DNA from: Pseudomonadota bacterium
Lineage (GTDB): Bacteria; Pseudomonadota; Gammaproteobacteria; Steroidobacterales; JBCBZW01
NCBI GenBank assembly: GCA_039815145.1
Contig: JBCBZW010000032.1
Coordinates: 1 to 47,495, forward strand
Direction of reading: 5' to 3'
DNA length: 47,495 bases
Position numbers and translations under genes: made by a program. Below, in pieces: positions 1 to 47,495 of the stretch. The stretch's first letter is position 1, and every line of letters starts with the position of its first letter. A model generated the notes under the pieces. The model was not told the origin of the DNA. It was given only the letters and a program-made list of their open reading frames with translations, and searched no databases.

Positions 1-569
1 CCCCCGGTCACCGTCGCCCCGCTGAAGGTGCTGTCACCGATCAGTGGTGTTAAAGCCTCGCGCGCCTGGGCCTGCTCGTTGCGCGCTTCCGCGTCCACGA
101 TCGGGGCGCGCCAGGCGAGCTGACCCGTGGCCGCATCCAGGGCCACCAGTTGACCGTCCAGCGTGGCCATGTACACGCGGTCGTGAGCGACGGCAACGCC
201 GCGGTTGGCCGGCCCGCAGCAGAACTCCTTCGTGGTGAGTTCGTGCTCGTAGCGCCAACGGATCGCGCCCGTGGCGGCGTCCAGGGCGAGCACGTGATTG
301 AAGGGCGTGGAGACGTACATCACGCCGTCGCGCACGATGGGGGTGGCCTGGAAGCTGCCACGCTTGCCCGTGTCCACGCGCCAGGCCAACTGCAAGTTCG
401 CCACGTTGTCTGTGGTGAGTTGCTGGAGCTGGCTGTAGCGGCCGTTCGCAAGATCGTTGCCGAAGGCGGGCCAGTCCGTATCCGTGGCGCCCGCACCGCC
501 GGCCGCCACCGCAAGCAACGCCGTGGCGAGCGTACCCCGCACCTTCCAATCATCTACCAGCCTGGTCAT
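1..569 (-). CDS. PQQ-dependent alcohol dehydrogenase, N-terminal part (cut by window start)
   Basis: This is the first 189 residues of a periplasmic quinoprotein dehydrogenase; the rest lies beyond base 1. A short basic start and hydrophobic stretch (about residues 11-28) ends at an Ala-rich signal-peptidase-like site before TDTDWPAFG. The mature start is typical of the family (WPAFGNDLANGRYSQL), followed by propeller-type repeats (LAWRVDTG, IRWRYEHE, LAWRAP) and LDAATG turns. Adjacent cysteines C117-C118 in EFCCGPANRG match the vicinal disulfide next to PQQ in quinoprotein alcohol dehydrogenases. Two in-frame ATGs lie at 575 and 569; the AGAGGA ribosome site is correctly spaced only for 569. 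It follows trhO by 32 bases on the same strand. The substrate cannot be told from this part. Confidence 0.85.
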   Translation of the reverse strand, partial: MTRLVDDWKVRGTLATALLAVAAGGAGATDTDWPAFGNDLANGRYSQLQQLTTDNVANLQLAWRVDTGKRGSFQATPIVRDGVMYVSTPFNHVLALDAATGAIRWRYEHELTTKEFCCGPANRGVAVAHDRVYMATLDGQLVALDAATGQLAWRAPIVDAEARNEQAQAREALTPLIGDSTFSGATVTG

Positions 570-601
570 ACACATCTTCCTCTAGGATCGGGCGCGATCC
601 C

Positions 602-1510
602 TCAAGCGTCTGATTGGGCCCGCGCCGCGGCGAGGTCGCGCTGACGCTTGCGCTCGGCGAAGGAGGCGCGCTGGGCCGGGGTGAGATCGTCGTAGCACGC
701 CGGGCAGCTGATGCCGGCCTCGTAGTGCAGGTGCTGGCGGTCCTCGTCGGACACCGGGCGGCGGCATGCATAACACTGGCCGTAGCTACCCGGCGCAAGC
801 GCGTTGTCCACGGCGACGCGCTCGTCGAAGACGAAGCACTCGCCCCACCACAGTGACTCCGCTTCCGGCACCTCGTCCAGGTAGGCGAGGATGCCGCCCT
901 CGAGCTGGCACACATCTTCGAAGCCGGCGTCCAACAGCAGCGCGCTCGCCTTCTCGCAGCGAATACCGCCCGTGCAGAACATCGCCACGCGCTTGTGCAC
1001 CTCAGGGTCCAGTTGCTGCGCCACGTAGTCTGGGAACTCGCGGAAGTTGCGGGTGCCCGGATCGACGGCGCCGGCGAAGCTGCCGATGCCCGTCTCGTAG
1101 AGGTTGCGCGTATCCACCACCAGCGTCTGGGGATCGCGGATCAGGGCGTTCCACTCGCTCGGGGGCACGTGCGCGCCCGTGCGCTTGCCCGGCGTAATAC
1201 CCGACACGCCGAGGGTCACGATTTCCCGTCGCAGCTTGACCTTCATCTTGCGGAAGGGCGACGCGGGCGCCGTCGACCAGCGCGGTGCGAGCCCCGCGAG
1301 GGCTGATCTCTTACCTAACCATTGCAGAAGGCCCTCGAGCGCCTCGCGGCTGCCGGCCAGGGTGGCGTTGATCCCCTCATCGGCGAGGAGCACGGTGCCG
1401 GTGATCCCCCGAGCGTGGCTCTCGGCCAGGAGGGGTTCGCGCAAAGATGCGTAGTCGGGCAATTCGACGAAGCGGTAGAAGGTGGCGATGTGCAGGGTCG
1501 GCTCGCTCAT
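602..1510 (-). CDS. trhO: tRNA uridine(34) hydroxylase TrhO (rhodanese-family)
   Basis: TrhO (formerly YceA) makes 5-hydroxyuridine at tRNA position 34, the first step toward cmo5U. The protein is 302 aa: an N-terminal acylphosphatase-like domain with the family motif ITGTVLLADEGINATLAG (about 37-53), then a rhodanese domain with FCTGGIRCEKA (C179 and C184), and a C-terminal pair of CxxC motifs (CYAC, CPAC) that could bind zinc. The reading frame is open further upstream, but the conserved start is MSEPTLHIATFYRF at 1510. Its ATG overlaps the cmoB stop (ATGA), so the two are very likely co-translated. CmoB uses the product of TrhO, which supports the assignment. Confidence 0.93.
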   Translation of the reverse strand: MSEPTLHIATFYRFVELPDYASLREPLLAESHARGITGTVLLADEGINATLAGSREALEGLLQWLGKRSALAGLAPRWSTAPASPFRKMKVKLRREIVTLGVSGITPGKRTGAHVPPSEWNALIRDPQTLVVDTRNLYETGIGSFAGAVDPGTRNFREFPDYVAQQLDPEVHKRVAMFCTGGIRCEKASALLLDAGFEDVCQLEGGILAYLDEVPEAESLWWGECFVFDERVAVDNALAPGSYGQCYACRRPVSDEDRQHLHYEAGISCPACYDDLTPAQRASFAERKRQRDLAAARAQSDA

Positions 1511-2511
1511 GGCGCCTTGGCCAGCACCACGGCGCGCAGGGGCGCCGGGTGCCCTTCGACGGTGCGCGAGGGATCGTCCGCATCGAGGAAATCGCTCAGG
1601 GAGCGGAATGGCATCCACCGCGTACTGCGCTGCTCCTGCGGTGTCGTGGGCGTGAGGTCGATCAGCTGCGGCTCGCGCAGGCCCGCCTTGCGCAGCCAGC
1701 TCTGAAGGCTCGCCACGCTCGGCAGGAACCAGACGTTACGCATGCTCGCGTAGCGGCCCTCGGGCACCAGCACCTCGTTCATTCCTCCCTCGATCACCAG
1801 GGTCTCCAGGATCAGCTCACCGCCGGGCGCCAGGGTGCGGCGCAGGGCCTGGAGATGATCCATCGGCGAGCGTCGATGGTAGAGCACCCCCATGGAGAAC
1901 ACCGAATCGAAGCAGCGAAGGCTCTCCTCGGGTAGCGCCTCCAGGGGCAGCGGCAACAGGTGCAGGCGGGGTTCGTGCCCCAGGTAGTGGCGTAGGAGCC
2001 GGTACTGCATGGCGTAGAGCAGGTAGGGGTCCAGGCCCAGCACCCAGGCGGGATCATCGGCGAGCATGCGCAAAGCGTAGTAGCCATTGCCGCAGCCTAC
2101 GTCGAGCACGCGGCGCCCGGCCAAGGGCGCGCAGGCCTCGCGCACACGGTCCCACTTGAGGTCGCAGCGCCATTCCGTGTCCAGGGTCACGCCGAACAGC
2201 TCGAAGGGCCCCTTGCGCCAGGGCACGAAGGCCTCGAGGCAGCGTTCGAGTTGCTCGCGCGCGGCAGCGTCCGCCAGATCCGCCTCCTGGCCGAGGCGAA
2301 TGACCGGACGGGCCAGGTCGATGTCGCTCGCCTGCGCCGGCGGCAGCGATGCCAAGGCATCGCCCCAGCGGGCGAGGTCGCCGTGCACGCCGGGCGCACA
2401 GGCCGCATCCGCCTGGGCCAGCAGCGTCGGCAGGACGGCCTGCAGGGGCGTACCGGCGGCGGCAGCCTTCAGGGCTTGCGCCTCATGCTCGGAACAAAAC
2501 GGTGGCACCAT
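1507..2511 (-). CDS. cmoB: tRNA U34 carboxymethyltransferase CmoB
   Basis: CmoB transfers the carboxymethyl group of carboxy-SAM onto 5-hydroxyuridine 34 of tRNA, giving cmo5U34. The protein is 334 aa, close to the usual length of about 320. It shows WRKGPFELFG upstream of the Rossmann core, the SAM motif VLDVGCGNGYYALRM, DPYLLYAMQY, and the typical VFSMGVLYHRRSP. ATG at 2511 is preferred; a TTG two codons upstream is also in frame. It overlaps trhO by 4 bases and diverges from cmoA with a 57-base gap that holds a perfect inverted repeat. Function is assigned from strong family motifs. Confidence 0.95.
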   Translation of the reverse strand: MVPPFCSEHEAQALKAAAAGTPLQAVLPTLLAQADAACAPGVHGDLARWGDALASLPPAQASDIDLARPVIRLGQEADLADAAAREQLERCLEAFVPWRKGPFELFGVTLDTEWRCDLKWDRVREACAPLAGRRVLDVGCGNGYYALRMLADDPAWVLGLDPYLLYAMQYRLLRHYLGHEPRLHLLPLPLEALPEESLRCFDSVFSMGVLYHRRSPMDHLQALRRTLAPGGELILETLVIEGGMNEVLVPEGRYASMRNVWFLPSVASLQSWLRKAGLREPQLIDLTPTTPQEQRSTRWMPFRSLSDFLDADDPSRTVEGHPAPLRAVVLAKAP

Positions 2512-2530
2512 AGGCAACTTCTGGCCAACC

Positions 2531-2547
2531 GGGACCTGTCAGGTCCC
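2531..2547. promoter_or_regulatory. Inverted repeat centred between divergent cmoB and cmoA
   Basis: GGGACCT-GTC-AGGTCCC, a perfect 7-base inverted repeat with a 3-base centre. It sits 19 bases from the cmoB ATG and 21 bases from the cmoA ATG, nearly symmetric between the two genes. It could be an operator for a shared regulator, or a hairpin in both short leaders. I see no clear -10/-35 boxes around it. Confidence 0.5.
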
Positions 2548-2568
2548 AGCCGCCATCGAGGACTCGCG

Positions 2569-3279
2569 ATGAAAAACGTGGGCGACATTATAGAAGCCGC
2601 CAACGCCGCCTGGACCTTCGGCGATGGCGTCAGCGAGCGCTTCGACGAGCACGTGGCGCGCTCCGTCCCACTCTACGGTCAAACCCACGCCCTGATCGGC
2701 GCCCTCTCCGACTATTTCCTCGGGCCCGGATCGCGCTGCTACGACCTCGGCTGCAGCACCGGTAGCCTCTGTGCCACCCTGGCCGAACGCAACGCGGCCA
2801 AGCAGGTGAAGGTCATCGGCATCGACAGCGAGACGGGCATGATCACGCGCGCCCGGGAGCGCTGCGCGGAGCAACCCGCGGTGGAGCTGATCGAAGCCGA
2901 TCTCCTCGATGTCACGCTCGAGCCCGCCGACCTGATCGTCGCCTGCTACACCATGCAGTTCGTACGCCCCCGCTGGCGCCAGGTGATCTTCGATCGCGTC
3001 TTCGAGGCGCTCAACTGGGGCGGCGCCTTCATTCTGTTCGAAAAGGTACGGGCCCCCGACGCGCGCTTTCAGGACATCGCGAGCGGCCTCTACGCCGACT
3101 ACAAGCTGGAGCAGGGCTACAGCGGTGATGAGATCGTGGCCAAGTCGCGCAGCCTGAAGGGCGTGCTGGAACCCTTTTCCACGGCGGGCAACTTAGGGTT
3201 GCTGGAGCGGGCGGGCTTCGTGGATGTCATGACCGTCATGAAGTACATCAGCTTCGAGGGCTTTCTCGCCATCAAGTAG
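2569..3279 (+). CDS. cmoA: Carboxy-S-adenosylmethionine synthase CmoA
   Basis: CmoA converts SAM and prephenate to carboxy-SAM, the donor used by CmoB. The protein is 236 aa (family about 245). It has VPLYGQTHALIGAL near residue 33, the SAM motif CYDLGCSTGSL (58-67), IGIDSETGMITRARE (83-97) and ACYTMQFVRPRWR, all typical of CmoA. The frame is open well upstream, overlapping cmoB on the other strand, but GAGGA at 2558-2562 and the conserved N-terminus fix the ATG at 2569. The gene stands head to head with cmoB. Confidence 0.95.
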   Translation: MKNVGDIIEAANAAWTFGDGVSERFDEHVARSVPLYGQTHALIGALSDYFLGPGSRCYDLGCSTGSLCATLAERNAAKQVKVIGIDSETGMITRARERCAEQPAVELIEADLLDVTLEPADLIVACYTMQFVRPRWRQVIFDRVFEALNWGGAFILFEKVRAPDARFQDIASGLYADYKLEQGYSGDEIVAKSRSLKGVLEPFSTAGNLGLLERAGFVDVMTVMKYISFEGFLAIK

Positions 3280-3324
3280 CGGCTCCGGCGACCTAACCGT
3301 TCCGTTGGCACTCGAGGAGATTCC

Positions 3325-4296
3325 GTGAGCTTGCCCCGTCCCCTCCGCGTGCTCATCGCCCTCGGCATCGCGCTCATGACTCAGCCAAGCCTCGCCGACG
3401 ATTGCCGCGCGCCGGGCGTATGGCTGCAGGTGCTCGGCTCCGGTGGCCCGGAACTGGCGTCTGGTCGCGCATCCTCGGGCTATCTCCTGTGGCACGACGG
3501 CGTCGCCCGCGTGCTGGTCGATGCCGGCGGTGGCGTCGCCTTACGCTTCAATCAGGCGGGCGCTCGCTTCGAAGATCTCGACGTGATCGCCCTCACCCAC
3601 CTGCACATCGATCACAGCCTGGATCTCGCCGCCCTCCTCAAGGCGTCCTACTTCGGCCGACGCAAGCGTGATCTCCCCGTACTGGGCCCGTCCGGTTCGC
3701 GTTTCACCGCAGACCTCGACTCCTTCACCCGCCGCCTGCTGGCGAGCGACGGCGCGTGGCCCTACCTCGATGACTACCTGGACACGCAACGCGGCGACTA
3801 CGCGATCACCCCCCTCACCCTCGACGGTGAGAGCGAGGCGCGGTGGACGGGTCAGTTCGGTGAGGGGCGCGACATCGCCGTCGCCGCGATCGCCGTGCAT
3901 CACGGACCGATCCCCGCGATCGCCTACCGGGTGGATATCGGTGAGGCGACGGTGGTGTTCACCGGCGACACCACCAACCGCAACGATCGCCTGCGCCTCC
4001 TGGCGGGCAGCGATACGGAGCTCCTCGTCGCCCATCACGCGATCACCGACAGCGCCGGCCGTGGCGCTCGCAGCTTGCACATGCCACCGTCGATGATTGG
4101 TCAACTAGCGGCGGATACGGATCCCGATCTGCTCGTGCTATCCCACCGCATGCGCCGCACCGAAGGCCACGAGTTGGCCTCACAACAGAGCATCCGCCGT
4201 CGGTGGCGGGGCAACCTGGTGTTCGCGGAAGATCTCGACTGCTTCGCCGTCATCCCCCGTGCCCGTCCCCCAGCCGCGGTACTCCCCAGCCGGTAA
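3325..4296 (+). CDS. Secreted metallo-beta-lactamase-fold hydrolase
   Basis: A 323-aa exported MBL-fold protein. It starts at GTG with GAGGAGA five bases upstream. A signal peptide covers about residues 1-24 (cleavage after SLA, before DDC). The metal-binding motif HLHIDH lies near residue 92, with further ligands likely in VVFTGDTT, VAHHAI and LSHRM. The LGSGGPELASGRASSGYLL opening resembles the RNase Z/arylsulfatase-like branch of the superfamily, but export argues against tRNA processing. It lies 45 bases after cmoA on the same strand and could share its transcript. The substrate is unknown. Confidence 0.85.
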   Translation: MSLPRPLRVLIALGIALMTQPSLADDCRAPGVWLQVLGSGGPELASGRASSGYLLWHDGVARVLVDAGGGVALRFNQAGARFEDLDVIALTHLHIDHSLDLAALLKASYFGRRKRDLPVLGPSGSRFTADLDSFTRRLLASDGAWPYLDDYLDTQRGDYAITPLTLDGESEARWTGQFGEGRDIAVAAIAVHHGPIPAIAYRVDIGEATVVFTGDTTNRNDRLRLLAGSDTELLVAHHAITDSAGRGARSLHMPPSMIGQLAADTDPDLLVLSHRMRRTEGHELASQQSIRRRWRGNLVFAEDLDCFAVIPRARPPAAVLPSR

Positions 4297-4334
4297 AACG
4301 TGATCTACGGCACAAACGCTGGCGCTGCACACGC

Positions 4335-4362
4335 TTGCATTTCGGGGGAAAGCCCCTAGAAT
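4335..4362 (+). promoter_or_regulatory. Sigma-70-type promoter for the speD operon
   Basis: TTGCAT (4335-4340), a 16-base spacer, then TAGAAT (4357-4362, five of six matches to the -10 consensus). Transcription would begin near 4369, giving a leader of about 120 bases before speD. The leader holds a weak stem AAACC/GGTTT followed by Ts (4377-4393) and a four-codon ORF with its own stop (4394-4408). Confidence 0.55.
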
Positions 4363-4489
4363 TTTGCGATCCGCAGAAACCGTCGGGGTTTTTATGTTAG
4401 TCCGCTGACGGCACGCTGCCTCCTGACTAGAGGTGCAAGGGCGTGTCGATCCAAACCACCCTTTGTTCCTCGATTAGGAGGTGCCTCAA

Positions 4490-4954
4490 ATGGCGCAAAA
4501 TTCCGTCGTTGCCTTCGCTGACCGCCCGGGATGGCCCACCCACGAACAATCCCGCGACACCACCACCACTGCCGATCACTTCATTCAACGTGACGGCGTC
4601 GAGTTTGCCGGCACACACCTGATCGCCGACCTGTGGGGCGCCACCCGCCTCGATGAACTCGACCACATGGAGACCGCCCTGCGCGATGCTGTAGAAGCCG
4701 CCGGCGCCACCCTCCTGCACATACACCTGCATCACTTCACGCCCAACGGAGGCATCTCCGGCGTGGCAGTGCTTGCCGAATCCCATATCAGCGTCCACAC
4801 CTGGCCCGAGCGCGACTTTGCCGCCTTCGACGTGTTCATGTGTGGCGACGCTAAGCCCCTGAAGGCGATCGACGTCCTGAAGCGCGCGTTCACCCCCTCA
4901 CGAACAGAAGTGGGTGAACACATGCGCGGCATCGTGACGAAAGACGCCGAATGA
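4490..4954 (+). CDS. speD: S-adenosylmethionine decarboxylase proenzyme
   Basis: SpeD makes decarboxylated SAM, the aminopropyl donor for spermidine. This is the short prokaryotic class (154 aa). The self-cleavage motif [12 protein letters not shown] is intact: cleavage is expected between E97 and S98, with S98 becoming the pyruvoyl group. H103 and C118 are the expected processing and catalytic residues. AGGAGGT at 4476-4482 fixes the ATG at 4490 rather than a GTG at 4481. Its stop overlaps the speE start (ATGA). The first 35 or so residues (Thr-rich) extend beyond the usual short enzyme. Confidence 0.95.
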
Positions 4955-5808
4955 AGCACTTTCGCGAAACGCTCTACGACGCGCTCTCCCAGGAGATGCG
5001 CATCGACAAGGTGTACTTCGAGAGCGGCACGGGCCAGCAGCACCTGATGATCTTCCACAACGCCGTGCTGGGTCGGGTCATGACCCTCGACGGCATCGTG
5101 CAGACCACAGAAGCGGACGAGTTCATCTACCACGAGATGCTCACCCACGTGCCCATCCTGGCCCACGGCAAAGCGCGCTCCGTGCTCATCGTCGGCGGTG
5201 GCGACGGCGGCATGTTGCGCGAGGTCTGCCGCCATGGCGATGTCGAGCGGATCGTGCAGGTGGAGATCGACGAGAAGGTCATCGAGATGTCCAAGCAGTG
5301 GTTGCCCAACCACTCGGCGGGTGCCTTCGATGATCCTCGATTCCACCTGGTGATCGCCGATGGCCTCGACTACGTGCGCACCGCCGAGGAGCGCTTCGAC
5401 GTCATCATCTCCGATAGCACGGATCCAATCGGCCCGGGTGAGGCGCTCTTCACCCAGGACTTCTACAGCGCGTGTAAGCGCTGCCTGAACCCGGGTGGCG
5501 TGGTGGTGACGCAAAACGGCGTCGCCTTCTTCCAGCTTGACGAGGTGCGCACAACGCACGAGCGCATGACGCCGGTGTTCGCCGATCACACCTTCTACAG
5601 CGCCGCCGTGCCTACCTACTACGGCGGCATCATGACCTTCGCGTGGGGCTCGGACGACCCCAGCCTGCGCCAGGTCGACCACGACACCTTGGCCACCCGC
5701 ATGGCCGCGGCGGGACTCGACACCCGCTACTACACGCCGGACGTCCACCTTGGCAGCTTCGCCCTGCCGCGTTACGTGGAGCAGAGCCTGCGTGGCAACG
5801 ACACCTGA
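4951..5808 (+). CDS. speE: Spermidine synthase
   Basis: SpeE transfers the aminopropyl group from decarboxylated SAM to putrescine. The protein is 285 aa, the usual length. Motifs: the N-terminal beta-domain with [20 protein letters not shown] (about 47-66), the nucleotide-binding loop [12 protein letters not shown] (81-92), and the catalytic-loop signature [18 protein letters not shown] near 150. It overlaps speD by four bases at the start and the decarboxylase gene by 17 bases at the end, so the three are one translational unit. Confidence 0.95.
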
Positions 5809-7003
5809 TCTTTCCGATCGCACGCTCCTGACCGGCGATCGGCCCGAGGAGCGCGCGCCCCTCGAGGCCCTGGTCGAGGCCCACGGTTCACCGTTGCTGG
5901 TGTTCGACCCGAGCGTGCTGCAGCGCCAATACCAGTTGCTGGCCGCCGCCCTGCCCGGCGTCGATCTCTACTACGCGGTCAAGGCACACCCTAACGAGCA
6001 CATCGTGCGCACCCTCGACGCACTGGGAGCCGGCTTCGACGTCGCCTCCGCCGGCGAGATGGACCTGCTGCTCGACCTGCGCATCTCCGGGCGGCGGACG
6101 ATCCACACGCACCCGGTGAAGAAGGACCGCGAGATCCGCGACGCTCTACGCTTCGGGGCCACCACCTTCGTAGTCGATAACCTCGATGAGCTGCGCAAGC
6201 TCGTGCCCTACCGCAAGCGCGTCGGTGTGTTGCTGCGGGTCAGCTTCCGCGCGCCCAGCGCGCGGGTCGACCTGTCACGTAAGTTTGGCTGCGCGCCGGA
6301 AGAGGTGAGCGAGATGGTGCAGGCGGCGGGCGAGCTCGGCCTGCACATCCGCGGCCTCTCCTTTCACGTCGGCTCCCAGGTGCCCGATGCGGCCAAGCAC
6401 GTGGAGGCCATCGAGGCCTGTGCAGCGCTGATGCTTGCCCTCAACGAACAGGTATCTTCGCCCCTGGCCACCCTCGACATCGGCGGCGGCTTCCCGGCGG
6501 ACTACCGGCTGCAAGGCCTCGACCTGCACGCCTTCTGTCGCCCCATCCGTCGGGCCCTGCGCAAGCTGCCGAGCGAATGGCATCTGATGGCCGAACCCGG
6601 ACGTTGCCTGGTGGCCCCCACGGTGCGCAGCGTGACCACGATCGCCGGGCGCAGCTCCCGCGCCGGCCTGCGCTGGTACTTCGTCGACGACGGCGCCTAC
6701 GGCTCCTACAGCGGCCAGATCTTCGATGCCACCGTGTACCCCCTGCAGGTCTTTCGCGATGGCCCCACCACGCCGAGCATGATTGCCGGCCCCACGTGCG
6801 ACAGCATCGACATGGTGGCCGAACAGATCGATTTGCCAGAGCTCGCCATCGGTGATCTCCTGGTCGGGCACCAGATGGGCGCCTACACGGCGGCGACAAA
6901 AACCCGCTTCAACTCCCTGCCCGACGCCACCTTCGTGGTCCACGACAGCGAGGCTAGCGACGACGATGATGACCACGAGCACGAGGCCTTAGCAGCGCCA
7001 TGA
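5792..7003 (+). CDS. PLP-dependent ornithine decarboxylase-type enzyme (fold III)
   Basis: A group IV decarboxylase of the eukaryotic-like ODC/LysA fold, 403 aa from GTG 5792. K64 (YYAVKAHP) is the PLP lysine; H192 (SFHVGSQ), GGGFP (231-235) and EPGR (268-271) bind PLP; C336-D337 in GPTCDSID is the ODC-type catalytic pair. With SpeD and SpeE immediately upstream, making putrescine from ornithine is the simplest role; lysine or arginine as extra substrates cannot be excluded. The start lies inside the end of speE, with GGAG 11 bases upstream. An acidic tail (residues about 386-399, with five Asp in a row) follows the enzyme core and is unusual. Confidence 0.88.
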
Positions 7004-7434
7004 TGGACGACCTGGCCTCGCCGCTCGAGCATGCGTTGATCGTCTACAACCGAATCGAGCGTGCCCTCCTGCGCGCGCCGATGCGCCAGATCGCACCGGT
7101 ACTGGGCGTCGCCTTGCTGGCGGCGGCGGGCTGGCTCACAACGGTGTCGCTGGGGGATCAGGCGAACGCCTGGCTCACGGGGGCGGGCAAGGGCCTGCAC
7201 CTCTGCCTGGCGCTCATCGCCTTCGGGGTGGGTGCGGGCATGGTGCTGCGACAGGCTTGGGCGATCGTGGTGGGCGTGGTCGTCGTCGGCCTGCTACAGG
7301 TGCTGCCTTACGCGCTCGTGGGCGGGGCCGTGTTCGTCACCGGCGAGGCGTTGCGGATCGGCCTGACGGCCGTGGGGGCAGAGCTGTTCGCAATGGTGGC
7401 CGTGGCGATGGTAATCGCTGGCGACGACGGCTAG
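7000..7434 (+). CDS. Small multi-pass membrane protein, unknown function
   Basis: A 144-aa protein whose start overlaps the decarboxylase stop (ATGATGG; ATG 7000 or 7003). After about 30 amphipathic residues it has roughly four hydrophobic segments (about 31-50, 66-84, 86-113 and 119-140), rich in Gly, Ala and Val. I do not recognise the family. Overlap with the polyamine operon suggests co-translation and perhaps a link to polyamine handling, but nothing in the sequence shows transport motifs. The gene ends 13 bases before a converging gene. Confidence 0.7.
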   Translation: MMDDLASPLEHALIVYNRIERALLRAPMRQIAPVLGVALLAAAGWLTTVSLGDQANAWLTGAGKGLHLCLALIAFGVGAGMVLRQAWAIVVGVVVVGLLQVLPYALVGGAVFVTGEALRIGLTAVGAELFAMVAVAMVIAGDDG

Positions 7435-7447
7435 CGCCAGGCGCTCG

Positions 7448-7783
7448 TCAGCGGCGTCGATCGCCGCCGGGCCCCCGCGGCGTGACCTTCACGCGCGCCT
7501 TACCCTTATGGGCGGCGGGCTTCGCTTTCTTCTTCTTGCGCACCGTGCGTTTGCTTTCCAAACTCGGAATCGCATCGGCGTTGGAGAAGTCCCCACCCCA
7601 CCGATCGCGGTGCATCGCCTCGGCTTCCTCGCGTATCCGCGCGTGCCGATTGGTCAGCAGCAGCGAGGAAGGATCGCACCTGCGCGCGCGCAGGATGCCG
7701 AGATCCACGGCGGCATCGAACAGGCTTGGGTACCAACGCTCCCAGCCCGGCATCGCCTTGTCGACCTGATCCTTCAAACTCAC
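7448..7783 (-). CDS. Small protein with very basic tail, unknown function
   Basis: 111 aa from a GTG at 7783, chosen because GGAGAG lies seven bases upstream; the open frame continues upstream without a better start. The first 75 residues look globular (KAMPGWERWYPSLFDAAVDLG, Arg- and Glu-rich helices). The last 30 are strongly basic (KRTVRKKKKAKPAAHKGKAR), ending GGDRRR. The tail suggests binding to nucleic acid, ribosome or membrane, but this is inference. I do not recognise the family. It runs in the same direction as the upstream membrane gene and malQ. Confidence 0.6.
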   Translation of the reverse strand: MSLKDQVDKAMPGWERWYPSLFDAAVDLGILRARRCDPSSLLLTNRHARIREEAEAMHRDRWGGDFSNADAIPSLESKRTVRKKKKAKPAAHKGKARVKVTPRGPGGDRRR

Positions 7784-7823
7784 GCCAACGCTCTCCACGT
7801 TGCAAGTTGTCGCGCTTGAAACC

Positions 7824-8390
7824 CTACGGGGCGGGCGGCCACATAGCGGCCATCGCTCCTGCCGTGAGCAGCGCGAACACGACCGCATCGACCAGGCCGC
7901 GTACCACGTTACCCCAGGGCTTACCGTACCAGATTGCTTCGGGAATAAGCGCGGACCCGTGCGCCAACAGCGCCATCACGGCGACCGGCGGAAACACCGC
8001 ATGATAGGAAGCGCCCAGGGGAACAAAGGTTTGCGTCGCCCAAGCGATGGCCGTGCACACGAGCGTGTAGTGGGCAAGCGTCAGCAACAGGTGACGACGG
8101 ATCGATGGCACGCGATTGGGCAAGATCGTCAAGAAGGCGACGGGACCTGCGACGAAGCGTTCGCGACCCTCGGGCGTGGACGCATCTTCCCAGCGCTCGA
8201 GGTGTGGCAAGAGGTACTGACCGCGGCGCAAAGACTGACGCCGGATGGCCCGCGCGAAGGCCTCCTCGTCCTTTACCGGTCGGTACTCGCCGATGTGATG
8301 CGGCAGGGCCATCCACGAGACAGCACTTGCGAGCCAGACGAAGCCCGCCGCCAGCATCACCGGAAGGGCGAAGGTAAGCGCGAAATCCAT
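7824..8390 (-). CDS. Predicted membrane protein, unknown function
   Basis: 188 aa from ATG 8390, preceded by GGAGG five bases upstream; an ATG at 8405 is also in frame. An N-terminal membrane segment (about 1-25) is followed by a charged region of about 60 residues (HHIGEYRPVKDEEAFARAIRRQ to ERWEDAST), then three more hydrophobic segments toward the C-terminus. The end (MAAMWPPAP) is short. No family recognised. It starts 20 bases after the malQ stop on the same strand, so it is probably in the same transcript. Confidence 0.7.
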   Translation of the reverse strand: MDFALTFALPVMLAAGFVWLASAVSWMALPHHIGEYRPVKDEEAFARAIRRQSLRRGQYLLPHLERWEDASTPEGRERFVAGPVAFLTILPNRVPSIRRHLLLTLAHYTLVCTAIAWATQTFVPLGASYHAVFPPVAVMALLAHGSALIPEAIWYGKPWGNVVRGLVDAVVFALLTAGAMAAMWPPAP

Positions 8391-8410
8391 TAGCGCCTCC
8401 AGCATGGCGA

Positions 8411-10621
8411 TCAGGGCCGCAGGCGCCTCAGGGAAGCGCGGGCGCGAGCCGCGCAGAGACGTTCGAGCACACGCGCCACCCGGTCGCTCGAGAGCCAGTC
8501 CTCCCAATCGGCCGTCAGCTTGCGTGACCAGTTGCGGTACTCGAGGCAGGTGCCCGGCACGTTCACCGGATCGCGGATCTCCAGCAGATCCTCCGGCGCG
8601 ATCGTAAGCAGCGCCGAGTGACTCCTACCTAAGAACTCGATAAGGGCACTGAGGAGCGGATAGTCGATGGGCGACCCGGCGCTCGCCACGGACCAACCCT
8701 GGGGCAGTAGTCCTTCGGTCTCGAGAGCGCGCAGAATGCGCTCGCGATCGAGCTCTCGCTCGCGATAGCTCTCTTCACGGATCTGCTCGTCGGGAAAGAG
8801 GCGCAACTCATCGCGCAGGGCGAGGTCGTGTCCTTCCCACCATCCCCACAGGGTGGGCAAGTCGTGGGTGGTGGGCGTGGCCAGAGCCTGATCCCGATAG
8901 GCCCCCGGCAGCAAGAACTCCTGGTCGTTGGACTTCTCGAAGTAGAGCACCCGGTAGGAGTAGATGCCCGCGGTACGCAGGGGGCCACGAATTTCATCAG
9001 GCACCGTGCCGAGGTCTTCCCCAATCACCATGCACTCGTTGCGTCGACTCTCCAGGGCCAGGATGCCGAGCATGTCCTCCATGGGGTAGCGCACGTAGGC
9101 ACCCTCGAGGGCAGACTTGCCGGCGGGCACCCACCACAAACGCATCAGGGACATCACGTGATCGATGCGCAGTGCACCGCAGTGGCGCATGTTGGCGCGA
9201 ATGAGGGTGGTGAAGTCACGGTAGGCGCGCTCGGCGAGGCGCAGGGGATGGATCGGGGGCGCGCCCCAGTCCTGCCCCTGCAGGGCGAGGCGATCCGGTG
9301 GTGCACCGACACTCGCGTCGAAGCAGTACAGCGCTTGCTCCCCCCAGGATTCCGCCCCCCCGGGGTCGGCGCCCACGGCGAGATCACGGTACAAGCCAAC
9401 GTTCATGCCCGCGCTCAACACGGACTGCTGGGCGAGGCCCAGTTGCTCGTCCGCCAGCCACTGCAGGTACTCGAAGAAGCGAACGCGCGAGCTGCGCGCA
9501 GAAGCGAAGTCGGCCACGGCCGGAGACTTGGGTTCGTGGAACGCTTCCGGCCAGCTCTGCCAGCCCACGCTCTGCGGATCCTGCGCCTTGAAGTGCTCGG
9601 CCAGGGCGTCGTAGAGCACCTGGTGCACCAAGGGCTCGCCCATCTCCGCCACGAAGTTCTGCATCGCGAGCGCGCGGCCGCTGCCGCGCTGGATGTGGGT
9701 CGTATTGAAGTAGGCGAACATCCGCTCGAGCACCTCGAGCTTCAGCCGCGCCACCCGTTCGTAGTCCACGTGGGTGGCTTCGCGCGCCTGCGCGAGTTCG
9801 GCCTTGAAGTCATCGCTGGCGGCGAGCTGTTGGGCCTGCTCGCACTGATCGAACTCGGGCACGGCCGGAATATCGATATACAGCGCGTTGAGCATGGCGC
9901 GGCTCGACGGGCTGTAGGGGCTCGAGTGCTCGGGGCGGTGCGGGTAGAGCGAGTGCAGCGGGTTGAGGCCGATGTAGTCCGCCCCCGCATCGCGCAGGGC
10001 GGGGGCCAGGCGACGCAGGTCACCAAGGTCACCGATGCCCCAATTCTCGCGCGAGCGCAGCGTGTAGAGCTGCAGCCCCACGCCGAAGGTGTGCTCGTCG
10101 CGCGTGACCTCCTCGGGGCCATAGCCCGTTTCCGGCGCGATGATCAGGCGGGAGGAGACATCGAGCTCGCCGTCTTCCGAACGCAGGCGAAAATCGTGGT
10201 AGCCGGGGGCGAGGTCGAGGGGTAGCTGCAGAAGATACTGGCGATGCTCGACGCCATCGACTTCACGCACCGCTTTGGGGCTTCGTTCGCTGAAGGACAC
10301 GACGCCTTCGCGATACTCACCGTTCTCCAGAGCGATGCCCCAGGTGATGGGCGCCTCGCAGTGCTTCGCCGAGAGGCGCACGGGCACCAGGGGACGGGCG
10401 TGTTCGCGCAGCACGATCGCCGGGCGCAGGGCATCCCGCCAAGGCTGCAGGGCAAGCCGGTCGAGCTCGGCGTTGATCGCCTGCTCATCATCGACGTTCA
10501 CGCCCATGGCGCGCAGCAAGGCAGCCTTCGTGTCCGCAGACACGATGCAATGACGGCCCTGGTAGTCGAAGTAATCGGGCTGGATGCCACAGGCTTCGGC
10601 GAGCCTGTCGAGACTGCTCAC
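8411..10621 (-). CDS. malQ: 4-alpha-glucanotransferase (GH77)
   Basis: MalQ disproportionates maltodextrins by moving alpha-1,4-glucan chains in the cytoplasm. The 736-aa protein has the long bacterial N-terminal domain (about 150 residues) before the GH77 barrel. Signatures: GVGLQLYTLRSRENWGIGDLGDL at the barrel start; the nucleophile Asp in GALRIDHVMSL (near residue 485); the acid/base Glu in VIGEDLGTVP (near 534); the transition-state Asp in TTHDLPTLWGWW (near 586). The start is GTG at 10621 with only a weak, distant GGAG; internal alternatives would cut conserved sequence. No glycogen genes are nearby in the window. Confidence 0.94.
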   Translation of the reverse strand: MSSLDRLAEACGIQPDYFDYQGRHCIVSADTKAALLRAMGVNVDDEQAINAELDRLALQPWRDALRPAIVLREHARPLVPVRLSAKHCEAPITWGIALENGEYREGVVSFSERSPKAVREVDGVEHRQYLLQLPLDLAPGYHDFRLRSEDGELDVSSRLIIAPETGYGPEEVTRDEHTFGVGLQLYTLRSRENWGIGDLGDLRRLAPALRDAGADYIGLNPLHSLYPHRPEHSSPYSPSSRAMLNALYIDIPAVPEFDQCEQAQQLAASDDFKAELAQAREATHVDYERVARLKLEVLERMFAYFNTTHIQRGSGRALAMQNFVAEMGEPLVHQVLYDALAEHFKAQDPQSVGWQSWPEAFHEPKSPAVADFASARSSRVRFFEYLQWLADEQLGLAQQSVLSAGMNVGLYRDLAVGADPGGAESWGEQALYCFDASVGAPPDRLALQGQDWGAPPIHPLRLAERAYRDFTTLIRANMRHCGALRIDHVMSLMRLWWVPAGKSALEGAYVRYPMEDMLGILALESRRNECMVIGEDLGTVPDEIRGPLRTAGIYSYRVLYFEKSNDQEFLLPGAYRDQALATPTTHDLPTLWGWWEGHDLALRDELRLFPDEQIREESYRERELDRERILRALETEGLLPQGWSVASAGSPIDYPLLSALIEFLGRSHSALLTIAPEDLLEIRDPVNVPGTCLEYRNWSRKLTADWEDWLSSDRVARVLERLCAARARASLRRLRP

Positions 10622-10736
10622 GGGGGCCGCTTAGCTCCGCTCAGATCTTCCGCGTCAACGGTAAATGCAACGGGAGCGGCCGCCTCTTGTCGCCGGATGA
10701 CGCCGGGTTATGTAGCAGCGCCCGTAGGCGAGCACA

Positions 10737-10778
10737 GAACGGCCGTTCCCAAAGCCGCTGAGTATTGCACGGCCGTGC
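10737..10778. promoter_or_regulatory. Two 12-bp palindromes 30 bp apart upstream of malQ
   Basis: GAACGGCCGTTC (10737-10748) and GCACGGCCGTGC (10767-10778) are both perfect palindromes sharing the core ACGGCCGT. Their centres are exactly 30 bases apart, about three helical turns. They lie 117-157 bases upstream of the malQ start, between it and the thioredoxin-like gene. The arrangement suits two dimers of one DNA-binding protein on one face of the helix. The regulator is not identifiable here. Confidence 0.45.
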
Positions 10779-10853
10779 CTTGCGGCCTAGGAACCGCGCC
10801 CGCTTCGCAGGCGGCGGCGCAGCGCCGCAGGCCCACCGACCCACGAGGAAGTC

Positions 10854-11438
10854 TCAGGCCGGCTCGGCCAGCAGGGCCCTCACGGCGCGCTCCACCTGGC
10901 GAGCCTGTTCCGACCCGGCGTGGGTCTCGCCGATGAACCGGTAGCGAACGCGACCTCGCTTGTCGATCAAGTAGTAGGTGGGCCAGTAGCGATTGCCGAG
11001 GGCGCGCCAGTAGCTGAAGTCGTTGTCGATCATGAGCGGATGGTGCAGTTCGAACTCACGCGCCTTGGCCGCCACGGCCGCCCGGTGCCGCTCGCGCTCG
11101 AACTCCGGCGCGTGTATGCCGATCACCTGCAGGCCCTGCTCCTCGAACTCACCCTCGAGACCGTTCAGCCAGGGGAAGGAGCGGTAGCAGTTCCAGCACT
11201 CGAAGGCCCAGAAGTCCACCAGCACCACCTTGCCGCGCAGGGACTCGAGGGTGAGGGGATCGCTGTTCAGCCAGTCCTCGGCCCCGGCGTGGGTGAAGGC
11301 GGGCGCTGGCACCGGGCTGATCGCCCCGCGCTGGCGTGGGGCTGCCGTGCTCAAGCCAACGGCGAGACTCACCAGCAGGGTCAGCAGAAAGACGGGCGCC
11401 CTCAGACGCGGGGCCGCGACGGATCGAGTCGACACCAT
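10854..11438 (-). CDS. Membrane-anchored thioredoxin-like (TlpA/DipZ-type) protein
   Basis: 194 aa with a basic start and one hydrophobic segment (about 15-32), either an uncleaved anchor or a signal peptide, then a periplasmic thioredoxin fold. The active site is FWAFECWNCYRSFPW with C81 and C84 (CWNC). GNRYWPTYYLIDKRGRVRYR carries the cis-proline TrpPro-Thr site. The sequence resembles the C-terminal thioredoxin domain of DipZ-type proteins and AhpC/TSA-like reductases. AGGAG lies eight bases before the ATG. It may supply reductant to, or oxidise, exported cysteine proteins; two cysteine-rich exported proteins occur elsewhere in this window, but no direct link is shown. Confidence 0.85.
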   Translation of the reverse strand: MVSTRSVAAPRLRAPVFLLTLLVSLAVGLSTAAPRQRGAISPVPAPAFTHAGAEDWLNSDPLTLESLRGKVVLVDFWAFECWNCYRSFPWLNGLEGEFEEQGLQVIGIHAPEFERERHRAAVAAKAREFELHHPLMIDNDFSYWRALGNRYWPTYYLIDKRGRVRYRFIGETHAGSEQARQVERAVRALLAEPA

Positions 11439-11642
11439 TTGAAGCTTCTCCTACGCGCAGGGTGCTACACATCCCCATGCTGACGCAGAAAAAGCACGCA
11501 AGTATCACGCCCCGTCGGAGCTCTTCGCAACTCCACACGGGAAGATGCTACGCGGCGCGTAACCCGCAGAAAACACTAACTAACGGGTGTATTCGGCGAA
11601 GACGATACGGTACTTGGATACGAGGCCAGCTAGGCAACGGGG

Positions 11643-12290
11643 CTAGAGGTTGAACGCACCCTTGGTGCCCACCACCAGCATCTCGATCGCGAGCGCGCAG
11701 AGCAGCACGCCGAGAATCCGGGTCAAGGCACCGACCACGCTATCCCCGAGCGCTTTCAACAACGGAATGGCGAGCAGGAAGATGGCGAGCGCCAGGACCA
11801 TGTTGGCCACCACCGCCGACAGCACCACCGCATGCGCGAGCAGCCCCGGGTGCTCGGTCATGAACACCATCACGGAGACGATCACGCCCGGCCCCGCCAG
11901 CATGGGAATACCCAGGGGGAACACGGACACATCGGGGGCGGGATCCGAGGCCTCCTGAGCGTGCTCCTGCACGTCGTGGGCACGCTCCTCACGGCGTTCC
12001 GTGCGCTTCTCGAACACCATCTCCAAGGCGATGAGGAACAACAACGCGCCGCCGGCCATACGGAACGAATGGATGGAGATGCCCATATGGTCGAGGAGCC
12101 AGCGCCCGCCCAGGGCGAAGGCGAAGATCACCATCGACGCCACCAGCACCGCCACCACCGCCGTACGACGGCGATAGGCCGCGTCTCCCGCGGCGGTCAA
12201 GGTCACGAACACGGGCGACATGCCGATCGCGTCGATCAGCAGGAAGAACGTGACGAAGGCACTGACGAAGAGGTCGATGGGCGATTCCAT
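11643..12290 (-). CDS. MarC/UPF0056 family membrane protein
   Basis: 215 aa with six predicted membrane segments: about 8-26, 42-63, 72-90, 122-145, 150-172 and 185-208. Typical MarC features are the N-terminal FVTFFLLIDAIGMSPVFVTLT and the second-half repeat FPLGIPMLAGPGVIVSVMVF. A charged loop of about 35 residues (RTERREERAHDVQEHAQEA) separates the halves and is longer than I expect for the family. The role of MarC proteins is unsettled; an antibiotic-resistance role was withdrawn for E. coli. It lies 204 bases downstream of the thioredoxin-like gene's start region, on the same strand. Confidence 0.92.
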   Translation of the reverse strand: MESPIDLFVSAFVTFFLLIDAIGMSPVFVTLTAAGDAAYRRRTAVVAVLVASMVIFAFALGGRWLLDHMGISIHSFRMAGGALLFLIALEMVFEKRTERREERAHDVQEHAQEASDPAPDVSVFPLGIPMLAGPGVIVSVMVFMTEHPGLLAHAVVLSAVVANMVLALAIFLLAIPLLKALGDSVVGALTRILGVLLCALAIEMLVVGTKGAFNL

Positions 12291-12314
12291 GGGCGCTGTA
12301 TCGGCGAGGAGCAG

Positions 12315-12350
12315 AAAAAAATAAGGCGGGAGCCGAAGCTCCCGCCTTAT
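12315..12350 (-). terminator. Intrinsic terminator of the 12391-14334 gene
   Basis: On the minus strand a perfect 13-base stem (ATAAGGCGGGAGC paired with GCTCCCGCCTTAT, 12321-12350) with a four-base loop is followed by a run of T (12320-12315). It lies 40 bases past the stop codon. This is the only canonical hairpin-plus-T-run terminator I see in the window. Confidence 0.9.
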
Positions 12351-12390
12351 CGGTCAGGCGACTATCCCCGCCGCAGCGGGGTTAGGTGCC

Positions 12391-14334
12391 TTAGAACGTC
12401 TGCGAAGTGACGTTCGAGGTCTCACAAGCACTCAGATCCACGGCCTGGGCCAGGATCGTGCGACCCGCGGCGCCGCCGGGGATCGTGCGCGTGATGGTAG
12501 CGTTACCAGCGCCGTCAGCGCGGGTGAAGCCGATCAGGCGAGCGTTGGCCAGATCAACGGTGGTGGAGCAAGCGCCGAGCGTGATCGCCGTGGAGCCGGC
12601 TGCGCCGCCGATGTAGAGCACAACACCGCTGTTGGCTGAGCCGTTGCTGGTGTCGAAGTCGTTGTCGGTACCAGCAACACCCGGATCAGCCGGAGCCAGG
12701 GTGAAGTCGGTGGGGGTCACGCCGGTGCAGCTCGGGAAGTTCCAAGCACACACACGGGTGTTCCACTCGAAGCTACCGGTCTCGGCCACGTACTCCTGGA
12801 AGGTCCAGAAGGTGCAACCGTCGACGGGGTCGAGGCTCGTGGAGGAGTAGTCACCCCAGCGGCCGCCGCCACCGGTCTGCGAACCCGTACCCTGCACACA
12901 CTCGACTTCCTGCTGCACGGTGCCAGCCGGATCGGTGGTCTCACGACCGGTCACGTAGACGCTCGTGAAGTCGCCGTTGCCGCCACGGGTGTAGGCCAGG
13001 CCGAGGTTACCCACGGTGTCCAGCGCCACGGAACCCATCCAACGCTCGAAGCCATCGTTCGGCGCCTGGGTGCCGGTGTCGATGATCGAGATGTTGTTGT
13101 AGTCGTCAACGTCGAGGATGGCCCAACGCATGCCGCCGCGGTCGCCACCGGCGTCCACCGTGTGCGACATAGCCAGCTGGTGCTGACCGTTGATCACAGC
13201 GTGGTTGGAACGGTACATGGTGAAGAACGCCAGGGTGTCGAGGTTGTCACCACCGGGCTGCGGCACGTCGTTCAGGTTGTCGTCGAAGGCCGGAACGGAG
13301 ACGGTCGGCAGCGTGGTGAGGGTACCTGCACCCGGGAAGTTCTCGCAGAACTCGAAGAAGCGGTAGGTAGCAGGTGCTTCAGCCACGGAGAACAGCGGGC
13401 AGGCGTCGGCCGGCGCGTCGGAGAGCGCCTGCACGGAACCCGGCTGGAGGCCGTCGTAGGTTACGAAACCACCGGGTGCGACCACGGTGGTGAAACCAGC
13501 GGCGCCACCAGCGAGCATCGCGTCGCGATCGAACAGCACGGCAGTGATGTCACGCGCGAAAGCGGGGCTGCCCTGCGGGATGAAGTTACGACCGGTGTAG
13601 GTGTAAGCGCTCTGAGAACCGTCGGCGCTGGCCCAAACGCCAACCTTCGGGTAATCGTTGAACGCGTCGGGCTCGACCACGAACTCGTACAGGGTGTACG
13701 GACCGGCCGGATCTTCACCGTCGGAGATGGCGAAACACTGCACCCCGGAGAACGGAGCAAACTGGTTGAACACCCAACGACCAACGTCTTCGTCGTAGAT
13801 GATGATCGGGTCGCCGTTGTTGTTGGCTTCACAAGCACCGCCGAAGCCGGCCCAGAAGCTGTTACCAGCGAAGGGACCGCCGACGAGGTTGCCGGCCTTG
13901 TCGTAGTACGACCAGGTCAGGTTGATGTAGCTCACGACGAAGTCGCGACCCACGTCACCGTTGGTGTCGGGCGGCTGGATGCGGAAGCCGAACAGCGCGC
14001 TGTTGTCGTCGCTGGACGGGCCGTCGAAGCTCAGGCTCAGGGCCGGAGCGAGCACGGGGTTGTGAGCGGGATCGACCAGGGCGTCCTGCACCAGGTCGGT
14101 CAGCTGGCGAGAGAAGGTGGTCTTGCCGAGCTGGTTGGGAACAGAAGCGGGCGCGCCGCCGCTGCGCTGCGGGCCCTGGAGAGCCTGCAGGTCCTGAATC
14201 GTCATCGCACCGGTGTGAGCGTGTCGCGAGGACATTCTCAGGTCGCCGGTGGTGGTGTCTGCCGCGAACGCAGCGCTGGTGCTGAGCGCGAGTGCTGCGA
14301 TGCCCGCAGAGGCTGCAATGCCGTAGCGGTTCAT
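12391..14334 (-). CDS. Large secreted protein of unknown function
   Basis: 647 aa with a clear signal peptide (residues 1-24, cleavage after AFA). The mature protein is acidic, rich in Gly, Asp, Asn, Thr and aromatic residues, with few Lys, as expected for an extracellular beta-rich protein. Segments such as PPDTNGDVGRDFVVSYINL, DPIIIYDEDVGRWVFNQFA, NDYPKVGVWAS and GGRWGDYSSTSLDP read like blades of a beta-propeller. About ten cysteines are spread through the mature part and could form disulfides. The last 100 residues form a separate Gly/Ala/Thr-rich beta domain. The gene is monocistronic, with its own promoter, AGGGGGT ribosome site and strong terminator, suggesting high expression. No catalytic motif was recognised. 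Confidence 0.85.
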   Translation of the reverse strand: MNRYGIAASAGIAALALSTSAAFAADTTTGDLRMSSRHAHTGAMTIQDLQALQGPQRSGGAPASVPNQLGKTTFSRQLTDLVQDALVDPAHNPVLAPALSLSFDGPSSDDNSALFGFRIQPPDTNGDVGRDFVVSYINLTWSYYDKAGNLVGGPFAGNSFWAGFGGACEANNNGDPIIIYDEDVGRWVFNQFAPFSGVQCFAISDGEDPAGPYTLYEFVVEPDAFNDYPKVGVWASADGSQSAYTYTGRNFIPQGSPAFARDITAVLFDRDAMLAGGAAGFTTVVAPGGFVTYDGLQPGSVQALSDAPADACPLFSVAEAPATYRFFEFCENFPGAGTLTTLPTVSVPAFDDNLNDVPQPGGDNLDTLAFFTMYRSNHAVINGQHQLAMSHTVDAGGDRGGMRWAILDVDDYNNISIIDTGTQAPNDGFERWMGSVALDTVGNLGLAYTRGGNGDFTSVYVTGRETTDPAGTVQQEVECVQGTGSQTGGGGRWGDYSSTSLDPVDGCTFWTFQEYVAETGSFEWNTRVCAWNFPSCTGVTPTDFTLAPADPGVAGTDNDFDTSNGSANSGVVLYIGGAAGSTAITLGACSTTVDLANARLIGFTRADGAGNATITRTIPGGAAGRTILAQAVDLSACETSNVTSQTF

Positions 14335-14415
14335 GTGTTGACCCCCTGGTCGTTATGAATTTGCCAGCAGGTAGACATGCGTTTTGCGTGTTGTGGCCTA
14401 CCGCTGGGTGACCGG

Positions 14416-14445
14416 ACTATACGGCGCACTGGGAGCAAAAACCAA
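14416..14445 (-). promoter_or_regulatory. Probable promoter of the large secreted protein gene
   Basis: On the minus strand TTGGTT (14445-14440), an 18-base spacer and TATAGT (14421-14416). Transcription would begin about 75 bases before the ATG at 14334. The -35 box is imperfect. Confidence 0.45.
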
Positions 14446-14505
14446 CCCATCGACTTATGCCAAGGCACCGATGGGCGAACGCCCTGAATGAGCGGCATTC
14501 CTACC

Positions 14506-14548
14506 TGCGACAATAAGTCGCAGACATATTTCCGCAGCGCGACAATAA
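14506..14548. repeat. Paired GCGACAATAA direct repeats, first within an inverted repeat
   Basis: GCGACAATAA occurs at 14507-14516 and 14539-14548, 32 bases apart start to start. The first copy is part of a perfect inverted repeat TGCGAC-AATAA-GTCGCA (14506-14522). They lie about 60-105 bases upstream of the -35 box of the large secreted protein gene, a suitable place for an activator. Confidence 0.5.
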
Positions 14549-14690
14549 CCCGCGATGGAGCGCACGAAACGCACCACGCCAACGCGGGTTCCCTACCGTG
14601 GGGCTCGCTTTGCAAGAGCTATGCAAATTATTAGCTTGAAGTAAGTGCTAGATATCGCGACGGTTTCGGCTTTTGGCTGTCGCGGCTGAT

Positions 14691-14719
14691 ACCACCTCGG
14701 TGGTTTCCTCTGAAACCAC
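14691..14719. repeat. Overlapping inverted repeats with alternative pairing
   Basis: ACCACC-TC-GGTGGT (14691-14704) overlaps GTGGTTTC-CTCT-GAAACCAC (14700-14719). The middle GTGGT arm can pair with either flanking ACCAC arm but not both, giving two mutually exclusive hairpins. Confidence 0.5.
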
Positions 14720-14849
14720 GGCTCTTCGAGGATCGCCGCAGCGCTGGACAAATGACGGTAAGGATCAACTGTCGGGCATTGCCGTCGCCGTCTGCAGTGG
14801 GCGCAATCTGCAGCTGGCGATCAGCTGATGTGGGAACGTGGTGGGGAAT

Positions 14850-14881
14850 CAGGATGGCGCGCGCTGCGGTGCGCCATCCTG
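14850..14881 (-). terminator. Hairpin past the 14900-15943 gene, no T-run
   Basis: CAGGATGGCGC (14850-14860) pairs perfectly with GCGCCATCCTG (14871-14881) around a ten-base loop, 18 bases after the stop codon. No T-run follows, so it may be a transcript-end stabiliser rather than an intrinsic terminator. Confidence 0.5.
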
Positions 14882-14899
14882 AGGGGGTGGTGAGTGGAG

Positions 14900-15943
14900 T
14901 CAGCGAGCGTCGTCGTTTTCGATCACGCCGAGCTCTCCCAGGAGGTAGCGCTCCAGCAGCCGGCGCGTCACCCCATTTACCCCTTCCTCGAACATCACGC
15001 TCTCCAACTGCTGCTGCACCGCAGCCAAGGTAGCCGGCGGATCCATCGCGTGAGCCGCAGCCAAGGCCTCTCGCACCACGCCAGGGGAGTTCGATCCCAG
15101 CATCGGCAGCACCACCGGAAGGTCCTTCGTATCGTTATTCGCCGCCAGCCCCTTCAGGGCAGTGACGGCCAGGAGGGCTTGCGCGCTCACCAGATCCAAC
15201 GTCGGGCCCGATCGCAGCAACACCTTGCGGTGTTCTTCGTGCAACCACGGGGCGGTGGGGCCTGCGGGGAACTTCGCCGCCGCATCCATCAGGAACTGAC
15301 GCAGCTGGACGGGCAGATCGGGCTGCGACAAGGCGGCCTTGATCACGTCGATGTCCTCGTCCTCGAAGACGGGGCCGAGCTCGTTGCGCACGTAGAGTTC
15401 TTCGATCGCGAGCGCCTGGTTGCGCACACCGCCGTCGGCGATCAGGGTCAACACCGCGTCCAAACGCTCTCGGTTGCTGGGCTGGTCATCACCCCGGGCA
15501 CGGTTGAACAAGAAGCGCAGGGCGGGAGTGTCCGGGAAGACGGTCCAGACGCGTCCACCACGCAGCTTCAGCGCTCGCGGCCCCTCCGGATCGAGGAACT
15601 TCGCGTCGCGGAATTGATCGTTGGACCCTACGCGCGTAAAGGCGACGAGATAGCGTCGACCGATCACCAGATCACCGAACGCGCCCTCCTCCGCGCGCAC
15701 GGCAAACTCCTGCTCTTCCGCCGTGCCACTGAGCAGCGCATCCACCCGCAACTTGATGTGCGTGAGGTTCGGCTTGTCCAGGATGGTGGCGGCCACCACG
15801 TTGTTGGTGCCGCGGGTGAGCTCCACCGAGGGCGGATCCACGGGCCGCGCCGCGTGCGCGGCCAGCAGCGGGAGCAACGCGAGCAGAGCGCCTAGCCAGC
15901 GGGCGCGAGGGGAACGGGCGCCCTGGAATTCTTGCTTGTTCAT
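14900..15943 (-). CDS. Secreted protein with helical repeats, unknown function
   Basis: 347 aa with a signal peptide (basic start, hydrophobic 17-29, cleavage after AHA near residue 31). Residues about 36-150 form a beta-rich domain (VVAATILDKPNLTHIKLRVDALLSG, GDLVIGRRYLVAFTRV). Residues about 155-340 consist of helix pairs such as LDAVLTLIADGGVRNQALAIEELY and VSAQALLAVTALKGLAAN, reminiscent of HEAT-like repeats. The gene has GAGG ten bases before the ATG. Its function is not recognisable; an envelope scaffold or binding role is only a guess. Confidence 0.78.
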   Translation of the reverse strand: MNKQEFQGARSPRARWLGALLALLPLLAAHAARPVDPPSVELTRGTNNVVAATILDKPNLTHIKLRVDALLSGTAEEQEFAVRAEEGAFGDLVIGRRYLVAFTRVGSNDQFRDAKFLDPEGPRALKLRGGRVWTVFPDTPALRFLFNRARGDDQPSNRERLDAVLTLIADGGVRNQALAIEELYVRNELGPVFEDEDIDVIKAALSQPDLPVQLRQFLMDAAAKFPAGPTAPWLHEEHRKVLLRSGPTLDLVSAQALLAVTALKGLAANNDTKDLPVVLPMLGSNSPGVVREALAAAHAMDPPATLAAVQQQLESVMFEEGVNGVTRRLLERYLLGELGVIENDDAR

Positions 15944-16389
15944 TTTTCAGTTGCCTCGAGCTAGCAGGACATAAAGTCCAGAGGGTTGGCGGCTTGCGGG
16001 CAGATCGGGGCGCGATGGTATCACCCCGCGGCGGGCGGCACGGGGTACCGGCCGTCAGTGTTGAGCCTCAGCCTTTGAGGTGCGGGGAGCGCATTTGGTT
16101 CGGGCGAGGAATGCAGTGCCTCAACTGAGCGGGCCCCATGCACGAGGCCATGGCACCACTGCGTTTGCAGCGACCGCCGAGCATGGCGCTCTAGAACTTG
16201 TGCGCCCCGCCACTCTCAGCGCCGCTACCCGCATATCGTGAACCCCAGACCGGAGACGCGGAGGCCGGGCCGGTTGGCAACAGGCCACAACACGCATCTT
16301 GGTGCTGCATTGCCAAATGACACCGGTTGGGCGTTGGGCGAATCATCATCGCAGAGTCTTCACCTCGCCGCGGGCACAGGACGCACCAC
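15944..16389. other. 446-base divergent intergenic region, no gene
   Basis: Lies between the start of the minus-strand 14900-15943 gene and the start of the plus-strand 16390 gene, so it should hold promoters for both, but I see no good -10/-35 pair. Small inverted repeats are GGAC-ATAAA-GTCC (15967-15979) and CCTCA-GCCTT-TGAGG (about 16066-16080). All open frames here lack ribosome sites and family features. Confidence 0.6.
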
Positions 16390-17100
16390 ATGCGCAAACG
16401 GATTCTTCTCGCCAGCCTCGTTGTCACCGCAATGGCAGCACTCAGTCACGCCACCACGCCCACCAACGCCATGTTGCAGGCGAGTTCCCTGACGATCTCC
16501 CCCGGCGACGTGCAAGCGGCTATGACCCCACAGGAGCGCCAGCGATTCGACGAACTCAACCGCAAGTACCGCGCGCACCAGCAACAAGTCAGAGCGATCA
16601 GCGATCCTGATGTGGCCGCAACGATTCGCGAGAAGCTAGAACAACTGAAAGACCAACGCGATCGCGAGTTCCGCGTTTTCAGAGGCCTCGGCAATCAAAC
16701 GGTCCAGACTTACGGTCGACCGCCACCCACGGCCGCGGAGATACTCGCTATCGTCATCGGCGCGCGGCGCAGCGGCGGCGACGGTGTGCTCTACCCTCAC
16801 TGGGAGCGCGCCGTGCGGCTCGTGAACAATGAGGTGCTCAACGGCTCTGTTCGCGGCTCGAACTCGCCGCCTGAGTCGGGTTCCAGTGGCATCCCTGCCG
16901 GCCCCGAAGTGCGGGCTCCCATTCGTTTCCAGGACGGCGCTGCCGTCAACACTAATCCGGTCTGGAATGCGGACGGACAGAAATGCGGTCCTCGCCCCGC
17001 GGACGCAGGACTCGTCTGCAAGTGCGGCCTGATGGCGAATGACGTGTTCGGTGCCGTGGCCGCAGCAGGGGGTAAGGACTGTCAATGGGTGAAGCCTTGA
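16390..17100 (+). CDS. Secreted protein, unknown function; first of an overlapping pair
   Basis: 236 aa from ATG 16390 (AGGA nine bases upstream; conserved signal peptide MRKRILLASLVVTAMAALSHA). The mature protein begins with helical, charged sequence (MTPQERQRFDELNRKYRAHQQQ, IREKLEQLKDQRDREFRVF, about 45-100), likely a coiled coil. A Gly/Pro/Ser linker follows (about 160-175) and then a C-terminal part with four cysteines (CGPRP, CKC, KDC). The base composition is less G+C-rich than its neighbours. Its end overlaps the next gene by 16 bases, so the two are co-translated. I do not recognise the family. Confidence 0.75.
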   Translation: MRKRILLASLVVTAMAALSHATTPTNAMLQASSLTISPGDVQAAMTPQERQRFDELNRKYRAHQQQVRAISDPDVAATIREKLEQLKDQRDREFRVFRGLGNQTVQTYGRPPPTAAEILAIVIGARRSGGDGVLYPHWERAVRLVNNEVLNGSVRGSNSPPESGSSGIPAGPEVRAPIRFQDGAAVNTNPVWNADGQKCGPRPADAGLVCKCGLMANDVFGAVAAAGGKDCQWVKP

Positions 17101-17900
17101 TCGGCGGCACCGGCAAGGCACTCAGGCAAGCAGGGGTGCTCCTCGTCCTCGCGGGTCCAGCGGTACTCGCACAAGAGACGGCGACGCAGATGTTCTCCGC
17201 GCCGGAAGTGAGGGGCGTGGTCAGCTTCTTGTCCGTTCAAGGCCGTAGCGGAAGCGAACGTTTTTGCTGGCTAGAGCGTGTGTGCTCGGCAGGCGCCGGG
17301 CTCGGACAGGGCAACGGCTGTGAGGGCACCTTGCTCACGTGCATGAGCGAAGTGGAAAGCGAAGCGAAGGGCGAACCGGTGGACTTTGGCACCCGCACCG
17401 CCCTGGCGGCCTGCAGATCGCTGCAAGCAGCCTTCACGCCCGCCGCGCGAGCCCTCATCGCCGGGCCTCAGGGATGCGGCGCCAGTCCCCCGCCGAATGC
17501 TGAGAAGGCCACCTTGACGCGGACGGAGGCCGAGTGCCTGCTCGAGCGGAGTTGCTCCTACGGAGCTGCCGGTTCAGATGAGCGCCGTCGTTGCGAGCGG
17601 GACATACGTGTCTGCATCCAGGACCTTCGCGGGTTGGGCATTCGAGCGCGCAGCGCGTGCCGGCGGTTCTCCAAGGCGCTGTTCGAACCCGATGCGACGG
17701 AAGCGGCTGCAAAGTTTGGATGCCGACGTCAGGCCTCGGGCAGCATACGCAACGTATGGGCGAGCCCCGCGTTGCAGCAAACCGCATCACGCGCAGTCGG
17801 AGGCGGCGCGGCGCCGGAGCAACCGCCACCGAAGGATTGGGAAGAGCAGGTGAATCGTCTGCAACGTCAGAACGAGTCCGACGACTTTGAGGACTTCTAG
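17085..17900 (+). CDS. Secreted protein with two tandem six-cysteine modules, unknown function
   Basis: 271 aa with a signal peptide (hydrophobic about 15-28, cleavage near VLA-QE). All twelve cysteines fall in two copies of one module. Module 1: C61-x5-C67-x11-C79-x6-C86-x23-C110-x20-C131. Module 2: C151-x5-C157-x12-C170-x6-C177-x14-C192-x20-C213. The modules also share sequence (CWLERVCS versus CLLERSCS). The C-terminus is Pro-rich, then charged and acidic (NRLQRQNESDDFEDF). It overlaps the preceding secreted protein by 16 bases. I know no family with this layout; disulfide-stabilised helical modules are a reasonable inference. Confidence 0.78.
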   Translation: MGEALIGGTGKALRQAGVLLVLAGPAVLAQETATQMFSAPEVRGVVSFLSVQGRSGSERFCWLERVCSAGAGLGQGNGCEGTLLTCMSEVESEAKGEPVDFGTRTALAACRSLQAAFTPAARALIAGPQGCGASPPPNAEKATLTRTEAECLLERSCSYGAAGSDERRRCERDIRVCIQDLRGLGIRARSACRRFSKALFEPDATEAAAKFGCRRQASGSIRNVWASPALQQTASRAVGGGAAPEQPPPKDWEEQVNRLQRQNESDDFEDF

Positions 17901-17929
17901 GCGATCCTGTTTGTTATTGACCGTGTCCC

Positions 17930-18013
17930 GACCCAAGCTGGTGGCGCTCATCCGCCTGTGATACCAGGCGTAGCGCCCGCCAGCCCCGTTGGGTCTCGAG
18001 CATGGGGGCTCGA
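17930..18013. repeat. Nested hairpins between convergent genes
   Basis: GACCCAA (17930-17936) pairs with TTGGGTC (17989-17995); inside it GCTGGTGGCGCT pairs, with bulges, with AGCGCCCGCCAGC (17972-17984); and inside that CGCCTG (17953-17958) pairs with CAGGCG (17965-17970). Directly after comes TCGAGC-ATGGGG-GCTCGA (17996-18013). The block fills most of the gap between the 17900 stop and the 18029 stop, so it probably ends or insulates both transcripts. No T-run is present. Confidence 0.6.
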
Positions 18014-18028
18014 TGGTTCGCTAACGAG

Positions 18029-19012
18029 TCAGGCGAAGAAGTCGAGCTCCGTGCCCACACCCTGGGCCACGGCCCGCTCGTAGGCCAAGGCCGCCACGGC
18101 CACATCCTGAATGGCGAGGCCGGTGGAATCGAACACCGTGATGTCCTCCTCGTTGAGCCGCCCGGCCGTATCGCCGGCGAGCACGGCGCCGAGGGTGCCG
18201 GCGATATCGCTGCTCGCCAGCTCCTCGCGGGCGAGGGGCACGTTGACCTCGCCGCTGCCTTGCGCTTGCACCACGTCGTCCACAAAGACGTGGGCATCGC
18301 GCAGGATCTGCGTCTGCAGCTCCTGCTTACCGTGGGCATCAGCCCCCATCGCGTTGATGTGGGCCCCCGGCTGCAACCACTCCCGCCGCACGAGGGGCTC
18401 GCGCGAGGGCGTCGCTGTGCACACGATGTCGCAGGCCGCCGCCGCCTCCAGGGCGACCGCTTCCGCACCTACGGAAGCCGCAAGTACCTGTGCCTTCTCC
18501 TCGTCCCGGTCCGTGACCAGGATGCGCATCGGCGTCCGCGCGGCCAGCACAGCACTCAGCAAATAGGGCGCCTGAGCCCCACAACCGATGATGCCTACCG
18601 TACGGGCGTCGCCGCGCGCGAGCACGCGAGTGGCCAAGCCGGCGGACGCACCCGTACGCAGGGCGGTGATCAACGTCGCATCCATCATCGACAGGAGATC
18701 GCCGTTGGCGGGGTCGCTCAGCAGATAGACACCGCGCACGGTGGGCAGATGAAAGCGAAGCGGGTTGTTAGGGTGCGAGTTGATCCACTTCACCCCTGCC
18801 CGCTCCCCCACCAGCGCGGGCATCGCGCGCAGATCGCCCATGTGATTGGCGAACTCGAGGTATACCTTCGGTGGCATCTGCGTTTGCCCGCGTGCGTGCG
18901 CCACGAGCGCTGACTCCACGGCCTCCATCACGGCGGGCATGTCGATCAGCTTGGCCACCTGGGACTTGGTCAGCAGGCGCGTGCCTGGCCCGGTCGATCG
19001 CGCCATCGTCAC
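18029..19012 (-). CDS. Ornithine cyclodeaminase/mu-crystallin family NAD-dependent enzyme
   Basis: 327 aa. Enzymes of this family oxidise or cyclise amino acids or reduce imino acids (ornithine cyclodeaminase, alanine dehydrogenase of archaeal type, ketimine reductase). Motifs: PPKVYLEF near 47, [12 protein letters not shown] (substrate-binding lysine), [17 protein letters not shown], the dinucleotide loop [17 protein letters not shown], and [26 protein letters not shown] follows the pattern of the family's C-terminal domain. The GTG at 19012 overlaps the thyA stop (GTGA); an ATG two codons later is also possible. Exact substrate cannot be told by sequence alone. Confidence 0.87.
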
Positions 19013-19803
19013 ACCGCCACCGGTGCGCTGATCGGCGGATGGCTTTGGTAGTCACGTACGGCGAAGTCCTCGTAAGCGTAGTCGAAGATGGTGGGCGGCC
19101 GGCGATTGATCAACAGCTTCGGCGGCGGGAAGGGCTCGCGTTCCAGCTGCCTGCGCACCTGGTCGAGGTGGTTGAGGTAGAGGTGGCAGTCGCCACCGGT
19201 CCATACGAACTCCCCCACGTGCAGATCGCATTGCTGGGCCAGCATATGCGTGAGCAGCGCGTAGGAGGCGATGTTGAAGGGCACGCCGAGGAAGAGGTCA
19301 CAGCTGCGCTGGTAGAGCTGGCACGACAGGCGGCCTTCTGCCACGTAGAACTGGAATAGGGCGTGGCAGGGCATCAAGGCCATCTGATCGAGCTCGCCCA
19401 CGTTCCACGCGCTGACGATGATGCGCCGCGAGTCAGGACTCTCTCGCAGCTGCTGCACGACGCGGGCGATCTGATCCACGTCGCCACCGTCAGCGGTGGG
19501 CCAGCTGCGCCACTGACGACCGTACACGGGGCCGAGCTCGCCCTGCTCGTCGGCCCACTCGTCCCAGATGCTCACGCCGTTGTCCCGCAGGTAGGCGATG
19601 TTGGTCTCACCCTTCAGGAACCAGAGCAGCTCGTGGATGATCGAGCGCAGGTGCACGCGCTTGGTCGTGACCAGCGGGAAGCCCTCGCTGAGATCGAAGC
19701 GCATTTGATGGCCGAACACGCTGAGCGTACCCGTGCCCGTACGGTCGTCCTTGCGCGCTCCTTCCTGGAGCACGTGGCGCAGCAAATCCAGATAAGCACG
19801 CAC
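19009..19803 (-). CDS. thyA: Thymidylate synthase
   Basis: ThyA methylates dUMP to dTMP using methylene-tetrahydrofolate. The protein is 264 aa, the same length as the E. coli enzyme, with the catalytic cysteine at the same position: C146 in [13 protein letters not shown]. Other motifs are [56 protein letters not shown] and HLYLNH. It starts two bases after the lgt stop and overlaps the next gene, the classical lgt-thyA arrangement. Confidence 0.98.
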
Positions 19804-19805
19804 GC

Positions 19806-20612
19806 TCAGCGCCCCCCTTCTGCGGCGGTGGCTTCAGGCGATTGACGCGCCCGCAGGAACAGCCATAGCCCAATGATCAGCATAGGTAGGCTGAGCACCT
19901 GCCCCATGGTGACCCAACCGAAGGCCAGGTAACCGTCGTCGCCCAGGTGCGCATCTGGCGTACGCACGAACTCCACGAGCATGCGGAACACCGCGTAGCC
20001 CGCCAGCATGACACCGCTCACCGCGCCCGTTGCTCGGGGGCGGGAGGAGTACACCCACACGATGATGAACAGCAACACGCCCTCGAGGGCTGCTTCGTAG
20101 AGCTGCGAGGGGTGCAGCACCACGCCGTTCACCTCGAAGCCCCAGGGCAAGGTGGTCTCGCCGCCCCACAGCTCGCCGTTGATGAAGTTACCCATGCGCC
20201 CGAAGAACAGCCCCGGCGGCACCGCGGGCACCATGAAATCGGTGACTTCGAGAAAGCTCTTGCCCGCCCGGCGGCCGAACAGGTACATCGCCACCGCCAC
20301 GCCGGAGATGCCGCCGTGGAAAGACATGCCCCCGTCCCAGATTCGGAACAGGTAGAGCGGATCCTGGAGGAAGGTCTCCGTGCCATAGAACAGCACGTAG
20401 CCCAGGCGGCCGCCGAGCAGCACGCCGAGCATGCCGTAGAAGATGATCTCCTCCACGTGCTGCACGGTCCAACGCCCGTCGCTGCGCAGGGCGCGGTAGC
20501 GCAGGAGCAGCCAGCAGGCGAGGAAGCCGAGGATGTAGGTGAGGCCGTACCAACGCACCTTGATCGGCCCGAGGGCGATGGCGACGGGGTCGAATTCCGG
20601 GTACTTGATCAT
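19806..20612 (-). CDS. lgt: Prolipoprotein diacylglyceryl transferase
   Basis: Lgt attaches diacylglycerol to the lipobox cysteine of prolipoproteins in the inner membrane. 268 aa with about seven membrane segments. Signature stretches are [38 protein letters not shown] and the Lgt motif [13 protein letters not shown], followed by [12 protein letters not shown] and [12 protein letters not shown]. The order rlmI-lgt-thyA places it in a conventional housekeeping run. Confidence 0.97.
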
Positions 20613-20634
20613 GACGCGCGATTGTAGCGCGGCC

Positions 20635-21882
20635 TCACGGATTTTTTCGGGCGCTTACGCGGCAGTAGAGGGCCTTCAGGTACCGGCTCTGCTCGATCGC
20701 CGGATGCACCGGGTGGTCCGGCGCCTGCTCGCCGCGCATCAACACCTGTAAATCTCGATGCTGGTGCCTGGCACAACCGGCCACCACGCGAAGCAGGGAC
20801 TCCTCGGTCAGGTGATGGGAGCAGGAGCAACTCACCAGGAGCCCGTCGTCTGCCAGCAAGCGCATCGCGAGTTCGTTGAGCTGCCAGTAGGCCTTGGTGC
20901 CCGCCTCGATGTCCTTGCGCCGCGGGATCAGGGCGGGGGGATCGAGCACGATCACATCGAAGCGTTGGCCTTCTCCGGCGAGGGCCTTGAGCACCCCGGC
21001 GGCGTCCCCCTGGCGGGCCTGCACCTCCACCCCGTTGAGGGCCGCGTTGTGCGCCACGGCAGCGAGCGCCGGCGCCGAGCTGTCGACGCAGGTGACCGGG
21101 CCAGCGCCGGCCAGCGCGGCGCGGATGCCCCATGCGCCGACGTAGCTGAACACGTCCAACACGCGGTGCCCTGGCTGGATCATCGGCAGCAGGCGCTCGC
21201 GGTTGCGGCGTTGGTCGTAGTACCAGCCGGTTTTCTGGCCGCCGCCACCCGGCAGTTCGAAGCGCGCGTCGCCCTCCTCCACCGTGAGCTGATCCGGTAG
21301 CTCACCGAAGCCCATGCACGACTCGCGTGGAAGTCCTTCCAAGTCCCGAACAGCCGTATCGTTGGCCCATCGCAGCGCCTTCACGCCGGGCACGATGTCG
21401 CGCAAAAGGTGGGCGAGCGTGTCCTGCCATCTCGCCATACCCGCGGTGGTCACCTGCCCGACGAGGAGGTCGTCGAAGCGATCCACCACCAACCCTGGCA
21501 GCAGATCCCCCTCGCCGTGGACGAGGCGGCCCCAGCGCGCCTGACGCAGCCAGCCCTCACGCAACGCGACGGCCTGGCGCAGCCGCGCGCCGAGCAACGC
21601 CTCGTTGGGCAGCACGCCGGGGTCACGGCTGAGCACGCGGGCCGCGATGAGCGACCGCGGGTTGACGTACCCATGGCCCAGGAAGCGCCCGCTGGACCCC
21701 ACCACGGTCACGGGGTCACCCGGTGCAAAGTCCTTCAGCGATGTCGTGCGCGTGTCCACCTCGTTGCTGAACACCCATAGATGGCCGGCTCGCAGGCGGC
21801 GCTCTTCGCGCTTGCGCAGGGTGAGGAGTGCGTAGGGCGTCTCCACCACGGGGGGCGCTGTGTCTTGGCGTTGATTGCTCAT
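20635..21882 (-). CDS. rlmI: RlmI-type 23S rRNA cytosine-C5 methyltransferase
   Basis: 415 aa from ATG 21882 (MSNQRQ); the frame is open 15 codons further but a PUA domain starting at LLTLRKREERRLRAGHLWVFSNEV fits this start. The PUA domain (about 20-95) is followed by an EEHEA-like domain and a Rossmann methyltransferase with GQKTGWYYDQRRNRERL, VLDVFSYVGAWGIRAA, DVIVLDPPALIPRR and the catalytic SCSCSHH near residue 355. RlmI of E. coli methylates C1962 of 23S rRNA; orthology is likely but not proven. It diverges from the marR gene. Confidence 0.88.
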   Translation of the reverse strand: MSNQRQDTAPPVVETPYALLTLRKREERRLRAGHLWVFSNEVDTRTTSLKDFAPGDPVTVVGSSGRFLGHGYVNPRSLIAARVLSRDPGVLPNEALLGARLRQAVALREGWLRQARWGRLVHGEGDLLPGLVVDRFDDLLVGQVTTAGMARWQDTLAHLLRDIVPGVKALRWANDTAVRDLEGLPRESCMGFGELPDQLTVEEGDARFELPGGGGQKTGWYYDQRRNRERLLPMIQPGHRVLDVFSYVGAWGIRAALAGAGPVTCVDSSAPALAAVAHNAALNGVEVQARQGDAAGVLKALAGEGQRFDVIVLDPPALIPRRKDIEAGTKAYWQLNELAMRLLADDGLLVSCSCSHHLTEESLLRVVAGCARHQHRDLQVLMRGEQAPDHPVHPAIEQSRYLKALYCRVSARKNP

Positions 21883-22019
21883 GGTTTTCGGTTGAATCGA
21901 TTCTTGTCGATGGAATCCCATCACCATACCCGCTTATCCGAAGGGGCACCTCTGCGCGGCGCCATCACGGGCCAAGCAGCCGACGATGCCTGGCTCGGCC
22001 TTGCGGTCCTCGCGCCAGA

Positions 22020-22052
22020 TATGCAATATATTGCGCAACTACTTGTATATTA
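22020..22052. promoter_or_regulatory. AT-rich operator-like palindromes before marR
   Basis: An AT-rich island just before the marR start holds the perfect palindrome GCAATATATTGC (22023-22034) overlapping TTGCGCAA (22031-22038), then TATATT (22046-22051). TTGC/GCAA palindromes are common for MarR proteins, so this is a good candidate autoregulatory operator, also placed to control the divergent rlmI gene. Confidence 0.55.
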
Positions 22053-22062
22053 GCCGGCGAGC

Positions 22063-22551
22063 ATGACCGACCATCCCTTCTTCCTCGAACTACCTTTGAG
22101 CGACGCATTCGTCGGGGCACGAGCACAACGCCTAGCCGAATTGATCGGCCAGCAGGGTGACGAATTTCTCCAAGCGGCCGGCGTCGTGATCCCGGCCCGG
22201 TCCGTCTCGACGCTGCTCTACCTCCATCACGAAGGGTCAGCCTCGCTGGTCGAGATCGCCAAGGCGTTGCGCGAGTCGCACCAGCTCACCGCGCAACGAA
22301 CTTCGCTACTGAACTCGCTCGGCATGATCAGCAGCCGCGCGGACGAGAACGACGGTCGGCGACGCGTGTTCTCCCTCACCCGCAAGGGCAAGCGTGAGGC
22401 GGCGAAGGTGCAGGCACGCTGCACGCAGGCCATCGCCGTATTCGATGATCTAAATCGGGAGCTGGCGTCGGACCTCGCACGCACCCTCGACGCCGCGTAC
22501 GACGCCCTTCGTGCGAGACCGATGCTCGCGCGCTCGACCCTGCAGGCTTGA
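22063..22551 (+). CDS. MarR family transcriptional regulator
   Basis: 162 aa. A helical N-terminal dimerisation part (about 8-45) leads to a winged helix: helix-turn-helix at SLVEIAKALRESHQLTAQRTSLLNSLGMI (about 66-94) and the wing RADENDGRRRVFSLTRKGKREA (about 96-117) with the DGRRR typical of MarR wings. The C-terminal helix completes the dimer interface. It starts 29 bases after an AT-rich palindromic region and ends seven bases before a hydrolase gene that it probably controls. The ligand is unknown. Confidence 0.9.
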   Translation: MTDHPFFLELPLSDAFVGARAQRLAELIGQQGDEFLQAAGVVIPARSVSTLLYLHHEGSASLVEIAKALRESHQLTAQRTSLLNSLGMISSRADENDGRRRVFSLTRKGKREAAKVQARCTQAIAVFDDLNRELASDLARTLDAAYDALRARPMLARSTLQA

Positions 22552-22558
22552 GACGGAT

Positions 22559-23854
22559 GTGACTGCCGTCGCCGAGCATCCGCCAACGCCTCGTGGCGCC
22601 CGCCGCCTAGCCTGTGCGCTCGGCCTACTCCTGACACCTCCGCTCGGCGCCGTGGCGTTCGCGGCAGCAGGCCTCACCGCGGCGTCGGTCACCGACACCC
22701 CGGCCCTTCTGATCGCAGCGGCGACGCTCGCCTGGCTAGCGGCCACCTACCTCGGATCTCGTCTGTCGCTGTGGATCGGCGGTGTGACGCGGCACCACTC
22801 CTGGGCACTCGGCATAGGTGGCGTGGGAACCGTCGTGCTACTCATGACGTTGCGCGCCACTATCCTGACGCCACTGATTCCAGTAGATCAGCAATTCGCC
22901 ATCCACCTACCCGGCGACGTCGAGGTGTGGCCCCTGGCGAGCGGGTCCCGGGTAGCGGTGCGTAAAGTCGATGGGCGTGGGAGGAAGCGAGCCCACCCGA
23001 TCGTTTTCCTGCACGGCGGGCCCGGTGGATACAGCGTCTCGCTCCAGCCCACCGTCGAGGCCATCGGACGACTCAGCGAGGACGGCTACGACGTCTACTT
23101 CTACGACCAAGTCGGCGGCGGCCTCTCCGCACGACTCGACGACATCCACGACTACACTCTCGAACGCCACCTCACGGACCTCGACGGCATCTACCACAGG
23201 ATCGGCGCCGAGCAGATCATCCTGATCGGCTCCTCCTGGGGCGCCTCGATGGGCGCCGGATACATGGCTCGACACCCACAGCATGTCGCCGCCGCCGTAT
23301 TCTCCGGCGCCGGTCCGATGTATCACCCGAGTTGGGTGCCAGGCGGGGACGGCGGCTTGGATGAACGACTAACGTCTGAGCAAGCTGAGGGGTTCGCGAG
23401 ACTGGTCGAGACGCCCCGCCTGATGACCGCCCTACTGTTGGCCGAGATCAATCCTGGCGCAGCAGTTCGCTTCGCGAGTGAGTGGGAGCTGGGTTCGCTC
23501 TTCGACAAGGTCGCGAACACCTTCTACCTACCGCTCGCCGTCTGCGATCCGCGCGACATCGACGTGAGTTCCGCTGGCTACGGCTTCTGGTCGAACCGTA
23601 TGACCGGTCGTTCGCTGCGGGCGCAGACACAGGATCCCAGGCCGTCGCTGCGCCAGAACCTCACCCCGGTGCTCATCCTTCGCGGCGAGTGCGACTACAA
23701 GCGCGAGGCGGTCGCGCTGGAGTACGCCAACGTCTTTGCGAATGCGCAGTTCGCGCGCTTCGCGAACGCCGGGCACATGCTCTACTGGGAACAACCTGAC
23801 GCCTTCCTGAAGCGGGTCCGCCAGTTCTTGACCACGGCGGTCAGCAATCCCTGA
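22559..23854 (+). CDS. Membrane-anchored alpha/beta hydrolase (peptidase S33, prolyl aminopeptidase-like)
   Basis: 431 aa from GTG 22559; the open frame runs further upstream into marR but without a ribosome site. Three hydrophobic segments (about 17-41, 48-66, 82-104) precede a hydrolase domain. Its motifs are the oxyanion loop FLHGGPGGYS, the nucleophile elbow ILIGSSWGASMGAGY, the acid in ILRGECDYKRE and the histidine in NAGHMLYWE. HGGPGG with GSSWG is typical of proline iminopeptidases, suggesting an aminopeptidase or amide/ester hydrolase. The membrane part places it outside the usual cytosolic group. It is probably controlled by the adjacent MarR protein. Confidence 0.82.
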   Translation: MTAVAEHPPTPRGARRLACALGLLLTPPLGAVAFAAAGLTAASVTDTPALLIAAATLAWLAATYLGSRLSLWIGGVTRHHSWALGIGGVGTVVLLMTLRATILTPLIPVDQQFAIHLPGDVEVWPLASGSRVAVRKVDGRGRKRAHPIVFLHGGPGGYSVSLQPTVEAIGRLSEDGYDVYFYDQVGGGLSARLDDIHDYTLERHLTDLDGIYHRIGAEQIILIGSSWGASMGAGYMARHPQHVAAAVFSGAGPMYHPSWVPGGDGGLDERLTSEQAEGFARLVETPRLMTALLLAEINPGAAVRFASEWELGSLFDKVANTFYLPLAVCDPRDIDVSSAGYGFWSNRMTGRSLRAQTQDPRPSLRQNLTPVLILRGECDYKREAVALEYANVFANAQFARFANAGHMLYWEQPDAFLKRVRQFLTTAVSNP

Positions 23855-23918
23855 AACGCCGGACGCCAAGCGCTACGCGGTGCCCGTAAGGGGTATAGTC
23901 CGGGCCGAGAAGCACCCG

Positions 23919-23929
23919 CCCCCCCCCCC
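23919..23929. repeat. 11-C homopolymer before the DUF255 gene
   Basis: Eleven C in a row lie between a possible -10 box (TATAGT, 23893-23898) and the GGAG ribosome site of the gene starting at 23939. Tracts of this length can slip during replication, so the leader length may vary among cells or strains; it may also be misread in sequencing. Confidence 0.85.
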
Positions 23930-23938
23930 GGAGCCCCG

Positions 23939-26038
<2,100 letters not shown>

Positions 26039-26121
26039 TCGTGGCGGTCAACGGCTCGAGCGTCGACGGCGGGACAGTCTGTTGCGCCCGCCTCGGCCGC
26101 CAACAGCAGCAACCGGCATCC

Positions 26122-27162
26122 TTACTCTGCTCGCCCGGCGTAGTCGCTGGCATGCCAGTTACGAATGATCTCACTCACCAAACGGCCAGATTCGGTAAAG
26201 CTTCGATCGTCCCAATCCGCCCGCGGTGACGCCGACATCGTCAACATCGACGCACCCTCCCGCTTGCTGTGCAACGACCAGTTGCAGTGGGTGAGCTCGT
26301 ATTCGCGCATGAACGCCACCCAGCGCGCGGTCGCCTCGTGGTCGACGGCGCCATCGCCCGTGGCGTTCACCGCGCCCCATTCGGTCACGACGATCGGTAG
26401 CTTGCGCTCGAGGGCGTAGCGGGCCTTCGCGCGCAAGGACTCGCCGTGGGAGCCGGCGTAGAAGTGCAGCGTGTAGGCGATGTTGTCGAAGCCGAGGATG
26501 GGGTCGTCCGCGGCCTTGTCCACGTCCTGCGACCAGGTCTGCGTTCCCACGATGATGAGGTTGTCCGGATCGATCCGACGAATGGCGCCGATAACGCGCT
26601 CGGCGTAGGGCTTGATGGTGCTGGACCAGTCCGTGTCCTGCAGCGGTTCGTTGTAGATCTCGTAGATGAGGTTGGGGGTATCGCCGTAGCGGCGCGCCAC
26701 TCGTTCGAAGAAGGCGACGGCGGCGTCGGGGTGATCTTCAGCGTGGTGGCTGTGCCAATCGACGATGAAGTACATGCCCTCGCGGATGGCCGCGTCGGCA
26801 ACTGCTTGGATGCGTTGCCAACGGCCGGCCGGGTCCTCCAGGTAGCCCCCCGGGGTTTCGGCGCCCATGGGAATGCGGATGATCGCGGCGTTCCACTCGC
26901 GCTGAACGAAGCTGACCACCTCCGCGTTGAAGTAGTTCGCGGGCTCGTTCGCCGCGCGGTCACCCCAACCGGCGTTGCCCCAAAACAGGCTCGGGCCGGC
27001 GACGGACCAGACCCGCCCGCGCGCATCCACCACACGCCCGTCCTCGACCGCCAGTGCACCATGCACCTCGACGGCGGTCCGAGAGGGCTCCGCCGCGATG
27101 GCAGGCGGCACCACGGCCAGTAGCAGCAGTGCGAAGACAGCGAGCAGTGAGCGAACGCTCAT
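26122..27162 (-). CDS. Secreted GH5 family glycoside hydrolase (endoglucanase-like)
   Basis: 346 aa with a signal peptide (1-23, cleavage after AIA). The (beta/alpha)8 GH5 fold shows NAAIIRIPMG (about 91-100), the metal-free helper motif VDWHSHH (134-140), the acid/base E172 in LIYEIYNEPL, HFYAGSHGE near 233, and the nucleophile E261 in PIVVTEWGAVN, then CNWSLHSKREGASML. This pattern is that of bacterial cellulases (GH5 subfamily 2-like), so cleavage of beta-1,4-glucan is likely. No carbohydrate-binding module is attached. It lies 21 bases after the DUF3482 gene on the same strand. Confidence 0.92.
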   Translation of the reverse strand: MSVRSLLAVFALLLLAVVPPAIAAEPSRTAVEVHGALAVEDGRVVDARGRVWSVAGPSLFWGNAGWGDRAANEPANYFNAEVVSFVQREWNAAIIRIPMGAETPGGYLEDPAGRWQRIQAVADAAIREGMYFIVDWHSHHAEDHPDAAVAFFERVARRYGDTPNLIYEIYNEPLQDTDWSSTIKPYAERVIGAIRRIDPDNLIIVGTQTWSQDVDKAADDPILGFDNIAYTLHFYAGSHGESLRAKARYALERKLPIVVTEWGAVNATGDGAVDHEATARWVAFMREYELTHCNWSLHSKREGASMLTMSASPRADWDDRSFTESGRLVSEIIRNWHASDYAGRAE

Positions 27163-27183
27163 AGGGCCAGCGCCTGCCGCGGG

Positions 27184-28587
27184 TCAGTCCGCGACGGTGG
27201 CCTCGAGTTCGAGCAACTTCGAGACCGCCTCGACCAGCGCGGGTCGCACGTCGTCATCGTTGCGCAGGCGCTTGAACAGCACCACGAACTCACGCCGCAG
27301 GCCTTGCGGCACCTGGTCCATGAGTGCCGTGCCGTCGGCCACGGTAAGTTCCAGAGCCTCGCGTCGCGCGTGATTGCGCTCCTCCACCAGGTGGTGGTGA
27401 ATCCAGGCCCGGCCGAGGAGCACCCAGGGGAAGTTCACGGCGCTTACCGGCCCCACCTGCAGCATGCGTCCCCCGAGCGACTGCCCGAGCACCTTCACTT
27501 TGGCGAGCTCATCGCCTGCGAACCACGCCCCCGTGCTGCCGACGACGGCGCCGATGGCCGCGCCCATGAGCAGGGAAGCCCCGCCGAGCATGAGATCCAC
27601 GCCACCGCCGGCCACGGCGCCGGAGACGGCACCGGTCCAGAGCAACTGCTCGCGCGAGAGGCCGAAGATCTCCCAGTTATCGGTGGTGAACAGGTCACCG
27701 TCGCCCACGCTCGTCTGCGATTCTGCGCGCTCCAGAGACTGGTGCTGGTAGTGCGCCTGCACCTGATCCCGGCACTGTTGCTCCAGATCCCGCAGATCAT
27801 TCATGAGCCGGTTGCGCAGCTTCCCGGCCAGACGATCGCGGTCTCGTTCCTCGTTGAGGCGCGTGCTGCAGGAGGCACGCAGCGCAGCCGTCAGGAGATC
27901 GGCGATCGACTCGGCGCTGCGCTCGCGCCGACGCTGACGATCTTGCTGCAGCACCTGAACCGCGCGCGTCAGACGTGGGCTCACGCGCTCGTCGAGGGCG
28001 GCGAAGGCGTCGAGCAGGGCGATGCGCTTGTCGAAGTCGGCGTGCACGGCGTTGAACTCGCGCACGATCGAGAAGTACTGGCCGAGGGCGTCGCGCCACT
28101 CGGCCACGTGGTCGCCTTCACCGATACGATTGATGAGTGCCATGCGCGGCTGACCGGTCCAGCGCAGCACCTGCATCTCCACCTCGTACTCGAGGCCGAA
28201 GGGTTTGGCACCATCGACGACGTAGAGGATGCCCCCGCCCTCTAGGATGGGGTGGAGCAGTTCACACTCGTCGATGAACTTGTCATCGCCCCGATGCGCC
28301 TTGACGAAGTCGGCCACGCGGGCCGGCCGTTCATGGGCCGGCACCGGCTCGGACTCCAGCCAATCGAGGGCGGCGCGAGCGCGCTGAAAGCCCGGCGTGT
28401 CGACCAGGGCGTAGAGGGCCTCACCGTCAACCGTGAGCACGTAGCGTTCAGCTCGGCGCGTCGTTCGCGGCGTCGGCGCGATGGCGATCTGCGCGTCCTC
28501 CGCCAGGGTGGCGACGATGCTGCTTTTACCCTTGTTAGGTTGACCGACCACGGCGAAGGTGGGCGCGTTGGAAGGCTGGTCGCTCAC
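27184..28587 (-). CDS. DUF3482 GTP-binding membrane-associated protein
   Basis: 467 aa from a GTG that overlaps the stop of the DUF2868 gene (GTGA). The GTPase domain has the P-loop VGQPNKGKSSIV (about 13-24) and the G3 motif DTPGFQ near 63. The usual G4 NKxD reads NRIG (ALINRIGEGD), a departure that may weaken guanine specificity. A helical middle (Arg/Glu-rich, about 190-290) leads to a Gly/Ala-rich hydrophobic stretch (about 325-370) that could insert in membrane. DUF2868-DUF3482 pairs are a known recurring arrangement; function is not established. Confidence 0.9.
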   Translation of the reverse strand: MSDQPSNAPTFAVVGQPNKGKSSIVATLAEDAQIAIAPTPRTTRRAERYVLTVDGEALYALVDTPGFQRARAALDWLESEPVPAHERPARVADFVKAHRGDDKFIDECELLHPILEGGGILYVVDGAKPFGLEYEVEMQVLRWTGQPRMALINRIGEGDHVAEWRDALGQYFSIVREFNAVHADFDKRIALLDAFAALDERVSPRLTRAVQVLQQDRQRRRERSAESIADLLTAALRASCSTRLNEERDRDRLAGKLRNRLMNDLRDLEQQCRDQVQAHYQHQSLERAESQTSVGDGDLFTTDNWEIFGLSREQLLWTGAVSGAVAGGGVDLMLGGASLLMGAAIGAVVGSTGAWFAGDELAKVKVLGQSLGGRMLQVGPVSAVNFPWVLLGRAWIHHHLVEERNHARREALELTVADGTALMDQVPQGLRREFVVLFKRLRNDDDVRPALVEAVSKLLELEATVAD

Positions 28588-30011
28588 GAGTTCGTCGCCT
28601 CCACCACGTACAGGGCGGGATCGCTGCGCTGAGCCAGCGTGACCGCCCACACATCTCGTTCGCCCGCCTCCACCGCTTGCCCGCTCGTGTCCACCGGCAC
28701 CACGGTGATCGAGACGTCGGCACCGAGCAGCGAGCGCAGATCATCGATCAAGTCCAGGAACTCGAGTAGGGGCGGCTCCCAGCCCTTGGTGACCAGTACC
28801 AGACGCTGCTTGGCGTCCTCCAGACCGGCCAAGGCTTGATCCAACGCTTGCCCACTCTGGTGGGAGCCGACTTCCAGCACCGCCCCAGCCTCGATGGCGA
28901 ACTGCCCGCGCAGCCAACTGACGCACTGTGCAGCCTCCATCGGGCTGTTCCACAGCAGCACGTTGGCACCGCCAGCGGTGAGCCTCACCCCGGCGTCCGG
29001 CGCGGTCGGCAAGGTCGCTTGCTCACCGGCGGCGGACGACTCGTGCACCACGAGCGGTGAACTCATGCGGTCGAGGAGCGCGCGCACCTGAGGATGATCG
29101 AGGAGCAGGGCCTCGTAGGCACCGTGGCGACGCCAGGACACCCAGGCCAGCAGCAGGGCGCGTGGCGCCAGGCCGTAGACCAGCAGCATCATGCAGACGA
29201 AGGGCCACCATTCGCCGAGGCGCGAGACATCGGGCGGCGCCGCGTTCTCCAGGCGAAAGTACTGGGACAGGGCAACCAGTTCGGCATCCGGCGCCGCCAC
29301 GGGCAACCAGCCGCGCCAGGGCAGGGACACGCCGCTGACCAGGCCATGGACGAGGGAAGCGTCCACCTCCAGCGTCGTGCTCCAGCCGAAGGCGAGATCG
29401 GTGAAGGCGACTAACAGCAGCGCCAGGACGAGGGCACCGCAAAAGAACCCGACCCCCATCCACAGGGACAGGCGCAACGCTTCGAGCTGGGCCACGCGCG
29501 CCGGCGGTGTGTTGCCGCCGCGCCAGCGCAGGAAGTCCACATTGAGGCGCTTGTGCAGGAAGCCGGCGAGCCAGCGTCCGGGACTGAAGGTGGCCAAGCC
29601 TTCGCGTAGCCGCCGCACGCCCGGCAGGGGCAGCAGCAACACCGCTGTGGCGATGAAGGGCAGCCAGGGCACCACCACGAGCACCCCGAGCAGAGCGAAC
29701 AGATTTACTGGGTAACGGCCATGGTAAGCGAAGGCGGCACCGGCAACACCGAGCCCCAGGGCGAATCCGAGCGCCGTCAGCGCCGTCACCGCCACCCGCA
29801 GGGCACCGTCGATGCGCGCGCCCGACTCCGCGCCCTCAGCCTGCAGAAGCTGCGACCCGACGCTGCTCCACCAATGCATGACACGCCCGAGCGGCGTGCC
29901 ATCCTCACCGCCACGACCGATTTCTCGGTCACGCTGCAGGCGCTCCTCGTGAGGCGTGCCGCGATCTTCGTCGAGCGCTTGATGGAGCGAGAGGATTAGG
30001 GCGAGCTGCAA
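28584..30011 (-). CDS. DUF2868 membrane protein, partner of the DUF3482 GTPase
   Basis: 475 aa from a TTG at 30011. The start is uncertain: the frame continues upstream with CTG but no ATG or GTG, and no clear ribosome site is visible. Four hydrophobic segments are seen (about 72-95, 103-127, 182-205 and 268-290). GNTPPARVAQLEALRLSLWMGVGFF and WWPFVCMMLLVYGLAPRALLL are typical of the family. The C-terminal 130 residues form a soluble domain. It overlaps the DUF3482 gene by four bases. The pair probably works as one membrane complex. Confidence 0.85.
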   Translation of the reverse strand: MQLALILSLHQALDEDRGTPHEERLQRDREIGRGGEDGTPLGRVMHWWSSVGSQLLQAEGAESGARIDGALRVAVTALTALGFALGLGVAGAAFAYHGRYPVNLFALLGVLVVVPWLPFIATAVLLLPLPGVRRLREGLATFSPGRWLAGFLHKRLNVDFLRWRGGNTPPARVAQLEALRLSLWMGVGFFCGALVLALLLVAFTDLAFGWSTTLEVDASLVHGLVSGVSLPWRGWLPVAAPDAELVALSQYFRLENAAPPDVSRLGEWWPFVCMMLLVYGLAPRALLLAWVSWRRHGAYEALLLDHPQVRALLDRMSSPLVVHESSAAGEQATLPTAPDAGVRLTAGGANVLLWNSPMEAAQCVSWLRGQFAIEAGAVLEVGSHQSGQALDQALAGLEDAKQRLVLVTKGWEPPLLEFLDLIDDLRSLLGADVSITVVPVDTSGQAVEAGERDVWAVTLAQRSDPALYVVEATNS

Positions 30012-30148
30012 GGCGGTGGCGGGTCGCGCAGTCAGTGGAATGATGGCGAGCAGTCTACACCAGCGTGCCGGCGCGCTGGGCGCGCCGGGCGAAACGTTGG
30101 TGTGATCATCTGTGTCGGTGCGCTAGCCCTGAGCAGCGAAGGCGACCA

Positions 30149-30169
30149 CGAGTCCTGCCCTGGGACTCG
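30149..30169 (-). terminator. Hairpin past the twin-CX3C gene, no T-run
   Basis: CGAGTCC-TGCCCTG-GGACTCG forms a perfect seven-base stem 12 bases after the stop codon at 30182. No T-run follows. Confidence 0.4.
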
Positions 30170-30181
30170 CGGGCGGAGGGC

Positions 30182-30562
30182 TCAGCCGGAGGACGAACCG
30201 CTACTGGCCTCGCCGTCCTCGCTCTTGGCCTTGTTGGCGGCGCCGCCCGTCGACCCGGGGAGGCAGCCTTCGGCACATCCGAGATAGGTCACCAGGCACT
30301 GGCGGGAACAACTGTTCTGGGCATCGGTCTCGGCCAGGCCGAAGCACCCGCGCTGGCAATTCACCTGCGTGTTCTCACACACACGCTGGCAGTCGCGCTG
30401 GCGAGGACCGCTGCCGCCGCCCCAGGATTTGATCTGGGCGATCATCAACCCGAGCGGATCCGAGCCAGGCTCAGCGACAGACGTGGCGTCCTCGGCCAAC
30501 GCCAACGGGCTCGTTAGCGTGCAGAGCGCGGCGACCACGAGGGTGACGAAAAACCGTTCCAT
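30182..30562 (-). CDS. Small secreted protein with duplicated twin-CX3C motif
   Basis: 126 aa with a signal peptide (1-23, cleavage after ALA). The mature part contains eight cysteines in two copies of the same spacing: C58-x3-C62-x6-C69-x3-C73, then after 11 residues C85-x3-C89-x6-C96-x3-C100. Each copy looks like a helix hairpin closed by two disulfides, in the manner of twin-CX3C proteins such as small Tims, but with a shorter connection. The tail is Gly/Ser-rich and probably disordered. GGAGAG six bases upstream sets the ATG. I do not recognise a family; function is unknown. Confidence 0.8.
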   Translation of the reverse strand: MERFFVTLVVAALCTLTSPLALAEDATSVAEPGSDPLGLMIAQIKSWGGGSGPRQRDCQRVCENTQVNCQRGCFGLAETDAQNSCSRQCLVTYLGCAEGCLPGSTGGAANKAKSEDGEASSGSSSG

Positions 30563-30670
30563 GAGAATCTCTCCAAGGCATCAGGGGGTCCGCCGAAAAC
30601 TATACCGCGCGAGACCAGTCCATCAGATCCGCGGAGCGTCAGAACTTTGTTGAGCGCAGCAGGAAACGCG

Positions 30671-30721
30671 CCTCGGTTTGCGGCCGAGGGACGCGGCGGC
30701 TACCGCCAGGGTAGCCGCCGC
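30671..30721 (-). terminator. Two adjacent hairpins past the aminotransferase gene
   Basis: GCGGCGGCTACC (30693-30704) pairs perfectly over 12 bases with GGTAGCCGCCGC (30710-30721), 17 bases after the stop codon at 30739. Next to it CCTCGG (30671-30676) pairs with CCGAGG (30684-30689). No T-run is present. Confidence 0.55.
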
Positions 30722-30738
30722 CATGCGCCGACGCAGAC

Positions 30739-32253
30739 TCAGCCGACGGCGACGCGCGCCTCGTCTTCGCTGATTCGAGGACCGTTCAGCAACGCATCGC
30801 GGGTGGCCGCGACGACCAGCTTGAGCTCTTCGCTGGTCACGCTGAACTGCGGCGTGAAACGCAGGCTGTTACGCCCGCCGTGGATCACGTTGACGCCGTT
30901 CAGGCGCAGGTACTCTTCCGTGCTGTCGTGGCCGTAGCACTTGAACTGATCCGACAGCTCGAGGCTGAACAGCAGCCCCGTGCCCTGCACCCCGGTCACC
31001 AGCTCAGGGCCGAGCTCGGCGCGCAGCGCCTCCAGCAAGGCCACGGCTTCCTTGCCGCGCTCACGGATGTTCGCGCGCAGCTCGTCCGTGACGCTCGTGA
31101 GCACCGCCGAGGCCACGTCCATCGCCTTCGGGTTAGTGGTCATGGTGTTGCCGTAGATGCCCGGGCGTTGGATCTGTCGGGCGCGCTCGTTGAAGGCGAG
31201 CACGGACAGGGGGAATTGACCGGCGTTGAGCGCTTTCGAGTAGGTCTCGAGATCCGGTGCCTGCTCGTTCTCAAAGCCCGGGTAGTCGACGATGGAGAGG
31301 CAGCCTTGGACGCGCAGGCCTGCCTGGATCGAATCGACCAGCAGCAGGCTGCCGTGGGCCAGCGTGAGCTCACGGGCCGCGCGGTAGAACTCGGGCGTGA
31401 TGGACATGCCCGGGTTGCCCTCGCCCATCACGGGCTCCATGAACAGGGCCTCGATGAAGAAGCCCTCCTCGTCGGCGCGGCGGAACATCGCACGCAGATC
31501 ATTGACGTTGTTAGGTTCTACCGTCAGCAACGAGTCCAGCTTGCGGTAGCTGGCCAAGTGCTTCTCATAGGTATCGCGGGTGGAGTCGGAGAACTGGGCG
31601 GGCCGATCGGTGCGGCCGTGAAAGCTCTTCGTCAAGCTGAGGGAACGAATCGGCTTACCTGCGTGGCGCCCGCCGGCGTCGGTCATGGCCTTGGCGTTCA
31701 TGTCGGCGATGCGCGCGCCCACGCTCATCGACTCGGAGCCTGAGTTCAGGAACAGGAAGCTCTCGAAGGGGCAGCCATCGGCACGGCGATGGCCGATCTC
31801 CTTGCGCAGGAGTTCGATCAGACGCATCTGGCTCGGGCTCGGGGTCATCACGTTAGCCATGACGTGAGGTGCGCTCAGCACCTTCAGCACGTGCTCGGGG
31901 GCGTGGCCCGCGCCGAGCATGCCATAGCCACCGCAGTCGTAGAGCACGGCGCCCATGCTGGTCACGATCCAGGGACCGCGGGCGCCTAGCGCCACGTACG
32001 GGTTGACCGTGCCCGAGGGGTAGAAGCAGGCCACCTGCTCGTGCATGCGCTCTATCTGCGCGGCCTCATCGAGGTCGAACAGGCCGGGGTAGGCCGACAG
32101 CCAGCATTCGCGGGCCGACAGGGCGGCATCCACGGCCGCTTCCAGGCGCGCATCGTCAGCGGCGAAGCGGGCGATGACCTCGTCGTTGAGGCCGACGGTC
32201 TGACGCCGGCCGGGGCCCGCGCGCAGGGTGTCGAGTTTGCTCTTGAGCTCCAT
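30739..32253 (-). CDS. Class III PLP-dependent aminotransferase, substrate unknown
   Basis: 504 aa from ATG 32253 (GGAGG in the right place; the frame is open 23 codons further). Fold-type I features: CGGYGMLGAGHAPEHVL, FLNSGSESMSVGARIA (phosphate-binding), KSFHGRTDRPAQFS, D307 in LLLVDSIQAGLRVQG (contacts the pyridine nitrogen) and K340 in LETYSKALNAGQFPLS (Schiff-base lysine). The usual DEIQTGLGRTG reads DSIQAGLRVQG, and the usual GTFxGNPLA region reads GNTMTTNPKAMDVA. The N-terminal 75 residues are longer than in typical family members. It is flanked by unrelated genes, so the substrate is open; lysine, GABA or diamine use are possibilities only. Confidence 0.88.
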   Translation of the reverse strand: MELKSKLDTLRAGPGRRQTVGLNDEVIARFAADDARLEAAVDAALSARECWLSAYPGLFDLDEAAQIERMHEQVACFYPSGTVNPYVALGARGPWIVTSMGAVLYDCGGYGMLGAGHAPEHVLKVLSAPHVMANVMTPSPSQMRLIELLRKEIGHRRADGCPFESFLFLNSGSESMSVGARIADMNAKAMTDAGGRHAGKPIRSLSLTKSFHGRTDRPAQFSDSTRDTYEKHLASYRKLDSLLTVEPNNVNDLRAMFRRADEEGFFIEALFMEPVMGEGNPGMSITPEFYRAARELTLAHGSLLLVDSIQAGLRVQGCLSIVDYPGFENEQAPDLETYSKALNAGQFPLSVLAFNERARQIQRPGIYGNTMTTNPKAMDVASAVLTSVTDELRANIRERGKEAVALLEALRAELGPELVTGVQGTGLLFSLELSDQFKCYGHDSTEEYLRLNGVNVIHGGRNSLRFTPQFSVTSEELKLVVAATRDALLNGPRISEDEARVAVG

Positions 32254-32408
32254 GGGGAGTCCTCCGATCGCGCACGCCCGATCTTGGGGTCTTTGCGGCG
32301 CGCGCTCAGCAGCCGACGTCATTGAAGCCGGACGACGGTTACGGCAGGACTGCCGCTGGGTACAGCCCGGCGCGGCAGGCCGCAGAGGGTAGCATACGGA
32401 GGGGGTTT

Positions 32409-32428
32409 CGGGCCGCCGACGGGGCCCG
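32409..32428 (-). terminator. Short hairpin past the HtrA-like gene, no T-run
   Basis: CGGGCC (32409-32414) pairs with GGCCCG (32423-32428) six bases after the stop codon of the HtrA-like gene. No T-run. Confidence 0.35.
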
Positions 32429-32434
32429 CGCAGC

Positions 32435-35359
32435 CTATTTCAGGCCGCGCACGCGGGTGTCCGGGGTGGGCGACATCTCCCCAGCCACGACACCAGGTTC
32501 CGCCACCGAATCGATGGGCTGGCGCTGCCAGCCGTCGGGACCCCGGCGCAACTCGTAGGCGGGCCAGTACTTGAGGTCCAGATTCAACGTAATCACGTCG
32601 CTCGCCCCGTTCCAACCGACGGTTTTCAGGCGCAGGGAGTCGCGATCACGACGGCCCGACACCGCGGCCACGAAGGCGTCGAGGTCGGGGATCGGCTCCC
32701 CGTCCACCTCCACCACGCGACGCCCGGCCCACAGGCCGTGGCGGCTCGCCGGTGAGCCGTACGCGAAGTACGCTACATAAGCCCCGTAGGGTTCGATGCC
32801 GCGCTGCGCCGCGAGCGCTCGGTGCGGTGCCTGCAGCAAAGCGCCCGCCCACACCACCGCGCGGTCCACGCCGCGGCCGCTGAGCGGCACGGTCTGCACG
32901 TTGATGTTGCGCATCGCCCCATCGCGCAGCACCGTCAGGGTGACCTGCGGGGCCGTGGTGCTGCCTTCGACATCGCGGAAGTTGGCCACCGGCTTGCCGT
33001 CGACGGCGAGCAGCAGATCCCCCGTCTCCAACAGCTGCGCAGCGGGCGACCCCGCCACCAGGCGCATCACCTTGAGCACCTGGGGAATCGCGGGTCCGTC
33101 GGGTCCCTCGAGCCACGCGATGTAGTCATCGGGAAGCCCCAGTTGGCGCGCCGCCGCCATCGGGATCGGCCACAGCTCCGCTTCGAGCGAACGCAGAGGC
33201 TGCTCCTCGCGAACCGCATTGACCATATCGGCCACGATGTCGATCGGCATGCCGCGGGTGACCTGCACCACTTGGCGCCCGTCCTGGTAGGCGAAGCTGG
33301 ACCAGGTGGCCAGCACCGCGCCCTTATCGTTGGCCAGCACGCCGTCAACGGGCGGTGCGTTGACCACGGAGATCGTCTCGAGGTTCGAGTCGCGGAAGCG
33401 GAAGCTCCGCGAAAGCGGGAACTCCGCCGCATCCACGGACGCCACGATAGTGCCCTGGGAGACGATCTTATGATCGGACCGCAAACCCACCACCCAGGCC
33501 CTATCACCCGCCTTAGGTCGCAGGGTGCTGAAGGTGGCGGCGCGGGTCGGCGTGTCGCCGATCAGGGCGGGGTCGTAGTGCAGCAGCGTCAGGTTGTGCA
33601 GGGGGTGGACGTAGACGACTTCCGCGGGCACCTCCAGGGAGCCTGCGAAGGTCATGCGAACATCCCCCATCGCCACCGGCACCGTGTTGCGGTCGACCAC
33701 CACCAAGCCGCGCTGCGCGTCCACGATGACGCCCGTGCCGTGGTAGTGGAGATCGGCCACACCGGAGACGGTGTAGGGCATGTCATAGTTGACCATGACC
33801 AGCGAGGGCGCCAGGTAATCGGCGCGCGGGTCCCCCACCTTGGCGAAGCGCGTGCTCGCCGCGGTCGGCGCCACCGCCGGCGGGCCGGGATCCAGCGCGC
33901 GGCAGGGCCAGTAGCCGAGGAAATCGTCGCGCTCGCAGGCGCGGTTCGGGAACCAGGCGCGATTCATGTTCACCACGCGCAAGGTCGACCGACGAGGATC
34001 GGCTTCCGTGAAGTAGCGAATGCGCAGGGGCTGCCCGTCGGGCACTTCCGCGAGGCGGGCCTCGAAGGCCCCGAGGGAACTGGCGTCGCGGCCGTTGAGC
34101 TCGGTGATCACCGCGCCGCGGGGAATGCCCGCCACGCTCAAGAGATACCCGGGCGATGCCACGTAGGTACCGCGCACGGGCACGTTCAGGTGCCGCGCCT
34201 GCTGGTAGGACAGGTCGTGCACGATGGCGCCGCCCACCTCGATGAGCGAGGCGGGCGTCACCCCGTGCAAATCGGCGGCCGTGACCGCCACCCGCAGGTC
34301 CTGCTCGCCGCGACGGATCAGAAGGGACACTTCCTCGCCGACGCTGGCGTCCAGGCGCTCCTCGAGGGGCACGAAGCGATTGACCAACACGTGATCGACG
34401 CTCACCAAGATGTCGCCGGGCTCCAACACCCCATCGCCGGGGCCCTGGGGCAACACCTCGTCCACCACCAGCATGCCGGTGCCTTGCGGGAAGGCCGCCC
34501 GCACGGAGGCTTCTGTACCTGATGAAAGCCCTAGGCGACGGAGCTCGTCGAAGGGCTTGTGCTTGAAGATCGTGAGCAAGCTTCCTCGGGCCACCTTAGA
34601 CTCCTGCTGGATCAAGCGCAGGGCGCGGTGAACGCGGTCCAAGGGCAGGAAGAAACTCGACGCCGCGTTGTTGTTGGCGCCGGCGTTGAGGGCGACGACC
34701 CGCCCGTCGATGTCGATCACCGGCGAACCGGAGGACCCCCCGGAGGTGCTGGACGCGGCCTGGAAGTAAAAGGTGTTGAAGTCGTTGTACTTGTTCTTGC
34801 CGTAGGTGGGCGCGGCGCGATCGAGCTTGGCGATCGTGCCCGCCAGGATCGAGAGCTGCTCACCCGCGTCGTTGCCGATGACCCGTACGTCGCGCCCCAC
34901 CTGAGCACCTTCCGGGTGCAGCTCGAGGGTGGGCGGCTGGATGTAGCGCAGGGCGGCCGGGTCGTAGCGGTAGAAGCCGAAGTCGTGCACGGGATCGCGG
35001 TACACGGGCACCAGCTCGACTTCCTCGTTATTGACGAATACGCCCTGCGCCACCACCGGCCCCGGCATGACCACGTGGCGGTTGGTGAGGACCAGGCCGC
35101 GCTCGGCGTCTACCACGAAGCCCGTGGCCTGGGTCGATTGGTTCCATTCCGTATCGAAGGCGCGCGTGCCGTCCACCCGAATCGACACCACACCACTGGA
35201 GACGCGCTCCAGGGTCTCGCTCCACGAAGGGGGCGGCGCTGGGGCCGGCTGGGCCTGCTGCGCGAGCGCGCAGTCGGCGGAGGTCCCGATCGCGCCCGCC
35301 AGGAGGGCGAGGGCGGTGAAAAGGCTTGGGCGGTAGAGCTGCATGGGCGATCTCGGCAT
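32435..35359 (-). CDS. Periplasmic HtrA-type protease with a second, degenerate protease domain (Nma111-like)
   Basis: 974 aa from ATG 35359 (AGGACA upstream; ATGs at 35386 and 35344 are also in frame). A signal peptide ends near ALA-QQ (about 33). The first trypsin-like domain has the full triad: H95 (TNRHVV), D126 (DPVHDFGFYRYDP) and S210 (GGSSGSPV). PDZ-like regions follow (for example GPGDGVLEPGDILVSVD and SVAGIPRGAVITELNGR). A second protease-like domain (about 520-700) repeats the pattern but with Asn for His (VVDRNTV), Asn for Asp (HPLHNLTLLHYDP) and no Ser at the nucleophile site. More PDZ-like regions end the protein (LLETGDLLLAVDGKP, GLWAGRRVVEVDGEP). This order matches yeast Nma111 and plant Deg7. 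Role: protein quality control, by inference. Confidence 0.85.
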   Translation of the reverse strand: MPRSPMQLYRPSLFTALALLAGAIGTSADCALAQQAQPAPAPPPSWSETLERVSSGVVSIRVDGTRAFDTEWNQSTQATGFVVDAERGLVLTNRHVVMPGPVVAQGVFVNNEEVELVPVYRDPVHDFGFYRYDPAALRYIQPPTLELHPEGAQVGRDVRVIGNDAGEQLSILAGTIAKLDRAAPTYGKNKYNDFNTFYFQAASSTSGGSSGSPVIDIDGRVVALNAGANNNAASSFFLPLDRVHRALRLIQQESKVARGSLLTIFKHKPFDELRRLGLSSGTEASVRAAFPQGTGMLVVDEVLPQGPGDGVLEPGDILVSVDHVLVNRFVPLEERLDASVGEEVSLLIRRGEQDLRVAVTAADLHGVTPASLIEVGGAIVHDLSYQQARHLNVPVRGTYVASPGYLLSVAGIPRGAVITELNGRDASSLGAFEARLAEVPDGQPLRIRYFTEADPRRSTLRVVNMNRAWFPNRACERDDFLGYWPCRALDPGPPAVAPTAASTRFAKVGDPRADYLAPSLVMVNYDMPYTVSGVADLHYHGTGVIVDAQRGLVVVDRNTVPVAMGDVRMTFAGSLEVPAEVVYVHPLHNLTLLHYDPALIGDTPTRAATFSTLRPKAGDRAWVVGLRSDHKIVSQGTIVASVDAAEFPLSRSFRFRDSNLETISVVNAPPVDGVLANDKGAVLATWSSFAYQDGRQVVQVTRGMPIDIVADMVNAVREEQPLRSLEAELWPIPMAAARQLGLPDDYIAWLEGPDGPAIPQVLKVMRLVAGSPAAQLLETGDLLLAVDGKPVANFRDVEGSTTAPQVTLTVLRDGAMRNINVQTVPLSGRGVDRAVVWAGALLQAPHRALAAQRGIEPYGAYVAYFAYGSPASRHGLWAGRRVVEVDGEPIPDLDAFVAAVSGRRDRDSLRLKTVGWNGASDVITLNLDLKYWPAYELRRGPDGWQRQPIDSVAEPGVVAGEMSPTPDTRVRGLK

Positions 35360-35412
35360 CGACGTGTCCTGCTGTTTGGCAGGCATGGATCAGGAAGGTT
35401 CGCTCGGGTTGC

Positions 35413-36351
35413 CTACCAGGGTGCGGCGGAGCCGAAACTCTCCTGGTAGCGCCGGGCCAGCTCGTCGCGGTCCGGACGGTGATTCTGGGTGCCGTGAGAC
35501 TCGATTTTCACCGCGCCCATGAGCGAGGCGAGGCGACCGGTCACCTCCCACCCGAGCTCATTCATGAGGCCGTAGAGCAGCCCCGCCCGGTAAGCGTCGC
35601 CGCAGCCGGTCGGGTCCGCGAGACCGCCGACCGGTGCGGCGGGAATCTCGGTGATCTTCCCGTCGCTGTGGATCTGCGAGCCCTCGCCGCCGCGGGTGAC
35701 GATCAGGGCGCTCACCCGCTGCGCCAGGGCACTCGGCTCGAGACCCGTGCGCTCGCTGACGAGCTGCATTTCGTAATCGTTCACCGTGAGCCAAGTGGCG
35801 AGCTCCACCATCTCCAGCAGCTCCGGCCCCTCGAATTGGGGCAGGGCCTGGCCGGGATCGAAGATGAAGGGGATGCCGGCGGCCGCGAACTCTCGCGCGT
35901 GGCTGCCCATGCCGTCCTTACCGTCCGGCGAGACGATGCCGATGGAGATCCCGGCGTCGCTCGGCACCGCTTGCTCGTGAGCGTTGGCCATGGCGCCGGG
36001 GTGGAAGGCCGTGATCTGGTTGTCGTCGAGATCAGTCGTGATGTACGCCTGAGCCGTGAACTGATCGTCGTAGGCGCGCACGTAGCGAGCGTCGATGCCC
36101 TGGCTGGCGAACCAGTCGGCGTAGGGGGCGAAGTCCCTACCCACGGTGCCCATCGGTACGCCGTCGCCACCTAAGAGCTTGAGGTTATAGGCGATGTTGC
36201 CCGCGCAGCCGCCGAACTCGCGGCGCAACTCCGGCACCAGAAACGCCACGTTCAGCATATGGATCTTGTCGGGCAGGATGTGATCCTTGAAGCGGCCCGG
36301 GAACACCATGATGTTGTCGACGGCCAGGGACCCGCAGATCAGTGCTGTCAT
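35413..36351 (-). CDS. PfkB family sugar/nucleoside kinase (adenosine kinase-like)
   Basis: 312 aa from ATG 36351 (MTALICGSLAVDN; GGAGAA upstream). Ribokinase/PfkB features: GSLAVDNIMVFPGRF at the start, the GG signature EFGGCAGNIAYNLKLLGGD, GTVGRDFAPYADWF, the ATP region VTRGGEGS, and the catalytic DPTGCGDAYRAGLLYG with the base Asp in GCGD. The DQFTAQAYITTDLDDNQITAFHPGAM lid resembles bacterial adenosine kinase-like PfkB proteins. It lies between tpx and the HtrA-like gene on the same strand. The true substrate is uncertain. Confidence 0.88.
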   Translation of the reverse strand: MTALICGSLAVDNIMVFPGRFKDHILPDKIHMLNVAFLVPELRREFGGCAGNIAYNLKLLGGDGVPMGTVGRDFAPYADWFASQGIDARYVRAYDDQFTAQAYITTDLDDNQITAFHPGAMANAHEQAVPSDAGISIGIVSPDGKDGMGSHAREFAAAGIPFIFDPGQALPQFEGPELLEMVELATWLTVNDYEMQLVSERTGLEPSALAQRVSALIVTRGGEGSQIHSDGKITEIPAAPVGGLADPTGCGDAYRAGLLYGLMNELGWEVTGRLASLMGAVKIESHGTQNHRPDRDELARRYQESFGSAAPW

Positions 36352-36530
36352 GCGCTCAGTTTCTCCGTCGAAGTGGAAGCGGCCGCCTGTCGGCCATGAC
36401 AGGGGCGGGTGGGGACACGACGACACGAGAGCTGGGCGAGGGCCAGCGCAGCCGCTCGGATCGGGTCCAAGCGGCGGAGTCTACTGCAATCGCCCGCGAG
36501 CTGCCGTGACCTGAGCGCGGCAGGCATGCG

Positions 36531-36558
36531 GGCGCGTCGCGGGGGGCCGCGACGCGCC
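36531..36558 (-). terminator. Strong hairpin past tpx, no T-run
   Basis: GGCGCGTCGCGG-GGGG-CCGCGACGCGCC: a perfect 12-base stem with a four-base loop, nine bases after the tpx stop. No T-run follows on the minus strand. Confidence 0.6.
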
Positions 36559-36567
36559 GAGGCGCGC

Positions 36568-37068
36568 CTAGCCGAGGGCTTTTATGGCTGCCTCGTAGTC
36601 GGGCTCGTCGCCGATCTCGGTGACCAGCTGGGTGTGCACGACCGTGTTGTTCTCATCCAGCACCACCACAGCGCGCGCCGTGAGACCGGCCAGGGGGCCA
36701 TCCTCGATCAGCACGCCGTAGTCACTGGCGAATTCCTGGTTGCGCATGGTCGAGAGCGCCAACACGTTCTCCAGCCCCTCCGCACCGCAGAAGCGCGACT
36801 GGGCGAAGGGCAGGTCGGCCGAGATCATGAGCATCACCGTGTCCGCGTGGTCCTTGGCGTACTCGTTGAAGCGACGCGTGGACAGGGCGCAGACCGGCGT
36901 ATCGACGCTCGGGAAAATGTTCAGCAGCTTGCGACGGCCTTCGAATTCGTTGAGGCCCACGTCGGCGAGGTTCTTGTCCGTCAGCGTGAAGTCAGGCGCG
37001 GCGGCGCCCACCTTCGGGAGCTCCCCGTTGGTGTGAATCTCGTTGCCGTGGAGGGTAATCGTTGCCAT
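36568..37068 (-). CDS. tpx: Thiol peroxidase (atypical 2-Cys peroxiredoxin)
   Basis: Tpx reduces hydrogen peroxide and organic peroxides with thioredoxin as reductant. 166 aa, close to the usual 167. The peroxidatic cysteine is C60 ([17 protein letters not shown]) and the resolving cysteine C94 ([12 protein letters not shown]), the same relation as in E. coli Tpx. The N-terminal [15 protein letters not shown] and C-terminal [21 protein letters not shown] are typical. It follows gcvH by 55 bases on the same strand. Confidence 0.97.
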
Positions 37069-37123
37069 CGTCAGGAAGCTCCTGAAGTGAGAGAAGGTCG
37101 TAGTGTCCCAGATCGCCGCGCGG

Positions 37124-37510
37124 TCAGTCGCTGATCAGCGCGCGATAGGCCTCGGCGTCGAGCATGCGCTCGGCCCACGCATCATCGCTCGGTCGCAAGC
37201 GCAAGATCCAGCCGTCGTCGTACGGGTGCTGATTGACGAGGTCCGGGGAGTCGTCGAGGGCGGTGTTCACCGCTACCAGTTCGCCCGCCACCGGACTGTA
37301 GACGTCGGAAGCGGCTTTCGTTGATTCGACTACGGCCAAGGCATCGCCTTGGGAGACTTCCTGACCTGCCTCGGGCAGATCGACGAACACCAACTCGCCG
37401 AGCTCGGCTTGTGCGTGCTCGGTGATGCCCATCACCAGCGTGCCGTCGTCCTCGGCGCGAATCCACTCATGACTCTCTGTGTAACGCAGATCGCCAGGTA
37501 CATTGCTCAT
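37124..37510 (-). CDS. gcvH: Glycine cleavage system H protein
   Basis: GcvH carries the aminomethyl group of glycine on its lipoyl arm. 128 aa with K65 in [19 protein letters not shown] as the lipoylated lysine, and the usual YTESHEWIR start and [19 protein letters not shown]. It follows gcvT by 38 bases. gcvP is not in this window on either side, so the full system must be completed elsewhere. Confidence 0.98.
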
Positions 37511-37548
37511 TATCTTTCTCCCCTGTACCGAGCCTGGTCATCCGGCGC

Positions 37549-38694
37549 TCAGGCGCCAGCCCTCACGAACGGCGGCGCGGCCAGTTCTGCCCGCACGCGC
37601 CGTTGGCGAATCTGAACGAAAAGGCTTCCCGCCTCCACTTGCTCGCGAGCATCGCTCCGCATGCGCCAGAGGGCAACACCGTGGCCCAGGCTGGTGGAAA
37701 AACTGCCGCTAGTGATGGTGCCGACGACGCTGGCACTGTCGGCGTCTGCGCCGGCGAGCACCTCGCAATCCGCCCGGGGCACGCCCTTATCGATCAGGCG
37801 CAGGCCTCGTCGCAGGAAGCGCGCGGGCGCGGCGCCTCGCTCAGCATCGACCGCCACCCGACCGACGAACTCCCGCTGCGCGTCATCCAGGTCGAGCAGC
37901 CATCGCAGGCCGACCTCTTGCGGGCGGGTGGTCTCGTCCATGTCGCTGCCGTGGAGGTTCAAGCCCGCCTCGAGACGCAGCACATCGCGGGCGGCAAGCC
38001 CGCAGGGGGCGACCTGCGCCTCCTGCTGCAAGCGATCCCAGAGCGCCTCCACCTGCGCGTGGGGCAAGCAGATCTCCACACCGTCCTCGCCCGTGTACCC
38101 GGTACGGGAGATGAAGGTCTCGCCCACCTCAACGGCATGAAAGCGCGGCAGGGTGCTGAGCGCTTCGATGTCGGTGCTACCTAGCGTGGCCGCCAACACG
38201 GGCATGATGCGCCCCACCGCCTGCGGGCCTTGCACCGCGATCATGGAGAGGTCGTCGCGCTGCATACGCGTGAGCGGCGGGCCGTCCCACGCCTGCAGGC
38301 GCGCTTCGAACCAACCCGTGACCCGCTCGCGCGTGCCCGCATTACTGACGATGCGGTAGGCGGGTTCGCCCGCCTGGTCGTCGCGCCGAAAGACGATGAG
38401 ATCGTCGATCACGCCGCCCTCGGTGTTGAGCGCGCACGTGTAGCGGCCGGCGCCAGGGCCGTCCAACTTGGCCACATCGCTGCACAGCAGAGCGCGCAGC
38501 CAGGCGCTTGCGCCAGCGCCGGCGAAGTCGGTGATCATCATGTGGGAGACGTCGAACATGCCCGCGTCGTTGCGCACGGCGCGGTGCTCGTCGAGCGCCG
38601 AACTGTACTGCACGGGCAGCTGCCAGCCGGCGAAGGTAACCAGGCGAGCCCCGGCGCGCTCGTGGGCGCTTGCCAGTGCGGTCAAGTGAGACAC
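37549..38694 (-). CDS. gcvT: Glycine cleavage system aminomethyltransferase
   Basis: GcvT moves the methylene group from GcvH to tetrahydrofolate, releasing ammonia. 381 aa (usual about 365) from GTG 38694 with GGAG seven bases upstream. Motifs: AGWQLPVQYSSALDEHRAVRNDAGMFDVSHM (family start, about 22-52), GGVIDDLIVFR with the catalytic Asp, AVQGPQA, SRTGYTGEDGVEI, LGLAARD-type CGLAARDVLRLEAGL, and the C-terminal barrel GTITSGSFSTSLGHGVAL. No glycine riboswitch is evident upstream. Confidence 0.97.
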   Translation of the reverse strand: MSHLTALASAHERAGARLVTFAGWQLPVQYSSALDEHRAVRNDAGMFDVSHMMITDFAGAGASAWLRALLCSDVAKLDGPGAGRYTCALNTEGGVIDDLIVFRRDDQAGEPAYRIVSNAGTRERVTGWFEARLQAWDGPPLTRMQRDDLSMIAVQGPQAVGRIMPVLAATLGSTDIEALSTLPRFHAVEVGETFISRTGYTGEDGVEICLPHAQVEALWDRLQQEAQVAPCGLAARDVLRLEAGLNLHGSDMDETTRPQEVGLRWLLDLDDAQREFVGRVAVDAERGAAPARFLRRGLRLIDKGVPRADCEVLAGADADSASVVGTITSGSFSTSLGHGVALWRMRSDAREQVEAGSLFVQIRQRRVRAELAAPPFVRAGA

Positions 38695-38908
38695 TAGATC
38701 TCCAAAGGTTAAGCGCCGCCCCGACGCGACTGGCGCGGATCATAGCCGATCCCCCGAGGCGCTCACCAGCCTGCGCCCGCGCCGCTCCCGCGCCCTGCGC
38801 TAGCCTTCGGAAAACGTGACAAAATCAGCCAGCGAGAGGGCCGGTGATGCGCTGCGGGCGACAGGGTTCGTGCGCAGGCGAAGCCCCGAAAGCCACCCCG
38901 GAGAGACG

Positions 38909-40117
<1,209 letters not shown>

Positions 40118-40960
40118 ATGCGCCTCACCGGTAAGGAGTTTCGCCACCTGCCCTCGCGGGCGATCACGCTGCTAGGCATGTCCGGCGTGGGCAAGACGCG
40201 CCTGGCTTCGCGCCTGCGCCACCAGGATTGGTTTCACTACTCGGGCGACTATCGCATCGGCACGCGCTACCTCGGGGAGCCCATCCTGGACAACATCAAA
40301 CGCCAGTTGATGACCGTGCCCTTCGTGCACGACCTCCTGCGCTCGGACTCCATCTACGTGGAGAACAACATCAGCATCGACAACCTGGCGCCCCTGTCCA
40401 CCTTCCTCGGCAAGCTCGGCGACCCGGAACACGGCGGCCTCGACCTGGTGGAGTTCAAGCGGCGTCAGCGCCTGCACGAGCAAGCCGAGGTGGCCGCCAT
40501 GCTCGACGTGCCGCAGTTCATCGAACGCGCCCAGGCGATCTACGGCTACCAGCACTTCGTCAACGACGCCGGGGGCAGCCTCTGTGAGCTGGACGACCCG
40601 CGGGTGATGGAGGTGTTGGCCGAACACACCCTGGTGATCTACATCCGTGCCTCGCAAGCCGACAGCCAGGCACTTGTACAGCGAGCCGTGGCGAGTCCGA
40701 AGCCGATGTTCTATCGCGAGGCGTTCCTCGATGAACAGCTCGCCGAGTACATGGGTGAGCGCCAGTTGGAGTACGTCGCGCTGATCGATCCTGATGATTT
40801 CGTTCGCTGGATCTTCCCACGCCTGTTCGAGGCCCGGGTGCCACGCTACGAGGCGATCGCCGCACGCTACGGCTACACCTTGGAGGCCGCCCAGCTGGCT
40901 GAGGTGCAGAGCGCGGACGACTTCGTCGATCTCGTCGCAGACCTCCTGGACCGCGCTTGA
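40118..40960 (+). CDS. P-loop ATPase/kinase-like protein, unknown function
   Basis: 280 aa, starting directly after the thiolase stop (TGAATG). Walker A is GMSGVGKT (20-27), followed by RLASRLR and then [13 protein letters not shown] (40-52), the pattern of small-molecule kinases of the shikimate/nucleotide kinase group. VIYIRAS (near 173) resembles the beta-strand that precedes the kinase lid. The rest is helical and charged. No ABC or AAA signatures are present. It sits between paaJ and metA with gaps of 0 and 16 bases, so it is in one operon with them. I do not recognise a characterised relative. Confidence 0.82.
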
Positions 40961-40976
40961 GCGAGCGACCGACGCC

Positions 40977-42050
40977 ATGCCCCTGGTCTCCCATAATCCC
41001 CTACCCACCTTCGCCCGCCTCGCGCGCGAGGGCGTCACCGTGGTCTCGCGGGCGCAGGCGGAACAGCAGGACATCCGCGAGCTGCACATTGGCCTGCTCA
41101 ATCTCATGCCCGATGCAGCCCTGGAGGCCACCGAGCGCCAGTTCCTGCGCCTGATCGGGGAAGCCAACCAGATCGCTCAGTTCTACCTGCACCCGTTCAC
41201 CCTGGAGAGCGTCGAGCGCAGCCCCCGCGCCAAAGCGCACATCGAGGCCCACTACGCCCACTTCGATACGATGGCCGAGGCGGGCCTCGACGCGCTGATC
41301 ATCACCGGTGCCAACGCGACGAGACGCGATCTCTCCAAGGAACCGTTCTGGGCTGAACTCACGGCGGTGTTCGACTGGGCCTTGCAACACGTCACCTCGA
41401 CCCTCTGCTCGTGCCTCGCCACCCACGCGCTGCTCCAGCACGCGCACGGCGAGGTGCGCCAGCCCCTGGGCTTCAAGCGTTGGGGGGTGTACTCGCACAC
41501 GGTCAGCGACCGCACACACCCCTTGGTGAGTGGCGTCAACACACGCTTCGATGTCCCCCACTCGCGCTGGAATCACATCTCGCGGGACACCTTCGAAGCC
41601 CACGGCATGGCGGTGTTGGCGGCGAGTGAGGAGGGTGAGGTGCACCTCGCCGTGAGCGGCGATGGCATTCGTCAGGTCTGCTTCCAGGGGCATCCGGAGT
41701 ACGACGCGATCACCCTGCTCAAGGAGTATCGTCGCGAAGTCGCGCGCTGGGTGGCGAAGGAACGATCCGATCCACCGCCCTTCCCCGAGCGCTACTTCTC
41801 CCCGCGCAGCCGCGCCATCCTGCTCGAGTACCAACGACGTCTGGCGACACCTACGACGAACGTTGGCCTGGAGAGCTTCCCCGAGGCGCTACTGGTGCCC
41901 GCCCTGCACAACAGCTGGCACGACACGGCGGAAGCGATCATGGACAACTGGATCGGTCTGGTCTACCGCCTCACCAACGTGGAGCGCGGCCGCCCATTCG
42001 CCGAGGGCGTAGATCCGACGGCGCCGCTCGACTGGAGGGCCCAGGCCTAG
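40977..42050 (+). CDS. metA: Homoserine O-succinyltransferase (MetA family)
   Basis: MetA activates homoserine for methionine synthesis, using succinyl-CoA or acetyl-CoA. 357 aa from ATG 40977; the frame is open much further upstream inside the preceding gene, but conserved sequence begins at MPLVSHNPLPTFARL. Class I glutamine amidotransferase-like fold: IRELHIGLLNLMPDAALEATERQFLRLIG, the nucleophile Cys in STLCSCLATHALLQ, FKRWGVYSH, FDVPHSRW, and the His in CFQGHPEYDAITLLKEYRRE. Acyl donor specificity is hard to read by sequence. The stop overlaps the paaZ stop on the other strand through a shared CTAG. Confidence 0.92.
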   Translation: MPLVSHNPLPTFARLAREGVTVVSRAQAEQQDIRELHIGLLNLMPDAALEATERQFLRLIGEANQIAQFYLHPFTLESVERSPRAKAHIEAHYAHFDTMAEAGLDALIITGANATRRDLSKEPFWAELTAVFDWALQHVTSTLCSCLATHALLQHAHGEVRQPLGFKRWGVYSHTVSDRTHPLVSGVNTRFDVPHSRWNHISRDTFEAHGMAVLAASEEGEVHLAVSGDGIRQVCFQGHPEYDAITLLKEYRREVARWVAKERSDPPPFPERYFSPRSRAILLEYQRRLATPTTNVGLESFPEALLVPALHNSWHDTAEAIMDNWIGLVYRLTNVERGRPFAEGVDPTAPLDWRAQA

Positions 42051-44101
42051 TGGGCCGCTGGCTGCTCGCTGTCCACCAGCGTCAGCACCGTGTAGCTGGC
42101 GGCGATCTCGCCGTGCTGATTGCGCAGGTCCACCGCCCAGCGCACCTCGCCATAGCCTTGGCCGTAGCGCATGGTCTTCTGCTCGCAGGTGAAGTGCACG
42201 GTGATCTCATCGCCGAAGTACACCGGGGTGAGAAACCTGAGATCCTCGAGGCCGTAGTTGGCCAGCACCGGCCCGGGCGCCGGATCGACGAACATGCCGG
42301 CGGCCGCGGAGACGAGGAAGTAGCCGTGGGCGACGCGTTCGTCGAAGAAGGGGTTCGCCTTGGCCGCGTCGCTGTCCATATGCGCGTAGAAGCGATCGCC
42401 GCTCAGGGCGGCGAAAGCCTCCACGTCCTGTTCGGTGATCTTGCGCGGGCCGACCACCAGGGACTCGCCGACACGTAGCGCTTCGAAGCGCTTGCGGAAG
42501 GGGTGAAGACCCTCGCTATCCTGATGGGTGGCGGCGCCACGTACGTAACGACGGCACACGGCGCTGAGCACGTCCGGCGAGCCCTGCACGGCCGCGCGCT
42601 GCAGGTAATGCAGCACGCCCCGCATGCCGCCTAGTTCCTCCCCGCCGCCCGCTCGCCCAGGGCCGCCGTGGATCAGGTGCGGCAGGGGGGAGCCGTGGCC
42701 CGTGGCCTCCTTGGCGCTGTCGCGATCGACCACGTAGACCCGGCCGTGCCACGCCGCCATGCCAAGAACGATGTCCGCCGCCACCTCCCGATCGTGCGTG
42801 AACAGCGACCCGACCAGGCTGCCGCCGCCCTTGGCCGCCAACGCGATGGCATCGTCCACCGAGTCGTAGGGCATCAAGGTGCTGACCGGACCGAAGGCCT
42901 CGACGCTGTGCACGGCCTCGCCCTGCAGAGGCTTTGGACAATAGAGCAAGGTGGGGGCGACGAAGGCGCCGCGTGCTGGGTCCGCGCCTTCCAATCGCGT
43001 CGGCAGCGATTGGCCGCCAAGCACCACCTCACCTTCGCGCGCCAACTCACCGATGCGCTCATGCACCTCGCGGCGTTGATCCAAGCTGACCAGGGGCCCC
43101 ATGCGCACGGCATCCAGGCGCGGGTCGCCGAGCACGGTCTTCGCCAGGCGTGCCTGCACCGCCTCCACCACTGCCTGGCAGTGGGCAGCGGGCACGATGG
43201 CGCGCCGGGTGGCCGTGCACTTCTGCCCGGCCTTGGTGGTCATCTCCCGCACGAGCTCCTTCACGTAAAGGTCGAACTCGGGCGTGCCAGGGCCCGCGTC
43301 CGGCCCCAGCACGGAGCAGTTCAAGGAATCGGCTTCCATGGTGAAGCGTACGGCGTTGTTCACGATCGCCGGTCGTTGCTTGAGCATCATGCCCGTGGCC
43401 GCGGAGCCCGTGAACGCCACCACGTCCTGGCAGGTCACGTGGTCGAGCAAGTCCCCGGCGCTGCCGCAGATCAACTGCAGGGCGCCCGGTGGTAGCAGGC
43501 CGGAGTCGATGATCTGGGCGACCAGCACCTGGGTGAGGTAGCAGGTCTGCGTCGCGGGCTTGGCGATCACCGGCATACCGGCGATCAACGCTGGCGCTAG
43601 CTTCTCCAGCAGCCCCCACACGGGGAAGTTGAAGGCGTTGATGTGGATGGCTGCGCCCTCGAGGGGCACACAGATGTGGCGGCCGAGAAAGGTGCCCTCG
43701 CGGGAGAGCACCTCCGTGGGGCCGTCCACGAAGAAGGGTTCGTCGGGGAGTTCACGCCGCGCCTTGCTGGCGTAAACGAAGGCGGTGGTGATGCCACCGT
43801 CGATGTCGACCCAGGAGTCCTTGCGTGTGGCACCGGTGGAAGCGGACAGGGTGTACAGCCCCTCCTTGCGCTCGTTGAGGTGCTTAGCCATCGCCTTCAC
43901 CATCAACGCGCGCTGGTGGAAGGTCATGCGCCGCAGGGCGGGGCCGCCGACACTGCGGGCATGCTCGAGCATGGCCGCAAAGTCGAGGCCGTCGCTCGAG
44001 ACCTGACCGACGGGTTCACCGGTGGTGGCGTCCAGCACCGCACGGGCGCTATCGCCCGGGGCGATCCAGCGATCTAGCGCGTAGCCTGGGATGCTGTTCA
44101 C
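42047..44101 (-). CDS. paaZ: Bifunctional PaaZ: oxepin-CoA hydrolase/semialdehyde dehydrogenase
   Basis: PaaZ opens the oxepin-CoA ring and oxidises the resulting aldehyde in phenylacetate breakdown. 684 aa from GTG 44101 (GAGGAG seven bases upstream). The N-terminal aldehyde dehydrogenase has E256 ([11 protein letters not shown]) and C295 ([11 protein letters not shown]) at the same numbers as the E. coli enzyme. The C-terminal MaoC-type hydratase has [22 protein letters not shown] with the expected Asp and His, then [14 protein letters not shown]. It starts 24 bases after the UbiH-UbiI gene and converges on metA. With paaJ nearby it forms a partial paa set; no paaABCDE or paaG is seen here. 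Confidence 0.95.
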
Positions 44102-44125
44102 GGATGATCTCCTCAAGTCTTCTTT

Positions 44126-46717
44126 TCAGCCCGGGGGCCGTCGGGCGAGCAGCGGTGGCACGTTGCCACTGATCCCCATCGCACGCCGGGCCAGCACGGA
44201 CTTCACCGGATCGAGACGATCCACGGCCGCGAGACCCGTGCGCCGCAGGGTGTCCACGAGCGGGTGGCGGGAGGCGAACAACCGCTTCAGGCCATCCAGG
44301 GCGGCGGCCGTCGCGAGGTTCTCGCCCTTGCGGGCGCGTTCGTAGCGCTCGAGCACGTAGTGATCGCCGATCTCCTCGCCGCGTTCGGCGGCCTCCGCCA
44401 GGGTGCCGGCGAGGGCGGCCGCGTCGAGGAACCCAAGGTTCACGCCCTGACCGGCCAGCGGGTGCACCACGTGTGCGGCGTCACCCACCAGGGCCACGCG
44501 CGGCGAGGTGTAGCGACGGGCGTGCATGACCCGCAGGGGAAACGAGGCGCGAGCACTAGTCAGTTCGAGGTGACCGAGCACGCCCTCACTGGCCTCCTCG
44601 ACCGCTCGCTCGAAAGCGTCGGGTGAGAGTTCGGACTGAAGCTCGTGCGCGTGCTCCGGCCGGGTCGACCACACGATGGAGACGCGACCGTCGGCGAGCG
44701 GGAGGAGCGCCAGAGGCCCATCGGCGAGGAAGCGCTGGCGCGCCGTTGCGCCATGGGGTCGCTCGGGCCGCAGGTGCGCGACGACCCCTGCCTGACGGTA
44801 CTCATGGGTACGGGCGGGGATGCCCGCCAAACTGCGCACGCGCGACTCAGCGCCGTCGGCACCGACCACCAGGCGGGCGCGCAGGGCCCGTCCATCGTCC
44901 AACTGCACGACGATCGCCTCGCGCGGCGTAGCCGCCGACCCGATCCCTGCCACACCCGTAGGCGCCAGCAGATTCACGTTGCGCTCGCTATGTAACACCT
45001 CGTAGAACGCGCTGAGCAGGGCGGCATTGTCGATGATGTAGCCGAGGCAGGGTTCAGCGAGGCGGGCGCAGTCGAACTCGATCCGCGCCTCACGCGCGCT
45101 CGCCCCCTCCCACACTTCCATGCGTTCGTAGGCGATCAGCGAGCGTGGATCAGGTCGCGCGCGCACGAGTTCAAGCAGGCGCCAGGTGGCGTGGGAGATG
45201 GCGGAGACGCGCAAACCGAACTCGAACGCTCCCACGGGCCCAGCCAAGGGCGAGGCCGCGGCCGGCGGCGGGGCCCGATCGAGCACGGCCACGCTGAGCT
45301 TGGTGGTGTGCGCGAGCAGAGCGGCGAGGGAAGCCCCCACCAACCCACCACCGACGATGACCACGTCGTAGTCCACCGCGGGCGACGCACTCATGAGGCA
45401 CCGCCGGTAGCGGCGCGCTGCGTCGGCGCTGGTAAGGGGCAAGCCGCGGGCCAGGCGAGGTGACTTACCGCCCATGCCCATCGCATTGCGTGCGAAGGCC
45501 GACTTCGCCCCCGGCATGAGATCCAGGGCCAGAAGACCTAAGCCCCGCGCCATGCCGATCGGTGCAGCAGGTTGGGTAAACAAGCGCACTAGCGTGTCGG
45601 TAAAGGCGCTCACCTGGCCGCGGTCTTCCGCGCGCCAGCGCAGGAACGCATCGAGTAACGCGCCGCCGCCCACATCGATGAGGCCATCGGCCAAGGCGTC
45701 GGCGATCAACTCCGCCAGCCCCGCCGCATCGCGCAACCCAAGGTTGAGGCCTTGACCGGCCACCGGGTGCACGCCGGTGGCTGCGTTACCGACCAGGGCG
45801 ACGCGCGGCGGCAGCAGATCATCGCGTGCACGGCTCAGCCACAGGGGAAAGGCGGCGCGCGGCGAGGTGTGGGTTAACCGACCGAGTCGAAAACCGAAGG
45901 CCTCCTGAAGCGCTTCGAGAAACTCAGCATCATCCAGCGCCAGTAGGCGCGGCGCATCATCGCGCCACACGGTCCACACCACGTTGCTGCGCCCCTCCGT
46001 CAGCGGCAGTAAGGCGAGGGGGCCGCTACCAATGAAACGTTCGTAGGCGACGTTCTCATGGGGACGCTGGGTGGTGACGTTGGCGACGATCGCCTGCTGC
46101 CGGTAGGACTGAAGATCCGCTCCAACGCCCAGCAACCGACGCACGCTCGAGCGCGCACCATCGGCCGCCACCAACAGTTGCGCCCGCAACTGCACGGGCG
46201 ACTCCTCAGCGTCGACCGCGAGGGTAATCGTCGCCGCCTCGAGATCCGCATGGGCCGCGGTGACCTGCGCCGGCGCCCACAGGTCCAACTGACCGGCGGC
46301 GGGCGCCTGGTCGCGTTGGCCCAACGCGCTCATGCGCGTCCAAAGTCGCTGCTGAAGATCGCTGTTGTGCACCACCTGGCCGAAGGCGTTGACGCCTTCG
46401 GCCTCGGCGTTCAGGCGAGTGCTGCCGAACTGTCCGCGATCTGAGACATGAATATGCCGGATGGGCACGGCCGCCGACTGCAGCTGGGGCCAGACGCCGA
46501 GCGTCTCGAGAATCCGCTGGCTACCTAAGGCGAGCGCTGTGCAGCGCGCTTCGTGAACGGCGCCCTGCGCCCTGTCGGCGGGCTCCTGCGGCGGCGCCAT
46601 GGCCTCCACGACGGCCACTCGCAGATTGAGGGGGGCCAGGGCAAGAGCGAGGACGCTGCCGACGGCGCCGCCACCGACGATCACCACGTCGTAGGCGCGC
46701 GCGTCGCGCGCGTTCAA
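44126..46717 (-). CDS. UbiH-UbiI fusion: two ubiquinone-biosynthesis flavin monooxygenases in one ORF
   Basis: 863 aa containing two complete FAD monooxygenases. The first (1-441) is UbiH-like: GGGAVGSVLALAL, LLVAADGARSSVRRLLG and VALVGNAATGVHPVAGQGLNLGLRDAAGL, where GNAA is typical of UbiH. The second (about 442-863, beginning MSASPAVDYDVVIVGGGLVG) is UbiI/UbiF-like with VVGADGAESRVRSLAG and VALVGDAAHVVHPLAGQGVNLGFLDAAAL; GFLDAA favours UbiI. The start is TTG at 46717, overlapping the pepP stop (TTGA). In most relatives these are two genes. The junction ATG at 45394 overlaps a TGA in the +1 frame, so a one-base change could have joined two formerly overlapping genes. No strong ribosome site precedes 45394. 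Confidence 0.88.
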   Translation of the reverse strand: MNARDARAYDVVIVGGGAVGSVLALALAPLNLRVAVVEAMAPPQEPADRAQGAVHEARCTALALGSQRILETLGVWPQLQSAAVPIRHIHVSDRGQFGSTRLNAEAEGVNAFGQVVHNSDLQQRLWTRMSALGQRDQAPAAGQLDLWAPAQVTAAHADLEAATITLAVDAEESPVQLRAQLLVAADGARSSVRRLLGVGADLQSYRQQAIVANVTTQRPHENVAYERFIGSGPLALLPLTEGRSNVVWTVWRDDAPRLLALDDAEFLEALQEAFGFRLGRLTHTSPRAAFPLWLSRARDDLLPPRVALVGNAATGVHPVAGQGLNLGLRDAAGLAELIADALADGLIDVGGGALLDAFLRWRAEDRGQVSAFTDTLVRLFTQPAAPIGMARGLGLLALDLMPGAKSAFARNAMGMGGKSPRLARGLPLTSADAARRYRRCLMSASPAVDYDVVIVGGGLVGASLAALLAHTTKLSVAVLDRAPPPAAASPLAGPVGAFEFGLRVSAISHATWRLLELVRARPDPRSLIAYERMEVWEGASAREARIEFDCARLAEPCLGYIIDNAALLSAFYEVLHSERNVNLLAPTGVAGIGSAATPREAIVVQLDDGRALRARLVVGADGAESRVRSLAGIPARTHEYRQAGVVAHLRPERPHGATARQRFLADGPLALLPLADGRVSIVWSTRPEHAHELQSELSPDAFERAVEEASEGVLGHLELTSARASFPLRVMHARRYTSPRVALVGDAAHVVHPLAGQGVNLGFLDAAALAGTLAEAAERGEEIGDHYVLERYERARKGENLATAAALDGLKRLFASRHPLVDTLRRTGLAAVDRLDPVKSVLARRAMGISGNVPPLLARRPPG

Positions 46718-47495
46718 GGAGCCGCACCTGCGGCGCGGCGGGGGCGAGAGCGTCGGGCGCGCGCAGGAGGAGGTAGGGTGTCGGCGCCGTCTGCCATCAG
46801 CGCTTCGATCTCATCCACCTCCTTGGGCACGGAGGCGCTCAGCACGTCCTGGCCGGTGCGAGTGACGAGCACGTCATCCTCGATGCGCACACCGATACCC
46901 CACCACTTGCGCGGCACGCCCTTGCTGCCAGGCGCGATGTAGATGCCCGGCTCCACCGTGAGCACCATGCCGGGTTCGAACTCGCGCCAGGCGTCACCCA
47001 CCTTGTAATCGCCCACGTCGTGCACATCCATGCCGAGCCAATGACCGGTCTTGTGCATGAAGAAGCGACGGTAGGCCATATCTTTGATGAGCTTGGGCAC
47101 GCCGCCCTTGAGCAACCCCAGGCGCACCAGGCCGCGGGTGATGATCTTCACGGCCGCCTCGTGGGGAGCGTTCCAGTGGTTGCCCGGTTGCACGGCCTCG
47201 ATCGCCGCGTACTGAGCCTTCAGCACGAGTTCGTAAATCGCCCGCTGGGCGTCGCTGAAGCGACCGTTCACCGGAAAAGTGCGGGTGATGTCTGAGGCGT
47301 AGCACTCGATCTCGCAGCCTGCATCGATGAGCAGCAGGTCGCCGTCCTCACAGGCTTGATCGTTCTTGATGTAGTGCAGGATGCACGCGTTGGCGCCGCT
47401 CGCTACGATCGGCGGATAGGACGTGCGCGCACCCGCGCGGCGGAAGGTGTGCGCGAGCTCGGCCTCCACCTCGTACTCGAACATGCCGGGCCGAC
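46714..47495 (-). CDS. pepP: Xaa-Pro aminopeptidase PepP, C-terminal part (cut by window end)
   Basis: The 260-residue C-terminal metallopeptidase domain (pita-bread fold) of PepP; the N-terminal domain lies beyond 47495. The frame enters the window with RPGMFEYEVEAELAHTF. Metal ligands are visible: two Asp in LLIDAGCEIECYASDITRTF, His in KTGHWLGMDVHDVGDY, Glu in TVEPGIYI and Glu in GVRIEDDVLV. A basic Arg/Pro tail follows the fold (about the last 22 residues). The stop overlaps the UbiH start. pepP-ubiH-ubiI is a conserved gammaproteobacterial order. Confidence 0.95.
   Translation of the reverse strand, partial: RPGMFEYEVEAELAHTFRRAGARTSYPPIVASGANACILHYIKNDQACEDGDLLLIDAGCEIECYASDITRTFPVNGRFSDAQRAIYELVLKAQYAAIEAVQPGNHWNAPHEAAVKIITRGLVRLGLLKGGVPKLIKDMAYRRFFMHKTGHWLGMDVHDVGDYKVGDAWREFEPGMVLTVEPGIYIAPGSKGVPRKWWGIGVRIEDDVLVTRTGQDVLSASVPKEVDEIEALMADGADTLPPPARARRSRPRRAAGAAP

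Follow-up and report, generated by a model that had tools for sequence, protein, structure and literature searches.

A gene on the forward strand of the window (the whole 47,495-nucleotide stretch of DNA that was analysed) encodes a protein of 271 residues whose twelve cysteines fall into two consecutive sets of six with nearly the same spacing (17085–17900, ATG start). The gene overlaps the one upstream of it, has no credible homologue in the collections searched and is absent from a congener. We propose, with a confidence that falls a little short of even, that it specifies a Sec-exported, disulfide-rich, all-helical protein in which a module of approximately 75 residues has been duplicated, that it is co-translated with a partner, and that it has an accessory role at the envelope or in contact.

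Cysteine pattern, coding status and export

The cysteines occupy residues 61, 67, 79, 86, 110 and 131, then 151, 157, 170, 177, 192 and 213, and all twelve lie beyond the likely signal peptide. Gaps of 5, 11, 6, 23 and 20 residues separate those of module 1 (Cys61–Cys131; 17265–17477, forward strand), 19 residues link the modules, and gaps of 5, 12, 6, 14 and 20 follow in module 2 (Cys151–Cys213; 17535–17723, forward strand). The remainder (17724–17897, forward strand) is a cysteine-free tail of 58 residues with an acidic stretch at its end. A previous sequence-only reading had fitted all twelve cysteines to this spacing twice, and our recount of positions and gaps agrees with it exactly. When the mature sequence was shuffled, none of 200,000 permutations had gaps 1, 3 and 5 equal together with gap 2 within 1, and six of 200,000 satisfied the conditions on gaps 1–3 alone; these are not clean probabilities, since the gap conditions were set after the protein had been seen. 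A search of all six frames for the tightly spaced six-cysteine pattern gave these two places only in the window; a laxer version adds one place on the minus strand of the window and one in locus L017.

The likeness of the modules extends beyond the cysteines. A 98-column alignment of the two has 24 invariant columns. Their local alignment scores 66, a value that full shuffling never reached in 5,000 trials (mean 28) and that was reached once in 5,000 shuffles with the cysteines held in place (mean 30, s.d. 6.3). The claim that the modules share sequence thus stands with the cysteines held fixed, which makes internal duplication of one module likely and the simplest reading of the protein.

In GC-rich DNA, a frame of this kind could be open by chance. 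Closed open frames of at least 271 codons appeared in 93 of 500 Markov sequences; long frames are common at this GC, so the length of the ORF alone is no evidence for a gene. Its low codon score and lack of homologues would also suit a chance frame. However, the score of 0.017 in the annotated frame, the best of its six, exceeds every value obtained from random sequence (−0.43 ± 0.09 for one frame; maximum −0.05 over 2,000 random sequences and six frames), and this supports coding. The resemblance of the two modules as protein, the signal-like N-terminus and a correctly placed AAGGA also argue against a spurious frame, which we regard as highly improbable. The upstream gene likewise scores best in its own frame (0.178), and both genes of this island fall below all 19 of the other window genes scored (0.26–0.79). 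The codon scores support a real but atypical gene, with codon use that is foreign or young.

The upstream gene (16390–17100, forward strand, ATG at 16390) encodes a likely exported, near-orphan protein of 236 residues with four cysteines (199, 210, 212 and 231). The two genes share 16 bases, and AAGGA lies six bases before the ATG at 17085, an arrangement that fits translational coupling. Residues 1–29 of the 12-cysteine protein (17085–17171, forward strand) form a likely Sec signal peptide with a hydropathy maximum of 2.6 at residue 18 and a cleavage site placed by eye. In both proteins the N-terminus is a basic, hydrophobic stretch (best 12-residue hydropathy 2.6 and 2.5, respectively), followed by an AxA-like site without a lipobox, as judged by eye, and both are probably exported.

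Relatives and predicted structure of the module

Profile searches gave no family for the 12-cysteine protein. Membership was decided by the curated cut-offs for Pfam and NCBIfam and by E ≤ 1 for PHROGs and PADLOC; NCBIfam, PHROGs and PADLOC yielded no matches, and the best Pfam hit, CATASP (E 0.036, 14.4 bits against a cut-off of 29), covered the tail only. Neither the protein nor the module profile matched any PDB sequence at E up to 10. A strong match to a known cysteine-rich family, the result that would have spoken against a new module, was looked for, and none was present in the profile libraries or among the PDB sequences. A literature search, with most subscription papers outside its scope, found no description of this cysteine pattern. 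The exact spacing, the likeness of the modules and these empty profile and PDB searches support the original proposal of a secreted two-module protein without a described domain.

We also searched genome samples of increasing breadth, drawn from the order, class and phylum; these partly overlap, so the counts from them are not additive. In the order sample, 102 of 396 genomes matched the protein at E ≤ 10, and at E ≤ 0.001 only G344 (6.2e-4) and G051 (7.3e-4, with internal stops) remained besides its own genome. The G344 match keeps one of four covered cysteines and lies within a 636-residue frame; that in G051 keeps two of four and has stops inside it. Both were treated as chance; phmmer gave E-values of 2e-5 to 2e-4 here, which overstate significance because the database comprised 703 frames preselected as matching. 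With the module profile, four of 369 genomes in the class sample matched at E ≤ 0.01, the source genome included; the other three (0.0011–0.0049) were short pieces, two of them with stops, and were rejected. The source genome was the only one of 398 to match in the phylum sample. We found no paralogues of the 12-cysteine protein in its own genome, and apart from the two modules the module profile gave nothing under E 0.076 in that genome and the congener. Two scans each of genome_contigs (43 and 57 pattern matches) and viral_contigs (1 and 115) yielded no confirmed relative; seeded by short peptide patterns, these scans reach close relatives only. Plasmids gave 10 records at E 7–8 and phages four at E 2, none of them credible. 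Within the collections searched, then, the protein is an orphan with no credible homologue.

The upstream protein is similarly isolated. At E ≤ 0.001, five of the 396 order genomes matched it, its own included, and the four foreign matches are weak and partial (5.4e-5 to 6.5e-4). None was retained: those in L033 and L034 fall in a sensor-like N-terminus (by eye), that in L035 is antisense to a 522-residue frame, and tblastn at E ≤ 1 did not recover L032. Its best profile hits, FBPase_glpX in Pfam (E 0.2) and TraB in NCBIfam (E 0.1), are both far under the cut-off.

From its single sequence, AlphaFold gave a poor, though mostly helical, model of the full-length 12-cysteine protein (pLDDT 44.8). 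A model of module 2 (residues 140–220, 81 residues) was all helical, with pLDDT 72.4 and pTM 0.55, from an alignment of two rows that both come from the same protein, module 1 being the second row; we place modest confidence in a helical module. The predicted helices span positions 7–21, 25–44, 48–55, 57–61 and 65–71 of the model, with cysteines 12 and 18 on helix 1, 31 and 38 on helix 2, 53 on helix 3 and 74 just past the last helix. The pairs 12–38 and 18–31 have midpoints of 25 and 24.5, both at the turn, and this coincidence fits two clamps across an antiparallel hairpin. The model thus suggests disulfides C1–C4 and C2–C3 as clamps, plus C5–C6, in each module; the even number of cysteines and the identical order of the two sets also count for a disulfide reading. 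Each module would then be a helical hairpin clamped by Cys1–Cys4 and Cys2–Cys3, with Cys5–Cys6 pinning two short helices. Two such rigid modules joined by the 19-residue link could offer a binding surface outside the cytoplasm, for which the probably exported product of 16390–17100, thought likely to be translated together with the 12-cysteine protein, would be the most likely partner. We hold both the binding function and this partnership with low confidence. Foldseek searches with the module model returned nothing above noise (best E 5.3 in the PDB and 2.0 among viral models).

The cysteines might instead bind a metal such as copper or zinc, making the protein an exported metal store or chaperone. 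CX5C/CX6C is, to our knowledge, not a usual metal motif, disulfides are favoured in the exported compartment, and no gene for copper or other metal resistance was recognised among the eight neighbouring genes scanned. The pairing of the twelve cysteines on helices is what recommends this alternative, along with the ability of reduced twin-CX3C proteins to bind zinc (PMC3759932). We consider metal binding improbable and favour disulfide-clamped modules.

The variable segment carrying the gene pair

Both genes lie within a variable segment (16070–18030) that is absent from G001, the congener and the one other genome of the same family compared. As defined by blastn of the window against L050 and by the junction sequences, the same flanks enclose 1,961 bases in the window and 41 in G001, which lacks both 16390–17100 and 17085–17900. 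The flanks are 83.5% identical to G001 up to position 16069 and 82.8% from 18031, and by eye homology extends approximately 10–18 bases further inward on each side. At 64.6%, the segment is lower in GC than the window as a whole (67.0%). To its left lie a MarC-family gene (11643–12290), a minus-strand gene for an exported protein of 647 residues with 10 cysteines (12391–14334; nothing in Pfam at E ≤ 1, and a single sub-threshold match in NCBIfam) and a gene of 347 residues that matches HEAT weakly (14900–15943); to its right comes an ornithine-cyclodeaminase-family gene (18029–19012), then thymidylate synthase and Lgt. A single contig of G001 carries both the cyclodeaminase-family protein (93% identity) and MarC (96%).

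The edges of the segment (16015–16080 and 17958–18030) both align to the same site in G001, with scores of 31 for the left (0 of 1,000 shuffles) and 20 for the right (1 of 1,000). They are not alike when compared with each other (score 12, equalled in 367 of 1,000 shuffles). In this two-genome comparison, the edges would suit an insertion that duplicated its target site and equally a loss from G001, so that either direction is possible. The window contains no tRNA or Rfam family, and the repeats in 15900–18100 are short and unconvincing. The upstream region also matches 35 bases at another place in the genome (E 0.0019); these fall inside a queE-like coding frame, and the match was set aside. 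The window holds another variable segment at 42051–44132, where approximately 2.1 kb with a 689-residue frame (42047–44116) stands against approximately 0.1 kb in G001.

Between the convergent genes at the right-hand end there is a strong hairpin (17930–17995; DNA fold −27.5 kcal/mol, z −3.8; RNA fold −51.8, z −3.5). The terminator scan did not call it, because no T run follows. Gene cassettes of integrons often carry orphan genes and have attC sites with the end motif RYYYAAC ... GTTRRRY; the segment might be a cassette inserted away from its integron, with this hairpin as its attC. The hairpin does end in a proper GTTRRRY box (GTTGGGT) directly after the 12-cysteine gene, and it is the only attC-like hairpin in the window under a lax rule, itself made after the site had been seen. 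Moreover, full IntI genes over the cut-off are present in the source genome, G000 (two), and in G001 (one), and in none of 14 control genomes. The details fit poorly, however. The 5′ box, ACCCAAG, fails the RYYYAAC rule, and the hairpin measures 64 bases, against 98 and 99 for two canonical attC sites next to an integrase of the host, which end in GCCTAAC/GTTAGGC and GTCTAAC/GTTAGAC. Strict attC sites number zero in the window, the variable segment is wider on both sides than a cassette starting at 16326 or 16333, and two genes in one cassette would be unusual. On the 5′ box, the length and the lack of a strict attC, a cassette origin is not supported, and we rate it very unlikely. For a hairpin between convergent genes, a terminator-like element is simpler than attC, and this is its likely nature.

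The integron integrases themselves lie at C43:1041–1988 and C226:2062–3000 in G000 and at C9:1271–2209 in G001. The canonical attC sites (L066, 22–119 and 420–518) are on the contig of one integrase, and the apparent chromosomal integrons of both genomes are cut by contig ends.

The two genes make up an island that varies between species, which points to an accessory rather than a core role, and we would place this role at the envelope or in contact. In a more specific reading, which we hold as possible though short of probable, the module represents a new helical-hairpin domain clamped by disulfides (CX5C-x11/12-CX6C plus a C-terminal C-x20-C clasp) that was duplicated within one protein and is restricted to a single species or a very small clade; the exported fold would be a recent invention, with a second exported orphan as its companion. 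Should the module prove to be a new domain, this bacterium has made or acquired a cysteine-rich, internally duplicated exported protein that lies outside all the family libraries searched, and it would offer a compact system in which to ask how exported orphans come to fold stably. The precise presence and absence of the pair in the window and G001, respectively, makes the locus easy to study.

Comparison with known systems

The strongest functional rival, argued by analogy, is that the two genes form a competition module, in which the 12-cysteine protein would be a periplasmic immunity protein or inhibitor that neutralises a toxic partner, possibly the product of the upstream gene or else an effector coming from outside. 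A small, species-variable island of two orphan genes is what such a module might look like. The type VI immunity proteins of the Rap1a, Rap2a and Tai4 kind described in PMC3852654 are small, exported (periplasmic) and disulfide-dependent helical bundles. The Rap proteins are described there with one disulfide per subunit (PMC3852654), rather than three per module as proposed here. The 12-cysteine protein has no Pfam match at E ≤ 1 to those families, although a distant relation may exist, and no effector is recognisable beside its gene. Neither protein of the pair exceeds the Pfam or NCBIfam cut-off for an effector, amidase or immunity family, no PADLOC defence model was matched, and the upstream protein has no enzyme signature. 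We therefore judge a competition module unlikely, although less so than metal binding, and retain an accessory envelope or contact protein as the preferred reading.

The module model bears a resemblance to the small Tim and CHCH proteins (twin CX3C/CX9C), which also carry two cysteine pairs on adjacent helices. The oxidised small Tims form a helix-loop-helix with C1–C4 and C2–C3 disulfides (PMC3759932), the same connectivity that we suggest for each module. The spacing differs, being CX5C and CX6C in both modules rather than CX3C or CX9C. The protein described here would also have a third pair, C5–C6, and it is bacterial, probably exported and built of tandem modules; we found no sequence relation between the two.

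Saposin-like folds have six cysteines per helical module, with an order and spacing that differ from those of the 17085–17900 modules. In a second structural comparison, covering 16 chains, saposin A was the best match (Z 2.8, rmsd 2.9 over 49 residues); this Z-score is within 1 of unrelated rows and represents the noise level for helical models.

A further parallel lies in the same window, where a minus-strand gene (30182–30562) encodes a 126-residue protein that is likewise exported, has a cysteine pattern repeated twice (tandem CX3C-x6-CX3C-x11-CX3C-x6-CX3C) and belongs to no Pfam family (no match at E ≤ 0.1). It differs in its CX3C spacing and smaller size, and in being kept in the congener, from which the 12-cysteine gene is absent; the G001 homologue is 83% identical over 115 residues and retains all the cysteines. 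Orphan disulfide-rich exported proteins are known as a kind, and there is a fair chance that the module of the 12-cysteine protein adds a new small domain to them.
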